Assembly: GCF_003385455.1 (NCBI RefSeq)
Contig: NZ_QNUF01000027.1
Location: forward strand, 1-64,000
DNA: 64,000 bases
Origin: Chryseobacterium rhizosphaerae
GTDB lineage: Bacteria; Bacteroidota; Bacteroidia; Flavobacteriales; Weeksellaceae
Direction of reading: 5' to 3'
Part shown: one piece after another, positions 1 to 64,000 of the stretch
How the letters are laid out: each line of letters opens with the position of its first letter
Numbering within the stretch: the stretch's first letter is position 1
The notes under the pieces: generated by a model
Database searches by the model: none
What the model was told of the DNA's origin: nothing
The model's input: only the letters and a program-made list of their open reading frames with translations
Made by a program: the position numbers and the translations under genes

Positions 1-21
1 GATAAGACTTAATTTAAAAGG

Positions 22-50
22 AAAGAGTCCGATAGAATATCGAACTCTTT
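22..50. terminator. Hairpin terminator, probably bidirectional
   Basis: The arms AAAGAGTCCGATA and TATCGAACTCTTT pair over 13 positions with one mismatch and a 3-nt loop, and A/T-rich sequence lies on both sides. It sits beyond the end of the minus-strand DoxX gene and may also end a gene to the left of the window. Confidence 0.55.
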
Positions 51-140
51 ATTATCAAAAGATTATTTAATTTTGTCTAAACTTTTGGGTGCACTCTATT
101 TGGGAGCTTTTTTAGTTTAAATATGATGCATAACGGGAGC

Positions 141-611
141 TTATTTTTTATCAATTCCAAATCCTGTACATCCCTGAAACAGAAATAAGGTCAGGAACAT
201 TAAATACAGGGTTTGCGGAAGATAAAGAAAATAGCTCAGCCAGGTAAAAGGATCCATTTCATAAATTCCGGTCTCCGGTTTAATAGGGATAAGTTCTTTT
301 GGAATTGTATTCAGATCATGGGTAAATAATGCGACAAGTATAATGATAATTAAGACCGAAGCACTTATTCTTGTCCATAATCCAAGCATCAGAAACAGCC
401 CAAACATACACTCACAAAAAGCAGTAAAGTGAGCCGTAAACCCAGGAAAGGGAAATCCGATACCGCTAATGGTATTGAACATGTATCCCTGAAAAATAGG
501 GTGGAACAGTTTATTAAAGCCTGCGATAAAGAAGAACAGACCAATTAATATACGACATATGATATAAATGGTATTTGTGTTTTTTTCGAATTTTGATCTT
601 ATTGTATTCAT
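141..611 (-). CDS. DoxX family membrane protein
   Basis: Small integral membrane protein of the DoxX/SURF4-like superfamily. Four hydrophobic segments are visible, beginning with a segment containing RILIGLFFFIAGFNKL, followed by the typical pattern of a second helix ending in an aromatic/charged stretch (GLFLMLGLWTRISA). Family members are often linked to redox or quinone-dependent functions, but no biochemical role can be read from this sequence. The open frame extends to 674, but the ATG at 611 (MNTIRSKF) is preferred: it follows an A-rich stretch usual for flavobacterial starts, and the extra 21 residues are polar and unlike the family. A second, shorter DoxX gene lies at 5014-5400. Family call is firm; function unknown. 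Confidence 0.75.
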   Translation of the reverse strand: MNTIRSKFEKNTNTIYIICRILIGLFFFIAGFNKLFHPIFQGYMFNTISGIGFPFPGFTAHFTAFCECMFGLFLMLGLWTRISASVLIIIILVALFTHDLNTIPKELIPIKPETGIYEMDPFTWLSYFLYLPQTLYLMFLTLFLFQGCTGFGIDKK

Positions 612-831
612 GATATTTTCTATTTCATTTTTTGATTCATACCTACGACCAGCCCATAACCAGGACTTTGTCATAGTATTTAATATTTAACAATTGAATA
701 ATAGGATAGCCATACTGCCTCTTACCTATTTCATACAGTACGGATTGTTGTCTCATTACCAGTACATATCACAATACATCTTATCATAGATTGAATAAGA
801 CAGTATAGTGTAGCAGTTGATTATATGAGAA

Positions 832-1206
832 TTAACAGTTTATTTTAGGAGGGATCCAAATAGAATTAAAAAAAGATGAATAGGCCGGATCATTGTATAA
901 AAAGAAACGGTTTCTTATATCCCGCCCTAATAATGAATTGAATGTAAAAGAAGAAAATGAAGTGGTAAAAAAGGATGAAAAATTATTACAGTAATTGCTG
1001 TTGCATTTCATCGGACTTTTAGTATTGTGCTCAAGATACATCCTGTTACATTCCTGCTCGGAATCTATTTTAAAATGATGAAAAGTCTTTAATACGGCCG
1101 TAGAAAAGCGGTTATAATCAGCTTTAAGAATAAACAAATGAGACAGTACTAAAAATACACTCAGTATTTTTATATAATGCAATAAACCAGTTTGTTTAAG
1201 TGTCAT
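832..1206 (-). CDS. Small hypothetical protein with N-terminal membrane/signal segment and Cys cluster
   Basis: About 124 residues. A hydrophobic N-terminal segment (HYIKILSVFLVLSHLFIL) could be a signal or an anchor. It is followed by HHFKIDSEQEC and a cluster of three Cys within about 20 residues, then a Ser/Phe-rich tail. The frame opens at a GTG (1218), but the ATG at 1206 is preferred because a TATATTTG minus-10-like element lies just upstream and would place the transcript start close to 1217. I do not recognise the family. The His/Cys content resembles small periplasmic proteins found near metal-efflux genes, but no such genes are adjacent, so that is only a suggestion. Confidence 0.45.
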   Translation of the reverse strand: MTLKQTGLLHYIKILSVFLVLSHLFILKADYNRFSTAVLKTFHHFKIDSEQECNRMYLEHNTKSPMKCNSNYCNNFSSFFTTSFSSFTFNSLLGRDIRNRFFLYNDPAYSSFFNSIWIPPKINC

Positions 1207-1223
1207 TCGTTTTTCCACTGAGA

Positions 1224-1231
1224 CAAATATA
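1224..1231 (-). promoter_or_regulatory. TAnnTTTG promoter element of the small hypothetical gene
   Basis: The minus strand reads TATATTTG, an exact match to the Bacteroidota -7 consensus, 17 bases before the preferred ATG at 1206. No good -33 TTTG was seen at the expected distance. Confidence 0.4.
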
Positions 1232-1348
1232 CTGAAATATTTATGGCTGGTTTAAATGAATAAAAATAGCTGAAATTGACTAATTAAATTCGTTTTCTAT
1301 TCAATAGCTTTGTAAAGCAATAATTATTCAATACTAAAGAAGTAGAAA

Positions 1349-2140
1349 ATGATGAAAAATAAATTATTTTTAACCATATTATCCTTCTCAGGATATATTT
1401 TATCAGCGCAGGAAGCAGATAATTCTTTACAGGGTTATTATAAGGCAAGTAATGATAAAACACTTTATAATAGTTTTAATTTTGACGGCAATGGAAAAGT
1501 CTTAATATCTGATATGGATTATGGGGATTATTTCACAAGAAATGACAGTCTGATTATTTATCCTGATAAAAGTATATTCATTTTTAAAATCAAAAAAGGA
1601 AAACTGACCGGAATCTCAAATTGGGTAGATAAAGGAGTCTGGATTCCCAAAAAAGACAGTTCTGAAATCAATAACAGACACCATCCGGCAGATGCCAAAA
1701 AGAAAGCTCAGCTATTAGCCGAATACTATGATAAAACAAAGAGTTCCACCGGATCAGATCTTGATTTTGAAGCATTAGCTTCCGGTAAAACCTCAAAAAT
1801 TAATGAAGACCTATGTAATAAAGGGTTGGCAAAGGCTTGTATGAATCTTTTTGGGTTAAAAATGTTGGAATATACTCCTGGTCTTTTAACAGATCCTGCG
1901 AAGATTTCTTCAAAAAAAATAAAACCTCACCCTGAGTTACTCTCACTATCAAAGAAAATTATAGATCTTGGAGAGCCGGAAGGATATACCGTATTGGGAA
2001 GCTATTATTTCACATTGGGATTAAGGGAAAAAGCCTTTAAAACGTGGGAAGAAGGAGAAAAAAACGGAAGTTTAAAATCCGGTAGCACAAAGGCTTTAAT
2101 TGAGTTCCAGGAAGAACTGGACAAAGAAAATAAAGACTAA
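1349..2140 (+). CDS. Secreted hypothetical protein with C-terminal Sel1/TPR-like helices
   Basis: 263 residues. A lipid-free signal peptide is visible (MMKNKLFLTILSFSGYILSAQE, cleavage expected after SAQ or just before). The middle is beta-rich and polar and contains a WVDKGVWIPKKD segment. The C-terminal 70 residues alternate helices in the style of Sel1/TPR repeats (GYTVLGSYYFTLGLREKAFKTWEEG). Two Cys about 10 residues apart (LCNKGLAKACMNLFG) fit the Sel1-like pattern in which Cys replaces the usual small residues. The protein is probably periplasmic. The next gene (2212) is a lipoprotein on the same strand, 71 bp away. Function unknown. Confidence 0.6.
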   Translation: MMKNKLFLTILSFSGYILSAQEADNSLQGYYKASNDKTLYNSFNFDGNGKVLISDMDYGDYFTRNDSLIIYPDKSIFIFKIKKGKLTGISNWVDKGVWIPKKDSSEINNRHHPADAKKKAQLLAEYYDKTKSSTGSDLDFEALASGKTSKINEDLCNKGLAKACMNLFGLKMLEYTPGLLTDPAKISSKKIKPHPELLSLSKKIIDLGEPEGYTVLGSYYFTLGLREKAFKTWEEGEKNGSLKSGSTKALIEFQEELDKENKD

Positions 2141-2211
2141 AGGTAAAGCATACAAATATCTAACAATACATTAACCAACGAGCACCTATCTCAATATCAA
2201 ACTTTTACAAC

Positions 2212-2826
2212 ATGCATTTCAATACAATATATTTTTCATTACTGTCTGTGGCAATGACTCTAAGCTGCAAACCGGAAAAGAAAACCATCCCGGAAACTCA
2301 ACCTCATGATACTATTAAGACCCATATAAGCAGTACTAAAGAGCATGATAGCTTTACAAAGAGCAAAAAAATTCCTATTATTGATACAACAGCAGTACTG
2401 ATGGCTTTTAAGAAAGCTTCACAGACAGAAAAATTTGGTAAAGATTTATATTTCAACTTAAAAGATGAGCTTTCCGGTTCTATTTTTGATTCGGAACGGC
2501 CCATTCTTATAGGAGATCTGAATGGAGACCACTTAGAAGATGCTATTATGCCTTTTTCTATTGAAGGCCGTGATGGCGGCAATAACTGGGATGCCCATTA
2601 TGCTGTTTTTATCAATAAAGACGGTCAGCTCAAGTATCAGTATTCTTTCGACAGGGGAGCCGATCTGGCAGAAACACAGACCTTTTTCAAAAGTATAAAA
2701 GATGGGGTAGTAGAGGGAATAATAGAACCCGGATTTCATGTTCAGGAAGGAGAAAGTATACCCGTCAATTATATTTACAAAAACAACAGGCTTGTGGAAG
2801 TGACACCTCCTTCAAAGGTCAAATAA
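2212..2826 (+). CDS. Hypothetical lipoprotein with FG-GAP-like calcium-loop motif
   Basis: 204 residues. The N-terminus ends in a lipobox (TLSC, Cys19), so the mature protein should be lipid-anchored. After a Lys/Thr/Ser-rich linker (20-60), residues around 98-106 read GDLNGDHLEDA, a DxNxDxxxD calcium-binding loop like those of FG-GAP/VCBS repeats. The remainder is beta-rich. Proteins of this layout in flavobacteria are generally uncharacterised surface lipoproteins. It follows the secreted 263-aa protein on the same strand and the two may be co-transcribed. Confidence 0.6.
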   Translation: MHFNTIYFSLLSVAMTLSCKPEKKTIPETQPHDTIKTHISSTKEHDSFTKSKKIPIIDTTAVLMAFKKASQTEKFGKDLYFNLKDELSGSIFDSERPILIGDLNGDHLEDAIMPFSIEGRDGGNNWDAHYAVFINKDGQLKYQYSFDRGADLAETQTFFKSIKDGVVEGIIEPGFHVQEGESIPVNYIYKNNRLVEVTPPSKVK

Positions 2827-2876
2827 GAGAGGTAGAAAGCAACCCATATTGGAAATCAATAATAATCGGGAGAAGC

Positions 2877-3785
2877 TTAATTAAACGTTTGCCTGAATTC
2901 AAGAGGTGAGATTGCAGTCCTGTTTTTAAATAAACGGTGAAAAGACTGCGGATGTTCAAATCCTAAATGATAAGCAATCTCAGATACGGTCATCATGGTT
3001 GTGGACAGTAATTCTTTAGCTCTTTCGATCAGCCTGTTCTGAATGTGCTGCTGCGTAGTCTGGCCTGTATGAACTCTAAGCATATCACTTAAATAATTGG
3101 GACTGATATTCATTTCTGAGGCAATAAACTGTACTGTAGGAATTCCATCGATAATTAATCGGTTATTTTTAAAATAATCATCCAGTACACCTTCAAGCTG
3201 AATCAAGAGATCATGATTCATTTTCTTTCTGGTCAGAAACTGGCGGTTATAAAAGCGGTCACAGTATTTCAGCAGTAAGTCAATATTGGAGACTAATAAA
3301 TCCTGAGTAAAAACATCCATATTATTTTCGGTTTCCCTCCGGATATTATCAATGATATCCGTAACAGACTTTTCTTCTCTTTCAGAAAGGTGCAAAGCCT
3401 CATGGGCTGCATAGGAAAAATAGCCATATTCTTTTATCGTAGCTGCTATAGGATATCCCTGTAAAAAATCAGGATGAACAAGCAATACACTGCCCTTGAC
3501 TTCGGAAAGTAAAATATCCTCGAACTGCATCACCTGATGGGGTGCAATAAAATACATGATCCCATCCTGAAAATCATAATATTGCTGACCATATTTAAAT
3601 TTTCCTGCACAATCATTCTTAATGGCCACAACATAAAAATCTGTAGTTACAGCAGTACGAAGACTGCTGGGGTCAGCGGCAACTTCAGTAAAGTCAAAAA
3701 CACTGATCAAAGGATTGGATGGCCTCCCCAGCTTTAAATAAAGATGCAGTGTCGTAATGGAGGTTATTTTTTCAGGTGCTTTCAT
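2877..3785 (-). CDS. AraC family transcriptional regulator
   Basis: 302 residues. The C-terminal third holds two helix-turn-helix units of the AraC family: the first around PTVQFIASEMNISPNYLSDMLR and the second around MTVSEIAYHLGFEHPQSFHRLF with the family signature near the C-terminus (SPLEFRQTF). The N-terminal part is the AraC-type effector/dimer region found in flavobacterial regulators that sit next to short-chain or DoxX genes. The next two minus-strand genes upstream are an NAD(P)-binding epimerase-like protein (3886-4821) and DoxX (5014-5400), which are plausible targets. Effector unknown. Confidence 0.8.
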   Translation of the reverse strand: MKAPEKITSITTLHLYLKLGRPSNPLISVFDFTEVAADPSSLRTAVTTDFYVVAIKNDCAGKFKYGQQYYDFQDGIMYFIAPHQVMQFEDILLSEVKGSVLLVHPDFLQGYPIAATIKEYGYFSYAAHEALHLSEREEKSVTDIIDNIRRETENNMDVFTQDLLVSNIDLLLKYCDRFYNRQFLTRKKMNHDLLIQLEGVLDDYFKNNRLIIDGIPTVQFIASEMNISPNYLSDMLRVHTGQTTQQHIQNRLIERAKELLSTTMMTVSEIAYHLGFEHPQSFHRLFKNRTAISPLEFRQTFN

Positions 3786-3885
3786 TCGCTTTCTGCTTTT
3801 ACCACTTTAAATCTATTGATAAATTACCTAGAAAAGGTACAAAATTTTATTTTTGGAGGTCTTCCCACCCTCTTCGGAGGAAGGT

Positions 3886-4821
3886 TTACTTTGCTGCCAG
3901 CTGTTCTTTTCGGATTTGCTCAATTCCTTGTCTGTAGGTCGTTACCTTAAAATCGGGAAATCTTTTTCTAAATTGAGAATCATCAAACAGATTATCATAC
4001 TCATACCTTGGAAGCAGTTCCAGCAGTTCTTTTGCATTTTTATTGAAAAGAGCGCCTATCCTGAAAGCCATTTTAGGAATGACAGAATAGCGGAATTCTT
4101 TTCCATATATCTCAGAAACCAGGGCAATGAATTGTTGATAAGTCAGTTTATGATCATCTACCGGTAAGTGCCAGGTCTGACCGAAAGCGTCAGGTGTATT
4201 TCCTATTAAAGCGGTAGCACTGCTGGCATCAGGAGTCCAGATCAGGCTTCGAAGTTTATTATCTCTCAATGGCACTTTCAGTTTTTTATCTTCTTTAATG
4301 GCATTGAAAATAAGACTATTGGTAATACTTTGTGTCTTTCCCGGTCCATAAAACTCAGGTGCTCTGCAGATCACCGCTTCTATAGTTCCGGCTGCCATTT
4401 CCTTCAAAAGCATATCGGTCATCTCTTTTCTTACCCTTCCTTTTCTTCCTACAGGAGCAAAAGCAGTCTGTTCCGTCAGGACCTGGTTATTTTGAGGGTA
4501 CATATAAGTATTGTCAAAAAACACCAACTTGGTTCCATTGATTTTACAGGCATCAATTACATTTCTAAGAATCATTGTAAACTGTTCCTCCCATAGATCC
4601 GTATCCATAGGAAGTCCCAGGGTAAAATAAGCAATGTCACTTCCTTTTACCGCTTCTATTGCTTTATTCCTGTCTGTGAGGTCTGCAGAAAATACAGTAT
4701 CGGTATCATTTACTTTAACGGCCTTTCTGCTGACGATTCTGATATCGGAGGTATAGTTCCGTTTCAGTTCCTTTGCCAGTTCCTGTCCAATCTGTCCATT
4801 GGCTCCTAATATTGTTTGCAT
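3886..4821 (-). CDS. NAD(P)-binding epimerase/reductase-like protein (extended SDR)
   Basis: 311 residues. A Rossmann nucleotide-binding motif lies at the very N-terminus (LGANGQIGQELAKEL, GxxGxxG). The rest follows atypical/extended SDR enzymes of the NmrA or NAD-dependent epimerase type: an Asp-containing strand (FSADLTD), YFTLGLP, and a region DNTYMYPQNNQ in place of the classical YxxxK site (Tyr followed by no Lys at +4). The substrate cannot be read. It lies between AraC (downstream, 100 bp) and a DoxX protein (upstream, about 190 bp), a combination consistent with a small redox-related unit. Confidence 0.7.
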   Translation of the reverse strand: MQTILGANGQIGQELAKELKRNYTSDIRIVSRKAVKVNDTDTVFSADLTDRNKAIEAVKGSDIAYFTLGLPMDTDLWEEQFTMILRNVIDACKINGTKLVFFDNTYMYPQNNQVLTEQTAFAPVGRKGRVRKEMTDMLLKEMAAGTIEAVICRAPEFYGPGKTQSITNSLIFNAIKEDKKLKVPLRDNKLRSLIWTPDASSATALIGNTPDAFGQTWHLPVDDHKLTYQQFIALVSEIYGKEFRYSVIPKMAFRIGALFNKNAKELLELLPRYEYDNLFDDSQFRKRFPDFKVTTYRQGIEQIRKEQLAAK

Positions 4822-5013
4822 ACTATTTTATTTTCAGAGTTTTGTATGAAAGCTGATCATTAACAGTTGAGTACCATTGATGACCCTCTTTATTTCTGAT
4901 ACAAAATTCGGGTATTATGATCAAAAATAGGTATCCCAATCATCGGAATTTGTAACGCAATCTCTGAAAGGCGGCTGAAGGTGAGAAAATTTCCCTCACC
5001 TTCAGCTATTGTA

Positions 5014-5400
5014 TCACTTCCTGTCCACGGCAAGATTATCATCCTCTATTTTGCTGATCAGCATATAAAATAACCCGGCATAGATCATTTGAATTCCCAT
5101 GGCCTCCCAGTTTTCAACCGTACTGCTTCCAAAAAGCAGCATCACAATGAGTGACGCTCCACTCATAGCGGCAATACGGGTTTTGAAACCTATCATAAGC
5201 AGCAGGCCAATTGTAAACTCGAGAAAGGGTAGTGCCATACTAAAAGCATGTACCAATACCTGTGGCAGCCAGCTTTTCTCAAAACCGGCAGTCATTCCGT
5301 CTGCAAAATCCTGTAATTTGGTAAGCCTCACAAGCCCATGTCCAAAAAAATTGATTCCCATTGAAATACGAAGGAAAAAATATCCTGTTTTTTTACTCAT
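5014..5400 (-). CDS. DoxX family membrane protein
   Basis: 128 residues with four hydrophobic helices. The first holds FLRISMGINFFGHGLVRL, a typical DoxX opening, followed by FLEFTIGLLLMIGFKTRIA, the conserved second-third helix junction also seen in the protein at 141-611. It is an inner membrane protein of unknown function. Family members have been linked to thiosulfate:quinone chemistry and redox homeostasis, but that role is not shown here. Same strand as the epimerase-like gene. Confidence 0.75.
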   Translation of the reverse strand: MSKKTGYFFLRISMGINFFGHGLVRLTKLQDFADGMTAGFEKSWLPQVLVHAFSMALPFLEFTIGLLLMIGFKTRIAAMSGASLIVMLLFGSSTVENWEAMGIQMIYAGLFYMLISKIEDDNLAVDRK

Positions 5401-5556
5401 TATTGTTATTTTTTATTTGTTGTATTGTTTTAAAGATGGGAAAGCAGAAGGCAAAAAATCATGAAAGCATTACACATGATTCTTAATTTCTGTAAAGGAA
5501 ATAATAGTAAGCTATCCATCACTTTAAGAGTCTCTTTCTTCCGACACTCTGACTCC

Positions 5557-6540
5557 TTACTTATTATATTTCTCTTCACTGTTATCCACAGGAGTATTGG
5601 GATCATTCATCACCATTTTGGCAATATCATCCTTTCTCATAAAGACAACCCCTTGTTTCTTCTGAGTGTATTTGATAAATTCTTCCATAGCATGAATCAT
5701 AGCAGGCGCTCCGCCAATTCTGTCATGAAAACTTATACTCATCATTCTCCTTTTAGAAGCCCCTTCCTCATAGAGACGGTCAAACTCAAATTTCAGTTGC
5801 GTCAGAAACTGATCAGGGCTCCAATGTTTTCCTTCAATATTCACAATGTCATTATTACGGATCGTATAGGGGATTACCATAAAATTTTTCCCTTGAACTT
5901 TAGTAATGAAAGGCTCATCATGGCTTACATCGTCTATATGGTACAGAAAACCGAGTTCCTGTAGTACTTTCAAGGTATTCGGACTTCTCCTCAGCCAGTT
6001 GCTGTTATAGCCTACCGCTCTTTTGCCGGTTATTTTTTGGACAACATCTACACCTTCTTTCACAAAATACAATTCATCGGCATAGCTTTTATTCCACTGG
6101 TTATCCCAGGTGAACCCATGAGCCGCTACTTCATGTCCTTCATTTGCAATGGCTTTGGCAACCTCCGGATATTTTTCGGCAGCAGTTCCCACGATATGGG
6201 ATGTTACTTTAATGTTGTACTTTTTCCAAAGATCCAGCATACGGTAGATACCTTCATTGCCTCCATAACGATACCAGCTTTCCGCTGGAAGATCTGGCTG
6301 GCCTGCAGGAAGAGGAGTGCTGCTAAAAGGGCTTTCAGCACCTTCAGGCTGTCCGCCGGTTTCAAACTGCATAGAGACGGAAATGACCAGCTGAGCACCA
6401 TTGGGCCAATACTTTTTTCCTTTGGTTGGGGTTTCATTTTGGTTACTAATTCCCCCTTTGATTCTGTCTTTATTATTGAAACAGGAAACCAGGAATACTG
6501 TAGAAAAAAGCATCAGCGCTGATTGTCTTAAATATTTCAT
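5557..6540 (-). CDS. Polysaccharide deacetylase family lipoprotein
   Basis: 327 residues. A signal peptide with lipobox (LVSC, Cys20) precedes a NodB-homology carbohydrate esterase domain. The conserved metal site is recognisable as TSHIVGT (first His region) and GHEVAAHGF (the HxxxxH motif), and the later ISFHDRIGG matches the motif that closes the active site. The first catalytic motif reads QFETGG in place of the common DD, as in the PuuE/allantoinase-like branch of the family. The substrate could be a glycan or a small amide. It faces the AraC regulator at 6631 across 90 bp, which may control it. Confidence 0.78.
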   Translation of the reverse strand: MKYLRQSALMLFSTVFLVSCFNNKDRIKGGISNQNETPTKGKKYWPNGAQLVISVSMQFETGGQPEGAESPFSSTPLPAGQPDLPAESWYRYGGNEGIYRMLDLWKKYNIKVTSHIVGTAAEKYPEVAKAIANEGHEVAAHGFTWDNQWNKSYADELYFVKEGVDVVQKITGKRAVGYNSNWLRRSPNTLKVLQELGFLYHIDDVSHDEPFITKVQGKNFMVIPYTIRNNDIVNIEGKHWSPDQFLTQLKFEFDRLYEEGASKRRMMSISFHDRIGGAPAMIHAMEEFIKYTQKKQGVVFMRKDDIAKMVMNDPNTPVDNSEEKYNK

Positions 6541-6606
6541 TTCGAATGTTTTTTGTTATGCAAAATTGCTTCGAATGTCAGCATTATGTATTGTAAAAAT
6601 TAATGG

Positions 6607-6614
6607 TAAATTTG
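6607..6614 (+). promoter_or_regulatory. TAnnTTTG promoter element upstream of AraC regulator
   Basis: TAAATTTG matches the Bacteroidota -7 consensus and lies 17 bases before the ATG at 6631. Confidence 0.45.
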
Positions 6615-6630
6615 TAAAAATCCATTCTTT

Positions 6631-7479
6631 ATGAAACGCATTGTTAATTTCAATTCCTTTAATGTTTTCAGTATTGAAAAAGAAGTATGGGATGTTGAAT
6701 ACCATAATCACAACTTCTATGAATTGATTATCATTGAAAAAGGAAAAGGATTTCACCATCTGAACGGTATTGTATTTCCCTATAAAAAAGGCGATGTCTT
6801 CCTGCTCAGACCCAGTGACGGACATGAGTTTTCTATCAAAACTAAAACAAAATTTATCTATATAAAGTTTACAGAGCAGTACATATGGGAAACCCTGTTG
6901 ATAAACAAAAAGAATGAGCTGAAAAAGGTCATTCAGCTTCTTATGGAAGATCGGTCTTTTGTTTACGAATCGGCCATTAAAAATAAAACAGACAGGGTTC
7001 ATCTGTTACAGCTGGCCCATATTCTTCTCTATGAATTCAGCCATCAAAGCAGATACAATAAAGACATTGTAGTTGATATCTTTTCAGCCATTATAACCGT
7101 TCTGATTAGAAATACGATGGAAACCACGACCAATAAAAAATGGATTTCCCAGCATCTAAGCAGAATTGAAAAGATTCTATATTATATCAATGTCAATGTA
7201 CTGGATACAGATAAAATGAAAATTGAGAACCTGGCCAAAGAATTCATGCTTTCTTCCAACTATATCAGTATTTATGTAAAAAAACAAACCGGATTTTCTA
7301 TACAGCAGCATATCATTCAGTACAAAATAAAAACAGCAGAAAAACTTCTCCTGCAAAGTCCGTACAATATCAATGAAATTGCTGATAAATTGGGGTTTAA
7401 TGATACCAGCCATTTTAATAAAATATTCAAAGGGTACCAACAGCTGTCTCCCACTGAATTCAGGAAAAAAAATAAATAA
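6631..7479 (+). CDS. AraC family regulator with cupin sensor domain
   Basis: 282 residues. Residues 20-75 show the cupin_2/AraC_binding pattern (HNHNFYELIIIEKGKGFHHL, then GDVFLLRPSDGHEF). The C-terminal 100 residues contain two helix-turn-helix units (IENLAKEFMLSSNYISIYVKK and INEIADKLGFNDTSHFNKIFK) and end with SPTEFRK. Such regulators usually sense a sugar or a small metabolite. It is divergent from the polysaccharide deacetylase lipoprotein, a likely target. Confidence 0.85.
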   Translation: MKRIVNFNSFNVFSIEKEVWDVEYHNHNFYELIIIEKGKGFHHLNGIVFPYKKGDVFLLRPSDGHEFSIKTKTKFIYIKFTEQYIWETLLINKKNELKKVIQLLMEDRSFVYESAIKNKTDRVHLLQLAHILLYEFSHQSRYNKDIVVDIFSAIITVLIRNTMETTTNKKWISQHLSRIEKILYYINVNVLDTDKMKIENLAKEFMLSSNYISIYVKKQTGFSIQQHIIQYKIKTAEKLLLQSPYNINEIADKLGFNDTSHFNKIFKGYQQLSPTEFRKKNK

Positions 7480-7544
7480 TTCTGGAAACACCTAAATTAA
7501 GTGTCAGCTGTATTAAAATAAGAATATTACAGGTGATATTAAAT

Positions 7545-8042
7545 TTATCGCCTATCCTTTATCCCGATTACTTTTAAAGCATGGGCGGTTAAATAAATAT
7601 CATCGAAGACAGTAAGGGATTCCACATCATTGTAACCCAGGGGAATCATATCGTTTTTATTAAAAGATAATTCTATGGAAGGATCATATGACGCCACGAT
7701 TCTCACCTTTGAGTACCCGTTATAATCTACTTTAAAACCTTCAAACATACATTTTTGCTCTGCATTCTGGTATTCGGCGTATTCTTCAAATCCTACCGCA
7801 TCGGTTCTTTTTCCGTCATTATGTTCCAGAGACTTCCATGAAGCATAATTTTTAGGCTCCTTCAGGACATTTCCTTCCGTATCTACAGGAACAAACATTC
7901 CAAGATAGAGAGGCTTTCTTAGAAAATTGGCATAATTATTCATCAAATTTAAAATTTGAAGATCGGCATAACCTTCATTCGAATAGTATTCAATTACAAA
8001 GGTTGTCATCGGAATCAGCTTGAGAGAAGCATCAGTCGGCAT
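7545..8042 (-). CDS. Hypothetical protein, possibly conserved
   Basis: 165 residues with no signal peptide and no recognised motif. The composition (acidic, mixed alpha/beta, several Tyr/Asn-rich turns such as VDYNGYSKV) looks like a real globular protein, and the opposite strand has no better candidate. The start could be at 8042 or at the internal Met 12 (8009). I do not recognise a family. It converges with AraC (7479) and diverges from the GNAT gene (8202). Confidence 0.55.
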   Translation of the reverse strand: MPTDASLKLIPMTTFVIEYYSNEGYADLQILNLMNNYANFLRKPLYLGMFVPVDTEGNVLKEPKNYASWKSLEHNDGKRTDAVGFEEYAEYQNAEQKCMFEGFKVDYNGYSKVRIVASYDPSIELSFNKNDMIPLGYNDVESLTVFDDIYLTAHALKVIGIKDRR

Positions 8043-8175
8043 AATGAATGTTTTCTTTTATCGGAGGATAAAAATAGTATTTTTATTTTCTTTTCCCAAC
8101 GGAAGTCTGCAATAGGATGGAATTTATACCCATTCTGAATAACAATAACAAACATCAATCTGTTTATTTTTTCGG

Positions 8176-8183
8176 TATTTTTG
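8176..8183 (+). promoter_or_regulatory. TAnnTTTG promoter element upstream of GNAT gene
   Basis: TATTTTTG matches the -7 consensus. It overlaps the TTG codon at 8181, which argues for the ATG at 8202 as the start of the acetyltransferase. Confidence 0.45.
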
Positions 8184-8201
8184 AAGAACAATAACGTAAT
8201 A

Positions 8202-8705
8202 ATGATAGTGAACACCTTTCTACAGGATATTGATGAAGTTTTTGATCTTTATAAAATGGCTTCCGATTTTAAGAAAACAGTATCCGGGGTACAATGGCCG
8301 GAGTTTGACCGAAGCATGATAGAAACAGAAATTAAAGAAAACCGCCATTGGAAAATTATAGTAGACGGACAGATCGCCCGCGTCTGGAGCATTACATTTA
8401 ATGATCCTCAGGTTTGGGAAGAAAGAAATGCAGATCCTGCTGTTTATATTCACAGGATTGCCACCCATCCTGATTTCAGAGGACAAAAATTTGTAGAACA
8501 GATCGTTGAATGGTCTGCAAAATTCGCAAAGGAAAATGAGAAACACTATGTCAGAATGGATACCACAGCAGGAAACCAGAGGTTGGCGGATTATTACATA
8601 CGATGCGGATTTACTCAATTAGGACCAAAAAAAATAGCCGATACCGAAGGGCTTCCCGCTCATTATCATAATGCGACTATGGTACTTTTTCAGTTGGAAG
8701 CTTAA
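8202..8705 (+). CDS. GNAT family N-acetyltransferase
   Basis: About 167 residues from the ATG at 8202. The core shows YIHRIATHPDFRGQKF, which contains the acetyl-CoA pyrophosphate loop (R/Q-x-x-G-x-G/K type, here FRGQKF), followed by VEWSAKFAKENEKHYVRMDT and the terminal strand-helix NQRLADYYIRCGFTQLG. This is the standard GNAT fold, acting on an unknown amine. The reading frame opens upstream at a TTG (8181), but that codon lies inside the promoter element. Confidence 0.8.
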   Translation: MIVNTFLQDIDEVFDLYKMASDFKKTVSGVQWPEFDRSMIETEIKENRHWKIIVDGQIARVWSITFNDPQVWEERNADPAVYIHRIATHPDFRGQKFVEQIVEWSAKFAKENEKHYVRMDTTAGNQRLADYYIRCGFTQLGPKKIADTEGLPAHYHNATMVLFQLEA

Positions 8706-8709
8706 CATT

Positions 8710-9787
8710 TTACTTACAGACAGGTTTAACATCGTTTAGTAAGGTAACTAAGGTTTTTCCGGGTTCCTCAATGGGGATCAGATGGGCAGAATTTTCAAAC
8801 CATATCCCTTTTTTAAACGGAGCTTTTACATTTTGCAACCATTGCGCAGTGGGCTCAGAAGGGGTAGTGTAATCATGCCTTCCCATAAACATAAAAACCG
8901 GAATAGGGAAGGTTTTAATATTCTTAAAGTCAGTATCCAGAAATTCAGGAAGCACCTTTGCCAGGGTAAATACACTGCCTTTACCAATAGCCTCAGCATC
9001 CTGATAAGAATATTCCGGGGATAATAACGGAGCTTGGAGGAAATACCTGGAATTATTCCTGAAAGCTGTAAGTCCGCCATAATACTGGGGCCATTTCCGT
9101 GCAATAATGATCCTTTTTCTGGTAATAGGAGTGGTTCCCGGATAGGGTGCTATAGATGCCAATTCTTTCAAAGCCTCTTCATTTTTTAACCGGGTACGGC
9201 AAAATCAACACTCAAACGTTCATTGTCTCTAGTATTGATGACCTGTCCGATTCCTACATAAGCATAAAACAGATCCGGTCTTTTCAACCCCGCCCTCATA
9301 GAAATAATCGTTCCCCAGCTGTGACCAATCAGCAATACTTTCTTCTTTTTATACTTTGCTTTGATTAATTCAGCCAGTTCAATAGCATCATCTACATATT
9401 GACTGATATGAATGGTGTTTTTTAATGATAAGGTATCATTGGCATGATAAGTTTTGCCGGAAGCCCGCTGATCGTAATTGACAACAGTGAAATACTCCTC
9501 AATAGGTCTTTGAAACATCCACATGACCGGCGAAAGAGGTGAAGCCGGACCACCGTGTACAAAGAGTATCACCGGATTATCTTTATGCTGACCACGCACA
9601 AAAACCCATTGCTGAACACCCCGATATTTACTTTATATCTTTCCTGAATTCCATTGGGACTTACAATTGAATCCAGGTCCTTTATAATTTCCCTAGCTTC
9701 AGCATACTCATCTCCGGGTTTGCTGTTTTGTCCGAATATCGAAAGAGAAAACAATAATATGATGACGAATATTATCTTATTTTTCAT
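8710..9787 (-). pseudogene. Alpha/beta hydrolase (proline iminopeptidase-like), two frameshifts
   Basis: Three consecutive minus-strand frames together make one secreted alpha/beta hydrolase. Piece 1 (9569-9787) has a signal peptide (IFVIILLFSLSIFGQ) and runs to ERYKVNIG. Piece 2 (9186-9599) carries the oxyanion region HGGPASPLSP, YDQRASGKT and the nucleophile elbow GHSWGT. Piece 3 (8710-9171) carries the late Asp (GRHDYTTPSEP) and the catalytic His region (FENSAHLIPIEEP). Between 1 and 2, reading one base over gives GVQQWVFVRGQHKD, the normal family sequence, so a single base is missing near 9625 (a run of four G). Between 2 and 3 a second shift lies near 9183-9200, beside a run of six A. 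All catalytic residues survive, so either the decay is recent or these are sequencing errors. Confidence 0.75.
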
Positions 9788-9987
9788 AAGTCGCTGATTT
9801 TGTAAGCCAAATTAAAAAAGATAATTTTAATAATCAAATAAAATGCATTCATAGGTCGATCTTATGATCATGCTAATCTCTGTACTCAGATGCTTATTAA
9901 AATCCGAATAAATTTCTTCAAAATAACGCTTAAGTAGCATTAAATTTAAAAGGCCTACCTTTACAATAACCAAACAAAATTATTAAT

Positions 9988-10476
9988 ATGTCATTTGTAA
10001 CCCCAGAAGGAGCAAGGAAAGCTCAGTTATCTGTAACAGAAAGAGAGCCCGTTGCCCATGCCGTACTCTCAGGTGCAGAGAATATCTCAAAGTATAATAC
10101 CGGAGTATGCCACGATGTTGTAGCATATGCTTTGTATATGCGAGGCGCCCGGATAAGCCCCACTCAGCTGGCTGAATCAGCTGGCCAAAAATGGCTCACT
10201 GTATTCAGATATCCGGACGGAGAAAAGTGGGATGGCTATGCCCCCATTCCGGCAGGAAAAGCAATTGGTTTCTACAGACTTATCGACAAAACCTGGTTTC
10301 ATTCAGCCATCACTACAGGAAACGGTAACGAAATCCGATCTGTAAACGGATTTTCATTAGGATCAGCATGGTCTGTTCCCGTAGATATGGACTGGGTTTT
10401 CTTAGGTAAAAGAAATTCAGACGGAACCTTTAATTATGACGGTACCAAAATAGAAGTGTACATTTCACCTTTATAG
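9988..10476 (+). CDS. Uncharacterised protein, candidate papain-like/NlpC-type cysteine enzyme
   Basis: 162 residues, no signal peptide. Cys41 begins a helix (NTGVCHDVVAYALYMRGA) and His105 starts a strand followed by a turn (WFHSAITTGNGNEIRSVNG). This Cys-helix then His-strand order is the core layout of NlpC/P60, CHAP and related papain-like amidases, and a KAIGFYRL strand precedes the His, as is common there. The closing segment GSAWSVPVDMDWVFLG is typical of proteins in which the last strands pack near the active site. The fold assignment is inference from the pattern only; I do not recognise a named family. The gene stands alone between the broken hydrolase and a terminator. Confidence 0.6.
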   Translation: MSFVTPEGARKAQLSVTEREPVAHAVLSGAENISKYNTGVCHDVVAYALYMRGARISPTQLAESAGQKWLTVFRYPDGEKWDGYAPIPAGKAIGFYRLIDKTWFHSAITTGNGNEIRSVNGFSLGSAWSVPVDMDWVFLGKRNSDGTFNYDGTKIEVYISPL

Positions 10477-10484
10477 CCGTCATG

Positions 10485-10527
10485 ATAAGACAGAAATAGT
10501 TCTACTAATAAATTATTTCTGTCTTAT
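10485..10527. terminator. Terminator between convergent genes
   Basis: ATAAGACAGAAATA at 10485-10498 pairs perfectly with TATTTCTGTCTTAT at 10514-10527 and is followed by TTTTATC. Confidence 0.75.
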
Positions 10528-10539
10528 TTTTATCACAAG

Positions 10540-10791
10540 CTATTTCTTTTTCTTCCGAAACAACAGGAGTTCACCCATTGATTCCTTTATTTTCTCCAAA
10601 TACCCTTTCCCTGTTAAGGCTATCGTAAGCAAAAACAAAACCTCCCCCGTAATAAGCAGGATCAGGATGGTGGATGCTTTATTGGGAAAATCCACAAAGA
10701 AAAGGACCGGAACTCCCGCTAAACACAATGTTCCCAATCCTAAAAAGATAAATACCAGTTTATTTTTAAAGCTTAGTTTTTCCTTCGCCAT
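10540..10791 (-). CDS. Small two-helix membrane protein (transporter-suffix-like)
   Basis: 84 residues from the ATG at 10791 (MAKEKLSFKN); the frame is open to 10836 but the upstream part is not needed. There are two transmembrane helices (about 10-30 and 37-57) joined by a short loop with FVDFPNK, and a Lys-rich cytoplasmic tail (FRKKKK). The pattern GEVLFLLTIALTGKGYLEKIK matches what I recall of the transporter-suffix-domain family, small proteins often found with efflux carriers. No transporter is adjacent here. Confidence 0.55.
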   Translation of the reverse strand: MAKEKLSFKNKLVFIFLGLGTLCLAGVPVLFFVDFPNKASTILILLITGEVLFLLTIALTGKGYLEKIKESMGELLLFRKKKK

Positions 10792-11271
10792 CGTATGTGA
10801 ATCTGAGTACAAAAAAACTGATTTTATGTACATCATATTTCTATTTTGTGATCCAAACGTATATTCAGACCTTTGAAATGTCGATTTTTAAATATGAGAC
10901 CTATTGTTGAATTTCAGGATCATATCTTTTCTTAAAATTATTGGGACAAATGATATTCACATCATTCCGTATAAAGCGTTGAAAAAATAATTTTAATGTA
11001 ACACATAATTAACCTTAGTCTTGAAATAAAATCACGGGCTTATCAAATACTTCCTATTTACAGTATAATTTTAGTGTTAAAAAAATTATAAATTTCTCTA
11101 AAATCAGTCCGAATTCAGCCTTAAAAAAAGAATATTAAGACAAAATATCCCTCATATTTTCAATGATTTAAAGCTTTTTCATAATAAAAAACAAATCCCC
11201 ATGCGGCTGTTTCAATAAAATGGCTATATTTACCACCAAGGAGTTCTTAACACCTTCTTTATCAACCGAAA
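10792..11271. other. Non-coding spacer upstream of prp leader
   Basis: About 480 bases of A/T-rich sequence with no convincing open frame. It should contain the promoter of the prp riboswitch transcript; TATATTTA at 11225-11232 is one mismatch from the -7 consensus but lacks a -33 element at a suitable distance. Confidence 0.4.
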
Positions 11272-11435
11272 CTGGTTACACTTAGCTGTGTATTAAAAGG
11301 GAATCGTGTGCAAATCACGAACTGTCGCGCAACTGTAAGTAACATGAAGGTTTTTATCAATATATGTCCACTGTTTACCTGGGTAAATGGGAAGGATGAT
11401 AAAAACTGTTACAAGTCAGGAGACCTGCCTATTTC
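11272..11435 (+). ncRNA. Cobalamin (B12) riboswitch upstream of prpBCD
   Basis: The conserved parts of the RF00174 aptamer are present in order: AAAAGGGAATCGTGTGCAAAT, then CTGTCGCGCAACTGTAAGTA, then GGGAAGG, and the B12 box GTCAGGAGACCTGCC at 11415-11429. Downstream, a block conserved with the metE riboswitch (GAATTGACGATGCTTTCGCG) probably belongs to the expression platform. By known biology such switches lower expression when adenosylcobalamin is present, which fits a B12-independent propionate route. Confidence 0.92.
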
Positions 11436-11673
11436 GAATTGACGATGCTTTCGCGATCTGAAGCTTATAGTCAGGTATGATACGATATAGATAACTGTGC
11501 GCTGTTTTTTCGTAAGTTATTTTTTTGAGATAGTTGTAATGTGGCCGTGTGCCTTTTCATTATGTCTATAAGCTCATTCGTATTTCCCTTTCCATAGTTT
11601 TTATTTCCCATCAGGCATTGTGAAGTTTGGCAAGAGCTTTTTAAAAGGATTTTATCATTTAAAAAGTTGAAGA
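11436..11673 (+). promoter_or_regulatory. Riboswitch-to-ORF leader, related to the metE leader
   Basis: The stretch between the aptamer and the short MetE-like frame. Its 5' end shares the TGCTTTCGCG block with 22281-22292 and its 3' end shares AGAGCTTTT and AAAAGTT just before ATGCAAAC with the metE leader. No T-rich terminator with a strong stem was identified, so control may be at translation initiation. Confidence 0.6.
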
Positions 11674-11835
11674 ATGCAAACATATAATCGCTATGTAAGA
11701 ATCAGTAACTGGCTTATAATGGAAAAGAGCAGTCCATTCCCTTGGATCAATAAGGTTTTGCTAAAAGCTTTCAACACAGATTTAATTTCTGTTCATCATT
11801 ATCCGTTATCATCAGGTATTCCTATACATCAATAA
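11674..11835 (+). CDS. 53-codon open frame resembling the N-terminus of MetE
   Basis: ATG at 11674, TAA ending at 11835. It starts MQTYNRYVRISNW, against MQTHILGYPRIGS in MetE at 22460. With one single-residue gap, the later segments WINKVLLKAF and WSGKILLEEL also line up (Trp24 with Trp25, then Lys and Leu-Leu). I count about 11 identities in the first 34 positions. The nucleotide sequence before the ATG is also shared (AAAAGTT...ATGCAAAC). It is too short to be an enzyme. It is best read as a fossil of a duplicated metE 5' end that now forms part of the prp leader. It could be translated as a leader peptide, because 53 codons remain free of stops. Confidence 0.6.
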   Translation: MQTYNRYVRISNWLIMEKSSPFPWINKVLLKAFNTDLISVHHYPLSSGIPIHQ

Positions 11836-11901
11836 CTCCTATTGCTTTTATCAGCAATCCCATACACCAAAACAAATTTTTAACAAAACAATAGATATTA
11901 A

Positions 11902-12810
11902 ATGATTAAGAATGAAAGTATGCAGTCTCCCGGGTTACGATTCCGCGAGGCTATGCAGAAAGAAAAACCTCTCCAGATTGTAGGAGCTATTAATGCCAAC
12001 CATGCATTATTGGCACAGCAGGCAGGTTTTAATGCAATTTATCTTTCGGGAGGTGGTGTTGCCGCCGGTTCTTTAGGAATTCCCGATCTGGGAATTACTA
12101 CCCTGGAAGATGTACTAACAGATGTTCAGCGCATCACCAATATCTGTGATCTCCCCCTTATGGTGGATATTGATACGGGATTTGGTCCGTCGGCTTTTAA
12201 CGTAGCCAGAACAGTAAAATCTCTGATTAAAGCTGGAGCAGCAGCCTTACATATTGAAGATCAGGTAGGAGCCAAACGTTGTGGCCACCGTCCCGGAAAA
12301 GAAATTGTGAGTAAAGAAGAAATGACAGACAGGCTGAAAGCTGCCGCAGATGCCCGTGTCGACGAAAATTTTGTTATCGGAGCACGAACGGATGCATTTG
12401 CCAATGAAGGACTGGAAAAAACACTGGAAAGAGCTATTGCCTATAAGGAGGCAGGTGCCGATTTCATTTTTGCAGAAGCAGTACCGGACCTGAGCTACTA
12501 TCAAAAATTTGTAGATGCTACAGGAATCCCTGTATTGGCCAATATTACAGAATTTGGAATGATCAGCATGTATACTGTTGAAGAATTGAAGACCGCGGGA
12601 GTAGGGTTGATTCTTTATCCGCTTTCTGCTTTCCGCGCAGCTAATAAAGCCGCTCAAAATGTCTATGAACATATCCGTAAAGAGGGTACCCAGGCTAATG
12701 TGATAGATACCATGCAAACCAGAGAAGAACTCTACCAAAGTATTGGATACCATGATTATGAACAAAAATTAGATAACCTTTTTAAAAAGAATACTGATGT
12801 CAACAAATAA
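11902..12810 (+). CDS. prpB: 2-methylisocitrate lyase
   Basis: 302 residues, typical length. It cleaves 2-methylisocitrate to pyruvate and succinate, the last step of the 2-methylcitrate cycle. The catalytic signature KRCGH lies at 125-129 (Cys127), and the Mg-binding strand VDIDTGFG at 88-95 and EDQ at 119-121 match the isocitrate lyase/PEP mutase superfamily. The late segment [13 protein letters not shown] is typical of PrpB. It overlaps prpC by 14 bases, indicating translational coupling. The upstream leader contains a B12 riboswitch. Confidence 0.95.
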
Positions 12811-13948
12811 TGAACCTACCTTCAAGCCTAAAAAAAGTGTCGCGCTTTCGGGAGTAGCAGCCGGCAATACAGCACTTTGCAGTGTCGGAAAAAGTGGAAA
12901 CGACCTGCACTACAGAGGATATGATATTTTGGACCTTGCAGAAAAAACGCAGTTTGAAGAAGTGGCTTACCTGCTGATCTATGGGCATCTGCCTACCGAA
13001 GCACAGCTGAAAAATTATAAGGCAAAATTAAAATCATTAAGAGGGCTGCCACATTCTGTAAGAAATATTTTAAAAAGTATCCCTGCTGCTGCACATCCAA
13101 TGGACGTTATGCGGTCAATGGTATCTGCTATCGGTAGTATTCAGCCGGAAAAAGATGATCATAATATGGCGGGAGCCAGAGATATAGCCGATAAATTACT
13201 GGCATCATTCAGCTCAGGCCTTTTGTATTGGTACCACTATACCCACAACGGAAAAGAAATTGATGTAGAGACAGATGATGATACTATCGGAGGCCATTTC
13301 CTTCATTTACTGCATGGAAAAAAACCTTCCGATTCCTGGACAAAAGCCATGCAGATCTCTCTGAATCTGTATGCAGAACATGAATTTAATGCTTCTACAT
13401 TCACAAGCCGTGTTATTGCAGGTACAGGTTCCGATATTTATTCTGCCATTACAGGAGCTATTGGAGCATTAAGAGGACCTAAACACGGGGGTGCCAATGA
13501 AGTGGCTTTTGAAATTCAGAGCCGTTATCATTCTCCGGACGAAGCAGAAAGCGACATCAGGCAGCGTATTGCCAACAAAGAAGTGATCATTGGATTCGGA
13601 CATCCGGTCTATACCATTTCAGACCCAAGAAATGTAGTGATCAAAAAAGTAGCTAAAGAACTTTCCGAAGAAGCAGGGGATATGTTACTTTTTAATATTG
13701 CTGAAAGACTGGAAACCATTATGTGGGAAGAAAAGAAAATGTTCCCTAATCTGGATTGGTTCTCTGCGGTATCCTACCACTTAATGGGAGTACCTACGCT
13801 GATGTTTACGCCATTATTCGTAATTTCAAGAGTTACAGGATGGAGCGCACATATCATGGAACAGAGACAGGATGGTAAAATCATCCGTCCAAGCGCCAAT
13901 TATACAGGTCCTGAAAACAAAGCATTTGTATCCATCGATCAACGATAA
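12797..13948 (+). CDS. prpC: 2-methylcitrate synthase
   Basis: 383 residues. It condenses propionyl-CoA with oxaloacetate. The citrate synthase active-site histidines are visible: [13 protein letters not shown] (His195), GPKHGGANE (His230) and GFGHPVY (His269). The SDPR that follows and the C-terminal RPSANYTGP are typical of the short, PrpC-type synthases of bacteria rather than the large GltA type. It starts within the end of prpB and lies 45 bp before prpD. Confidence 0.95.
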
Positions 13949-13993
13949 AAGAATTAAACTATTTTCAACTAATTAAAATTTTCAACAAAAAAA

Positions 13994-15445
13994 ATGAGTT
14001 CACACATTTCAAATGAAAGGCCACAGCCGGATAAAGTACTGGCAGATATTGCAGATTATGTATTAAACTACGAAATAAAAAATGACCTTGCCTGGAAAAC
14101 AGCCCATTACTGTCTTCTTGATACGATTGGGTGTGGTCTGGAAGCTTTGACCTATCCGGCCTGTACCAAACTTTTAGGACCTGTAGTAAAAGGGACTATC
14201 GTTCCGAATGGTGGTAAAGTTCCGGGAACACAGTTTCAACTTGACCCTATTCAGGCTGCATTTAATATTGGGACAATTATCCGTTGGCTGGATTTTAATG
14301 ATACGTGGCTGGCTGCTGAGTGGGGACATCCATCAGATAACTTAGGCGGTATTTTAGCAACAGCCGATTGGTTATCCAGAACCAATATTGCAGAAGGAAA
14401 AGCTCCTCTTAAAATGAAGCAGGTATTGGAGGCCATGATCATGGCTCATGAAATACAAGGGGTAATGGCGCTGGAAAACTCTTTTAACAAAGTAGGTTTA
14501 GACCATGTTTTGCTGGTAAAACTGGCTTCTACAGCAGTAGTAGGAAAATTGATAGGGTTAACCCGCGACGAATTGATCAATGCCGTATCATTAGCTTTTG
14601 TAGATGGTCAGTCTTTAAGAACATACCGCCATGCTCCTAATACAGGGTCCAGAAAATCATGGGCAGCAGGAGATGCTACATCAAGAGCCGTTCGTTTAGC
14701 ATTAATAGCACAAACCGGAGAAATGGGATACCCTTCCGTTCTGACAGCAAAAACCTGGGGATTCTATGATGTATCTTTCAAAGGAAATGAATTCAAATTC
14801 CAGAGAGACTACACTTCCTATGTGATGGAAAATGTACTATTCAAAATTTCATTCCCGGCCGAGTTTCATTCCCAGACAGCCGTTGAAGCTGCAATGACAT
14901 TACATCACACCTTACAGGACCTTGGAAAAACAACAGATGACATTAAAAAAATTACCATCAGAACTCATGAAGCGGCCATCCGGATTATAGACAAAAAAGG
15001 TCCGCTGAACAACCCTGCAGACCGTGATCACTGTATTCAGTACATGGTAGCCGTTCCATTAATTTACGGAAGACTTACCGCTGCCGATTATGAAGACAGT
15101 ATCGCTTTAGATCCGCGAATTGATATCCTCCGTGATAAAATTGAATGCGTAGAAGATGTACAGTTTACCACAGATTATCATAATCCTGAAAAACGTTCTA
15201 TTGCCAATGCTTTGACTGTAGAATTGAATGACGGAACCATTTTAAATGAAATAGAGGTAGAATATCCTATAGGTCACAAACGAAGAAGAGAGGAAGGAAT
15301 TCCTGAATTAATTAAAAAGTATAAAATCAATTTGGCAAGAATATTCCCTGAAAAACAACAGCGGGTAGTATTAGAAAACTCGTTGGAGTATGACACCCTT
15401 GTCAATCTTAATGTCAATGAATTTGTTGATTTATTGGTCATATAA
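13994..15445 (+). CDS. prpD: 2-methylcitrate dehydratase (MmgE/PrpD family)
   Basis: 483 residues, the normal PrpD length. It dehydrates 2-methylcitrate to 2-methyl-cis-aconitate without an Fe-S cluster. The N-terminal segment ([12 protein letters not shown]), the central [19 protein letters not shown] and the block [20 protein letters not shown] are characteristic of PrpD. The hydration of methylaconitate to methylisocitrate would need an aconitase from elsewhere, as none lies in the operon. A strong hairpin follows the stop codon. Confidence 0.95.
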
Positions 15446-15449
15446 TTTT

Positions 15450-15491
15450 AAATGAAGGGTTGAATCTCAATTATGTTTCAACCCTTCATTT
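15450..15491 (+). terminator. Terminator-like hairpin between prpD and mmsA
   Basis: AAATGAAGGGTTGAA at 15450-15464 pairs perfectly with TTCAACCCTTCATTT at 15477-15491 (15 bp, 12-nt loop), followed by TCACCTTTCACCTT rather than a clean T-run. It may end part of the transcripts, so that expression of the valine genes is lower than that of prpBCD, or it may stabilise the prp message. Confidence 0.6.
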
Positions 15492-15515
15492 TCACCTTTC
15501 ACCTTAACAAAAACT

Positions 15516-17012
15516 ATGTCACATACAGTACAAATATTAATCAATGGAAACTTTATAGAAAGTAAAGCTTCTGAACATTTACCTGTTGAAAATCCTGCCA
15601 CACAGGAAATTCTTGCAGAAGTTCCCCTAACGCTATTGTCTGAAATAGACGAAGCGATTGAAGCTGCCCAACTGGCCTTCAAAACATGGAAAGAGGTAGC
15701 CACCCCGGAAAGGGCAAGGTTATTCTTAAAATACCAGCATCTTTTAAAAGAAAATCAGAAAGAAATCGCTGAAATCCTGTCCAGAGAGAATGGAAAAACA
15801 CTTGCCGATGCTATGGGAGACGTATGGCGGGGTATTGAAGTCGTGGAACATGCCTGTAATATCCCAACGCTGATGATGGGCGAGACCGTAGAAAATGTAG
15901 CAAGAGGTGTAGATACCTATAGCTATATTCAACCACTTGGAGTCTGTGCGGGAATTACCCCTTTTAATTTCCCTGCAATGATTCCTTTATGGATGTTCCC
16001 TATGGCTATTGCCTGCGGCAATACCTTTATTTTAAAACCTTCCGAGCAGACCCCAATGACCTCCATGAAAATGGCAGAGCTGTTTTTGAAAGCAGGCTTT
16101 CCTAAAGGGGTACTGAATATTGTCCATGGTTCCAAAGACCAGGTAAACCATATTCTTAACCATCCGGAAATTAAAGCTATATCCTTCGTAGGCTCTGTCC
16201 CTGTAGCGGAACATGTTTACCGTACCGGAACAGATAACCTGAAAAGAGTACAGGCTTTTGGAGGAGCAAAAAACCATATGGTGGTAATGCCTGATGCCAA
16301 TAAAGAGCAGGTGGTCAATAATTTAGTGGGAGCCTCATGTGGGGCTGCCGGCCAGCGTTGTATGGCAATCAGTGTTGCCGTTTTGGTAGGAGAAGCTCAA
16401 CATTGGGTGGAGGATATTAAAAACGCTTTAAAAACCATTAAGCCGGGAGTATGGTCAGACGAGTCTGCCGCATTTGGCCCCTTAATCAACAGGCAGTCTA
16501 AGGAAAAAGTGCTACGACTGATCAAAAGTGGCTATGAACAGGGAGCTGAAGTCTTATTAGACGGAAGTGAATGTACAGTAGAAGGCTATGAAAACGGATA
16601 TTTTGTAGGCCCTACTTTATTCAGTAATGTATCTGTGGATATGGACATTTATAAAGAAGAGATCTTCGGTCCTGCATTACTTTTGTTAAAAGCCGACACC
16701 TTAGACGAAGCCATCAGTATCATCAATGCCAATCCTTATGGGAACGGAACTTCAATATTTACCAATTCCGGAGCTGCAGCCCGAAAATTCCAACATGAAA
16801 TTGAAGTAGGCCAGATTGGTATTAATCTTCCTATTCCTGTGCCGCTGCCATTTTTCTCTTTTACAGGATGGAGAAAATCTTTCTTCGGAGATCTGCATTC
16901 ATACGGAAAACAGGGCATCCGTTTCTATACCGAAACAAAAACAGTTACAGCCCGCTGGTTTGAAGAAGATGTGCCGGGAGGAAATCTCAATATGACCATC
17001 AGTCTAAAATAA
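15516..17012 (+). CDS. mmsA: CoA-acylating methylmalonate-semialdehyde dehydrogenase
   Basis: 498 residues. It oxidises methylmalonate semialdehyde to propionyl-CoA with NAD+ and CoA, and so feeds PrpC. The aldehyde dehydrogenase fold is clear: [12 protein letters not shown]-like segment ([13 protein letters not shown]), the NAD-site [13 protein letters not shown], and the catalytic Cys in the motif [11 protein letters not shown], which is specific to the MMSDH subfamily. The C-terminal [19 protein letters not shown] is also diagnostic. It starts 24 bp after the prpD-mmsA hairpin. Confidence 0.95.
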
Positions 17013-17087
17013 TGGAAAGCAAACGGTGGAAAATGCCTATATGCTCTCCACTTTCAACACTCAGCTTTCAACTTAAATTTAAATACA

Positions 17088-18248
17088 ATGGAGTTTAACC
17101 TAAATGAAGATCAGCTGGCTTTTCAGGATGCGGCAAGAAGATTCGCTGAAAAAGAATTTTTCCCCTACGCTTCAGAATGGGATGCCAAAAAGATATTCCC
17201 AAGAGAAGCAATTGCTAAGGCCGGAGAACTTGGGTTTTGTGGCATTTATACAAGTGAAACAGCAGGAGGTCTGGGATTGTCAAGATTGGATGCAGCCATC
17301 ATATTTGAAGAGCTCGCTTCAGCCTGTCCTTCAACTACGGCTTATATTACCATACACAATATGGTTTCCTGGATGATTGACAAATTTGCGAAAGATGATG
17401 TCCGGGAAGAATTATGTCCGGCTTTAGCTTCAGGTATATTACTGGGCTCTTATTGTCTTACTGAACCCGGGTCAGGTTCTGATGCTGCAGGATTGAAAAC
17501 CACAGCTGTAAAAAAGGGCAATACCTATATCATCAATGGAACAAAGGCCTTTATTTCCGGAGCCGGAGAAAGCGATATCCTGATTGTAATGGCCCGTACA
17601 GGAGATCCCGGTTCAAAAGGAATCAGTGCTTTTATTGTACCTGCCAATACAAAAGGAATCAGCTTCGGAGAAAAAGAAAAAAAACTGGGCTGGAATACCC
17701 AGCCTACACGTTTTGTATTCCTGGATCATGTGGAAGTAGAAGAGAAGTATCTTTTGGGAGAACCTGGAGAAGGTTTTAAAATTGCCCTGAAAGGACTGGA
17801 TGGGGGCAGGATAAACATTGGAAGCTGCTCAGTAGGAGCCGCACAGGGCGCTATCAATCAGGCTCAGCAGTATATGCATGAAAGGCAGCAGTTTGGAAAA
17901 TCATTGGCTCAGTTTCAATCGCTTCAGTTTAAAATTGCCGATATGGTAACAGATCTTGTTGCTGCCCGCCAAATGGTTCATCTGGCTGCTTTTAAACTGG
18001 ATTCCAAAGACCCGAATGCTACAACCTATTGTGCTATGGCCAAAAGATTAGCAACAGATATGTGTTTTAATATCTGTAATGAAGCTATTCAGGTCCTGGG
18101 AGGGTATGGCTGCACACAGGATTTCCCTGTAGAAAGACTGATGCGGGATGCCAGAATCCATCAGGTAGTGGAGGGAACCAATGAAATTATGAAACTGGTA
18201 ATCTCCAGAAAGATTTTAGAAGTAGGAGCGACCCTACAAATCAGATAG
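17088..18248 (+). CDS. Acyl-CoA dehydrogenase, probably isobutyryl-CoA dehydrogenase
   Basis: 386 residues. Flavoprotein that introduces the first double bond (isobutyryl-CoA to methacrylyl-CoA is the likely reaction, from its place in the valine cluster). Signatures: YCLTEPGSGSDA for the FAD/acyl-CoA site, GGRINIGSCSVGAAQ, and the C-terminal GGYGCTQDFPVERLMRD followed by VEGTNEIMK, where the Glu is the catalytic base position of this class. Electrons go to ETF. Substrate specificity inferred from context. Confidence 0.9.
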   Translation: MEFNLNEDQLAFQDAARRFAEKEFFPYASEWDAKKIFPREAIAKAGELGFCGIYTSETAGGLGLSRLDAAIIFEELASACPSTTAYITIHNMVSWMIDKFAKDDVREELCPALASGILLGSYCLTEPGSGSDAAGLKTTAVKKGNTYIINGTKAFISGAGESDILIVMARTGDPGSKGISAFIVPANTKGISFGEKEKKLGWNTQPTRFVFLDHVEVEEKYLLGEPGEGFKIALKGLDGGRINIGSCSVGAAQGAINQAQQYMHERQQFGKSLAQFQSLQFKIADMVTDLVAARQMVHLAAFKLDSKDPNATTYCAMAKRLATDMCFNICNEAIQVLGGYGCTQDFPVERLMRDARIHQVVEGTNEIMKLVISRKILEVGATLQIR

Positions 18249-18351
18249 TTATAACAGATAAAAACGGAAAGCTGAAACCGGATAATAATCTACATCTGTT
18301 TTAACATTTCAGCCCATAAAATTTTTAAAGTTCAATTTTCAATTCAATACA

Positions 18352-19443
18352 ATGAGCTTAGTACTAACAGAAATAAAAAACAAAGTCGGGATCATCACTT
18401 TAAATTCCGAAAAAACACTGAATTCTCTGTCATTACCTATGATTGAAGAATTACAGAGCATTCTGACAGATTGGAAAACATCCGATCAGGTAGTCTGTCT
18501 TTTTCTTCAGGGTGCCGGTGAAAAAGCTTTATGTGCAGGGGGAGATGTACGGAAGCTCTATGATGCTATTATGGCACAAAGAGCTATTGACCCTACGGAA
18601 GTCCCTAAAGACTGCTACGATTTCTTTTCAAAAGAGTATCAGGTAGATTACGACATCCATACCTATCCAAAGCCTGTAATAGTCTGGGGAAGCGGTATTG
18701 TAATGGGTGGCGGTATCGGTCTGATGGTAGGAGCTTCCCATCGTATCGTCACCGAAAAAAGTAAACTGGCCATGCCTGAAATTACCATTGGCCTGTATCC
18801 GGATGTAGGAGGTACCTGGTTTTTGAATAAAATGCCTTCTGCCTTTGGAATATATTTAGGCTTAACCGGGGCAAGATTAGATGGTGCAGACTGCAAATAT
18901 TTAGGACTGGCAGATTATTATATGGAATCCTCTTCAAAAGAAGATATTATAAACGCTCTGAAACAGGCAGACTGGACAAGTAATCCTTATCAAACAGTTT
19001 CCGATATTTTAAATACGATCTCGGAAAATACAGATATTCCTGAATCCCAGGCTGCATTACATCATGAATTTATCCAGAATTTTGAAGGAGTAGATGCTGT
19101 AGAGGAATTCAGTGATCTGATAAGGAATTATCCTGAAAAAGATGACTGGATCAATACAGGATTAAAAAGTTTTACCGCAGGATCTCCAAGTTCGGCACAC
19201 ATTATTTTCAGACAATTGAAACAAGGCAAGCACCTGAGCCTGGAAGAGGTCTTCCAATCTGAATTGAACCTTTCATGTCAATGTTGCATCCACCCGGATT
19301 TTGCAGAAGGAGTAAGGGCTTTATTGGTGGATAAAGATCAGTCTCCCCAGTGGCAGCCCGCCACTTTAAATGATATTACCACAGAATGGATAGACAGCTA
19401 TTTTGCGGAATTAAAAGTAGAGGACTTTCAATCTTTATCCTGA
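18352..19443 (+). CDS. 3-hydroxyisobutyryl-CoA hydrolase (HIBCH-like, enoyl-CoA hydratase/isomerase family)
   Basis: 363 residues, longer than a typical crotonase (260) and equal to HIBCH. The hallmark KALCAGGDVRKLYDA lies near residues 56-70 and GIVMGGGIGLMVGASHRI forms the oxyanion region. MPEITIGLYPDVGGTWFL is the conserved segment with the catalytic acid. It hydrolyses 3-hydroxyisobutyryl-CoA to free 3-hydroxyisobutyrate, which the mmsB product then oxidises. Confidence 0.92.
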   Translation: MSLVLTEIKNKVGIITLNSEKTLNSLSLPMIEELQSILTDWKTSDQVVCLFLQGAGEKALCAGGDVRKLYDAIMAQRAIDPTEVPKDCYDFFSKEYQVDYDIHTYPKPVIVWGSGIVMGGGIGLMVGASHRIVTEKSKLAMPEITIGLYPDVGGTWFLNKMPSAFGIYLGLTGARLDGADCKYLGLADYYMESSSKEDIINALKQADWTSNPYQTVSDILNTISENTDIPESQAALHHEFIQNFEGVDAVEEFSDLIRNYPEKDDWINTGLKSFTAGSPSSAHIIFRQLKQGKHLSLEEVFQSELNLSCQCCIHPDFAEGVRALLVDKDQSPQWQPATLNDITTEWIDSYFAELKVEDFQSLS

Positions 19444-19603
19444 TTAGACATAAACATCTGCCTTATCTGCACAATCTGCGAAAGGTAAAAAACATATAGG
19501 TTTTGGCTAACGCCATACTATCTCACTTCTATTCAAATAATAATTGATTACACCTTTTCTAATCTCAAGTCTCAAATCTCTAACATCTAATTCAAAAAAA
19601 ATC

Positions 19604-20500
19604 ATGTCAAATATAGCATTCATCGGTTTAGGAAATATGGGAGGCCCTATGGCTGCCAATCTTATCAGGAAAGGTCATACCGTTACAGGTTTTGATCTTT
19701 CGGAAACAGCATTAAAGGTATTGGAATCAGCTGGTGGTCAGACGGCCGGATCAGCTTTAGATGCTGCAAAATCCGCAGACGTAATTATCTCGATGTTACC
19801 TTCAGGAAAGCATGTTGCAGAACTCTATTCTGAGGACTTCATCAGTACTCTGAAACCGAATACATTATTGATTGACAGCAGTACTATTGATGCTGTTACA
19901 GCCCGCTCAGTTGCGACATTAGCCATTTCAAAAGGGTGCAAAATGATAGATGCTCCCGTTTCCGGGGGTACCGGTGGGGCACAGGCAGGAACATTGACCT
20001 TTATTGTGGGTGGTAAGCAGGAAGATTATGAAAAAGCCCGACCGATCTTGAAATGTATGGGACAAAATATATTTCATGCCGGAGAATCCGGAGCCGGACA
20101 GGTCGCTAAAATCTGTAATAATATGCTGCTAGCCATTCATATGATTGGCACCTCAGAAGCGATCAACCTGGGAGTAAAACATGGTCTGGACCCCAAAATA
20201 TTAAGTGAAATCATGCAGAAAAGTTCCGGTAAAAACTGGTCTTTAGAAGTATATAACCCATATCCCGGTGTGATGGAAAATGCTCCGGCTTCCAGAGCCT
20301 ATTCAGGAGGCTTTGCCGTAGATCTGATGGCTAAAGATTTAGGCCTTGCCGCAGAAGCCGGATTGGAAACCAAAACCTCTACACCATTAGGGAATACCGC
20401 ACTGAACTTATACAGAATCTGGAGTGAAACAGGACATGGGAAAACAGATTTCTCCAGTATTCTTCAATTTTTAAATGGAAAAGGGAATATTGAAAATTAA
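19604..20500 (+). CDS. mmsB: 3-hydroxyisobutyrate dehydrogenase
   Basis: About 298 residues from ATG 19604 (MSNIAFIGLGNMGGPMAANL). The upstream open frame from 19544 is polar leader sequence not found in the family. The NAD-binding GLGNMG motif is at the N-terminus. The substrate-site DAPVSGGTGGAQAGTL is the family signature (PVSGGxxGAxxGTL), and the catalytic Lys lies in GQVAKICNNM. It oxidises 3-hydroxyisobutyrate to methylmalonate semialdehyde for MmsA. Same strand and cluster as the hydrolase and hydratase. Confidence 0.95.
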   Translation: MSNIAFIGLGNMGGPMAANLIRKGHTVTGFDLSETALKVLESAGGQTAGSALDAAKSADVIISMLPSGKHVAELYSEDFISTLKPNTLLIDSSTIDAVTARSVATLAISKGCKMIDAPVSGGTGGAQAGTLTFIVGGKQEDYEKARPILKCMGQNIFHAGESGAGQVAKICNNMLLAIHMIGTSEAINLGVKHGLDPKILSEIMQKSSGKNWSLEVYNPYPGVMENAPASRAYSGGFAVDLMAKDLGLAAEAGLETKTSTPLGNTALNLYRIWSETGHGKTDFSSILQFLNGKGNIEN

Positions 20501-20562
20501 AACAGCCATTCACCCTCTATTTTCATTCCCAATATTTAACCTTTAAATTTCAACGTAAGACA

Positions 20563-21345
20563 ATGAATTTTGAAACATTAATATATCACCAGGAAGGCCA
20601 TATCGGAACACTAACGATCAACAGGCCACAAGCTTTGAATGCTTTGAATGAAACAGTTTTAAAAGAACTTACTTCATTTACGGAACAAATACAATCAGAC
20701 CGGAATATAAGAGTCTTAATCATTACCGGGTCCGGGGAGAAAGCTTTTGTTGCAGGAGCTGATATCAAAGCCATGCAGGGGATGAGTCCCAAAGAAGCAG
20801 AAGACTTTTCAATGGTGGCACAGACGGCATTTAATGCTGTTGAAAACCTGCCGTTTGCAGTGATTGCAGTCGTAAATGGATTTGCCCTGGGCGGTGGTTG
20901 TGAACTGGCATTATCCTGCGATATTATTTTAGCAAGCGGAAAAGCGAAATTCGGGTTACCGGAAGTTACATTGGGCTTATTACCATGTTTTGGGGGTACC
21001 CAGCGTCTTCCAAGAGCGATTGGTTTATATAAAGCCAGGGAAATGGTTTTCTCAGGAGACTTTTATTCCGCGGAAGCCTGCAAAGATTTCGGTTTTGTTA
21101 ACCATGTTTTTGCACCCGAAGAATTACTGAATGAAGCTCTAAAGCTGGCCAAAACCATTGCATCAAGAGGACCTGTGGCTGTTGCAAAAGCAAAACAGTC
21201 TTTAAATACAGGTTCTGAACTTCATATCTCTGAAGGATTAAAACAAGAAGCGGCTTTATTCGGAGCATTATTTACCACACAGGACCATAGCGAAGGCATA
21301 GGGGCATTTATAGAAAAAAGAACCCCTGATTTCCAGGGAAATTAA
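20563..21345 (+). CDS. Enoyl-CoA hydratase (crotonase family), probably methacrylyl-CoA hydration
   Basis: 260 residues, standard crotonase length. The active site shows AFVAGADIKAM (oxyanion loop), FALGGGCELALSCDI (second oxyanion glycine and the first catalytic Glu) and FGLPEVTLGLLPCFGGTQRLPR (second Glu). It ends the valine-to-propionyl-CoA cluster. Substrate assigned from context; broad short-chain enoyl-CoA activity is possible. Confidence 0.9.
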   Translation: MNFETLIYHQEGHIGTLTINRPQALNALNETVLKELTSFTEQIQSDRNIRVLIITGSGEKAFVAGADIKAMQGMSPKEAEDFSMVAQTAFNAVENLPFAVIAVVNGFALGGGCELALSCDIILASGKAKFGLPEVTLGLLPCFGGTQRLPRAIGLYKAREMVFSGDFYSAEACKDFGFVNHVFAPEELLNEALKLAKTIASRGPVAVAKAKQSLNTGSELHISEGLKQEAALFGALFTTQDHSEGIGAFIEKRTPDFQGN

Positions 21346-21392
21346 TACGATCGAATATAGAAAAGTTCGACCGCCCTTTTTAATCTGGTCAG

Positions 21393-21428
21393 GATGAGGA
21401 TGTCTGAAAATTTTTGTACATCCTCATC
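21393..21428. terminator. Strong bidirectional terminator between the valine cluster and lrp
   Basis: GATGAGGATGT at 21393-21403 pairs perfectly with ACATCCTCATC at 21418-21428 (11 bp) and is followed by TTTTTG. It ends the prp-valine transcript and, in reverse, the lrp-like gene. Confidence 0.85.
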
Positions 21429-21436
21429 TTTTTGTA

Positions 21437-21898
21437 TCAGATCGTTAATCCATGGGTATTTTTCACTTCTGCCATTACAAAGGTACTATGTGTACTTCCG
21501 ATAGAATCTACAGATCCCAGTGTATTGAATACAAAATCCTGATAATGTTTCATATCCCGGACCTGAACTTTCAGCAGGAAATCAAAATCTCCCGAAATAT
21601 TATAACATTCTGCCACTTCTTCTATATCCATAATTTCATTAACGAAATCATACCCTACAGAACGGTCATGAATTTTCAGTTTGATCTGGCAGAAAACGGT
21701 AAAACCCCGGTTAAGCTTATCAGGATCAAGAACTGCAGCATATTTTTTCACATAGCCTTCCTGTTCCAGACGTTTCACCCTTTCAAAAACAGGAGAAGGA
21801 GAAAGGTTAACTTCTTTGGCAAGCTCCTTAACGGTAAGTTTTGCATTTTTCTGAAGCAGTCTCAGCAGCTGTATATCTTTGGTATCGAGATGTTCCAC
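21437..21898 (-). CDS. Lrp/AsnC family transcriptional regulator
   Basis: 153 residues, typical of Lrp/AsnC. The N-terminal winged helix reads IQLLRLLQKNAKLTVKELAKEVNLS and the second helix SPSPVFERVKRLEQEGYV, followed by the RAM ligand domain with FCQIKLKIHDRS and the conserved CYNISGDFDFLLKVQV. It lies convergent to the valine catabolic cluster and just upstream of metE. Lrp-type control of branched-chain amino acid breakdown is common, so valine or a related amino acid is a plausible ligand, but this is inferred. Confidence 0.9.
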   Translation of the reverse strand: MEHLDTKDIQLLRLLQKNAKLTVKELAKEVNLSPSPVFERVKRLEQEGYVKKYAAVLDPDKLNRGFTVFCQIKLKIHDRSVGYDFVNEIMDIEEVAECYNISGDFDFLLKVQVRDMKHYQDFVFNTLGSVDSIGSTHSTFVMAEVKNTHGLTI

Positions 21899-22113
21899 AG
21901 GATATTATTCTTTTTAGTATTAATTTTCATCAAAGTTACAGAATTATATTCTTTTAAAATTGAACTATAAGGATATATTTGCTTTATTTTAAATCAATAC
22001 TTGTTCATTTATTCTGTATATGTAATTTTACACAAAATTAAAATCTTCTATCAATACAGATAGTCAGTATAATTAATAAAGAATAGTTCTTTACAATACT
22101 TCATCAAACAGGA

Positions 22114-22270
22114 GAGGTTTTACGTAAGGTAAATTAATAGGGAATCGTGTGCAAATCATGAGCTGTCGCGCAACTGTAAGTAACACACCAAAGGTTTCTG
22201 TCCTTGTGATCCACTGCCTGAAAGCGGGAAGGACGACAGATACTGTTACAAGTCAGGAGACCTGCCTTTA
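22114..22270 (+). ncRNA. Cobalamin (B12) riboswitch upstream of metE
   Basis: The conserved elements appear in order: TTAATAGGGAATCGTGTGCAA, then CTGTCGCGCAACTGTAAGTA, then GCGGGAAGG, and the B12 box GTCAGGAGACCTGCC at 22252-22266. A block downstream (GAATTGACAATGCTTTCGCG) is shared with the prp switch. Repression of metE by B12 is the known use of this riboswitch class, since MetH can replace MetE when B12 is available. The aptamer is followed by about 190 bases of leader before the metE ATG. Confidence 0.95.
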
Positions 22271-22459
22271 CTGAATTGACAATGCTTTCGCGGTCTGAAG
22301 CTTTGGGTCATACAGATGATATATTTTTTAGTACGTTTTTCTCAGAGTAAAACGGGATTATCAGGTATGTCATTATTTTCCCCAAAAATAGATACCGGCA
22401 AAAGCATTACGAAGCATTCAAAGAGCTTTTAAAAATAAGTTTAATTAAAAGTTTAAAAA

Positions 22460-24760
22460 ATGCAAACGCACATTCTAGGCTATCCGCGAATTGGTAGCAA
22501 AAGAGAACTCAAAAAAGCCTGCGAGCAATATTGGTCAGGTAAAATTCTTTTGGAAGAACTTCTTACTACAGGAAGGAATATCTGCAATCACAATTGGAAT
22601 ATTCAGAAGGAAGCAGGGATAGACCTTATCCCATGTAATGATTTTTCCTATTACGATCAGGTACTGGATATGAGCTTAATTGTAGGAGCTATTCCGGTAC
22701 GTTATCATGAAGTCGCCCTTAAAAAAAATAATTCAGAACTGGATCTGTACTTTGCGATGGCAAGAGGATACCAGAAAGACGGACTGGATATCACGGCCAT
22801 GGAAATGACCAAATGGTTTGATACCAATTATCATTATATTGTTCCAGAATTTTATAAAAATCAGCAGTTTAAACTGACTTCCGACAAAATATTCAACGAG
22901 TTTGCGGGAGCTAAACAAGCTGGAATTAATGCCAAGCCGGTACTCATCGGGCTTGTTTCTTACCTTCTTTTAGGAAAGGAAAAGGAAGAAGGATTTGATA
23001 AACTGGATCTTGCAAAAAATCTTCTTCCGGTATACACCGAAATCATAACAAAACTTCAGGATCAGGGTGCCCAATGGATTCAGTTTGATGAACCGTTTTT
23101 AACCTTAGATATAACGGAGAAAGCAAAAGAAACCTATCAGTACGTTTATCGGGAACTTAGAAAGCAGTTTCCAAAACTGAAATTCATCATCGCAACCTAT
23201 TTCGACGGATTGAAAGACAATGCATCTCTTGCGGTTTCACTTCCGGCAGACGTTCTGCATATAGACCTGGTGAGAAATCCTGAGCAGCTGGAAGATATTT
23301 TAAATACTATTCCTGAAAACCTAAGCCTGTCATTAGGAGTGGTAGACGGAAGAAATATCTGGAAAAACAACTATGAAAAGTCTTTGACTTTCATTAAAAA
23401 AGCTACCGAAAAACTGGGTACAGAAAGAATTTTTGTGGCTCCGTCATGTTCATTACTTCATTCGCCTTGTGATCTGGATTTTGAAACGGCCCTTCAGCCT
23501 GAAATTAAAAACTGGCTGTCTTTTGCAAAACAAAAAGTGAAAGAAGTCGTAAGTCTTAAAGCTCTTGCTTCAGGAACTGAGGATGAAAGTATCCTTGCAG
23601 ATTTTGAAGACAATAAAAAGGCTGTTGCCAGCAGAAAAACATCTTCTCTTATTCATAATGATAAAGTGAAACAAAGAGTGGCTGCCGTAACTGAAGAAGA
23701 TGCTCAGCGAAAGAATTCATTTAGAATCCGTAAAGAAAAGCAGCAGGAATCATTACAGCTTCCGCTATTCCCAACCACCACCATAGGCTCATTCCCGCAA
23801 ACTACTGAAGTAAGAAGCTGGAGGGCCCAGTTTAAAAAAGGGGATCTTAGTGCAGAACAATACGATGCTTTATTGAAAGAGGAAACTCAGAGAACCATCC
23901 GTTGGCAGGAAGAAATAGGAATTGATGTCCTTGTTCACGGAGAATTTGAACGTAATGACATGGTAGAATACTTCGGGGAAAAGCTTGAAGGATTTATTTT
24001 CACTAAAAACGGCTGGGTACAGAGCTATGGAAGCCGTTGTGTAAAACCACCCGTTATTTTCGGAGATATTTCCCGTCCTGATCCAATGACTGTATACTGG
24101 TCTCAATATGCGCAATCCCAAACCAGTAAATGGGTAAAAGGAATGCTGACCGGTCCTGTTACCATATTACAATGGTCTTTTGTACGGGATGATCAGCCCC
24201 GTGCCGAGACTTGTAAGCAGATTGCTTTGGCGATCCGTGATGAAGTAGTGGATCTTGAAAAAGCAGGAATCCGGATTATCCAGATTGATGAGCCTGCCAT
24301 CAGAGAAGGTCTTCCATTGAGAAAAGCAGAATGGCAAAACTACCTGAAATGGGCTGTAGAAGCCTTCAGAATCTCAGCAAGTGGAGTAGAAGATGCTACC
24401 CAGATCCATACCCATATGTGCTATTCTGAATTTAATGATATTATTAAAAATATTGCCGATATGGATGCAGATGTTATTACGATAGAATGTTCGAGATCTC
24501 AAATGGAACTTTTAAATGCTTTTGCAGATTTTAAATACCCAAACGAAATAGGTCCCGGAGTTTATGACATCCACTCTCCAAGGGTTCCTTCTAAAGAAGA
24601 AATGATTGAGCTTTTAAGGAAAGCTCAAAATGTAATTCCAGCCAGCCAGTTATGGGTAAATCCTGACTGTGGCCTGAAAACAAGACATTGGGAAGAAACT
24701 GAAAAAGCTTTAATTGCAATGGTAGCTGCTGCTAAAGAAGCTTCAGCAGCCTATGCATAA
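22460..24760 (+). CDS. metE: Cobalamin-independent methionine synthase
   Basis: 766 residues, normal MetE length. It transfers a methyl group from 5-methyltetrahydropteroyltri-glutamate to homocysteine. The N-terminus has the conserved LGYPRIGSKRELK; the C-terminal catalytic half has LPTTTIGSFPQT-like (FPTTTIGSFPQT), QIDEPAIREGLPL, and the zinc ligands in QIHTHMCYSEF (His and Cys) and WVNPDCGLKTR (last Cys). It stands alone under the B12 riboswitch and ends in a strong hairpin. The start matches the family exactly. Confidence 0.97.
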   Translation: MQTHILGYPRIGSKRELKKACEQYWSGKILLEELLTTGRNICNHNWNIQKEAGIDLIPCNDFSYYDQVLDMSLIVGAIPVRYHEVALKKNNSELDLYFAMARGYQKDGLDITAMEMTKWFDTNYHYIVPEFYKNQQFKLTSDKIFNEFAGAKQAGINAKPVLIGLVSYLLLGKEKEEGFDKLDLAKNLLPVYTEIITKLQDQGAQWIQFDEPFLTLDITEKAKETYQYVYRELRKQFPKLKFIIATYFDGLKDNASLAVSLPADVLHIDLVRNPEQLEDILNTIPENLSLSLGVVDGRNIWKNNYEKSLTFIKKATEKLGTERIFVAPSCSLLHSPCDLDFETALQPEIKNWLSFAKQKVKEVVSLKALASGTEDESILADFEDNKKAVASRKTSSLIHNDKVKQRVAAVTEEDAQRKNSFRIRKEKQQESLQLPLFPTTTIGSFPQTTEVRSWRAQFKKGDLSAEQYDALLKEETQRTIRWQEEIGIDVLVHGEFERNDMVEYFGEKLEGFIFTKNGWVQSYGSRCVKPPVIFGDISRPDPMTVYWSQYAQSQTSKWVKGMLTGPVTILQWSFVRDDQPRAETCKQIALAIRDEVVDLEKAGIRIIQIDEPAIREGLPLRKAEWQNYLKWAVEAFRISASGVEDATQIHTHMCYSEFNDIIKNIADMDADVITIECSRSQMELLNAFADFKYPNEIGPGVYDIHSPRVPSKEEMIELLRKAQNVIPASQLWVNPDCGLKTRHWEETEKALIAMVAAAKEASAAYA

Positions 24761-24785
24761 TCATCGCTTGTTCCAATATCATCAT

Positions 24786-24813
24786 GAAAAAGCATCTCCA
24801 GGGATGCTTTTTC
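24786..24813. terminator. Terminator after metE
   Basis: GAAAAAGCATC at 24786-24796 pairs perfectly with GATGCTTTTTC at 24803-24813, followed by TTTGTTT. It lies just before the stop codon of the convergent fur-family gene and can serve both. Confidence 0.9.
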
Positions 24814-24818
24814 TTTGT

Positions 24819-25208
24819 TTAAGCATGCGCGCATCTCGGACAGATTCCGCTGATGATAAAGTTATACTCCTGAGCTATAAAATTCTCAGGTAAACTAATT
24901 TCGGGTATAGCATTTTCAATACAGGTAACAGAATGGCATTCTTTACAATTGAAATGAACGTGATTGTGAAAATGCTGTTCGTGAGTACATTTCCCACTAC
25001 ACTTAGCAAAATTCACAACTCCGTCAATATTGACGATCTTATGAATAGCGCCTTCATTTTCAAGTCTTTCCAAAACCCTGTAAATGGTAACTCTGTTACA
25101 CAAATCCCCTAGTTTCTTCTGAATATCAGAGTGGGTAAGTGCCACCTCAGAATCGTTGATAAGGTTCAAAATCTCAGTTTTGGCATGGGTATTTCTAACT
25201 TGTTTCAT
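24819..25208 (-). CDS. Fur-family metalloregulator, probably zinc-responsive (Zur-like)
   Basis: 129 residues. The N-terminal winged helix is at about 10-60 (THSDIQKKLGDLCNRVTIYRVLERL); the dimerisation part carries the structural zinc site as two CxxC pairs, CKEC at 88-91 and CPRC at 123-126, and a His-rich sensing loop (HEQHFHNHVHF). It is divergent from a MerC protein and a COG0523 GTPase, genes usually controlled by Zur. The shared palindrome in its own promoter and before three other genes supports zinc as the signal. It could instead be a Fur/PerR relative, but the neighbours favour Zur. Confidence 0.88.
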   Translation of the reverse strand: MKQVRNTHAKTEILNLINDSEVALTHSDIQKKLGDLCNRVTIYRVLERLENEGAIHKIVNIDGVVNFAKCSGKCTHEQHFHNHVHFNCKECHSVTCIENAIPEISLPENFIAQEYNFIISGICPRCAHA

Positions 25209-25217
25209 ATTTTTAAT

Positions 25218-25230
25218 GCAACAATGTTGC
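25218..25230. promoter_or_regulatory. Zur-type box 1 (in the fur-family promoter)
   Basis: GCAACAATGTTGC is a perfect palindrome with a one-base centre, just upstream of the regulator start at 25208. It matches boxes at 25257, 26853 and 48228. Confidence 0.7.
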
Positions 25231-25256
25231 GTTATTTAAAATTTTGTATTTACTTT

Positions 25257-25269
25257 GCAACAAAGTTAC
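25257..25269. promoter_or_regulatory. Zur-type box 2 (upstream of merC/COG0523)
   Basis: GCAACAAAGTTAC, one base from the perfect palindrome GCAACAAAGTTGC found at 48228. It lies 27 bases before the merC-like start. Confidence 0.65.
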
Positions 25270-25295
25270 AATAACAAAATTAAATCATCCTTTTT

Positions 25296-25634
25296 ATGAA
25301 GTCAAAAATTCTTGATGCAGTAGGAATCTCCGCAGCCGTTTTATGTTTGATTCATTGCATAGTCTTTCCTTTACTGATGATCATCCCATTGGGAATATCA
25401 CATAATCATTATATTGATCTGGCTTTTCTGATCATTGGAGCCCTCGTAGTTTTCAGAATAACGAGACAAATAACCAACCGACGCCTCAAGTTTCTGTTTT
25501 GGGCTTCTATTCTGCTGATCTCCATTTCTGTACTGGCAGATTTTATATTTGAAATTCATATTCCTCTTATTTATGTAGGAGCAGCAGGTTTAATTACAGG
25601 TCATATCATCAATTTTAAAAATCATAAACATTAA
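25296..25634 (+). CDS. MerC domain membrane protein
   Basis: 112 residues, four hydrophobic helices. The first carries the family metal-binding pattern LCLIHCIVFPLL (Cys17, His20, Cys21), and the C-terminus ends in NFKNHKH, a possible cytoplasmic metal site. MerC-like proteins are metal-binding membrane proteins; in a zinc-limitation cluster this one could take part in zinc movement across the inner membrane. It lies 4 bp before the COG0523 GTPase in an apparent operon under a Zur-type box. Confidence 0.85.
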   Translation: MKSKILDAVGISAAVLCLIHCIVFPLLMIIPLGISHNHYIDLAFLIIGALVVFRITRQITNRRLKFLFWASILLISISVLADFIFEIHIPLIYVGAAGLITGHIINFKNHKH

Positions 25635-25637
25635 TAC

Positions 25638-26834
25638 ATGACAAAGAAACTTCCTGTAACTGTACTCAGTGGCTTTCTGGGAGCCGGGAAAACAACTTTA
25701 CTGAACCATATTCTGCACAATAAACAGGGACTAAAAGTAGCCGTTATTGTAAACGATATGAGTGAAGTGAATATTGATGTACGCCTTATCGAAAATCAGA
25801 ATACGCTTTCCAGAACGGAAGAAAAGCTTGTAGAAATGAGTAACGGATGCATTTGCTGTACACTCAGGGAAGATCTGATGATTGAAGTCGAGCGTTTAGC
25901 GCATGAAAAACGTTTTGATTACCTGCTGATTGAAAGTACAGGAATCAGTGAGCCTATCCCCGTAGCCCAGACATTTACCTATATTGATGAAGAAAGCGGC
26001 ATAGACCTTTCCAGGTTCAGCTATGTAGACACCATGGTGACCGTAGTGGACAGCTTCAATTTTATGAAAGACTTTTCAACGAATGAATTATTGATGGACA
26101 GAGACCTTACGGATATGGAAGGGGATCACAGAACCATTGTTAACCTTCTTACGGATCAGATTGAATTTGCGAATGTCATTATCTTAAATAAAACAGATCT
26201 TATCGATTCCGAAACTCTTGGATTTTTAAAAGCAGCTATAACAAAACTGAATCCTGAAGCCCATATCATTCATTCAGAATTCGGGAAGATTGACTCCCGG
26301 CTAATTTTAAATACCCAACTCTTTGATTTTGATACGGCACAGTCTTCAGCCGGCTGGCAAAAAGAGCTTCAGTCTGATCACCACAATCCTGAAACAGAGG
26401 AGTATGGTATCGGGTCATTGGTTTTCAGAGACCAAAAACCATTTCATCCCGAAAGATTATGGAACTACCTTAATGAAAGATATCCTGAAGGTATTTTAAG
26501 GGCTAAAGGGCTTTTCTGGCTGGCTTCCAGACCGGATGACGCATTAAACTTCTCCCAGGCTGGAGGTTCGTTCCGTTTGGAAAAAGCAGGGGTCTGGTGG
26601 TGCAGCATGCCCATGAATCAAAGATTAAACTATAATTCATTTGCAGAAAATCAGGAATTTATTGAAAGCAGATGGGATAAAAACTGGGGTGACAGAATCA
26701 ATGAGCTCGTTTTTATAGGTCAGGATATAAACAAAGACCAAATGGTACAGGATCTCCAAGACTGTCTTATTAATGATAAAGAATTATTAAGCCAACAGCA
26801 GGATTTTCAGGATCCGTTTCCTGAGCATATTTAA
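25638..26834 (+). CDS. COG0523 family GTPase / zinc metallochaperone (CobW-like)
   Basis: 398 residues. A Walker A motif GFLGAGKT is at 12-19 and the metal-binding CxCC motif GCICC at 70-74 (Cys71, 73, 74), followed by the GTPase NKTDL. A CobW C-terminal domain fills the last third. COG0523 proteins next to Zur (ZagA/YeiR/ZigA type) are thought to deliver zinc to apo-proteins under limitation. The association here with a Zur-like repressor, MerC and a Zur-type box supports this role over the cobalamin (CobW) role. Confidence 0.9.
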
Positions 26835-26852
26835 AATTAACCTTTAATTAAT

Positions 26853-26865
26853 GCAACAAAGTATC
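26853..26865. promoter_or_regulatory. Zur-type box 3 (upstream of alkaline phosphatase)
   Basis: GCAACAAAGTATC is two bases from GCAACAAAGTTGC at 48228. It lies 47 bases before the ATG and about 20 bases upstream of a possible -7 element (TACCTTTC at 26885), so it would cover the -33 region. Confidence 0.55.
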
Positions 26866-26911
26866 AATAATATCATAAATAGAATACCTTTCAGCATTAT
26901 TTTTACAGCAT

Positions 26912-28306
26912 ATGGACAGACGTAAATTTCTAAAAGGATCAGCATTACTATCAGGTCTCTTTACAATATCTCCGCTTGAACTTTGGAGTTCCAAAAGAAA
27001 TACTGAGCAACTCCATTCCGGAAGTGCAAAGAATATTATATTTATGGTAAGCGACGGGATGAGTCTTGGAACACTTTCAATGGCCGACCTGTATTCCCGG
27101 AATATTTTGGGAAAGGGAAGTAATTGGCTTAATCTGTATCATGATCAAAAAGTTTCACGGGCATTGATGGATACGGCTTCAGCCAGTTCTATTGTTACAG
27201 ATTCAGCTGCTGCCAGCTCGGCTTTCGGAGGGGGAATCAGAGTGAAAAACGGGGTATTAAATATGGGAGCCAATGGCGAAAAGCATCTTCCTATATGGCA
27301 AAAATTTAAAAAAGCAGGAAAAAAAGCCGGCTGCGTCACCACGGTAACGATTACCCATGCTACACCCGCCGGATTCTGTGTAAATTCTGCCCAAAGAAAT
27401 GCAGAGCCTCAAATCGCTGAAATGTATGCCGAGCTGGAATTAGATGTTCTGATGGGCGGCGGCGATGAGTTTTTTAATCCTGAAAAAAGGGAAGATAAAA
27501 AAGACCTTTATGCTGTTTACAGAAAAAAAGGATACCAGGTCCTTAAGGAGCGCAATCACCTGAAAGACATTAAAAAAGGAGAAAAGATAATAGGAGTATT
27601 CAGTACAGGAGCGTTGCCTTACAGCATCGACAGAACCAGTCTTCCTGATTTCAAAAATACACCTACACTGGCCGAAATGGCAAAAACAGCGATTGATCAG
27701 ATGAAAGATCATCCGGGAGGTTTTGTACTTCAGGTAGAAGGAGGAAAAGTAGACTGGTCTGCTCATGCCAATGATGTAGCCGCATTAATCCATGATCAGC
27801 TTGCATTTGATGAAGCAGTCAAAACAGTAATGGATTTTGCAGAGAAAGACGGAAATACGCTGGTGATCATAACTACGGATCATGGAAATGCCAATCCCGG
27901 AACGATTTACGGAACTGATGCTACCAAAAAATTCAACAGTATTTCAGACTACAAATACACTAATGAATATATTCTGAATCAGATCCATAAAGATTTTTCT
28001 GTGAAAGATATTAAAGACTGGATTTACGAAGGCAACCAACTGGCTCTGAATGATGATGAAGCCAAACATCTATTAAGTTTCTATAACGGTCTTGAAAAAG
28101 AAGAAGGGCTTTACAATTATAAAAAACTTCCGTTCAAACTCTATTCTGATATTCAGAAAAACCGTAATTCAGTAGGGTGGATCAGCATGGATCACTCCGG
28201 AGATTATGTAGAAGTGGCGGTTTACGGTCCGGGAAGTCAGCTTTTGAAGCCTTTCATTAAAAATACAGATCTGCATGACCTAATGCTTAAAGCTTCTCCT
28301 TTATAA
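26912..28306 (+). CDS. Tat-exported alkaline phosphatase
   Basis: 464 residues. The N-terminus has a twin-arginine signal (DRRKFLKGS at 2-10) followed by a hydrophobic stretch. The catalytic core shows FMVSDGMSLG and the nucleophile segment TDSAAASSAFGGG (Ser98), then VEGGKVDWSAHANDV and ITTDHGN, the metal ligands of the alkaline phosphatase superfamily. It releases phosphate from esters in the periplasm. It sits under a Zur-type box, which is unusual because the classical enzyme needs zinc and is normally phosphate-controlled. Confidence 0.92.
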   Translation: MDRRKFLKGSALLSGLFTISPLELWSSKRNTEQLHSGSAKNIIFMVSDGMSLGTLSMADLYSRNILGKGSNWLNLYHDQKVSRALMDTASASSIVTDSAAASSAFGGGIRVKNGVLNMGANGEKHLPIWQKFKKAGKKAGCVTTVTITHATPAGFCVNSAQRNAEPQIAEMYAELELDVLMGGGDEFFNPEKREDKKDLYAVYRKKGYQVLKERNHLKDIKKGEKIIGVFSTGALPYSIDRTSLPDFKNTPTLAEMAKTAIDQMKDHPGGFVLQVEGGKVDWSAHANDVAALIHDQLAFDEAVKTVMDFAEKDGNTLVIITTDHGNANPGTIYGTDATKKFNSISDYKYTNEYILNQIHKDFSVKDIKDWIYEGNQLALNDDEAKHLLSFYNGLEKEEGLYNYKKLPFKLYSDIQKNRNSVGWISMDHSGDYVEVAVYGPGSQLLKPFIKNTDLHDLMLKASPL

Positions 28307-28345
28307 ACTTATTCATATTTTCATATCATATTAATTTTTTGGTGT

Positions 28346-28373
28346 AACAGGGCGAATTGTATTTTGCCCTGTT
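28346..28373 (+). terminator. Terminator after alkaline phosphatase
   Basis: AACAGGGC at 28346-28353 pairs with GCCCTGTT at 28366-28373, followed by TTGGTTATT. Confidence 0.7.
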
Positions 28374-28455
28374 TTGGTTATTATACCCGGGAATAAATGC
28401 AAAGAAAATCAGACCATCTAAATTACAGAGTACACAAGCGGCAAATCTTTTCTGC

Positions 28456-29892
28456 CTATCGGCCACGATCTACCCGCATACTCTTTATAATACGACCCAA
28501 TCTCTTTAAAGCTTCTTCCACTTTAGTATTCCATACATTATTACAGCTGATCCTGATATAGTGGATATAATCACCATTATTGGAAAATAAAGGCCCCGGA
28601 GCAATATTTACAAACTGATCAATGGCTTTTTGCTGAAGTTCAAAAGCATTGATATATTCTGGCAATTCTATCCAAAGCACCAGACCTCCTCCGGGACGGC
28701 TCATCCGTATATCAGATGGAAAATAATTTTCTACAGCCTGTATAGTCAATAACATAAGCCTGTGCAGTTCGGGTCTCAATTTTCGCAGGTGTCTGTCATA
28801 AGCACCCGTTTTTAAGAGCTGTAGCAAAGACAGCTGTACAATACTTGCCGTAGCTACATTGGTAACAGCTTTTAACTTTACAACCTGATCAGTAAACCTT
28901 CCTGCAGCACACCAGCCAATTCTGTAACCCGGTGCTGCTGATTTAGAGAAAGAAGAACAAAGCATTACCCAGCCCTCTTTATCATAACTTTTTATATTTG
29001 TCGGACGCTGGGCCTGAAAATGAAGATCACCATAAATATCATCATCTATGACCGGTATCTTCATCCTTTCAGCAAAAGCAGCTATAGCCTGCTTTTTTTC
29101 ATTGCTTAGCATAATACCGTTCGGATTATTAAAGTTTGAAATCAATAAACAGGCTGAAATCTTTTGACTCTTGCAAATCTCTTCCAATTCCTCAATATTG
29201 ATTCCAGCTAAAGGGCTGCCTGATAATTCAATTATTTTTAATCCGAGGCTCTCTATGGTTTGTAATATACCATGGTAGATGGGTGACTGAACAATGACAG
29301 TATCACCCATTTTCGTTACAGCACGCAGACATAGACTCACCGCTTCCAGCGCACCATTGGTTATGATGACATCATCTGCGGCCAGCTTTCCCTGCCAAAG
29401 AAAAGACCTTTTGGCAATTTCTGTCCTTAGGTGAATATTTCCTGCAGCCGATTCATACTGCAAATGTTGTCCGGTTAAATCTCTGGAAGCTTGTTGCAAA
29501 CTCCTCCGCAGAGCATTAAAAGGCAGAAGGTCAGGACTTAAAACAGCATTAAAAAATGATACATAAGACTTATTTTCAAGGTCAGGAAATGAAGCTTCCT
29601 GCAGGACTTTTCCAATAGCAACCTCCTGAGCAAATGTTTTATTTTCTACATACTGAGGAAGATGTATGGAAGAAACAGAGGTACGGAGTACCATAAAACC
29701 CGATCTTTCTTTTCCTACAATCAATCCCTTGTCTTCCAGAACCATAAAAGCTTTGAGGATGGTACCTACACTTACTTTTAATTGCTCCCGGATGCTACGC
29801 AATGATGGAAGCTTGGATCCCACAGGATAGGTACCGTTATTAATAGAAATCTCAAATTGATCTGCAAGAGCTATGTATTGAAAATCTTTCAT
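28456..29892 (-). CDS. MocR/GabR-type PLP-dependent transcriptional regulator
   Basis: 478 residues. The N-terminal GntR helix-turn-helix reads YPVGSKLPSLRSIREQLKVSVGT. A fold-type I aminotransferase domain follows (about 100-475), with the PLP-lysine segment SSFSKSAAPGYRIGW and the conserved SNFNNPNGIML and DDDIYGD motifs. Such proteins act as regulators that bind PLP. It is divergent from an Asp/Glu-type racemase, and two identical 10-bp direct repeats lie in the 84-bp spacer, as expected for MocR operators. Confidence 0.9.
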   Translation of the reverse strand: MKDFQYIALADQFEISINNGTYPVGSKLPSLRSIREQLKVSVGTILKAFMVLEDKGLIVGKERSGFMVLRTSVSSIHLPQYVENKTFAQEVAIGKVLQEASFPDLENKSYVSFFNAVLSPDLLPFNALRRSLQQASRDLTGQHLQYESAAGNIHLRTEIAKRSFLWQGKLAADDVIITNGALEAVSLCLRAVTKMGDTVIVQSPIYHGILQTIESLGLKIIELSGSPLAGINIEELEEICKSQKISACLLISNFNNPNGIMLSNEKKQAIAAFAERMKIPVIDDDIYGDLHFQAQRPTNIKSYDKEGWVMLCSSFSKSAAPGYRIGWCAAGRFTDQVVKLKAVTNVATASIVQLSLLQLLKTGAYDRHLRKLRPELHRLMLLTIQAVENYFPSDIRMSRPGGGLVLWIELPEYINAFELQQKAIDQFVNIAPGPLFSNNGDYIHYIRISCNNVWNTKVEEALKRLGRIIKSMRVDRGR

Positions 29893-29930
29893 CTGTTACA
29901 TTAATATATTCATTTTTTGTATCTGTTACA
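29891..29930. promoter_or_regulatory. Direct-repeat operator, probable MocR binding site
   Basis: ATCTGTTACA occurs at 29891-29900 and again at 29921-29930, exactly 30 bp apart (about three helical turns). MocR-family proteins such as GabR bind direct repeats. The second copy lies 16 bp upstream of the racemase -7 element at 29947-29954 (TACTTTTG), and the first overlaps the regulator start. Confidence 0.6.
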
Positions 29931-29976
29931 ACATGGTAAAGATATATACTTTTGTTGAGAACAAAAAAAGAAGAAT

Positions 29977-30684
29977 ATGAAAAAATTAGGATTAGTAGGA
30001 GGGATCAGCTGGGCTTCTACCTTAGACTATTACCGCTTATTGAACGAAGGGATCAATCAGGAGCTGGGCGGATTGAATTTTGCAGAGTGTATCATTTATT
30101 CTGTAAACTTTAATTATTTTCAACAGTTTAACGCCGATTACGATTGGAATGCAACCTTCGACCTGCTTTTTGATGCTGCTCAAAACTTAAAAAAATCCGG
30201 AGCAGAAGCCATTGTTCTTTGTGCCAATACAGCTCATATCGTTGCTGATAGAATGGAAGAACTCATAGGGCTGCCACTCATCCATATTACAACTGCTACA
30301 GCCAATGCTGTTAACCGGAAAGGATTAAAAAAAGTCGGTTTATTGGGAACCAGTTATACGATGGAGCTGGATTTTTATAAAGATAAATTGATTGAAGGCG
30401 GCCTGGAACCTTTAATTCCGGAAAGCAGTGAAGACAGGGATTATATAGAAGATATTTTGAGAAACGAGTTGAGCCGGGGGATTATTAATCCTGAAACCAA
30501 AAAGAAATACCTTACCATCATTCAGGGGCTGATTGACCGAGGTGCTGAAGGTATTATTTTAGGATGTACAGAAATCCCTTTATTGATCAAACAGGAAGAT
30601 GTTTCAGTTCCTGTATTTGATACCATTAAAATCCATGTTGATGCTGCTGTAGAATTTGCAGTTTCAAAACAGAAAATAGAATAA
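29977..30684 (+). CDS. Aspartate/glutamate racemase family protein
   Basis: 235 residues. It holds the two catalytic cysteines of the cofactor-free racemase fold in their motifs, VLCANTAH (Cys82) and LGCTEIPLL (Cys197). The start MKKLGLVGGISWAST carries the family opening motif. Substrates range over Asp, Glu, Ala and hydantoins. It is divergent from the MocR regulator, which probably controls it. A TAnnTTTG element at 29947-29954 precedes it. Confidence 0.88.
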   Translation: MKKLGLVGGISWASTLDYYRLLNEGINQELGGLNFAECIIYSVNFNYFQQFNADYDWNATFDLLFDAAQNLKKSGAEAIVLCANTAHIVADRMEELIGLPLIHITTATANAVNRKGLKKVGLLGTSYTMELDFYKDKLIEGGLEPLIPESSEDRDYIEDILRNELSRGIINPETKKKYLTIIQGLIDRGAEGIILGCTEIPLLIKQEDVSVPVFDTIKIHVDAAVEFAVSKQKIE

Positions 30685-30695
30685 TCAATGGATAG

Positions 30696-30719
30696 GAACC
30701 GGGTACTCATCTCCGGTTC
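30696..30719 (+). terminator. Terminator after racemase
   Basis: GAACCGG and CCGGTTC form a 7-bp stem with a 10-nt loop, followed by TTATTATTT. Confidence 0.6.
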
Positions 30720-30865
30720 TTATTATTTAATCCTGGAATAATTCCGTTTTCCTATGATCAGTATTTCTACTTACATCACTTTGAGTAGAAATACTCTTGT
30801 CCTGCTTTATGGTAAGAGGTAATTTTATGGTATCAAAATCAACAAACAACCTAAAACTTGATATC

Positions 30866-32191
30866 ATGAACCATGTAAAATACAGGATAGGAAAATGGCT
30901 TCCTTCCGACAGAGCGTTTTTAAATAACTGGATAGAAAAAAAGATCCAACAGGTTAAAAACAGCAATACCCCATTAAGCCCGGCCGTAGCAGACCTGAGA
31001 GATGCTATCTACAGTGATCCCGTTTTATATATGAGCTTCACCAGCATGTACGATGAGATTCCGCAAGGCTATAATGAACCTGTAAAAAACTTTGAAACCA
31101 TGTTACTGATCATTAATCAGGTTTTGAAGGAAGCTCCTTGTTACAGCACAATAGAAGATACAATAGGATTAGTGGGATTTCCAATCAACGCCATATTGGA
31201 TTGGGCAATGGGTACTCAGGCAGGATATTTAACCTTTCTGCATCCTGTAGTGAATGAAAAGCTCAGTGTAATACTGGCAGAATGGAAGACCTTCCTGGAA
31301 TCCCCGGATTCAAAATATGTTTTGGTAGACGGCCCCGTTATTCAGCCACAACCCGATTATACGCAGCCTATAGGATGGCTTTCTCCGGATTCTTTAGAAG
31401 CTATTGCAGCCATGGATCCTTTAAGAGGAAAGGGCAAAGATCCTGAAAATGCGTTGGATAACTTCATATACAACTACCAATGTGATCCTTCACAGCCTCA
31501 TTTTGGATATAAAAGCTGGGATGATTTTTTCACCCGGGAATTTAATCCGGGAATCAGAGAGGTAAGCCCTGAAGACCAGGATCAGTCCGTAATTGTGAAC
31601 GCCTGCGAATCAGCTCCCTACAACTGTGTGACCAATGCAAAAATGAAAGATAAATTCTGGATGAAAGGGCAGCCTTATTCTTTACTGGATATCATGAATA
31701 ACCATTCGCTAGCTCAGCAATTTGGAGACAACAGCACTGTGTATCAAGCCTTTTTATGTGCTAAAACTTATCACAGATGGAACAGTCCGGTAGACGGTAA
31801 AATAGTAGCCATTGAAAATGTTCCGGGTACCTATTACGCAGAAGCTCCGATAGAAGGGTATGATCCGTCAGGACCCAATGACTCTCAGGGCTATATTACA
31901 GAACTGGCGGCCCGCGCTCTAATTTTCATCCAGTCGGATAATGAAAAAATAGGACTGATGTGTTTTGTGGCTATTGGTATGGCGGAAGTTTCCAGCTGTG
32001 AGATTACAGTGAAGGAAGGTGATCATGTGAAAAAAGGAGATCCCATAGGTACCTTCCATTTTGGAGGTTCTACCCATTGTCTGATATTCAGACCGGGAGT
32101 GAATATCAAATTTGATTTTCATGGACAGACTCCGTGTTTAAATACCTATAATATTCCTTTAAAAGCTAGAATTGGAGTCGTTACAGACTAA
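30866..32191 (+). CDS. Phosphatidylserine-decarboxylase family protein, PsiD-like (possible amino acid decarboxylase)
   Basis: About 441 residues from the ATG at 30866; the frame is open from 30797 but the upstream part is polar and unneeded. The C-terminal domain ends with FGGSTHCLIF, where Ser (about 402) follows GG and matches the LGST pyruvoyl-generating site of phosphatidylserine decarboxylases. The N-terminal half (PEVADLRDAIYSDP-like) resembles the PSD-associated domain. No membrane segment is seen, unlike the phospholipid enzymes. Soluble members with this layout include the fungal PsiD L-tryptophan decarboxylase, so a free amino acid is a plausible substrate. The adjacent racemase supports amino acid metabolism; a role in phosphatidylethanolamine is also possible. 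Confidence 0.75.
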   Translation: MNHVKYRIGKWLPSDRAFLNNWIEKKIQQVKNSNTPLSPAVADLRDAIYSDPVLYMSFTSMYDEIPQGYNEPVKNFETMLLIINQVLKEAPCYSTIEDTIGLVGFPINAILDWAMGTQAGYLTFLHPVVNEKLSVILAEWKTFLESPDSKYVLVDGPVIQPQPDYTQPIGWLSPDSLEAIAAMDPLRGKGKDPENALDNFIYNYQCDPSQPHFGYKSWDDFFTREFNPGIREVSPEDQDQSVIVNACESAPYNCVTNAKMKDKFWMKGQPYSLLDIMNNHSLAQQFGDNSTVYQAFLCAKTYHRWNSPVDGKIVAIENVPGTYYAEAPIEGYDPSGPNDSQGYITELAARALIFIQSDNEKIGLMCFVAIGMAEVSSCEITVKEGDHVKKGDPIGTFHFGGSTHCLIFRPGVNIKFDFHGQTPCLNTYNIPLKARIGVVTD

Positions 32192-32230
32192 TAAATACTA
32201 TAAATCATAGTAACGGTAAGTGTGTTAAAC

Positions 32231-32262
32231 AAAAAATGAGGTATTTTATGACCTCATTTTTT
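32231..32262. terminator. Bidirectional terminator between PSD-family gene and anti-sigma gene
   Basis: AAAAAATGAGGT at 32231-32242 pairs with ACCTCATTTTTT at 32251-32262, with T-rich flanks on the right and A-rich on the left. Confidence 0.8.
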
Positions 32263-32281
32263 TATTTTTATTCCAGGATGG

Positions 32282-33106
32282 TTATATTCCACCCATTACA
32301 TACATGTTTTCCATAGTAGGAACCGGGCTTCCACCTTCTTTTTCAAGGGTGATGGCAAAGGCCTGTGCTTTTGAAATAGTCGCCAGTGCAATCTGGCTGT
32401 CTTTATCTTCAGTATACATTCCTGCGCTTACCGGCTTTCCATCTTCAAGAGCCCAAAGCTGATACTGCATACCTTCCGGAGTTTTAGGAAGACTTTCAGC
32501 ATTCAGATATACTTTTTTTGTTTTTTTGTCCCAGAAAACCATGGCCTTGGCATCCTGATGTTTTTCAACCCCTTTTAACATCACCATTTGCATATCCGGA
32601 TTGGAAAACATATTCAATTTCCGATCCATCTTTTTCATAGCGACATCCTGGGATTGCTTTTCTGCTGCCAGTTTTGTCATTTCCTGTTTTACTGCAGATT
32701 GACTGTTCATCCAGAACAGATTTCCAGCCACACTTAACAGGAATAAAACAGATGCTGCCACAGCATAAGGTTTCCAGTTTGTTTTTCCCTGGATCTGTTC
32801 CCGGGTTTTCATTTCCCCGTCATCTTTTGCTTCCGGAATATCTGTAGAAAGAGACGGTCTTATTTCTTCAACAGAAGACTGTTCCTGTTGAATTCTGTTC
32901 CAGATTTTAGATTTCAGATCACTTGGAGGTGTTACAGCCTGAGCCGTAGCAAGATGTTCCAAAGTTTTTTGGGCTTCTTCAAAAGCCGCTTTTACTTCAG
33001 CATTATTCTTCATCACACACTCCAAAATCCCAGCTTCCTCGGGAGAAGCATGGCCTAGAATATAAGATTCTATAATTCCGGATGATATGTATTCTTTTGT
33101 GTTCAA
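32282..33106 (-). CDS. Anti-sigma factor (RskA-like, membrane-bound)
   Basis: 274 residues. An N-terminal cytoplasmic part (1-110) with short helices precedes a single transmembrane helix at about 113-133 (YAVAASVLFLLSVAGNLFW). The C-terminal domain (about 175-274) matches the anti-sigma-K C-terminal fold (KVYLNAESLPKTPEGMQYQLW, ALEDGKPVSAGMY). No Zn-binding HxxxCxxC motif is visible in the N-terminus. It starts 1 bp after the ECF sigma gene, so the two are co-expressed and it should hold that sigma at the membrane. Confidence 0.88.
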   Translation of the reverse strand: MNTKEYISSGIIESYILGHASPEEAGILECVMKNNAEVKAAFEEAQKTLEHLATAQAVTPPSDLKSKIWNRIQQEQSSVEEIRPSLSTDIPEAKDDGEMKTREQIQGKTNWKPYAVAASVLFLLSVAGNLFWMNSQSAVKQEMTKLAAEKQSQDVAMKKMDRKLNMFSNPDMQMVMLKGVEKHQDAKAMVFWDKKTKKVYLNAESLPKTPEGMQYQLWALEDGKPVSAGMYTEDKDSQIALATISKAQAFAITLEKEGGSPVPTMENMYVMGGI

Positions 33107-33107
33107 T

Positions 33108-33713
33108 TTATTGATAATCTTTTAGCAAATCTTTTAATTTCATCAATGCATTCCGCATTTTCGTTTTTACCGTTCCCAGGGGTATCTTCAGTTTTTCGGA
33201 TATTTCGTGTTGGGTATATCCCTGATAATAAGCAAGATTAATAAGTTCCTGCTTGTCTACTTCCAGACCTTCCAGCACATTGTTAAATCCAATATAATCG
33301 GATGAATTGTTGGTCGTTGAAAGTTCTGTAGTATTATATACGAAATCCGGAAGTGGTTGGTTTTTAAGCTCATTCTGAAACCCTTTAGATTTTAAATAAT
33401 CTATTGCAGTATTTCGGGCAATATTGATCATCCATGTATAAAATCTTCCTTTAGAGTCATCATATTGGTGGATAGAATTCCATATTTTAACAAAAACATC
33501 CTGAATGACTTCTTCAGTATATTCTTTAGACTGAACAATACGAAGAATAATTCCGTACAGCGCACCCGAATAGTGGTCATACAGATAATGAAAACCGGTT
33601 TCGTTTTTTTCTTTTAATAAAACGATAAGCTCCTCTTCAGAATAGGTTGTCTTAATAATTGTTATTTTTCCTTCCAAATGTAGCAAAATAAAACACATTC
33701 CAAACGAAATCAT
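33108..33713 (-). CDS. ECF-type RNA polymerase sigma factor
   Basis: 201 residues, which may start internally (Met6, 33698). Region 2 contains YTEEVIQDVFVKIWNSIHQYD and FYTWMINIARNTAIDYLKSK. Region 4 is LINLAYYQGYTQHEISEKLKIPLGTVKTKMRNAL, an ECF SigK-like pattern. It is paired with the RskA-like anti-sigma and faces the FAS1 and ferritin-like genes across the 252-bp tandem repeats, which makes those genes plausible regulon members. Confidence 0.9.
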   Translation of the reverse strand: MISFGMCFILLHLEGKITIIKTTYSEEELIVLLKEKNETGFHYLYDHYSGALYGIILRIVQSKEYTEEVIQDVFVKIWNSIHQYDDSKGRFYTWMINIARNTAIDYLKSKGFQNELKNQPLPDFVYNTTELSTTNNSSDYIGFNNVLEGLEVDKQELINLAYYQGYTQHEISEKLKIPLGTVKTKMRNALMKLKDLLKDYQ

Positions 33714-33823
33714 TAAAATCTTTTACTTTATATATGATTTTATTTGAGAAAACTATTTAAACTTTTTTACTAAACCACAAATCGAAGATTCAACGTAGTC
33801 AGACACAAAAATTTTTATTTTTT

Positions 33824-34850
33824 AGACACTTTAGTACACTTTAGAAAGTTTAAAGGAATACCGCACAATTAAGTTCACATAAGATCAAAATCAAAGATTT
33901 TCTTAAAACTTCAGTGTACTTTATATGCGCAAAGCTGGAAACTTTAATAACTTAAGTGTTTAAAGACTTTTGTGACTTTTGTGGTTACAAGAAAGTTTTA
34001 ATCCTAGGGTTGGATTCCTACGGAATGACAAACAGAACACTAGCATACATCATCTCAATATTGCAAATATTTAAAACACTTTAGAGCACTTTAGCAAGTT
34101 TAAAATAATAGTGTATAAGTAAGTGCACTTAAGATGAAAATCAAAGATTTTCTTAAAACTTTAGTGTACTTTATATGCGCAAAGCTGGAAACTTTAATAA
34201 CTTAAGTGTTTAAAGACTTTTGTGACTTTTGTGGTTACAAGAAAGTTTTAATCCACTAGGGTTGGATTCCTACGGAATGACAAACAGAACACTAGCATAC
34301 ATCATCTCAATATTGCAAATATTTAAAACACTTTAGAGCACTTTAGAAAGTTTAAAATAATAGTGTATAAGTAAGTGCACTTAAGATGAAAATCAAAGAT
34401 TTTCTTAAAACTTTAGTGTACTTTATATGCGCAAAGCTGGAAACTTTAATAACTTAAGTGTTTAAAGACTTTTGTGACTTTTGTGGTTACAAGAAAGTTT
34501 TAATCCACTAGGGTTGGATTCCTACGGAATGACAAACAGAACACTAGCATACATCATCTCAATATTGCAAATATTTAAAACACTTTAGAGCACTTTAGAA
34601 AGTTTAAAATAATAGTGTATAAGTAAGTGCACTTAAGATGAAAATCAAAGATTTTCTTAAAACTTTAGTGTACTTTATATGCGCAAAGCTGGAAACTTTA
34701 ATAACTTAAGTGTTTAAAGACTTTTGTGACTTTTGTGGTTACAAGAAAGTTTTAATCCACTAGGGTTGGATTCCTACGGAATAACAAGCAGAACACTAGC
34801 ATACATCACTCTTTATAAATCTCAACATTGCAAATATTTAAAACACTGTA
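33824..34850. repeat. Four tandem copies of a 252-bp non-coding unit
   Basis: The marker TAGGGTTGG recurs at 34005, 34257, 34509 and 34761, giving exact 252-bp spacing. Copies two to four are almost identical and the outer edges are degenerate. Each unit holds ACACTTTAGAGCACTTTAG, an inverted repeat TGAAAATCAAAGATTTTCTT and the run ACTTTTGTGACTTTTGTGG. No coding frame runs through it. The array fills the space between the divergent sigma gene (33713) and the FAS1 gene (35057), so both promoters lie at its edges. Confidence 0.9.
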
Positions 34851-35056
34851 GAACACTACCTGTGTACTCAATGATCACCCCTGTTCTTACCTGAAACCTA
34901 TAGAAAATTTACTTTGACTTCATTCTTTTTTAAAAATAAACAATTGATAATCAGATAATTGTAAATTATTTCATTTTTTATCAATCTAAAACAAAACCAA
35001 CCTCGTAAATGACACTAAGAACACAATCAAGTATAACTCAATAAAAATCAACCACA
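34851..35056. other. Spacer between repeat array and FAS1 gene
   Basis: About 200 A/T-rich bases that should hold the FAS1 promoter. I see no clear TAnnTTTG element, which would fit use of a dedicated ECF promoter. Confidence 0.35.
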
Positions 35057-35626
35057 ATGAACACACAATCAAAAATCGCAGTTTTAGCAATGATCACCTT
35101 ATCATTCGCTTTTAGCGGGAAGCTAACTGCACAAACGATGAAAGAAAAAACAGTAATGGTAGGAGGGGCTGCCATGTATCCATCTAAGAATATTATTGAA
35201 AATGCCGTCAACTCTAAAGACCATAAAACCCTTGTCGCTGCAGTAAAAGCTGCGGGATTGGTAGAAACATTACAGGGAGCGGGTCCTTTTACCGTGTTGG
35301 CACCTACAGACGCTGCTTTTGCAAAGCTTCCGAAAGGAACTGTGGAAAATCTTGTAAAACCGGAAAACAAAGCCATGCTTACCAGTATACTGACTTACCA
35401 TGTTTTGCCGGGAAAATATAATGCTAAGGAAATATGGGCAGCTGTAAAAGCCGGAAACGGGAAAAGTATGATGAAAACAGTACAGGGAGAAGAACTTACA
35501 TTCTGGACAAAAGGTAAAGATCTTTATATAAAAGATGCCAAAGGAAACAGTGCCAAAGTGACCATTGCGGACGTAAACCAATCTAATGGAGTTATTCATG
35601 TCATAGATACAGTTTTAATGCCATAA
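35057..35626 (+). CDS. Secreted fasciclin (FAS1) domain protein
   Basis: 189 residues. A signal peptide (FAFSGKLTAQ at about 20-29) precedes one FAS1 domain. Conserved boxes: GPFTVLAPTDAAFAKLP (H1 region), LTSILTYHVLPGKYNA (YH box), and the terminal SNGVIHVIDTVLMP (H2). FAS1 domains mediate adhesion or surface association. It is followed at 76 bp by two ferritin-like proteins and preceded by the repeat array and the divergent sigma/anti-sigma pair. Confidence 0.93.
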   Translation: MNTQSKIAVLAMITLSFAFSGKLTAQTMKEKTVMVGGAAMYPSKNIIENAVNSKDHKTLVAAVKAAGLVETLQGAGPFTVLAPTDAAFAKLPKGTVENLVKPENKAMLTSILTYHVLPGKYNAKEIWAAVKAGNGKSMMKTVQGEELTFWTKGKDLYIKDAKGNSAKVTIADVNQSNGVIHVIDTVLMP

Positions 35627-35702
35627 GGATTAACAAAACAGCATATTGAGGTATGCTGTTTTTTCTTCTATTATCTCAACAAACACTTAAACAATTAATA
35701 TT

Positions 35703-36416
35703 ATGAAAAAAACGATTCATGTTTCTAATCAGGGAGCAAGTCTTGATACAAGCAGAAGAAACTTTTTGAAACTGGGAGGTATAGGATTGGCTATGGCCGG
35801 TCTCACTCTGGTAGGTTGTGATGATAATGATGATTTTCAGATCATAAATGATGGAAATATATTTGATCTGGGAACAGGAGATGTAGGGATATTAAATTAT
35901 GCCTATGCCCTAGAACAGCTGGAAGCAGATTTTTATACTAAAGTGGTTAATAATTTTTACACGGGAATTTCCAGTACTGAAAAGGAAATTTTCACGGATC
36001 TTTATCACCACGAAGTCATTCACAGGGATTTCTTCAAAGCAGCCATCAGCAGTGCTACTCAGAACGTTCTTCCAAAGCTGGAATTTCAGTATCCCAATGT
36101 AAACTTTAATAATCGGAGTTCTGTGCTTGCTACGGCAAAAGCATTAGAAGATACCGGAGTCGCGGCATACAATGGAGCCGGGAAGTATATTACCAATGCG
36201 GCTTACCTTGTAATTGCCGGGAAAATAGTTTCCGTAGAAGCCAGACATGCCTCAGCGATCAGAAATCTGATCAATCCGGGATCTGCAGATTTCTCAGGAG
36301 ACGATGTAGTGGATTCCAACGGTCTGGATCTTGCCAAAGAGCCCAAGGATATTGTCATGGCTGCAGGAGGGTTTATAAAAACGCCTTTCACGTGGAAAGA
36401 AAGAGGTATTAATTAA
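35703..36416 (+). CDS. Tat-exported ferritin-like (Ferritin_2) protein
   Basis: 237 residues. The N-terminus has a twin-arginine motif SRRNFLK followed by a hydrophobic segment ending in LVGC, so it may be a Tat-exported lipoprotein. The rest is a four-helix ferritin-like domain (LEQLEADFYTKV, HHEVIHRDFFKAAI, SVEARHASAIRNLI) with Glu/His ligand pairs. Such proteins are common with FAS1 proteins in flavobacteria; the metal and role are unknown. Confidence 0.8.
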   Translation: MKKTIHVSNQGASLDTSRRNFLKLGGIGLAMAGLTLVGCDDNDDFQIINDGNIFDLGTGDVGILNYAYALEQLEADFYTKVVNNFYTGISSTEKEIFTDLYHHEVIHRDFFKAAISSATQNVLPKLEFQYPNVNFNNRSSVLATAKALEDTGVAAYNGAGKYITNAAYLVIAGKIVSVEARHASAIRNLINPGSADFSGDDVVDSNGLDLAKEPKDIVMAAGGFIKTPFTWKERGIN

Positions 36417-36440
36417 TCATTCATCTTCAAATCTTGTATT

Positions 36441-37256
36441 ATGAACATTCTTAAATTATTAGATAAGCTTTCTCATGATAAATTTTTTACGGCGGAAGCT
36501 TCAAGACTGGAAACACTTACGAATATGTCATTATTCGGAAAAAAAGCAGCAACTGCCGCAATTCCTTTTGGATTAGGTGCCATGATGGTCACGCCGGTAA
36601 AAGCAGAAACGGCAACAAAAGAATTTAGAGGTACTGCTTTAAAAAGTACATTAACCGATGCTTTACAATTGGCTTTGGTATTAGAATATCTTGAAAATGA
36701 GTATTATGCTTTAGGGCTGTCTGCAGCAGGGCTGATTCCCAATTCGGATAGGCCGGTTTTTATGCAGATTTCAAAACATGAATCGGCCCACGTCAGCTTT
36801 CTGAAAAGCACCCTTACTTCTTTAGGGACAACTCCGGGAGCGAAACCTACTTTTGATTTTACAGCTAATGGAAGTTTTTCTCCTTTTACAGATTATAATC
36901 AGTTTCTTATCCTGGCACAGGCTTTTGAAGATACGGGAGTAAGAGCCTATAAAGGACAGGCAGGAAATGTCATGTCCAATAAAGTTGTACTTCAGGCCGC
37001 CTTACAGATTCATTCCGTTGAAGCAAGACATGCATCACAGGTAAGAAGAATGAGGGCTAATAAAGGCTGGATTGAACTGGCTAATGGTGGAAATATGCCT
37101 TCAGCCACAGACCCTGTATACGCCGGAGAGGACAATGTAAACCAGTCCGGATACAATACAGGAACCTTATTTGGGGCGGCGGCAGGTTCCGCCGCCTATG
37201 ACGAAGTGATGAGTGGCAGTGATGCCCAAACTATTGCCTCCTTATTTATAGTGTAA
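36441..37256 (+). CDS. Ferritin-like (Ferritin_2) protein
   Basis: 271 residues. Helical segments carry EYLENEYYALGLSAAGL, ISKHESAHVSFLKSTL and IHSVEARHASQVRRMR, the same Glu/His pattern as the gene 24 bp upstream, so the pair arose by duplication or forms a complex. The N-terminal hydrophobic stretch (AATAAIPFGLGAMMVTPV) may be an export or anchor segment, but no clear signal peptide with a basic start is seen. It ends before a strong hairpin. Confidence 0.8.
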   Translation: MNILKLLDKLSHDKFFTAEASRLETLTNMSLFGKKAATAAIPFGLGAMMVTPVKAETATKEFRGTALKSTLTDALQLALVLEYLENEYYALGLSAAGLIPNSDRPVFMQISKHESAHVSFLKSTLTSLGTTPGAKPTFDFTANGSFSPFTDYNQFLILAQAFEDTGVRAYKGQAGNVMSNKVVLQAALQIHSVEARHASQVRRMRANKGWIELANGGNMPSATDPVYAGEDNVNQSGYNTGTLFGAAAGSAAYDEVMSGSDAQTIASLFIV

Positions 37257-37283
37257 TTGTGATTGGATGGCAGTGGAGGAGGT

Positions 37284-37312
37284 GTCCTTTTCCGGCATAT
37301 CCGGAAAAGGAC
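37284..37312 (+). terminator. Terminator after ferritin-like pair
   Basis: GTCCTTTTCCGG at 37284-37295 pairs perfectly with CCGGAAAAGGAC at 37301-37312, followed by CTTTATC. Confidence 0.85.
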
Positions 37313-37395
37313 CTTTATCAAAAAAAAGTGTACTCATCGCCAGACCTTAAAAAAACAGATGATCAATAATTAATTTTTATCCATCCTTTTACGAC

Positions 37396-37422
37396 AAGTA
37401 CCATATATAATGTATGGTACTT
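37396..37422. promoter_or_regulatory. Inverted repeat upstream of exonuclease III gene
   Basis: AAGTACCATA and TATGGTACTT pair over 10 bp with a 7-nt loop, about 90 bases before the start. It could be an operator or a weak terminator. Confidence 0.4.
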
Positions 37423-37509
37423 TTGTGTTATCAGCTTCTATTTTTAACCTATATCATGGAATAATTATTGCCTTATTCATGATCTGGTGTATTCTAATAT
37501 TTTTCTATT

Positions 37510-38295
37510 ATGAAAATAGCAACCTATAATGTCAACGGAATCAATGCCCGGTTACCTTTACTCTTGCAATGGCTGAAAGAAGCCTCCCCGGATATAGTAT
37601 GCCTTCAGGAGCTCAAAGCTCCACAGGAACGATTTCCTTTAAAAGAAATTAATGCTGCCGGTTATCAGGCCATATGGAACGGACAGAAAAGCTGGAACGG
37701 GGTAGCCATACTGGCAAAAAACAGAGAGATCACAGAAGTACAGCGGTCTCTGCCAGGTGATCCTGAAGATCTTCAGAGCAGATATATAGAAGCCATTATT
37801 GATCAAATGGTTATATGCTGCTTATATCTTCCCAACGGCAACCCTTATCCTGGAGCAAAATTTGATTACAAGCTCTCATGGATCAAACGCTTACAAAGGA
37901 GAACAAACCAGCTTATTAAAATGGAGCTTCCTGCGATCCTTATCGGAGATTTCAATATTATTCCCGAACCCATAGATGTCTACAAACCTGAACGCTGGGA
38001 AAATGATGCACTGTACAGAATTGAAGTAAGAAAAGCATATAAAGAACTGCAAAAGAAAGGATGGATGGATTCTATTCGTACCCTTTATCCTGAAGAAAAG
38101 ATCTATACATTCTGGGATTATCTATACAAAGCTTACGATCGTAATGCAGGAATACGGCTTGATCATATTTTATTAAGTCCTTTCCTGAGTCCCCAACTGC
38201 AATCAGGTGGAGTAGACCGTCATGTCAGGGGTTGGGAAAAGAGCAGTGATCATACACCGGTATGGATTATATTGGACCGATCCTCGAAGCCGTGA
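37510..38295 (+). CDS. xth: Exodeoxyribonuclease III (ExoA/XthA family)
   Basis: 261 residues. AP endonuclease/3'-5' exonuclease of base excision repair. Motifs in order: MKIATYNVNGINARL (first Asn), DIVCLQELKAP (Glu metal ligand), IGDFNIIPEPIDVY (Asp/Asn), LDHILLSP (Asp/His pair) and SDHTPVW (catalytic Asp-His). Length and motif spacing match the bacterial XthA type. Monocistronic. Confidence 0.95.
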   Translation: MKIATYNVNGINARLPLLLQWLKEASPDIVCLQELKAPQERFPLKEINAAGYQAIWNGQKSWNGVAILAKNREITEVQRSLPGDPEDLQSRYIEAIIDQMVICCLYLPNGNPYPGAKFDYKLSWIKRLQRRTNQLIKMELPAILIGDFNIIPEPIDVYKPERWENDALYRIEVRKAYKELQKKGWMDSIRTLYPEEKIYTFWDYLYKAYDRNAGIRLDHILLSPFLSPQLQSGGVDRHVRGWEKSSDHTPVWIILDRSSKP

Positions 38296-38326
38296 TGACC
38301 GTTATAAAGGTTTTAGTAAATAAAAA

Positions 38327-38360
38327 ATACAGCCAGTCTTTTTTGATAAGCTGGCTGTAT
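38327..38360. terminator. Terminator between xth and XRE/S24 gene
   Basis: ATACAGCCAG at 38327-38336 pairs with CTGGCTGTAT at 38351-38360 across a T-rich loop. Confidence 0.75.
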
Positions 38361-38403
38361 GGTATATGTATGCTATAGAAATCAGAGATCTATAGCAATT
38401 ATA

Positions 38404-39192
38404 TTATGATAATTTACGGCGACGACCGGAAACCTTACGGTCAAGATCTTTGATATCCTGTCTCAATTCCCGAAACATCTCTTTAAAATTATAGCTTTCA
38501 TAATCACCGGGTTCAAAGTCTTCCGGAAAAATTCCTGAAGCATACTGCCATATTTCCACCACCTCATCAAAGGGGATTTCGTAAGGCTCATAGAATGAAT
38601 TATCCGCACTTACACTGATGGTATTTTCATTCTTTTCTTTAAAACGTTTATAGGTAATTCCGTCATTTAAAGTGACAAAAACATAGGTTTTCCCTTGTTT
38701 CAGGTCATTTATTCCTTCTACATATTTCCCTACAATATAAGAACCGTTTCTAAACGGAGGCATAGAGTCTCCATCTGCAGGAAATGCTCTGTATTTTCCA
38801 TTCGTTAAAAAGGGAAGGGCAATCCTTTGAAGGCTTTCAATATATTCTACATCGCTATATCCCTCCAGATATCCCATTGATGCTTTTTGAGGAATGATTT
38901 CAATAGTATCATTTCCATGATGATCTACAGCTACCGGAAGTACAATTCTGTTGTCCGGAAGTTTCAGCATTTCATCCATAGGATATTTCTGGATATCTAC
39001 AGAGACCAGAAGATCAATACTCACATGGAAATATTTGGATATTTTTACCAGAAGCTCAATCGGAGGCTCAGATATTCCATTCTCATATTTAGAATATCTT
39101 ACTCTGGAGATCGTTAATTCGTCAGCTACATTTTGTTGGGAAAGTTTTCTCTTAGCTCTTAAGAATCGTATATTATTTGAAAAAATTGACAT
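38404..39192 (-). CDS. XRE/S24 LexA-like transcriptional repressor
   Basis: 262 residues. The N-terminal helix-turn-helix (IRFLRAKRKLSQQNVADELTI, then SRVRYSKYENG) is XRE type. The C-terminal half is an S24/LexA-like peptidase domain with the Ser in FPADGDSMPPFRNGSYIVG and the Lys in GITYKRFKE. No Ala-Gly cleavage pair was seen before the domain. These proteins act as repressors whose stability responds to stress. A close paralogue lies at 51363-52136. The promoter region shares TATATCAGCAAAAATACAAA with it, including a TATTTTTG -7 element at 39215-39222 on this strand. Confidence 0.88.
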   Translation of the reverse strand: MSIFSNNIRFLRAKRKLSQQNVADELTISRVRYSKYENGISEPPIELLVKISKYFHVSIDLLVSVDIQKYPMDEMLKLPDNRIVLPVAVDHHGNDTIEIIPQKASMGYLEGYSDVEYIESLQRIALPFLTNGKYRAFPADGDSMPPFRNGSYIVGKYVEGINDLKQGKTYVFVTLNDGITYKRFKEKNENTISVSADNSFYEPYEIPFDEVVEIWQYASGIFPEDFEPGDYESYNFKEMFRELRQDIKDLDRKVSGRRRKLS

Positions 39193-39574
39193 TGATAAAA
39201 TAAAAGTATATCAGCAAAAATACAAAATTGATTTCGTTATCAGTGATCAGCAACGCTTGTTTTCCTGTACAAAGTGGAAAAAAATCACCTTTTCTGGTAT
39301 ATTATACCGGATGCTGAAGGAAAAAGGTGAATTTCAGCACTCCCGTTTTTACTATTTATACAGAGACAGACTGTTTTTTTCAGTTTTGAAGAATATTCAT
39401 TAAAAAACAATATTTACTCTTAAATTATTAACTCTAAATTTTCGAATTTGAAATATGTTTTTTAACATTTAGTAAATCAATCAGATATAACAATAAATGA
39501 TATTCTCATCATTTTCCTTTTATATTAATGAAATATTAAACTATAAAAACATATTATTAATTTTTTAAGAAAAA
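39193..39574. other. Spacer with nested inverted repeats
   Basis: Non-coding. It holds the S24 promoter at its left end and, at 39285-39330, an outer 9-bp stem (TCACCTTTT with AAAAGGTGA) enclosing the palindrome GGTATATTATACC at 39296-39308. The rest is A/T-rich with no frame. Confidence 0.5.
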
Positions 39575-39607
39575 TTTGGGAACTTATTATTATTCTTCTT
39601 ATATTCG
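39575..39607 (+). promoter_or_regulatory. Promoter of the bacteriocin-like gene
   Basis: TTTG at 39575-39578 and TATATTCG at 39600-39607 (one mismatch to TAnnTTTG) are 21 bases apart, in range for a Bacteroidota promoter. The start codon is 30 bases further. Confidence 0.5.
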
Positions 39608-39636
39608 TAATGTAATAATCATATAAAATTATAGTT

Positions 39637-39888
39637 ATGAAAAACTTAAAAAAATTAGACAGAAACGAATTAAAAACAATTTCTGGTAACGGATTACTTG
39701 ATCCAATCGGTGGATTACTAGGAGGACTAGGTGGTGTAGTTGGAGGTGTTGTAGGAGGTGTAGGCACTATCGTTGGTGATGTTGTTACAGGTGTTGGTAC
39801 TCTTGTAGGTAACGCATTATGCCAAACACAATGTGTAATCAATGGTGTCATTCACATCAGATTACTTGAGTGTGGATCTACTTGCTAA
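39637..39888 (+). CDS. Bacteriocin-like peptide with glycine-zipper core and paired CxxxC
   Basis: 83 residues. The leader MKNLKKLDRNELKTISG is the flavobacterial bacteriocin-type leader (LKKLxRxELKxISG, followed by NG instead of GG). Residues 24-58 are very rich in Gly in pairs spaced three to four apart (GGLLGGLGGVVGGVVGGVG), a glycine zipper suited to membrane insertion. The C-terminus has two CxxxC motifs, Cys62/66 and Cys79/83, likely two disulfides. No immunity, protease or ABC gene is adjacent, so export genes must be elsewhere if it is active. A Gly-rich structural peptide is the alternative. Confidence 0.75.
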   Translation: MKNLKKLDRNELKTISGNGLLDPIGGLLGGLGGVVGGVVGGVGTIVGDVVTGVGTLVGNALCQTQCVINGVIHIRLLECGSTC

Positions 39889-39912
39889 GAAAAAACAAGT
39901 AATAAAAACTAT

Positions 39913-39938
39913 ACCGCTCTTTTCGGAGCGGTTTTTTT
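39913..39938 (+). terminator. Terminator after bacteriocin-like gene
   Basis: ACCGCTC and GAGCGGT form a perfect 7-bp stem followed by a run of T. Confidence 0.85.
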
Positions 39939-40070
39939 GTGACAGTACAGCACTTACTAACCAAGGGAAAGAAATCACCACCAGTAAAGAGTTTACAAAA
40001 TCAAGACTACCTTTCTCTTATAAGTACCTGAGCTTCAAATCAAACTATTTTTACTTTTTTTGAAAATAAT

Positions 40071-40102
40071 TTTGGCCTTTAAAAAATATTGTTTTACATT
40101 TG
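40071..40102 (+). promoter_or_regulatory. Promoter of the malonate operon
   Basis: TTTG at 40071-40074 and TACATTTG at 40095-40102, an exact TAnnTTTG, are 20 bases apart. Transcription would start near 40109. Confidence 0.65.
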
Positions 40103-40103
40103 A

Positions 40104-40116
40104 GTCATCAGATGAC
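40104..40116. promoter_or_regulatory. Probable GntR operator (autoregulation)
   Basis: GTCATC-A-GATGAC is a perfect 13-bp palindrome directly over the predicted transcription start, 12 bases before the gntR-type start. A half site GTCATC recurs at 40805 before mdcH. Confidence 0.6.
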
Positions 40117-40127
40117 ATGACGATATT

Positions 40128-40790
40128 ATGACAAAGATTATTAGACGCAAAAGTTTAGCAGAGGAAATTGCAGCAACCTTACACCAGCAGATTCAAAATG
40201 GCACTTATAAACTGGATCAGAAATTACCCATTGAGCCGGAGCTGATGAAAATGTTGGGAGTTGGGAGATCTTCACTTCGTGAGGCTTTACGTATTTTGGA
40301 AAACTCAGGTATCATTACTGTAAAACATGGGGTAGGTTCTTTTGTGACTTCACAGACTTCACAAACAACTTCTTTGGCAACCCAGCTGATGAATGCTTCC
40401 CAGGCGGAAGTAAAAGAGGTGAGGGAGCTGTTAGAAATCAAAATTGTGGAAAAAGCGGCACTTAACAGAACCCAAACTGATATAACCACTATTACATCAT
40501 TTCTTAAGAAGAGAAACCAGGCGGCTGATGACAGCAATTTTACGGCATGGGTGGAAGCAGATATTCATTTTCATATTGCCATAGCTGAAGCCAGTAAAAA
40601 TACCGTATTAAGTGATCTGTACAAAACCTTTGCTGAGCAGCAGCTTAAAAAAAGTATATCAAGTACCATCAAAGAACCTGCCGTTATGCATCGTTTTACC
40701 AGCCTCCATAACGACCTCTTAGAAAGTATAATCAACCAGCAGCCTGAATCTGCGAAGGCCTTAATTGAAAGTATGAATAAAAAAATATGA
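40128..40790 (+). CDS. GntR/FadR-type regulator of malonate operon
   Basis: 220 residues. The N-terminal winged helix (EEIAATLHQQIQNGTYKLDQKLPIEPELMKMLGVGRSSLREAL) is the GntR type. The FCD domain follows, with metal-ligand positions in WVEADIHFHIAIAEAS and the C-terminal HNDLLESI. It begins the mdc operon and should be repressor of it. In Acinetobacter a GntR-type repressor (MdcY) controls mdc genes, so the same role is likely; malonate or malonyl-CoA would be the effector. A palindrome lies in its promoter. Confidence 0.85.
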   Translation: MTKIIRRKSLAEEIAATLHQQIQNGTYKLDQKLPIEPELMKMLGVGRSSLREALRILENSGIITVKHGVGSFVTSQTSQTTSLATQLMNASQAEVKEVRELLEIKIVEKAALNRTQTDITTITSFLKKRNQAADDSNFTAWVEADIHFHIAIAEASKNTVLSDLYKTFAEQQLKKSISSTIKEPAVMHRFTSLHNDLLESIINQQPESAKALIESMNKKI

Positions 40791-40832
40791 AAATATTTAC
40801 CGTAAGTCATCTGCTCACCTTATGTCTTAATT

Positions 40833-41765
40833 ATGAAAACAGCATTCTTATTTCCCGGTCAGGGCTCACAGAAGCCAGATATATTATCCTCATTACTTGC
40901 TCAGGAGTCTGATGCCGGATATCTATCTTATTTGACAGAGCAAATCCTTCAAAAAAGCATTTCAGAAATAGACAGCAGTGAGGGTTTATTCTCAACAGTC
41001 AATGTACAGGTAAATTTACTAATTGCAGGAGTGCTATCTGCAAAACAGCTGCTTGCCAGAGGCGTAACTGCAGACTTTGTGGCAGGACATTCAGTAGGAG
41101 CATTTGCCGCAGCAGTTGTTAGTGAAGTCATTACATTTCAAGAAGCTGTCAGCTTGGTGCATCACCGTGCACAGCTCATGGAAAAAGCATTTCCGGCACA
41201 TTATGGAATGGCTGCCCTGCTAGGATTTACCGAAAACAGATTAATACTTTATTTAAAAGATCATAATAGCCGCCATACTCCTGTTTATCTATCCAATATT
41301 AATGCTTCAGATCAGCTGGTTGTTACAGGTAAAATAGACAGTATAGCCATCCTGATTAACGAACTGGAAAAAGCAGGAATACGAAAAACCAAACTGCTGG
41401 ATGTAAAAGTACCTTCACATTGTGAATTGATGACAAGTGTTTCCCAATCTCTGAAACAACAGATTGAACAACTGACTTTAAAATCTCCTGTCATTCCCTT
41501 TGCCTCAAATGTAACCGGCAGACTCTTAAAAACCGCCGATGCCATTGGTAAAGATTTGTGGCAGAGTATTTCATCACCCGTAAAATGGTATGATGCCACG
41601 ACACTGATCTACGAACTCGGTACACGGATATTTATTGAAATGGAGCCCTCAGGAGTATTGGCAAAATTAGCAACAGAAGCTTTTCCAGAAGCGGAAATTC
41701 TGAATATGGACAGTAAACAAATAGATCAAATAACTGTTCTGTGGAATAATTATCAACATAAGTAA
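40833..41765 (+). CDS. mdcH: Malonate decarboxylase subunit epsilon / malonyl-CoA transacylase
   Basis: 310 residues. FPGQGSQ at 7-13 and the nucleophile elbow GHSVGAF (Ser87) define the FabD-like malonyltransferase family. In mdc operons MdcH loads malonyl onto the acyl-carrier prosthetic group to start the cycle. It is the first enzyme gene here, ahead of mdcA, while the gene usually comes near the end of the operon in Klebsiella and Acinetobacter. Confidence 0.9.
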   Translation: MKTAFLFPGQGSQKPDILSSLLAQESDAGYLSYLTEQILQKSISEIDSSEGLFSTVNVQVNLLIAGVLSAKQLLARGVTADFVAGHSVGAFAAAVVSEVITFQEAVSLVHHRAQLMEKAFPAHYGMAALLGFTENRLILYLKDHNSRHTPVYLSNINASDQLVVTGKIDSIAILINELEKAGIRKTKLLDVKVPSHCELMTSVSQSLKQQIEQLTLKSPVIPFASNVTGRLLKTADAIGKDLWQSISSPVKWYDATTLIYELGTRIFIEMEPSGVLAKLATEAFPEAEILNMDSKQIDQITVLWNNYQHK

Positions 41766-41779
41766 TAAATTAAAGTATT

Positions 41780-43429
41780 ATGGAAAATCAAATGATAAGT
41801 ACATCATGGACAAAGAAACGTGACGAGAAAAAACGCAGGATCAATGCCGTAAAACATCTGGTTGAAAACATCTTTATAAAAAGAGAAAATATAGTTGAAA
41901 CCTTACAGGTATTGATTCAGCCCGGAGACCGTGTAGTACTGGAAGGTAATAATCAAAAACAGGCATCGTTTCTGGCTGAAGCCCTGCTCCAATTAGACCC
42001 CGCCAAAGTGAATAAGCTCCATATGGTCATGTCCAGTATTTCTCTGCCTGAGCATTTGGATATCTTTGAAAAAGGGATTGCCGAAAAGGTTGATTTTGCC
42101 TATGCCGGGCCACAAAGCCTGAGAATTGCCCAAATGCTTGAAGATGGGATACTTAAAATCGGTGAAATCCATACCTATCTTGAGCTTTATGGAAGACTAT
42201 TCATTGACCTCATCCCAAATGTTGTTTTAATTGCAGCCGATAAAGCCGACCGGCTGGGTAATCTTTATACCGGTCCCAATACGGAAGAAACTCCTACAAT
42301 AGCAGAAGCGGCTGCTTTTAAAGATGGAATCGTCATTGTTCAGGTCAATGAAATTGTGGATGAATTGCCAAGAGTTGATATCCCTTCCTCATGGGTTGAT
42401 TTTATTGTGGAAGCAGACCAACCCTATCAATTGGAGGCTTTATTTACACGCGATCCTCAGAATATTACCGAATTACATATTTTGATCGCCATGCTTACAA
42501 TACGAGGAGTGTATGAAAAGCATCACGTCAAATCGCTGAACCACGGAGTGGGTTTTAATACTGCAGCTATTGAACTGTTACTTCCCACTTATGCTCAAAG
42601 CCTTGGCCTTAAAGGGAAAATTGCCACAAACTGGGCACTCAATCCGCACCCTACATTAATTCCTGCTATAGAATCAGGATGGGTGGATACGTTGTATGCT
42701 TTTGGAGGTGAAGTGGGTATGGAACAATATGTGGCTGCCCGCCCGGATATTTTTTTTACAGGAAGAGACGGCTCATTAAGGTCAAACAGGGCCCTTGCCC
42801 AGGTTGCCGGACAATATGCCATCGATATGTTTATAGGATCTACACTGCAAATCGATAAAAACGGAAACTCTTCCACGGTAGTATCCGGCAGGCTGGCCGG
42901 CTTTGGAGGGGCTCCTAATATGGGGCACGACCCGCGTGGACGGAGACATTCCTCAAAAGCATGGCTGGATATGATTACTTCCAAAGACCCTCTGGCACAT
43001 GGCCGTAAACTGGTTGTACAGACCGTGGAGACATTCCAGAATGGCAATACCCCAGTATTTGTAGAAACTTTAGACGCGGTAGAAGTTGCTAAGCAATCTA
43101 ACCTGGCTACAGCCCCGGTCATGATTTATGGAGATGATGTTACCCATGTAGTTACAGAAGAAGGTGTCGCCTATATTTATAAAGCCGAAGGACAAGAAGA
43201 GCGGAGACAGGCTTTGGCTGCTATTGCCGGTGTTACCTCAGTAGGGCGTACCGCAGACCCCAAAACCACACAGGCATTGAGGGAACGTGGAGTGGTGGCA
43301 TATCCGGAAGATATCGGAGTCCACCGTACAGAAGCTAAACGCAGCCTGCTGGCAGCTAAAAATATAAAAGACCTGGTAGAGTGGTCTGGTGGGCTGTACA
43401 ATCCTCCCGCTAAATTCAAAAACTGGTAA
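41780..43429 (+). CDS. mdcA: Malonate decarboxylase alpha subunit
   Basis: 549 residues, the family's normal length. It acts as an acetyl-S-acyl-carrier-protein:malonate carrier-protein transferase that exchanges acetyl for malonyl. Typical blocks: VLEGNNQKQASFLAEAL near the N-terminus, GVGFNTAAIELLLPTYA, WALNPHPTLIPAIESGWVDT, FGGEVGMEQYVAARPDIFFTG and GGAPNMGHDPRGRRHSS. These are unique to MdcA. It lies 14 bp after mdcH and 24 bp before mdcB. Confidence 0.95.
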   Translation: MENQMISTSWTKKRDEKKRRINAVKHLVENIFIKRENIVETLQVLIQPGDRVVLEGNNQKQASFLAEALLQLDPAKVNKLHMVMSSISLPEHLDIFEKGIAEKVDFAYAGPQSLRIAQMLEDGILKIGEIHTYLELYGRLFIDLIPNVVLIAADKADRLGNLYTGPNTEETPTIAEAAAFKDGIVIVQVNEIVDELPRVDIPSSWVDFIVEADQPYQLEALFTRDPQNITELHILIAMLTIRGVYEKHHVKSLNHGVGFNTAAIELLLPTYAQSLGLKGKIATNWALNPHPTLIPAIESGWVDTLYAFGGEVGMEQYVAARPDIFFTGRDGSLRSNRALAQVAGQYAIDMFIGSTLQIDKNGNSSTVVSGRLAGFGGAPNMGHDPRGRRHSSKAWLDMITSKDPLAHGRKLVVQTVETFQNGNTPVFVETLDAVEVAKQSNLATAPVMIYGDDVTHVVTEEGVAYIYKAEGQEERRQALAAIAGVTSVGRTADPKTTQALRERGVVAYPEDIGVHRTEAKRSLLAAKNIKDLVEWSGGLYNPPAKFKNW

Positions 43430-43453
43430 TTATTCTCATATAAATCTAAAAAA

Positions 43454-44311
43454 ATGTTAGCAGAAATAATAACATATAACCTGGTGGCGGATACAATTGC
43501 CGATTTTGCCAGAGAATCCCTTTTAGAAGAAGTTTATCTTACCCCAAAACCGGGTTTGGTAGATAGGGAAAATAACGGATCACATCACGATCTGAATCTT
43601 ACGGTAATGGAATCCTCTGCCTTAGCATTAAGATCGGTTTTCTACGAAATGGCTATAGTGGCAGCCCATAAAAAACCATCATTACAGCTAAGGGAGGAAT
43701 TAGGAGCCATTGGACGCTATGGAGAACGGAAAATGCTGGAAGCCACCGGCGGTATCAACGCACATAAAGGAGCAATATGGAGCATAGGCCTTTTAGTGGC
43801 AGCAACAAGTATTTTATCATCGGGAGATTCTGTCTTTACGATAAGCAATCTATTAAATACGGCAGGAGCCATTGCCAGATTTGATGACCAGTATCAGCCT
43901 TCAGCCCCAAGCAATGGCAAACAGGTAAGCAAAAAATATAAAGTGGTTACCGCCCGGGAAGAAGCTGCACTGGGTTTTCCGTCGCTATCTAAAACAGCTT
44001 TACCAACCTGGAGAAAATATCAAAATGAATCGGAAAACATTTGCCGCATCAATGTACTGCTATCATTGATTTCAGTAGTTGATGACACCTGTATTCTGCA
44101 TCGAAGCGATATGAAAGTACTCCGGATGATCAAGCAAAAAGCTAAAGATATCTTGGACCGGGGAGGTATGGGGATCCCTGAAAATCAGCATGTATATCAG
44201 GACTTAGATGATCTGGTCAGATACTGGTGGGTATCACCGGGAGGAAGTGCGGATATGCTTGCAGCCAGCATTTTTATTCATAAAGTAACTCATCATTTTA
44301 CAATCAATTAA
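43454..44311 (+). CDS. mdcB: Triphosphoribosyl-dephospho-CoA synthase (MdcB)
   Basis: 285 residues. It makes the precursor of the phosphoribosyl-dephospho-CoA prosthetic group from ATP and dephospho-CoA. The family signature is LTPKPGLVDRENNGSHHD, followed by GAIGRYGERKMLEATGGINAHKGAIW, and the C-terminal RGGMGIPEN. A CitG-type relative is excluded by context with mdcG. The mdcC start follows its stop by 1 bp. Confidence 0.93.
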   Translation: MLAEIITYNLVADTIADFARESLLEEVYLTPKPGLVDRENNGSHHDLNLTVMESSALALRSVFYEMAIVAAHKKPSLQLREELGAIGRYGERKMLEATGGINAHKGAIWSIGLLVAATSILSSGDSVFTISNLLNTAGAIARFDDQYQPSAPSNGKQVSKKYKVVTAREEAALGFPSLSKTALPTWRKYQNESENICRINVLLSLISVVDDTCILHRSDMKVLRMIKQKAKDILDRGGMGIPENQHVYQDLDDLVRYWWVSPGGSADMLAASIFIHKVTHHFTIN

Positions 44312-44312
44312 T

Positions 44313-44615
44313 ATGGAATCATTTTCATTTACAACTCCGGCTAAAAAGTCGGTTGCAAAAAGAGCGCATATAGGAGTGGTAGGATCTGGAGATCTCGAAA
44401 TATTACTGGAACCGGGGACAAGCGGAACAACAATATTCAATGTCCGTACCGCTTCAGAAGGCTTCAAAGAAACATGGAGGGCAGTATTTAAACGCTTTAC
44501 AGTACATCATGATATAGATGCTATTATAACGATCAATGATTTTGGTGCTACACCAGGCGTAGTCAGTTTACGGTTGGCACAGGCAGTAGAAATTTCCAAT
44601 CAAACAAAAAAATAA
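44313..44615 (+). CDS. mdcC: Malonate decarboxylase acyl carrier protein (delta)
   Basis: 100 residues. The prosthetic-group attachment site is Ser25 in GVVGSGDLEILLEP, the position used in the known MdcC proteins. NVRTASEGFKETW and NDFGATPGVVSLRLAQA are typical conserved stretches. It carries the malonyl and acetyl groups between the subunits. Confidence 0.95.
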   Translation: MESFSFTTPAKKSVAKRAHIGVVGSGDLEILLEPGTSGTTIFNVRTASEGFKETWRAVFKRFTVHHDIDAIITINDFGATPGVVSLRLAQAVEISNQTKK

Positions 44616-44621
44616 GGACTT

Positions 44622-46274
44622 ATGAAAACAAGTTTTATTGAGCTGAAAGGCCGTGAACGTGCCCAGGCTCTGCTGGATATCAATACTTTTGAAGAAATAC
44701 TGGATCCTTTTGAAAGAATAGAATCTCCCCATCTTCCGGCACAGGGTATTGTACCGGAAAGTGATGACGGAGTGGTTATTGCCAGAGGGACTATCAGCGG
44801 GCAGCCGGCAGTCATATTATCCATAGAAGGGAGTTTCCAGGGAGGAGGAATAGGAGAGGTCAGTGGCAGTAAAATAGCAGGCTCACTGGAGTATGTGTTA
44901 AAAGACATTCAAAATGGAAAAAAAATAATTCCGGTTATTATATTTGATACAGGGGGTGTACGGCTTCAGGAGGCCAATTATGGTTTATTATGTATTTCAG
45001 AAATCCAATCTGCAATCGTAGCCTTAAAACGCCATGTCCCTGTCATTGGGTTGATCCCGGGAAATGTAGGGTGCTTTGGAGGAATGTCTATTACAGCAGC
45101 GTTATGTTCTACCTTGATCATAACGGAAACGGCCCGCTTTGGTCTCAACGGCCCTGAAGTCATTGAGCAGGAAGCAGGGATTGAAGAACTAAACTCACGC
45201 GACCGCAGGCTGATTTGGGATACGATTGGCGGTAGATCACGTTTCGAAACAGGCTTGGTTGATCAGTTGGTAGAAGATGATATTCCAGCTTTTAAAAAGG
45301 CCATTATTAAAGCTGTTACGGAACCTGATACCATCTCCCGAACCCGTCAGATAGAGCATTATCTTTCCCTAATTTCACAAATAGACTTGTCCGTTAAAAA
45401 TACCAAAACGGATTTTATTGAATTGAACAAAAAGAAAAAAACTGAAGTAAAAGCAGTCCTTGAAAATAAACCTGTTGAAGGGAAGGGAAGGACCTGGTTT
45501 ACAATACTTACAGAAGGAGCATCTTCTATCAGTGAATATCCAAGTCTGCTTGTTGCCGATACTCAGTTTGAGGGTAAATTAACACGTTTTATAGCAGTCG
45601 TTCCTAATGAAGCTAACCGTTTCCCCCGCGCACGTCACGGAGAGGTTGGATTACTGGAAGGTTGGGCAATAGCAAAATATGTTCGCCAGGCGATAGATGA
45701 AGATGCCCACAAAGCTGATAAAAGAAATATTGTAGCCATTATTGATGTACCCAGCCAGGCCTATGGTTACCATGAAGAATTATTTGGAATCCATTATGCC
45801 TGTGCAGCAGGAGTGGATGCCTATGCCAGTGCCCGGATTTCAGGTCATTCTGTAACTGGTTTTATCGTAGGCAATGCTATTTCAGGTGCTTTTTTGACCC
45901 ACGGAATGCAGGCAAGCCGCCTTGTTGCCTTAAATGATCCTTCTATAAATATACAGGCTATGTCCAAAGAATCAGCAGCCCGGATTACGAAACGTACCAT
46001 CGCAGAGTTGGAAAAAGCCACTCAAAAAGTACCGGCTATGGCATATGATGTTGCCAGTTTTAATGCTTTGGGTCCACTTGATGCTTTGGTAACTATCACT
46101 GATACCACTCATCCTGATTCAGTTGATATTCAGAAGGTAAGTGCAGCGCTTGGAAAAGCAATCCATAAAGCTGATGACACACTCAACCAAAGATTGGAAA
46201 CACCGAATGCCATTAATCAGGGTAGAGCATACTCCCGTCTGGTGAGAACTAAAATTGGAGAACAATGGAACTGA
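44622..46274 (+). CDS. mdcD: Malonate decarboxylase beta-gamma fusion (MdcD-MdcE)
   Basis: 550 residues: residues 1 to about 270 are the beta subunit (MdcD) and about 290 to 550 the gamma subunit (MdcE), joined by a Lys-rich linker (ELNKKKKTEVK at about 266-276). The beta half has the crotonase-like FDTGGVRLQEAN and GCFGGMSITAALCS. The gamma half has IDVPSQAYGYHEELFG, GHSVTGFIVGNAISGAFLT and DPSINIQAMSKESAARITK. Together they decarboxylate the malonyl-ACP. In Acinetobacter and Pseudomonas these are separate genes. Its end overlaps mdcG by 10 bp. Confidence 0.92.
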   Translation: MKTSFIELKGRERAQALLDINTFEEILDPFERIESPHLPAQGIVPESDDGVVIARGTISGQPAVILSIEGSFQGGGIGEVSGSKIAGSLEYVLKDIQNGKKIIPVIIFDTGGVRLQEANYGLLCISEIQSAIVALKRHVPVIGLIPGNVGCFGGMSITAALCSTLIITETARFGLNGPEVIEQEAGIEELNSRDRRLIWDTIGGRSRFETGLVDQLVEDDIPAFKKAIIKAVTEPDTISRTRQIEHYLSLISQIDLSVKNTKTDFIELNKKKKTEVKAVLENKPVEGKGRTWFTILTEGASSISEYPSLLVADTQFEGKLTRFIAVVPNEANRFPRARHGEVGLLEGWAIAKYVRQAIDEDAHKADKRNIVAIIDVPSQAYGYHEELFGIHYACAAGVDAYASARISGHSVTGFIVGNAISGAFLTHGMQASRLVALNDPSINIQAMSKESAARITKRTIAELEKATQKVPAMAYDVASFNALGPLDALVTITDTTHPDSVDIQKVSAALGKAIHKADDTLNQRLETPNAINQGRAYSRLVRTKIGEQWN

Positions 46275-46918
46275 ACCCCCATGATCTTATCCGGATCTAT
46301 AACCAGGATGACCTCTTAACGGATGCATCACTCCCCGAATGGGCTGTTTCAGCATTAGTACATGCTCCTTATGCGGTTGTACGCCGTGCTCCCTCCAAAA
46401 ATGGATTGATACCTGTTGGAATAAGAGGAAGTAAAAAAAATGAACGACTCCCTGCATGGCTTATATCATCTGTGGTATATGAAGTCATTTCTCCTGAAAT
46501 GTTGGTTTCTCCTTTACAATGGAAAATTAAACAACATGAACTAAACCCATCTATCCTGTCTTTAAAAAGCATTACTCCAATTTTAAACCAGGAAAAACTT
46601 TATTGGGGACCTACAGGAAGTACTGCATTTGAACTGGCAACAGGAATAAAAACACTGACTGAAGAAAGTGATCTCGATCTTGTATTGAGGTATAATAATC
46701 CCTTACCGGTTGCTGAAGGGCTCTCGCTGCTAGATAAACTTAATAAAGAAGCCGGCGTAAGGCTGGATATCCAACTCGAAACACCTCTGGGTGGAGTTTC
46801 TCTGGCAGAGTATGTGAATTCTACGACGGTATTGGTGAAAACTTTAACAGGCCCCATGATCGTTGATAGAAAGACCTTGTGGAGCAAGCTAGACCATGTT
46901 ATGACCTTCAAACAATAA
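46265..46918 (+). CDS. mdcG: Phosphoribosyl-dephospho-CoA transferase (MdcG)
   Basis: 217 residues. It attaches the prosthetic group to Ser25 of MdcC. The nucleotidyltransferase Asp pair lies in LTEESDLDLVLRY, and GPTGSTAFELATG and the GIRGSKKNERLPAWL block are characteristic of MdcG. It overlaps the mdcD-E stop and precedes a strong terminator. Confidence 0.92.
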   Translation: MELNPHDLIRIYNQDDLLTDASLPEWAVSALVHAPYAVVRRAPSKNGLIPVGIRGSKKNERLPAWLISSVVYEVISPEMLVSPLQWKIKQHELNPSILSLKSITPILNQEKLYWGPTGSTAFELATGIKTLTEESDLDLVLRYNNPLPVAEGLSLLDKLNKEAGVRLDIQLETPLGGVSLAEYVNSTTVLVKTLTGPMIVDRKTLWSKLDHVMTFKQ

Positions 46919-46920
46919 AG

Positions 46921-46984
46921 CTGTCTCAACTTTTTAGTGAAAACCACACACTTAAAGAGTCTTATGAATAAAAAGTTGAGACAG
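46921..46984 (+). terminator. Terminator after mdcG
   Basis: CTGTCTCAACTTTTTA at 46921-46936 pairs perfectly with TAAAAAGTTGAGACAG at 46969-46984 (16 bp, 32-nt loop), followed by TTTTAATAAA. Confidence 0.75.
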
Positions 46985-47009
46985 TTTTAATAAATACATA
47001 CCTATTCTG

Positions 47010-48041
47010 ATGAAAAATTCGAACCGATCTTTTTTTTCTCTTAATAACAGTCCGCCTCTGCTTAGTTCAGAAAATAAAAGCATCAGCAACAGTCCTTTAC
47101 AACATTTACCTGTAGGTCTTTTTGGCTCAACGGTTGCATTATCAGGCTTATCTATAGCCTGGAAAACCTCTGCAGCCTTATTTGGTGCTCCTATAATGAT
47201 CAGCAAGTATATTGGTTTTTTGGGCTGGACTGTATTTATCCTGTTAATAATAGGGTATCTGTACAAAATAATCATGTTTCCATATAAGGTAAAAGCTGAA
47301 CTGACTCATCCGGTAAAGGCTAATTTTCTGGGTACATTTTTCATTTCTGCAGTCCTCCTTTCCACATTGGCGGCACCTTATTCACTGCTTCTTGCCAGGA
47401 TAAGCTGGATAATAGGAACATTCGGAGGTATTATTTTTGTTTATATACTAACCGTGAGGTTATTTAAAGGGTCTATAGATTCACTTGATCTGGTACCGCC
47501 AGTACTGATACCGGGGTTAACAATCCTCAATGCAGTTACCGCTCATGCCAGTGTTGATTTAGGATGGGAAAGTAAAGAAATGGATACCATCCTTTTTTCT
47601 GTCGGGATCATGTATGCCATAGTATTCTTTATTATTGTCACCTATCGTCTGATACACCGTGAACCCGTTACATTATTTTTAAAACCAACTTTATTAATAA
47701 TGTCTGCACCTTTTGAAGTAGGATTGTTGAGTTATCTGAGTACAAGAAAAGAAATAGACACCTTTGCCTCTGCTTTATTCTATTCCGGATTTTTCATTTT
47801 TATAGTACTCTTATTGGTGGTTTTTAATAAAAAACTTCCTTTTATGGTATCATGGTGGGGTGCCTGTTTTTCTACTGTAGCGTTAACTAATGCATCACTT
47901 CAATATGCAAGATTCAACCAGCTTTCATTCAATATGGGAATCGCTGTAATACTATTGGGCATTGTAACCATCTTCATCCTTATTACTCTGTTTCAGACGA
48001 TCCGTCACCTGTTTACCGGAAAACTTTTAACACCAGGTTAA
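47010..48041 (+). CDS. SLAC1/TDT family anion channel, candidate malonate importer
   Basis: 343 residues with about ten hydrophobic helices. The first helix of the SLAC1/TehA fold reads LPVGLFGSTVALSGLSIAW, and later segments (PFEVGLLSYLS, PFMVSWWGACFSTVALTNASL) fit the pore family. The TDT family includes C4-dicarboxylate carriers such as Mae1. It follows mdcG by 91 bp on the same strand, past a strong terminator, and no MdcL/M or other malonate carrier is in the operon. It is therefore the best candidate for malonate entry, though a general anion channel is possible. Confidence 0.75.
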   Translation: MKNSNRSFFSLNNSPPLLSSENKSISNSPLQHLPVGLFGSTVALSGLSIAWKTSAALFGAPIMISKYIGFLGWTVFILLIIGYLYKIIMFPYKVKAELTHPVKANFLGTFFISAVLLSTLAAPYSLLLARISWIIGTFGGIIFVYILTVRLFKGSIDSLDLVPPVLIPGLTILNAVTAHASVDLGWESKEMDTILFSVGIMYAIVFFIIVTYRLIHREPVTLFLKPTLLIMSAPFEVGLLSYLSTRKEIDTFASALFYSGFFIFIVLLLVVFNKKLPFMVSWWGACFSTVALTNASLQYARFNQLSFNMGIAVILLGIVTIFILITLFQTIRHLFTGKLLTPG

Positions 48042-48227
48042 TTTTTCCGGAAAAAATAAGTGTTTGTCAACAGCTGACGTAAGTATAATTTAATCGGTTA
48101 CATTATTTATAATCATCTTTCAACCCGTTTTTTTGCAGATCTATCTCCCATACTATATTTTATTACCATACAATATGTTATGGGTTACCAGACTTTATAA
48201 TTAGGAACATATTGCTTTTTCAATAAT
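48042..48227. other. Spacer between SLAC1 gene and znuD-like gene
   Basis: A/T-rich, no frame seen. Its right end leads into the Zur-type box and promoter of the TonB receptor. Confidence 0.35.
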
Positions 48228-48240
48228 GCAACAAAGTTGC
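48228..48240. promoter_or_regulatory. Zur-type box 4 overlapping the -33 of the TonB receptor gene
   Basis: GCAACAAAGTTGC is a perfect palindrome around a central A. The 3' TTG of the box (48237-48239) is 20 bases before TAGCTTTG (48260-48267), an exact -7 element, so a bound repressor would block the promoter. Confidence 0.75.
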
Positions 48241-48259
48241 TTTAGTAGAATTAATTATC

Positions 48260-48267
48260 TAGCTTTG
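48260..48267 (+). promoter_or_regulatory. -7 element of the TonB receptor gene
   Basis: TAGCTTTG, exact TAnnTTTG, 24 bases before the ATG at 48291. Confidence 0.65.
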
Positions 48268-48290
48268 CCGGATTATTAAAGCATACGCAT

Positions 48291-50675
48291 ATGAAAAAAG
48301 CCGTTATTTTTTTGATGGGAGGGACACTTATTTCTTATCCTTCTGTGTTGAAAGCTCAGAACCTAAGGGCTAAAAAAACCGTTCAGGATATAGAGTCAAT
48401 ACAGATACAGGGAAAAATGAATAAGGAGGTGGTAAGCATTCCACGGAAAACACTGGATGTCATCCAATCCAATACCTTAGGAGAAACGCTAAGTAAAATT
48501 CCGGGTATTCAAAACTCAGGATATGGCCCCAATTCCGGAGCCCCTGTTATTCGGAGTCTGAGCGGAAATAGAGTAAGAATTCTGGAAAACGGAACTGCAG
48601 TCAATGATCTTTCAGGAATAAGTCCGGATTTTAATCTGGATATTCAAATGGATAATGTCCAAAATATCAGCATTTATAAAAATTCAGCAGCTGTTCTGTA
48701 CGGTGGAAAAGCTATTGGGGGAGCTGTTGATATTGAAACCAATTATATCGTCCATCAGCTTCCATCCAAAAAAATTAATCTTCAGGCACTCCTGGAGGGT
48801 GGAAGTAACAGTGGGCAGAAACAGTCATTTTCTGCAAAAGGAACTATTATTAAAAACTGGATATGGACAATGGGAGGATCCAACCAAAAACAGGAAATTG
48901 TCCGGATCCCGGGAAAATCTAAAGACAGCAGATGTTATGATCCAAATCTGGTTGGGTTTAACAGCATTTTGCAATCCCTCTGCCAGCTGGATGTAAATTC
49001 AAGAAATGTTCTTAACATTAGTCTGTTCCCTTATATCAGCCAGTTTGCCAAAGATCATATGGTAGAATATGAACTTTCACAGGATGATCTTTACACATTC
49101 AGTCCCACTTATTATAATCCGTCGGATGGCCAATATTACCCCAATCCCAAAAACGATCAGTATGTTCCGGGACAGGATCCAACAAAAGACCGTTACAGAA
49201 GCGAAGTAAACAGCATTAAGGATTATGTCCCGACAAAAGACGGCGTCATTCCAAACAGTCATTCAGAAAGCAATTCATTTTACGTGGGGACCAGCTATAT
49301 TGGCAAATCCTTTTATCTGGGAGGTGCTTATCAAAACGCCTATTCCTATTTTGGAGTTCCCGGCTATGCCCTGTCCAAAATTCCCAAACACTCTCACGGA
49401 AAACCTCAGAAGACATTGGAATACGTCCCCATCAATATAAAAAGCTTATCTCATAAAGCTATGCTGGAAACGGCTTATCAATTCAATCATTCTCCCATTG
49501 CCGGAATAAAATTTAATTATATGGGAGTGTTTTCCAGTAATTCGGAACTTCTGGAGCGCCACAAAGCCAATCAATTTCATGTACAACAACATAATGGCCG
49601 CTTGGAAATAGCACAACAGAAGCTGAAATTTTTAACCGGAACGACTGGAGTTGAAGTACAATACAGGGAAATGGAAGGCAGTGGAAGTCAAAGATATCTT
49701 CCTGACAACATAAGCCGTGAAATTGGCATATTCACAATGCAGCACCTCAATTTCGATTTTCTTGAATTTGATTTGGGATATCGGAATGATCATGTACAGC
49801 GCAGAGCCGATGCTGATAAAAAATACATCAGAAGCCGTGGACTCTCCGGAGGAAATCTTATGGGAAGAGATTTTACCCTGAATCAGTTTCATACAGCAGC
49901 CCAATGGAATATCTTAAAAAAAGCCTATCTGAAAGTACAGTATAATCATTCTGAAAGAGCCCCGGAAGTCAATGAACTGTATGCAGGAAACAATCATTTT
50001 GCTATTCTCACAGAAGAAAACGGAGATGATAAACTGGATAAAGAAATTGCAAAGACATGGGAAATTGGCGGTGGACTTAATTTGAAAAATATTCGCTTAT
50101 CTGCCAATTGGTACCATACTTTCTATAAAAATTATATCTACCTTGCTCATACGGGGATTTCACGGGAGGTTTTCCTGGTAAAGGAATGGCGTTCTGATGA
50201 TACCGAGATCAATGGAATAGAAGCTGAAGCAGCCTACAAAATGGATCTTCATACATTGGGAAAATGGGAAGTAGGTTCCTATTATGATCTGGTGAGAAAC
50301 ATCAGTACAGCCGACAGTTCTATAAGAAAATGGAGCGATGGAGATTATATGCCCAATATGCCGACAAGCCGTTTTGGGTTCAACCTTAGCGGAACAGTAC
50401 AAAAACTGAACTTCAATATAGCATTGGACCATTATATGAAGCAAAAATATCTTGGGAAAAATATAAATCCGGAACTCCCGATGCCGGCATTTTCACTTCT
50501 TAACGCACGTGTTTCTTATGAAGATACCCATTTAAAAATGGGAAGTATAGAATATTATATAGCAGGAAGCAATTTATTAAATACAGAAGCAAGGCTTCAA
50601 AACTCTCAGCTGAAATTCCTTAGCCCACTCGCAGGAATTAATATTTCTGTAGGAGTGAAAATCAAAATATCATAA
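48291..50675 (+). CDS. ZnuD-like TonB-dependent receptor
   Basis: 794 residues. Signal peptide (IFLMGGTLISYPSVLKAQ), then a plug domain with LGETLSKIPGIQNSGYGPNS and VLYGGKAIGGAVDI, the pattern of ZnuD-type plugs. The barrel ends with a typical aromatic-poor C-terminus (ISVGVKIKIS). Metal-binding candidates are a Cys pair in an extracellular loop (Cys215 and Cys231) and a His motif HSHGKP (His367/369), which resemble the zinc-binding Cys/His loops known in ZnuD. The Zur-type box in its promoter supports zinc uptake. It likely lies in the outer membrane. Confidence 0.85.
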   Translation: MKKAVIFLMGGTLISYPSVLKAQNLRAKKTVQDIESIQIQGKMNKEVVSIPRKTLDVIQSNTLGETLSKIPGIQNSGYGPNSGAPVIRSLSGNRVRILENGTAVNDLSGISPDFNLDIQMDNVQNISIYKNSAAVLYGGKAIGGAVDIETNYIVHQLPSKKINLQALLEGGSNSGQKQSFSAKGTIIKNWIWTMGGSNQKQEIVRIPGKSKDSRCYDPNLVGFNSILQSLCQLDVNSRNVLNISLFPYISQFAKDHMVEYELSQDDLYTFSPTYYNPSDGQYYPNPKNDQYVPGQDPTKDRYRSEVNSIKDYVPTKDGVIPNSHSESNSFYVGTSYIGKSFYLGGAYQNAYSYFGVPGYALSKIPKHSHGKPQKTLEYVPINIKSLSHKAMLETAYQFNHSPIAGIKFNYMGVFSSNSELLERHKANQFHVQQHNGRLEIAQQKLKFLTGTTGVEVQYREMEGSGSQRYLPDNISREIGIFTMQHLNFDFLEFDLGYRNDHVQRRADADKKYIRSRGLSGGNLMGRDFTLNQFHTAAQWNILKKAYLKVQYNHSERAPEVNELYAGNNHFAILTEENGDDKLDKEIAKTWEIGGGLNLKNIRLSANWYHTFYKNYIYLAHTGISREVFLVKEWRSDDTEINGIEAEAAYKMDLHTLGKWEVGSYYDLVRNISTADSSIRKWSDGDYMPNMPTSRFGFNLSGTVQKLNFNIALDHYMKQKYLGKNINPELPMPAFSLLNARVSYEDTHLKMGSIEYYIAGSNLLNTEARLQNSQLKFLSPLAGINISVGVKIKIS

Positions 50676-50684
50676 CCATTAGAT

Positions 50685-50732
50685 CCGGCTGTTACCTGTT
50701 TGAAACAATTTTGGCAAGGCAGGTAACAACGG
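50685..50732. terminator. Terminator between znuD-like gene and alkB
   Basis: GTTACCTG at 50691-50698 pairs with CAGGTAAC at 50720-50727, and CCG/CGG extend the stem with an internal loop; TTTTATTT follows. Confidence 0.6.
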
Positions 50733-50735
50733 ATT

Positions 50736-51341
50736 TTATTTCACTAGCCGGAAAGTCATATTAATCCTTGGTTTCATAGGCCGCGAAGATTTGGCAATGC
50801 GATGTTCCCAGTTCATCTGGAGATCTCCTTTCATAATTAACAGGGAACCATGCTGAAGAGGCAGGCTGTATTTATTGGAATGGTCATCAAACTTTCTGAA
50901 GTCAAAACTTCTTACCTGCCCCAGGCTTATGGAAGCAATAACAGGACGGTTTCCCAATTCACTTTCCTTATCCCTATGCCAGGCTACAGAATCATTTTTA
51001 TCCCGGTATAAATTCAATAACACTGAATTAAACCGATATCCTGTGCTTTTCTCGATGCGCTCTTTCAATTCCAAAAGCTCAGGCAGCCAGGGGTTAACAT
51101 TAAACTGATGGCCATCCAATTGATATTTTTTGTCATCATCACCATACCAGGCTGTCAAACGGGGCGTCAGGACCATTTTATCATACATTTTCTGAGTTCT
51201 CTGTTTCCAGGGAGCAGTATGCATTAAAAGTTCCTCAAGTTCTGAAGCCTCATTTTCAGCTAAAAAATGTTCCGTATACTCCAATAGTTCACTTGGAAAC
51301 CTGTAAAATTCTTCAGAATTAAATAAGCTAAGCTGCGACAT
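50736..51341 (-). CDS. alkB: AlkB-like alpha-ketoglutarate-dependent DNA dioxygenase
   Basis: 201 residues. Fe(II)/2-oxoglutarate enzyme that removes alkyl lesions such as 1-methyladenine from DNA. The iron ligands are in AWHRDKE (His122 and Asp124) and WEHRIAKS (His180); 2-oxoglutarate is held by Arg in RINMTFRLV near the C-terminus (Arg192/198). A NKYSLPLQHGSLLIM block is also typical. It lies 22 bp downstream of the XRE/S24 repressor on the same strand, which suggests control by the stress-type repressor. Confidence 0.93.
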   Translation of the reverse strand: MSQLSLFNSEEFYRFPSELLEYTEHFLAENEASELEELLMHTAPWKQRTQKMYDKMVLTPRLTAWYGDDDKKYQLDGHQFNVNPWLPELLELKERIEKSTGYRFNSVLLNLYRDKNDSVAWHRDKESELGNRPVIASISLGQVRSFDFRKFDDHSNKYSLPLQHGSLLIMKGDLQMNWEHRIAKSSRPMKPRINMTFRLVK

Positions 51342-51362
51342 TTTTAAATATATTTTCCATTA

Positions 51363-52136
51363 TTATTTTCCGGAAATTTTATTTTCCAATTCCTTGATAT
51401 CTTTTTTCAACTCCATAAACATTTCTTTCATATCCAGATCTTCTGTCTCATCCGATTCAAAATCTTCAGGAAAAATACCTGAAGCATATTGCCATATCTC
51501 CAAAACTTCCTCAATCAAAATATCATAAGGTCTATAAAATGAATTATCTGAGCTTACCCAGATTCTGTTTTTTCTTTTACCCATAAAACGTTTATAGATG
51601 ATTCCTTCATTTAGAGTTACAAAAACATAGGTTTTTCCAGGTTTCAGATGATCTATCCCTTCCACATATTTTCCTACAATATAAGAACCCCTTCTAAAGG
51701 GTGGCATGGAATTTCCTTCCGCCGGAAAGGCTCTGTATTTCCCATGCGTCAGAAAAGGAAGAGCAATTCTTTGAAGATTTCCAATATACTGTATATCCCT
51801 GTAGCCTTCAAGATAATTCTCAGCCTCTTTTTGAGATATAATCTCTATGGTATCATTTCCCAGATGATCTACCAATACAGGCAGGATAATTCTGTTATCC
51901 GGAAGGTTCAATGTCTCTTCCATCGGGTACTTCCTGATGTCTACAGATACCAGAAGATCAATGCTCACATGAAAAGACTGAGAAACTTTCAGCAGCATCT
52001 CAATAGAAGGTTCCGATCTTCCATCTTCATATGAAACATACCGGGAGCGGGTAATGCTTAAAAGATCAGCAAGCTCTTGTTGAGTTTTTTCTCTCTTACC
52101 TCTCAAAAACCTTATGTTATCTGAAAAAATCGACAT
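51363..52136 (-). CDS. XRE/S24 LexA-like repressor (paralogue of 38404-39192)
   Basis: 257 residues. N-terminal XRE domain (IRFLRGKREKTQQELADLLSI) and an S24 peptidase domain with FPAEGNSMPPFRRGSYIVG (Ser) and GIIYKRFMG (Lys). It is highly similar to the repressor 13 kb away across its whole length. It is 61 bp from the start of a truncated dinB on the other strand and is followed by alkB, so its targets are probably DNA-repair genes. The minus-strand -7 element TATTTTTG lies at 52155-52162. Confidence 0.88.
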   Translation of the reverse strand: MSIFSDNIRFLRGKREKTQQELADLLSITRSRYVSYEDGRSEPSIEMLLKVSQSFHVSIDLLVSVDIRKYPMEETLNLPDNRIILPVLVDHLGNDTIEIISQKEAENYLEGYRDIQYIGNLQRIALPFLTHGKYRAFPAEGNSMPPFRRGSYIVGKYVEGIDHLKPGKTYVFVTLNEGIIYKRFMGKRKNRIWVSSDNSFYRPYDILIEEVLEIWQYASGIFPEDFESDETEDLDMKEMFMELKKDIKELENKISGK

Positions 52137-52197
52137 TGTTACAAATTATATCAACAAAAATACAAATTTTGTTCAAAAACGTAACTGATTTTGTAAC
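52137..52197. promoter_or_regulatory. Divergent promoter/operator of S24 repressor and dinB remnant
   Basis: The spacer starts with TTGTTACAAAT and ends with ATTTTGTAAC, an imperfect inverted pair, and shares TATATCAACAAAAATACAAA with the promoter of the other S24 gene. These are likely repressor and promoter sites for both directions. Confidence 0.5.
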
Positions 52198-52404
52198 ATG
52201 GAACGGACGATTGTACATATGGACCTGGACACATTTTTTGTGTCCTGTGAGCGCCTTAACCATTCTGAATTTAATGGAATTCCTCTGATCATCGGAGGAG
52301 GAGACCGTGGTGTAGTAGCTTCCTGCTCCTATGAAGCCCGCCATTTCGGAGTGCGTTCTGCCATGCCCATCAGATTTCACACGAACAGATTATTCAAGAT
52401 ATGA
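52198..52404 (+). pseudogene. dinB: Truncated DNA polymerase IV (DinB-type), N-terminal 58 codons
   Basis: The frame begins MERTIVHMDLDTFFVSCERL, the Y-family catalytic start with the first Asp metal ligand, and continues to FGVRSAMPI, matching DinB. At about 52372 the similarity ends and RFHTNRLFKI follows before a stop, so the palm, fingers and little finger are missing. The break joins DinB to an unrelated gene end (next feature). It lies next to the repressor that normally controls such genes. Confidence 0.8.
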
Positions 52405-52579
52405 AAATGCTATAAGGCAAGAGTTTGAGCAATACCTGGGACTGATCTATACCGATGAAGAATGGCTGATAAAAAACTGTAATTTTCTTACCAGTCATAG
52501 CTATTACACAGATTATGGTCAAAAAATCCTGATGAAATTTAAAGAAGTCAATATTCAATTAATGAATTGCTCCCAATAA
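52383..52579 (+). pseudogene. C-terminal fragment of an unrelated gene, possibly HD-superfamily phosphohydrolase
   Basis: In another frame from the dinB remnant the sequence reads TDYSRYENAIRQEFEQYLGLIYTDEEW to the stop at 52579. The pattern (IRxEF, then FL...YYTDYG) resembles the C-terminal helices of small HD-domain phosphohydrolases, but this is a weak recall-level match. With no start codon, it appears to be the tail left after a deletion that fused it to dinB. Confidence 0.4.
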
Positions 52580-52608
52580 ATATTTAATATAAACCCACCT
52601 TTAATCAG

Positions 52609-53395
52609 ATGCCAAAATATCTTCAAAAAATAGCAGTCAGTCTTATTATCTTTATTTCAGCCGGCAACAGGATTGCAGGACAAAATAATAATGATACGAT
52701 TCAGGTTCAGGAATCAAAACAAGACAGTTCCATTGTTTCTTCAATTGAAAAAAGCCATTTGAACTACAAAAGTTTGATTTTACCTACCGTATTTATTGGT
52801 TATGGAGTAGCAAGCTTAACGGTCAAAGATCTTAAACAATTAAACTTTTCTACCAGAGACGAAATTAATAGACCATGTTAAACTTGACAATTACACCCAA
52901 TTTGCACCGGCAGTGTTGGTTTATGGATTAAATGCTCTTGGAGTTAAGGGCAAGCATAACTTCAAAGACAGAAGTATAATTTATGGGACTTCAATGTTGA
53001 TCACTTCTGCAATTACACTTCCTTTAAAACATATTGTAAAAGAAGAAAGGCCGGATCAATCCAATAATTTGTCATTTCCTTCAGGGCATACCGCTATAGC
53101 ATTTGCTTCTGCACAGTTTATGTATAGAGAATACAAAGACACCAACTTTTTGTTAGGAATCTCAGGCTATTCATTTGCAGTATTCACAGGTGTTTATCGA
53201 ATGTTAAATGATAAACATTGGGTAGGGGATGTAGTGGCAGGTGCTGGATTCGGGATTCTTTCCACAGAATTAGCTTATTGGTTATATCCTAAAATAAATA
53301 ATTTATTGGGCGGGAAGAACAAAAATACAGCGACAATGGTAATGCCTTTTTATCAGGACAAAAGCATAGGAATAGGATGGGTTAAAACTTTTTAA
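52609..53395 (+). pseudogene. PAP2 family phosphatase, frameshifted
   Basis: Residues 1-88 (52609-52881) start with a signal-like segment and end at LNFSTRDEINR; the second part (52913-53395) carries the full PAP2 core: KHIVKEERP, FPSGHTAIAF and RMLNDKHWVGDVVAG (the three phosphatase motifs). At about 52870 the reading AAT AGA CCATGTT would continue in frame as NR-D-HVKLDNYTQ if two bases (GA) were restored, so a GA from AGAGAC was lost. The family motifs are intact, so the break is recent or a sequencing error. It lies 30 bp after the HD-like fragment. Confidence 0.75.
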
Positions 53396-53417
53396 TTTTA
53401 CTATAAAAAATAAAGAT

Positions 53418-53834
53418 ATGTGGTTCTATTATGCTTTACTATCAGCCTTGTTTGCTGCCTTTACAGCAGTATTTGCTAAAATAGGAGTGTCCAACATCAA
53501 TTCTAATCTTGCCACCGGAATAAGAACCATTGTCATCCTTGTGCTGGTTTGGAGTATTATATATTTCAAAGGCGAAGCAAAAGATATGGGTTCTTTATCG
53601 AAAATGAATATTGTATTTCTGGTTTTATCAGGTGTGGCAACGGGATTATCCTGGTTGTTTTATTTTAAAGCGCTGCAAATAGGAAAAGTGTCACAAGTTG
53701 CAGCTGTTGACAAATTAAGTGTAGCCATAGCTATAATTTTATCCGTATTGTTTTTTAAAGAAACCCTGACTTTAAAAACTATAATCGGAGCTTTACTCAT
53801 TATTAGCGGAACGATTTTATTTGCATTGAAATAG
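53418..53834 (+). CDS. EamA-type small transporter (half-size)
   Basis: 138 residues with about five hydrophobic segments and one EamA repeat (GVATGLSWLFYFKALQIGK, KLSVAIAIILSVLFFKETLT, IGALLIISGTILFAL). Full-length DMT carriers have two such units, so this works as a dimer or is a half-size form common in bacteria. Substrate unknown. Confidence 0.8.
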   Translation: MWFYYALLSALFAAFTAVFAKIGVSNINSNLATGIRTIVILVLVWSIIYFKGEAKDMGSLSKMNIVFLVLSGVATGLSWLFYFKALQIGKVSQVAAVDKLSVAIAIILSVLFFKETLTLKTIIGALLIISGTILFALK

Positions 53835-53979
53835 AGGCTGGGTGATTGAAGCTATTGTGTTCGCTACATCAATGTTATCCGGAAACCAAAGCAGATGATA
53901 AAAACTTCTATGGGAAAATCTCAAATAGAGAGTAATTAAAGTCTTTCAAATGATTAATTTTATTTATATTTTAGTTTTA

Positions 53980-54723
53980 CTACCTCCCAAAAAGCCAGCC
54001 TCCATTAACATTAATTATTTCTCCTGTAATGTATGATGCCTCTTCGGAACATAAGAAATAACAAATATCTGCAATATCCTTAGACTTTCCCGCACGGCCA
54101 ACAGGTATTTGACTTAATATCTCACTTGTTTTTTCTTTAGGAAAACTAGCTGTAAAACCAGTTTGTTCAATAAACCCCGGAGCTATTGAATTAACAGTAA
54201 TTCCTTTGCTGCTAAGCTCTCTGGCCAAACTAAATGTCAATCCGTTTAAGCCAGCTTTTGAAGCAGCATAAGCTATACCTCCTGTTGCAATTCCTCCAGT
54301 AAATGCACCAATAGAGCTGATATTTATAATTCTTCCTCCAGGCCGTTTCATAATTTCTGCAACTTTTATTGCCATCATAAATGATCCTGTTAAGTTAGTA
54401 GCAATCACACTATTCCAGTTAAGCATAGCTTCTTCAAATGTAAGTTCTGTATTAACGGTCATATTAAATCCTGCCGAATTAATAAGATTATCAATAACCG
54501 GGTAGTTCAAACTGATAATCCTGAAAATTTTCTTGATGTCATCAGAACTGGCAATATTACCTTTTATAACTTCACAATTATTTGGGTAAGCATCCTTCAT
54601 TGCCATTAATTTTTTTTCATCCCTCCCAATGACAATAACAGTATGTCCATATTCCATGAATTTTTCTGCAATAGCTTTACCAATACCGCTTGCACCGCCT
54701 GTAATAATAGATACTTTATTCAT
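53980..54723 (-). CDS. Short-chain dehydrogenase/reductase
   Basis: 247 residues. Classical SDR: the cofactor motif TGGASGIGKAIAE at the N-terminus, NSAGF in the NNAG position, the catalytic Ser in INISSIGAF, and the YxxxK motif YAASKAG, followed by APGFIEQTGFT. It could act on a range of substrates (FabG-like). It is divergent from a LysR regulator 72 bp away, a frequent regulator/target pair. Confidence 0.93.
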   Translation of the reverse strand: MNKVSIITGGASGIGKAIAEKFMEYGHTVIVIGRDEKKLMAMKDAYPNNCEVIKGNIASSDDIKKIFRIISLNYPVIDNLINSAGFNMTVNTELTFEEAMLNWNSVIATNLTGSFMMAIKVAEIMKRPGGRIINISSIGAFTGGIATGGIAYAASKAGLNGLTFSLARELSSKGITVNSIAPGFIEQTGFTASFPKEKTSEILSQIPVGRAGKSKDIADICYFLCSEEASYITGEIINVNGGWLFGR

Positions 54724-54795
54724 TTTGTTTAATTTTATTTACAAATATATATTACCTTTAATACTATGTTTTACCTTAATTAATACCTTATAAGT

Positions 54796-55665
54796 ATGAA
54801 TATAACATATCTCCGATATTTTACCGTAGTAGCCCAAGAACTGCATTTTGGAAGAGCTGCAAAAAAATTACATATTACCCAACCACCTTTGACCAGAGCC
54901 ATACAACAGCTGGAAGAAGAATTGGAGGTAAAACTTTTTGAAAGACATCAAAGAAAAGTAACACTTACCAGTGCAGGAGATTATCTTCTAGCTCAATCGG
55001 ACTTACTTTTTAGCAGGATTTCGATTATAGAAACTCAAATTAAAAGAATAGCAGAGGGTAAAGAGGGGAGTCTCCATATTGCATTTGTGGGTTCTGTTTT
55101 TCAGATTATTCAACCCTATTTAAAAAAATTCACAACTCTATATCCTAAAATAAAAGTGACACTTAGCCAGTACACAACCTTTGAACAAATCGAAATCATA
55201 AAAAACGGAAGTGCTGATATTGGCTTCATAAGGAGTCCTGCATTAGCTGATAATTTAGAAATTGTTGAAATTGAACGAGAGTATTTTGCATTAATTACAC
55301 CTCCTGAATTTAACTATACAATAGATTCAGCAGAAAAGCTAAAAGCCTTAGGCACAGTCCCATTTATTTTATTTCCACGGAAGTTAGGTAGCGGAATCTA
55401 TGACCAAATAATCTCTTTATGTAATACGGTTTCTCTTTCTCCTGATATTATTCACGAAGCAAGTCAACTAGATACTATAATCAGGCTAGTAGAATCTGGT
55501 TTTGGTTATTCAATTCTTCCAGTATCCAGTTTGAATGGGATCAAAACAACTACAAAACATTATGTACTTGATTTTATGCCACAGCAAGCAGTTGTTGCAT
55601 ATTGCTATAACAAGGACAATCAAAATGCTGTTCTACAATCTTTTTTAAAACTATTAAAAACCTGA
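54796..55665 (+). CDS. LysR family transcriptional regulator
   Basis: 289 residues. N-terminal helix-turn-helix: LRYFTVVAQELHFGRAAKKLHITQPPLTRAIQQLEEELEVKLFER, the classical LysR pattern. The rest is the substrate-binding domain. It is divergent from an SDR, its probable target. Confidence 0.95.
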   Translation: MNITYLRYFTVVAQELHFGRAAKKLHITQPPLTRAIQQLEEELEVKLFERHQRKVTLTSAGDYLLAQSDLLFSRISIIETQIKRIAEGKEGSLHIAFVGSVFQIIQPYLKKFTTLYPKIKVTLSQYTTFEQIEIIKNGSADIGFIRSPALADNLEIVEIEREYFALITPPEFNYTIDSAEKLKALGTVPFILFPRKLGSGIYDQIISLCNTVSLSPDIIHEASQLDTIIRLVESGFGYSILPVSSLNGIKTTTKHYVLDFMPQQAVVAYCYNKDNQNAVLQSFLKLLKT

Positions 55666-55799
55666 ACAATGAGTTTTAATAGTATGGGACTTACGAACAA
55701 TTGTAGCTAAAACAAAAATTTATACAAGTAATGTATATAAAACCAAAAAATGTTAACGAAATTGCATGTATTTTATAACCAACTGCGAACTAAGAATTA

Positions 55800-56798
55800 A
55801 TGACAGAGAAATTTCCGACAATAAATAGTACACTTTCACCCAATAGACTTGGTCAACTTATTCAACAAAAATATGAACTAACCGACAAAACGGAATGCAG
55901 CATATTTCGACTTGCCATGAATCATTTATACATTGTTCATGATGACGAAAACAAATACGTTTTTAGAGTTTACACCCATAATTGGAGGACTAAATTAGAA
56001 ATTGAAGAAGAATTAAGACTTTTAATTCTTCTAAAAGAAGCGGGTAGACAGGTTGCTTTTCCCATAGCTGATAAATCGAACAAATTCATTCAAGAAATTG
56101 AAGCTCCGGAAGGGACAAGATTTGGCGTTTTATTTTCGTATGCTAAAGGCATAAAGACTGCAAAATTTTCACCACAAACAAGCTTTCTAATTGGACAAGC
56201 ATTAGCAAAAGTTCATCAATCGGCAGAAAATATCGAACTGATGAGAATGTCTTACAATGCTCAAAACTTGCTCAGAACCCCTGTTTTAAGAACAAAAGAA
56301 TTCTATAGTAAAAATACTAGCGAAATTGAATTTTTAGAAACCCTTTCTGTTTTTTTAACATTAAAAATGGAAAATATAGGCCAACAGAAAATGAGATACG
56401 GAGCCGTTCATCTTGATGTTTGGTTTGACAATTTGCATATTGACAATGAAAAAGAAATAACATTTTTTGACTTTGATTTCTGTGGCAACGGTTATTTATG
56501 CTTTGATATTTCTTATTTCCTATTTCAGTTATTTACAACCCATTTGAACGAAGAGGAATATCAAACAAAAGCAGAAAGTTTCATAAAAGGGTATGAGACA
56601 GTAACTCAAATTAGTAATGAAGAAAAAAAGTTTTTACCCTTCGCATGTTTAGCAATTATGACCTATTATATAAGTGTTCAGTGCGATAGATTTGAATATT
56701 GGACCAATATTTTCCTGAATGAAGATCATTTAAAAAGAATGGTTGGAAATCTCAAACGATGGATTGCTTACCACAAAATTGAGATTAATATAAACTGA
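55800..56798 (+). CDS. Aminoglycoside phosphotransferase-like (APH/ChoK family) protein
   Basis: 332 residues. Brenner motif HLDVWFDNLHID (HxDxxxxN, catalytic Asp) and the metal-binding FFDFDFCG. An N-terminal ATP-binding lobe precedes it (NKYVFRVYTHNW, with Arg in place of the usual Lys). Such proteins phosphorylate small molecules, often homoserine, choline or antibiotics; the substrate cannot be read. The gene stands alone. Confidence 0.82.
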   Translation: MTEKFPTINSTLSPNRLGQLIQQKYELTDKTECSIFRLAMNHLYIVHDDENKYVFRVYTHNWRTKLEIEEELRLLILLKEAGRQVAFPIADKSNKFIQEIEAPEGTRFGVLFSYAKGIKTAKFSPQTSFLIGQALAKVHQSAENIELMRMSYNAQNLLRTPVLRTKEFYSKNTSEIEFLETLSVFLTLKMENIGQQKMRYGAVHLDVWFDNLHIDNEKEITFFDFDFCGNGYLCFDISYFLFQLFTTHLNEEEYQTKAESFIKGYETVTQISNEEKKFLPFACLAIMTYYISVQCDRFEYWTNIFLNEDHLKRMVGNLKRWIAYHKIEININ

Positions 56799-56835
56799 TT
56801 GTTGAAATCAAAACGCTATGGGGACTGAAGTATAG

Positions 56836-56934
56836 GATAAATCGATTTGGAATGGAACTTTGGATTCTGATGTAAATCTAAAAATGGCATTACCTTTTGA
56901 AAAGCTGAAATATATTCAATTTAACATAATATAA
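56836..56934 (+). pseudogene. Possible C-terminal gene remnant
   Basis: An open stretch DKSIWNGTLDSDVNLKMALP to KYIQFNII, with a stop at 56932-56934 and no start codon or family match. The composition looks coding; it could also be chance. Confidence 0.25.
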
Positions 56935-56989
56935 ATTATAGGACAAAATAATTATCTAAAGGATAGAGCACTACCAGCCTCAGAATCCA

Positions 56990-57583
56990 TTATCCACCTA
57001 ATTTTCCTTGCAAATACTCTTTAACGACTTCTCGGAACTCTTCTTTGGTCATAAACCTATCCAGAAACTCTACCAGACTTCCTTCGTTTTCAATTTCATC
57101 GAAATAAACTTCATGGTCTGTTCCGTATACCGCTGGGTTCGACTGATCAGGATCTGTTGTACACACAAAATAATGATCCGGGTATCCATACGAATAAAAT
57201 ATACAGACAAAATCCATTTCTTTGCCTTCTACAGTTTTTTTTAATTCATTTTCCTCTACAAGCCCTTCTAATTCCTCATAATCTTCCGAGCCTGGTTTAA
57301 ACGGCGTGAACATCCAATCTTTGAAAAAATATTGACCGTATGCACGGTCATGTAGGGAAAAATAATGCTCAGTTAAGTCGTTGTAAAATTTTTCATTATT
57401 TTCTTTATACAGCGCTGCATGATTTCTGTAAAACTCGTCGATACCGTAAACATCCCAATCTTTATCATACAGATAATTGTTGAATCTAATGCTCTGCCAG
57501 TTTTCTGTAAAGGTTTTATCAGGATTCACAGCATCTGTAACTCCACCTAAAGTATTGATTTTATGTATAATACTATCATTCAT
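56990..57583 (-). CDS. SMI1/KNR4-like protein (possible immunity-type protein)
   Basis: 197 residues, acidic. The C-terminal segment NPAVYGTDHEVYFDEIENEGSL followed by VEFLDRFMTKEEFREVV looks like the end of an SMI1/KNR4 domain, where a hydrophobic/aromatic stretch precedes the final helix. SMI1 proteins often serve as immunity proteins to polymorphic toxins. No toxin partner is visible in the window. Assignment by pattern only. Confidence 0.55.
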   Translation of the reverse strand: MNDSIIHKINTLGGVTDAVNPDKTFTENWQSIRFNNYLYDKDWDVYGIDEFYRNHAALYKENNEKFYNDLTEHYFSLHDRAYGQYFFKDWMFTPFKPGSEDYEELEGLVEENELKKTVEGKEMDFVCIFYSYGYPDHYFVCTTDPDQSNPAVYGTDHEVYFDEIENEGSLVEFLDRFMTKEEFREVVKEYLQGKLGG

Positions 57584-57639
57584 TGTGTGATTTATTTATA
57601 TTTCTTAAACTGTACTCCAATTATATTATGTTAAATTGA

Positions 57640-57893
57640 TCAATTCCGTTTTTCCCGTTCAACATACCTCCTTACTATCATCTCAAAAATATCATTATCA
57701 TCTGAAATAACCAAGGAAAACTCCGTGGCTAATGCTGTTTCTGTGGTAATGTATAAGGACTGGGAACGCAAAATGATATTTCTGACCAATCTATTTCATC
57801 CATAGTATTATCGTTATAAAATTCCCTAGATCTTAGGATCAACATCCAATCATGTTGTCTTAGGACGGCTATAAAAAACTTGCCACATGACAA
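57640..57893 (-). pseudogene. Decayed open frame on the minus strand
   Basis: Two frames read through in series: first, FFIAVLRQHDWMLILRSREF...FCVPSPYTLPQKQH (stop 57729-57731), then after a shift ETALATEFSLVISDDNDIFEM...RRYVEREKRN (stop 57640-57642). The composition and lack of stops suggest one gene with a frameshift near 57740-57760. No family recognised. It lies directly upstream of the SMI1-like gene on the same strand. Confidence 0.4.
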
Positions 57894-57946
57894 CCTCTAT
57901 CCTATTGAAAGGTGCTACCTTTATCCTAACCAAAAAATAAAATAGT

Positions 57947-58342
57947 ATGAAACCAAAAATGATCTGGGCAAACCTTGCTGTGGCGGACCTTGAACGAACA
58001 CAGAAATTTTATACAGAACTGGGATTTAAGCCCAATAATCCACACAGTTCTAATGAATTGGTAAGTTTTTTTGTTGGAGAAAATGAATTTATTATTCACT
58101 TCTTTCTAAAAAACATTATTGAAAGCAATCTAAAGCATGTAAAATATGGTGACCCTCACCATTCCAATGAAATTATATTTACCCTTTCCGCTGAAACCAT
58201 AGATCAGGCCGACCAGTGGGCGGAAGAAGTTAAAAATGCAGGCGGAACCATTGTCTCAGAACCTGAAAGTTTTGGAAACAACTATTATGGTTTTGTCTTT
58301 GCAGATCCTGATGGACATAAATTTAATGTCTTTAAAATGTAA
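57947..58342 (+). CDS. VOC family (glyoxalase/bleomycin resistance-like) protein
   Basis: 131 residues in the vicinal oxygen chelate fold: MIWANLAVADLERTQKFYTELGF opens the first beta-alpha unit, and the end reads NNYYGFVFADPDGHKFNVFKM, the typical closing strand with a Glu/His-type pattern. It may bind a metal or an antibiotic-like ligand. Monocistronic. Confidence 0.9.
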   Translation: MKPKMIWANLAVADLERTQKFYTELGFKPNNPHSSNELVSFFVGENEFIIHFFLKNIIESNLKHVKYGDPHHSNEIIFTLSAETIDQADQWAEEVKNAGGTIVSEPESFGNNYYGFVFADPDGHKFNVFKM

Positions 58343-58572
58343 AAAATCTGAAATTTCAATCAAAAATCATTTTTGCCCATAAATCCCTCTTATTTCCAGT
58401 CAGATAGCATAGGTACAGGATGGAAAAACACGGGTTATTTGGACCTTTTATCGTTTTTCTTTATTTGAAGGTATTTTATGTGATTTTGCAGAGATTTTAT
58501 GGAAAAACAGCCCTTAATTTCACTGAAGAAAACAGGCTGATGATTTAAAAAACGGCAATATAAATTCAATAG
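58343..58572. other. Spacer, nothing recognisable
   Basis: A/T-rich, with no frame or motif that stands out. The hairpins that follow are listed separately. Confidence 0.4.
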
Positions 58573-58627
58573 AGATGGGCTTTAGCCCATCTGATAAAAC
58601 ATGACAATCAATTTGGCTTTAGCCAAA
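58573..58627. repeat. Pair of GGCTTTAGCC hairpins
   Basis: AGATGGGCTTTAGCCCATCT (58573-58592) and TTTGGCTTTAGCCAAA (58612-58627) are palindromes with the same TTTA loop and a common core GGCTTTAGCC, 19 bases apart. Confidence 0.6.
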
Positions 58628-58658
58628 ACCTACTAAAACAGTTTGAAAAGTTTTAAAG

Positions 58659-58696
58659 CAAACCGGCCCCTTAAGTTCACTCAAGGGGCCGGTTTG
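58659..58696. terminator. Strong terminator near YdcF gene end
   Basis: CAAACCGGCCCCTT at 58659-58672 pairs with AAGGGGCCGGTTTG at 58683-58696 (14 bp), followed by TTGTTCG. Confidence 0.85.
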
Positions 58697-58730
58697 TTGT
58701 TCGTATTAATATACAACAGACTGCAGAAAA

Positions 58731-59513
58731 CTATTTATTCATTCCCAAACTGTTATACAATTGTACCTGCCATATTCCTACGACCTCTTTAAGCATAACA
58801 AATGTAAATGCAGCATTATAGCTGTTAGGAAATATTGTTATTTCAGTATCTATAAAATCCGATGCTTTAGGAATAGGTTTTAATCCAAATGTCTGAAACA
58901 GAGCAACAGATCTTTTCATGTGAAACCCCGAAGTCACGAGATATACACTGGATGGCCCCATCTGATTTACTATCTGGCTCGAATATTTTGCATTTTGATA
59001 CGTATTCATGCTTTGATCTTCCTTAATCATGTCAGAATCCGGCACTCCCATCTTTTTAAAATTCTCTCTGAATAATTCGGCTTCACTTGTATGTCCTCTT
59101 CCTTTTCCGGAAATTAATATTTTACAAGATTGATTATTTTCCCTGTATTCATGATACAATTGATAGGCAGTAACTATTCTGGAATAAGACATGGTATGCA
59201 ATTTCTCTATATTGTCAATATCTACCACCCCGCCACCGAGTACTACAATAATGGGATTCTGAGCCGGTGTATTCTTCATCCCTGAACTACTGATATAACT
59301 TTTCTGCAGATATCCGGAGATTAGTTTACCCAGAAAGCCATTTCCTATAAGGATAATCATGACAACTGCTGATATAAAAATTCCTGTTCTCAGATTTTTA
59401 CATTTATTTTTTCTTTTCAGCAGAGCGATGATAACTACTGCAAGAAATACTAAAAAATAAGGTTCTGTAAAAAGCTGTAAAACACGGAATAAAAAGTCCA
59501 GTAAAAATTTCAT
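58731..59513 (-). CDS. YdcF family (DUF218) membrane protein
   Basis: 260 residues. Two N-terminal transmembrane helices (about 1-25 and 40-58) anchor a DUF218 domain with VVLGGGV, then LISGKGRGHTSEAELF, QSMNTYQNAKYS and LVTSGFHMKRSVALFQ. This fold is linked to SAM-type or cell-envelope metabolism, but its reaction is not known. It may have a role in the cell envelope. Confidence 0.88.
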   Translation of the reverse strand: MKFLLDFLFRVLQLFTEPYFLVFLAVVIIALLKRKNKCKNLRTGIFISAVVMIILIGNGFLGKLISGYLQKSYISSSGMKNTPAQNPIIVVLGGGVVDIDNIEKLHTMSYSRIVTAYQLYHEYRENNQSCKILISGKGRGHTSEAELFRENFKKMGVPDSDMIKEDQSMNTYQNAKYSSQIVNQMGPSSVYLVTSGFHMKRSVALFQTFGLKPIPKASDFIDTEITIFPNSYNAAFTFVMLKEVVGIWQVQLYNSLGMNK

Positions 59514-59986
59514 CTATGGTAGTATTGATTAATGCTAAGAAAATATTGGATTTTCAAAGATAAGATTATTTCATGACTCCTGTTTTTCTCAACAGATTCC
59601 AGGGGTCTTCTATCCCAATAAATACAAGATGATGAAGCTGTTAACAAATGATAATACTAAGAATAATGCAGGCCTGCTTTGTTTATAAATATTTTTTATA
59701 CATTTGCAGTCATAAAATATGACACTATTTAGTGTGTTAACATATATTTATATAAAAAAGCAGAGACTTTTTTATATAAAATCCGAAACTATAAACTAAT
59801 AACAGTACCATTGAAAAAGCAAAAGAAAAACACCGTTTTTATTACATTATTCCAGATACTTCTGGACAGATATTTTTGTAAGTAAAAAAACTTAGTAACA
59901 TCTATTTAAACAGGAATAGCTTACATCATTTTATTCTTAAATAAGCAAAACTATAATTCTTGAATGGTATTTATATTTCAGGAATG
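59514..59986. other. Spacer with an orphan promoter
   Basis: The spacer contains one good promoter (see next feature) but no long frame after it; the best downstream frames are 24-26 codons (ATG at 59719 and a TTG near 59812, KKQKKNTVFITLFQILL). These could be remnants of a lost gene. Confidence 0.4.
59678..59706 (+). promoter_or_regulatory. Orphan TTTG-N17-TAnnTTTG promoter
   Basis: TTTG at 59678-59681 and TACATTTG at 59699-59706, exact consensus with 17-bp spacing. No recognised gene follows within 700 bases. Confidence 0.5.
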
Positions 59987-60023
59987 GTATAGTTTCGGCG
60001 GCCTCCGGCCGCCGAAACTATAC
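59987..60023. repeat. 37-nt perfect palindrome with GC-rich stem
   Basis: GTATAGTTTCGGCGGCC pairs over all 17 bases with GGCCGCCGAAACTATAC around the loop TCC. The stem is far richer in G+C than its surroundings and no T-run follows. Confidence 0.9.
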
Positions 60024-60142
60024 CCCTCACCTTCATCAGGCAAGTTCACTTGCCCACCCTTAGCTCCCAAAAATATACAGCATCATCATAAAACTTTGCG
60101 TTTAACCTAAAAAGATATAAACCTCCCGCAGATTACGCAGAT
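60021..60142. repeat. Intergenic repeat, copy 1
   Basis: Shares CCCTCACCTTCATC, GGCAAGTTCACTTGCC, CCCTTAGCTCCC, AAAATATACAGCA and CTTTGCGT in the same order with 60233-60357. The GGCAAGTTCACTTGCC element at 60039-60054 is a hairpin. Confidence 0.85.
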
Positions 60143-60232
60143 CTTATCATTTACTTATCCTGAAATCAGCGAGAATTTATAAAAAGAAACAAGCGAAAGA
60201 ATTTATTTCTCTCACCATAAAAACAGAGGCCC

Positions 60233-60357
60233 TATCCCCTCACCTTCATCGGCAAGTTCACTTGCCTACCCTTAGCTCCCTAAAAATATACAGCACCATC
60301 ATAAAGCTTTGCGTCTAAAAAAATAAACATCTCGCAGATCAAACAGATTATGCAGAT
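60233..60357. repeat. Intergenic repeat, copy 2
   Basis: Second copy of the element at 60021-60142, about 212 bp downstream, with the hairpin at 60251-60266. Past its end an inverted pair TCTCGCAGAT / ATCTGCGAGA (about 60331 and 60390) forms another stem. Confidence 0.85.
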
Positions 60358-60432
60358 TTTAATCCCCAATCATCTGCTTGATCTCCGAAATCTGCGAGAA
60401 ATTCTACAAAACAAAAACGAACTTCTATATAT

Positions 60433-60681
60433 TTATACATCTTCATACACCATCTCCTTTTCTAAAATAATCTGGTTCCTCCGAACCGTCACCAGCACTT
60501 TATCTCCCGGTTCAAAACCACACTCCAGCAGCCACTTCCCTGCCAACCGGATTTCCGGGAAGAAAACCAGCCTTCTGTATGCTCTTCCAAATGCTTTATG
60601 GGAAACCGTAAGGTTCCGAATGGACACTATCTTATATTTGCCCCGAATAATTATTTCTCTCATATTGTTGTTTTCCATCAA
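60433..60681 (-). CDS. SymE-like toxin-family protein
   Basis: 82 residues. The core RLAGKWLLECGFEPGDKVLVTVRRNQIIL follows the SymE/AbrB-fold pattern (LxGxWLxxAGFxxGxxVxVxVxxxxIxL). In E. coli SymE is an SOS-induced RNA-associated toxin located near a restriction locus. Here too it lies by a restriction-type module (Vsr, DNA methyltransferase), divergent from the XRE regulator. Toxicity is not shown; no antisense RNA (SymR-like) promoter was found. Confidence 0.7.
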   Translation of the reverse strand: MMENNNMREIIIRGKYKIVSIRNLTVSHKAFGRAYRRLVFFPEIRLAGKWLLECGFEPGDKVLVTVRRNQIILEKEMVYEDV

Positions 60682-60772
60682 AGCAAGAAATATATGATGG
60701 GCTGTACCAGTTATGAAAAGGATATTTTATACAAAAAAGTAACTATTTTAGAAGATAATTTATTTTAAAACC

Positions 60773-60790
60773 GTGCTTTATTTTTAGCAC
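60773..60790. promoter_or_regulatory. Short inverted repeat at XRE promoter
   Basis: GTGCT and AGCAC flank an A/T centre just upstream of the -7 element, so it could be an autoregulatory operator. Confidence 0.4.
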
Positions 60791-60799
60791 TTAAAGTTT

Positions 60800-60807
60800 T
60801 ATATTTG
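60800..60807 (+). promoter_or_regulatory. TAnnTTTG promoter of XRE gene
   Basis: TATATTTG is an exact match. It ends only 5 bases before the ATG at 60813, so the ATG at 60828 is the better start. Confidence 0.6.
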
Positions 60808-60827
60808 TTATTATGACTTACACAGAT

Positions 60828-61223
60828 ATGCAAAATAAAAAAATACATCAGGGCCGAAATATAAAACGTTTCCGTGAAATGTTAGGAATCAAACAGGAAG
60901 CTTTAGCTTTTGAACTGGGTGACGACTGGAACCAGAAGAAAGTTTCTCTTTTAGAACAGAAAGAAACCGTAGAATCTGATATTCTGGCGCAGGTAGCGAA
61001 GATTCTGAAAGTGCCGGCGGAAGCGATTGAGAATTTTGATGAGGAACAGGCGGTGAATGTTATTTCTAATACATTTACAAGTAACGATACATCAACTTTA
61101 AATGCAGTAAATATTCATCCTACTTTCAATCCTCTTGATAAAATGGTAGAGCTTTATGAGCGTATGCTGGAACAGCAGAAGGAGATGATTGAGAAGCTGG
61201 AAAAATTAATAGAAAAAAAATAA
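60828..61223 (+). CDS. XRE family regulator
   Basis: About 131 residues from the preferred ATG at 60828 (MQNKKIHQGRNIKRF); the frame is open from 60813. Helix-turn-helix: RFREMLGIKQEALAFELGDDWNQKKVSLLEQKE. A coiled-coil tail (MVELYERMLEQQKEMIEKLEKLIEKK) follows a Ser/Thr/Asn-rich linker. It precedes vsr by 13 bp and is the probable controller of the restriction-type module, as in C-protein systems. Confidence 0.85.
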   Translation: MQNKKIHQGRNIKRFREMLGIKQEALAFELGDDWNQKKVSLLEQKETVESDILAQVAKILKVPAEAIENFDEEQAVNVISNTFTSNDTSTLNAVNIHPTFNPLDKMVELYERMLEQQKEMIEKLEKLIEKK

Positions 61224-61236
61224 AGCATTAAAGAAA

Positions 61237-61656
61237 ATGGCAGACGTTCATAGCAAAGAGGTCAGAAGCTACAATATGAGCAAAATAAAAGGTAAGGATA
61301 CCAAACCTGAAATGCTTGTACGTAAATTTCTTTTTGCTAATGGATTTCGTTATCGTCTTCATGATAAAAAATTACCTGGTAAACCGGACATCGTTCTGCC
61401 AAAATATAAAACAGTAATATTTGTACATGGCTGTTTCTGGCATGGACATCAAGGATGTAAATACTTTGTAGTTCCCAAAACAAGAACAGAATGGTGGTTG
61501 AATAAAATTAATCATAACATTGAAAATGATCAGAAGGCAAATATTGCATTACAAAATGAGGGTTGGAAAGTTTTAGAAATCTGGGAATGTGATTTAAAAT
61601 CCAAAATTTCAGATAAAACATTAAGCCATTTACTTTTTTTAATAAAAGGTAATTAA
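61237..61656 (+). CDS. vsr: Very short patch repair (Vsr) endonuclease
   Basis: 139 residues. It nicks at T:G mismatches formed by deamination of 5-methylcytosine. The family start DVHSKEVRSYNMSKIKGKDTKPE, the catalytic Asp51 in KPDIVLP, the FVHGCFWHGHQGC zinc/His cluster (62-74) and the WEC near the C-terminus are all present. It implies a C5-cytosine methyltransferase next to it, which is the following gene; the usual partner site is CCWGG. Confidence 0.95.
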   Translation: MADVHSKEVRSYNMSKIKGKDTKPEMLVRKFLFANGFRYRLHDKKLPGKPDIVLPKYKTVIFVHGCFWHGHQGCKYFVVPKTRTEWWLNKINHNIENDQKANIALQNEGWKVLEIWECDLKSKISDKTLSHLLFLIKGN

Positions 61657-61691
61657 CATTTTATATTCTGCTATATTAAAATCCAATATTG

Positions 61692-61699
61692 TAAATTTG
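61692..61699 (+). promoter_or_regulatory. TAnnTTTG promoter of the DNA methyltransferase gene
   Basis: TAAATTTG exact match, 11 bases before the start at 61710. No good -33 was found. Confidence 0.45.
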
Positions 61700-61709
61700 T
61701 CATTATTTA

Positions 61710-62954
61710 ATGATTAGAATGAGTAGTGTCCTAGAACCAAAATCAATATTTGAAAAAATAAAATTTTCAATAAGTGATATAATAGATAAAAATAAAATCT
61801 TAACCGATAAAGAAGCCGTAATAACGCATTTTGTTCATACTGGTGAATTTGAATATGAAGCTGTTAATTATATAAACGAGATTCTAACAAAAGAATATCC
61901 TGATATTATATTTAATGATGAAATAATATCTGAATTAGTAAATACCGAAAGATCAAAAAAAGGAGATACGGTTTTCTCAGAGCATTCTGATCCAAAGTTT
62001 AGTTTTATAGACCTTTTTGCAGGTATTGGAGGATTCAGACTTGCATTTCAAAATCTTGGTGGAAAATGTGTTTTCTCTAGTGAATGGAATAATTACGCAA
62101 AAAAGACCTATAGTTCTAATTTTGGAGAAGTTCCTTTTGGTGATATTACCCAAATTGATGAACATACAATACCTAATCATGATATTCTGGTTGGTGGATT
62201 TCCTTGTCAACCTTTTTCACTTGCAGGAGTAAGCAAAAAAAACGCATTGGGCCGAAATCATGGATTTAGAGATGAAACACAGGGGACACTTTTTTTTGAT
62301 ATCGTAAGAATACTGGAATCAAAAAGACCAAGAGCATTTTTATTAGAAAATGTGAAAAATCTGGTATCACATGATAAAGGTAACACATTCAGAATAATTC
62401 AAGGTACATTACACGAACTTGGCTATGATATACATTGTAAAATTCTTGATGGAAAATATTTTGTTCCCCAACATAGAGAAAGAATTGTAATTGTCGGTTT
62501 TGATAGAAATATTTTTAATGGAGAAGAGGGTTTTTCTTTTCCAGATATGCCTGAGGGTATTCATTCTGTTAAAAATATTTTAGAAGAAAATATTTTAGAC
62601 AAATACACATTAAGTGATAAACTGTGGAACTATCTTCAGGAATATGCTGCAAAACATAAGGCAAAAGGTAATGGATTTGGTTATGGTTTGACTAATTTAA
62701 ATGGAATAAGCAGAACACTTTCTGCCAGATATTATAAAGATGGTGCAGAAATTTTACTTCCGCAAGGAGAAAAAAATCCAAGGCGTTTAACTCCACGAGA
62801 ATGCGCAAGATTACAGGGATATCCGGATACCTTCAAAATTCCCGTTTCAGATACACAAGCATATAAACAATTTGGAAACTCTATTGTAGTTCCTCTAATG
62901 CAAGCCGTTGGCCAAAAAATTGTTGATGTATTAAATCAAAACAATATCGGATAG
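61710..62954 (+). CDS. DNA (cytosine-5-)-methyltransferase
   Basis: 414 residues. After an N-terminal extension of about 95 residues (not typical, helical), motif I FAGIGG is at 103-108, the catalytic Pro-Cys in GFPCQPFS (Cys166), ENV at 213-215, and motif [15 protein letters not shown]. The target recognition region lies between about 260 and 340, and the final motifs ([14 protein letters not shown] and QFGNSIVVP) close the fold. It protects host DNA at the module's own site; vsr and the EcoRII-N-type domain next to it suggest CCWGG, but this cannot be read directly. The start may be Met4 (61719). Confidence 0.95.
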
Positions 62955-63003
62955 TTTTCCAAAATTTAGTATTTTTAATATCTTAATTAAAGACACATTT
63001 TTA

Positions 63004-64000
63004 ATGTCGGACACTCTTAACACAGCAATCAATACAGTCAAAACTAGTAAATTTTCATTTTGTAAATTTACCAGTGCTAATGATGCAGGTACAACAGGTG
63101 CCCATCAAGGAGGCCTTTATATACCTAAAAACTCGTATAAACTTCTTTTCGATGAACCTGGAGTTAAAGGGCAAAATAAAGAACGCTTTGCAGAAATTAC
63201 ATGGTCAAATGGAGTCACTTCTAAATGTTGTCTAAAATACTATGGAGGAGGTACTCGTAATGAATACCGAATAACCCGTCTTGGTACTCACTTTAAGGAA
63301 GGTGAACTCGTTATTATTTGCCAAAAATCCGTAAATGAATATTTTGGATTTAAAATTTCAGATGAAGCAGAAAAAGATACTTTCTTAAAGGAATTTGAAA
63401 TTGAAAAGCAGCATACAAATGCTTTAATTCCATACGGACCAAATATATCAGAATTACAACAACAGAAACCCTCTGAAAATGAGTCTCAATATGAGATTGA
63501 ATTATTTCCTTCGGGAGAGACAGAGGTTCTAACTGCAAGTTTTAGACCTAAAGCACATATACTTACATTATTGGGAGAAGAACTCATTAAAGACCCTGTA
63601 ATGGCAATTTATGAATTAATTAAAAACAGCTACGATGCTGATGCTAAAAAAGTAGAAGTTCATTTTAATGATATTCTAAATCCAAAATTGGCTAATATTA
63701 TTGTAAAAGATTCTGGCACCGGAATGAAAGAGGAGGTCCTTAGAGACGTATGGCTTGAACCTGGTACTGCTTTTAGAAAACCTTTTGATGAATTTGGAAA
63801 AAGAATGATAATCCGAAGCCCACTTTTTAAGCGAGTCCCTATGGGTGAAAAAGGAGTTGGTAGGTTTGCCGTTCACAAGTTAGGAAATAAAATACAACTG
63901 ATAAGCAGACCCGCAGAACTAGTTTTTGATGATAAAGGGGATGTTATAGAGAGTAAATTATTGGACTATGAAGTAGAAATAGAAATTGATTGGAAAGTAT
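63004..64000 (+). CDS. EcoRII-N-type DNA-binding domain fused to GHKL ATPase (partial)
   Basis: The frame opens at ATG 63004 and runs without a stop to the right edge, so the C-terminus is missing (332 codons seen). Residues about 17-130 resemble the effector-binding N-terminal domain of EcoRII (FTSANDAGTTGAHQGGLYIP at 22-41). From about 190 a GHKL ATPase begins with the N-box ELIKNSYDADA (204-214), the G1 box DSGTGM (236-241) and the G2 box GEKGVGR (281-287), as in MORC, Hsp90 and MutL. The layout suggests a site-specific ATP-dependent effector that replaces a standard endonuclease. The gene follows the methyltransferase by 49 bp. Confidence 0.82.
   Translation, partial: MSDTLNTAINTVKTSKFSFCKFTSANDAGTTGAHQGGLYIPKNSYKLLFDEPGVKGQNKERFAEITWSNGVTSKCCLKYYGGGTRNEYRITRLGTHFKEGELVIICQKSVNEYFGFKISDEAEKDTFLKEFEIEKQHTNALIPYGPNISELQQQKPSENESQYEIELFPSGETEVLTASFRPKAHILTLLGEELIKDPVMAIYELIKNSYDADAKKVEVHFNDILNPKLANIIVKDSGTGMKEEVLRDVWLEPGTAFRKPFDEFGKRMIIRSPLFKRVPMGEKGVGRFAVHKLGNKIQLISRPAELVFDDKGDVIESKLLDYEVEIEIDWKV

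Follow-up and report, generated by a model that had tools for sequence, protein, structure and literature searches.

A reading frame between a cobalamin riboswitch and prpBCD in Chryseobacterium, likely begun by a copied metE 5' end and probably relaying B12 control

Amino-acid operons of the trp and his type carry leader peptides, which are encoded by a short frame in the leader. In Mycobacterium tuberculosis, the ppe2 riboswitch works via a translated frame, uPPE2, the stop of which overlaps the ppe2 start and which passes riboswitch control on to ppe2-cobQ(U), mainly by termination-reinitiation (PMC11260477). uPPE2 is the closest precedent for the locus described below, and the relay principle is already known (PMC11260477). 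The locus lies in a stretch of 64,000 nucleotides of Chryseobacterium rhizosphaerae, here called the window, which is part of contig 27 of a genome of 5.27 Mb and the prpB gene of which has its nearest named relatives in Chryseobacterium. Between a cobalamin riboswitch and prpB, a leader frame of 53 codons with a metE-like start (11674..11835, + strand) encodes the peptide MQTYNRYVRISNWLIMEKSSPFPWINKVLLKAFNTDLISVHHYPLSSGIPIHQ and ends with a normal TAA stop at 11833-11835, 66 nt before prpB; its position and length are those that the earlier note on this DNA had read from the letters alone.

The operon comprises prpB for methylisocitrate lyase (11902..12810, +; TIGR02317, 408.6 bits), prpC for 2-methylcitrate synthase (12797..13948, +; NF009006, 702.8 bits) and prpD for 2-methylcitrate dehydratase (13994..15445, +; TIGR02330, 853.2 bits). 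Further downstream lies metE for B12-independent methionine synthase (22460..24760, +; TIGR01371, 1145.4 bits), from which the copied 5' end in the prp leader likely stems; all four assignments are above cut-off. Two of the six cobalamin riboswitches of the genome are located in the window, one before prpB and one before metE. MetH has its B12-independent counterpart in the metE enzyme, as the methylmalonyl-CoA pathway has in the methylcitrate cycle, and since this genome encodes MetH and contains methylmalonyl-CoA-mutase-family genes, repression of metE and prp by B12 would be sensible. Besides prpBCD, the region between the two riboswitches encodes a methylmalonate-semialdehyde dehydrogenase, a 3-hydroxyisobutyryl-CoA hydrolase and a 3-hydroxyisobutyrate dehydrogenase (NCBIfam, above cut-off) as well as acyl-CoA-dehydrogenase-like and enoyl-CoA-hydratase-like proteins (NCBIfam, below cut-offs). 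Several of the genes after prpD (15516-21345) belong to valine breakdown to propionyl-CoA, and B12 may control both the supply and the disposal of propionyl-CoA if these genes are on the prp transcript. Elsewhere in the genome (locus L002 on contig 11, 1501-2180), a cobalamin riboswitch lies directly 5' of a gene resembling a hotdog acyl-CoA thioesterase, a product read by eye and an unusual target for a cobalamin riboswitch.

The prp aptamer (11256..11446, +) reaches 103.5 bits with the RF00174 covariance model as opposed to a gathering score of 31.5 bits and would bind cobalamin and switch expression, and the metE aptamer (22098..22283, +) reaches 92.2 bits. A total of 173 genus genomes were searched, 35 of which contain prpB, and a B12 box lies 5' of prpB in all 35. 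The prp aptamer is followed by a hairpin with a CGCG loop, GCTTTCGCGATCTGAAGC (11447..11464, +), common to the metE leader and near-invariant across 35 prp and 29 metE leaders, which resembles P13 with its loop L13. An element conserved in the alignments, GCATTGTGAAG (11615..11625, +), is found about 50 nt 5' of the leader start, and an A+U-rich hairpin of 10-11 pairs (11635..11668, +) ends 5 nt 5' of the start codon; when 28 prp leaders were folded, all except L110 formed the latter in their lowest-energy structure (27 of 28), and it is less regular in metE leaders. A switch pairing between the 5' arm of P13 and the GAAG element GCATTGTGAAG was ranked top in 25 of 34 prp leaders and in 7 of 28 metE leaders, with one leader per set lacking the element by pattern and with the end of the searched stretch set arbitrarily in clade-B leaders (see below) that have no defined start; this pairing is not claimed. 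A simple consensus scan of the + strand of 11000-11950 found no terminator-like site.

In addition to the aptamer family and the P13-like hairpin, the prp and metE leaders have in common a block of about 82 nt that runs through the start codon and codons 1-3. The block was searched with R1, a sequence-only model built from 29 aligned metE leader ends, each comprising 75 nt before the start and the 12 nt that begin with it (30 of the 35 genomes gave metE loci, 29 of them with a start; L147 was missed by the pattern). In the prp leader, R1 matches 11601..11682 (+; 34.9 bits, E 7.8e-8) and the match ends a few codons into the leader frame, while the metE counterpart lies at 22393..22471 (+; 68.2 bits, E 3.2e-18), the window metE sequence itself having been among the 29 used to build the model. 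In a search of its own 5.27-Mb genome, with 150 of 9749 first-look candidates scored, metE ranked first and the prp leader second, followed by a third match of 17.6 bits (E 0.019). R1 also matches the leader at E <= 0.01 in 20 of the remaining 34 prp loci and more weakly (0.02-0.5) in nine, and five (L104, L106, L112, L113 and L120) have no match in the leader. Over 98 genus genomes, three extra matches were obtained at sites without a riboswitch (E 2-6e-4, 22-23 bits); they look like chance and were rejected as further metE-block loci. Because of these matches and a chance-like one in L109 away from the leader (E 0.0066), the R1 E-values must be regarded as optimistic, although the window match at 34.9 bits stands well above the level of 22-23 bits. 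The earlier note had proposed that the sequence upstream of the frame is shared with the metE leader, which is borne out by an alignment that extends outside the aptamer and is the second-best in the genome.

For the comparison of the frame across the genus, the genomes were grouped post hoc, after the frames had been seen, into clade A (23 genomes) and clade B, the 10 genomes with a metE only 78-79% identical to that of the window, in addition to the window and its sister L088. Start codons were picked by their position after the hairpin and then checked in the alignment. At the conserved place, a frame of 53-79 codons is present in 25 of the 35 genomes (the window, the sister and all of clade A), one of 30-49 codons in six, one of 11-12 codons in three and none in one. 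The start is kept in nine of the ten clade-B genomes and the frame is short there, with 49 codons in L117, 38 in L116, 36 in L110, 32 in L094, 30 in both L104 and L113, 12 in L112 (starting with GTG) and 11 in L102 and L108; in L111, no frame begins with ATG or GTG at this place. L120 has GTA at the aligned start position and, directly 5' of it, an ATG in the same frame.

Over codons 2-61, not a single stop occurs in the 23 clade-A leaders, whereas the other sense frames contain 52 and 71 stops, the antisense frames 98, 101 and 83, and the preceding 180 nt 86, 89 and 78. In a neutral simulation, in which open sequences evolved along the clade-A leader tree (tree length 4.9, kappa set to 3), a mean of 1.04 of 23 leaders remained open, with a maximum of 9 and never 23 in 300 runs. 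The simulation and the six-frame counts refer to the 23 clade-A leaders only; an earlier stop count covered 27 of the 35 leaders, leaving out eight clade-B leaders without a then-defined start, and L117 was added later. Judged by these comparisons, the clade-A frame is kept open by selection, and it would therefore in practice be translated. The window and its sister show no stop before codon 54, but a second sense frame is also open over codons 2-53 in the sister, so that the case for openness in the window lineage rests on its kinship with clade A. Frequent stops in close relatives, which the earlier note had named as evidence against the frame, are not seen in the sister and the 23 clade-A genomes and are seen in clade B. 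Its alternative of a fossil or a functional frame can be narrowed accordingly: in clade A the frame is no fossil, and in clade B it is shortened to at most 49 codons and is not open to prpB.

The position of the stop also differs between the lineages. In all 23 clade-A genomes, the frame stops within -15 to +14 nt of the A of prpB, where the stop overlaps the prpB start or lies within prpB in 12 genomes, abuts it in 1 and precedes it by 1-15 nt in 10. This resembles the stop of uPPE2 at the downstream start, while the distance to prpB is 66 nt in the window, 61 nt in the sister and 40-142 nt in the nine clade-B genomes with a frame. The 30-codon frames of L104 and L113 end at an ATG that is in frame with prpB. 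In clade A, the stretch of about 35 nt directly before prpB shows DNA-level conservation and contains no early stops, so the position of the stop is partly fixed once the frame is open up to there. A frame that is open between riboswitch and gene is thus found in 23 of 23 clade-A genomes and in none of the ten clade-B genomes, and the window lineage comprises only two genomes.

We consider it probable that the copied metE start is the target of the riboswitch and that translation of the leader relays B12 control to prpBCD, either by coupling or by Rho shielding. A duplicated metE 5' end would have brought the riboswitch, its expression platform, the translation start and some coding sequence to a position before prp, and the riboswitch would act at the copied start codon at 11674, as expected at metE. 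In the absence of B12, ribosomes would enter the leader frame and run towards prpB, where they would hand over by termination-reinitiation or, on the way, cover the RNA against Rho; in the presence of B12, entry would be blocked and prpBCD expression would fall. Selection would keep such a frame free of stops and ignore the peptide. We infer the OFF sense, the action at the leader start and the relay, the latter two from a platform that leads to the start and from an open frame without peptide constraint. The lack of a terminator-like site, the in-frame ATG at the stop in L104 and L113, and the PrpB start of a Pedobacter described below are counted in favour of the relay, while the stop distances of the window and its sister, the short clade-B frames and the P13/GAAG pairing, which is unsupported in metE leaders, are counted against it. 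Since clade B keeps the riboswitch but has a short frame, or none in L111, the relay would not be indispensable everywhere, and prpB may have a start site of its own, given the DNA conservation of the last 35 nt or so in clade A.

The step by which the ribosomes act may differ between lineages. Termination-reinitiation would apply in clade A and perhaps Rho shielding in leaders with an early stop; in the window, coupling would be weaker because the frame ends 66 nt before prpB, and the signal would have to be passed on by Rho shielding or by weak reinitiation. It is possible, if somewhat doubtful, that this sub-case of the relay applies generally and that leader ribosomes shield the RNA from Rho without reinitiating at prpB. 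Such shielding fits the window lineage and those clade-B frames that stop 40-70 nt early as well as the failure to find an intrinsic terminator-like site, but the stops at the prpB start in 23 genomes fit coupling, with the reservation that the DNA-conserved tail partly forces them there.

Unlikely, by comparison with the relay, is a mere remnant of the expression platform, in which the block and the start are kept for riboswitch folding and the frame has no function. The DNA alignments with most relatives do end at about the leader start codon, and the retained starts with short frames in clade B agree with this explanation, which, however, leaves both the lack of any stop in 23 x 60 codons and the stops at prpB unexplained.

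Selection on the peptide itself was assessed by comparing pN/pS in the frame with that in the two other sense frames. In three clade-A subclades, the values are 0.76, 0.83 and 0.74 in the frame as opposed to 0.76 and 0.57, 0.72 and 0.75, and 0.74 and 0.61 in the other frames, respectively, and thus these subclades give no sign of an amino-acid constraint beyond the ban on stops. A weak constraint read from pooled values of 0.72-0.79 was rejected, as the out-of-frame controls are equal or lower in the clade-A subclades. For the window and its sister, pN/pS is 0.60 in the frame versus 0.65 and 1.15, over 56 codons, which are too few to judge; taken by itself, the pair is no proof of selection for openness and leaves room for some selection on the peptide. 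Openness is selected in clade A and the peptide is not, as far as substitution patterns can tell. The earlier suggestion that the frame may be kept as a leader peptide therefore holds for the open frame and fails for the peptide. That the peptide matters, as a nascent-chain sensor, an attenuator or a small protein, is in our view quite improbable: the frame is kept open, KFQLNN-like residues recur near the C-terminus in 18 of the 23 clade-A peptides and pN/pS for the window and its sister is 0.60 in the frame over 56 codons, but the clade-A ratios are no lower than out of frame, the peptides differ greatly among subclades, the KFQLNN residues fall in a stretch conserved as DNA and are out of frame in 5 of 23, and Pfam has no match for the five peptides scanned. 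For an attenuator in particular, neither a conserved peptide or regulatory codons (clade-A pN/pS) nor an intrinsic terminator between frame and gene (consensus scan, + strand) was found. We lean slightly towards a frame that is selected only for the passage of ribosomes, with the metE 5' end retained as a riboswitch-controlled entry and an effectively neutral peptide.

The coding part of the frame also resembles MetE. The alignment with one gap described in the earlier note (MQT, Y, RI, K, W, K, LL) was recovered, and its local BLOSUM62 score of 36 is reached by 0.32% of 5,000 shuffles; without the first three residues, 0.68% of the shuffles reach the local score. In a fixed register, residues 7-34 score 30 against MetE, which none of 20,000 shuffles reaches, the gap and the register having been chosen post hoc. 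The DNA of this stretch is identical at 34 of 84 positions, a value reached by 0.35% of codon shuffles, but among 61 ungapped offsets +3 ranks only second. When 28 leader peptides were combined into a profile, it scored 30.9 against MetE residues 1-66 (E 1e-5 for one comparison), compared to a maximum of 15.96 in 300 column shuffles, none of which reached it; with another hhalign setting, the score was 20.4 and 1 of 200 controls was above. Splitting the profile gave 28.1 for the window and its sister (reached by 1 of 100 controls), 19.5 for three clade-B leaders (1 of 100), 19.7 for all leaders minus the window and its sister (0 of 100) and 14.2 for the 23 genomes of clade A alone (hhalign; 3 of 100 shuffles at or above), while the clade-A subclades were not significant, with 16, 54 and 21 of 100 shuffles at or above (hhalign). 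The likeness past codon 3 is therefore due chiefly to the window lineage and to three clade-B genomes, and it is weak in clade A.

Taken leader by leader, with rows that are not independent inside a clade, only the window among 27 leaders clearly beats its shuffles in local alignment (0.3-1%); L088 follows with 4.5%, or 37.6% without the first three residues, and the other 25 exceed 5%. When five fixed offsets are compared, 0 gives the highest score in 18 of the 27 leaders, and at the DNA level 13 of 28 leaders have offset 0 among their three best of 61, but it ranks 24, 31 and 54 in L103, L115 and L106. In clade A, the best alignments only suggest a deletion of about 17 codons relative to MetE; among 190 DNA offsets, the one predicted from it comes 3rd, 1st and 11th in the three subclades, taking the best of two offsets. 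Pfam returned no match, to MetE or any other family, at E up to 10 for five leader peptides; the relation of the leader peptides to MetE is only that of a decayed N-terminal fragment, visible in the profile comparison. For the set as a whole, the coding part likely descends from metE and has decayed in most leaders. The earlier idea that prp obtained its B12 control by duplication of the metE 5' end is thus supported for the block, the start and codons 1-3, and finds little backing past codon 3 in clade A. Convergence of A-rich start regions instead of descent would agree with the weak likeness in clade A past codon 3 and with only the window and L088 falling below 5%, but is highly improbable given that the 82-nt alignment including the start is the second-best in the whole genome, that the profile past codon 3 beats 300 of 300 shuffles for 28 leaders and 100 of 100 when the window and its sister are left out, and that no unrelated gene of this genome carries the block among the 150 of 9749 candidates scored.

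Relatives outside the genus bear on the origin of the arrangement. In Pedobacter cryoconitis (L029), a B12 box lies 220 nt before prpB, metE follows 4.66 kb downstream, and PrpB itself starts with MQTNNL, like the MQTHNL of MetE. Mucilaginibacter lappiensis (L064), with the PrpB start MQTNNL, has an apparent decayed cobalamin riboswitch before prpB (9760-9960), in which the B12 box and P13 are recognisable by eye without an Rfam match, and an intact riboswitch at metE; in another Pedobacter (L039, PrpB start MQTRIL), a pattern search found no B12 box. In the window and some clade-A genomes (L012, L013, L015, L020), metE lies about 10.6 kb after prpB on the same strand. The simplest reading would be that the metE 5' end became joined to prp. 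As a separate observation, an identical frame of eight codons, MKLTIVLK, occurs just before prpB with an ATGA overlap with the prpB start in five of five genomes, two of Elizabethkingia and three of one other genus of the family (L021, L022, L152, L153, L154); a B12 box lies upstream of it in L021 and L022, in which no match to the metE block was found. In the genome G164, which has prpB, metE is in two pieces, one with two TAA inside (contig 1, 2578525-2580632).

If the proposed relay is true, a riboswitch and a start codon of its own can be transferred together, as a cassette, to another operon, and a peptide-neutral frame can serve as a coupling wire. Relay frames of this kind would escape both annotation and screens for peptide conservation, and the avoidance of stops together with free amino acids offers a comparative test for them. 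It would also be a second relay from a B12 riboswitch via a frame to a gene, far from mycobacteria, and predicts that B12 represses the methylcitrate pathway in Chryseobacterium. A metE-derived, peptide-neutral frame with prp as its target was not found in the open-licence papers searched. The prp leader shares its aptamer family, P13-like hairpin and leader end with the metE cobalamin riboswitch (RF00174), where the start codon opens the enzyme gene, whereas in prp it opens a short frame before prpB. In contrast to the leader peptides of the trp and his type, the prp frame comes without a detected terminator-like site, its peptide is unconserved and control is attributed to the riboswitch. 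Compared with uPPE2, the prp frame differs in belonging to a different phylum, in its apparent derivation from metE, in its position before a methylcitrate operon, in being open without detectable peptide constraint and, in the window, in a stop 66 nt early (PMC11260477). Both loci are alike in having a frame between the B12 aptamer and the controlled gene, which is translated in uPPE2 and would be translated and act as a relay in prp, and the uPPE2 stop overlaps the start of its gene, to which an abutting or overlapping prp frame at prpB in the 23 relatives corresponds (PMC11260477).
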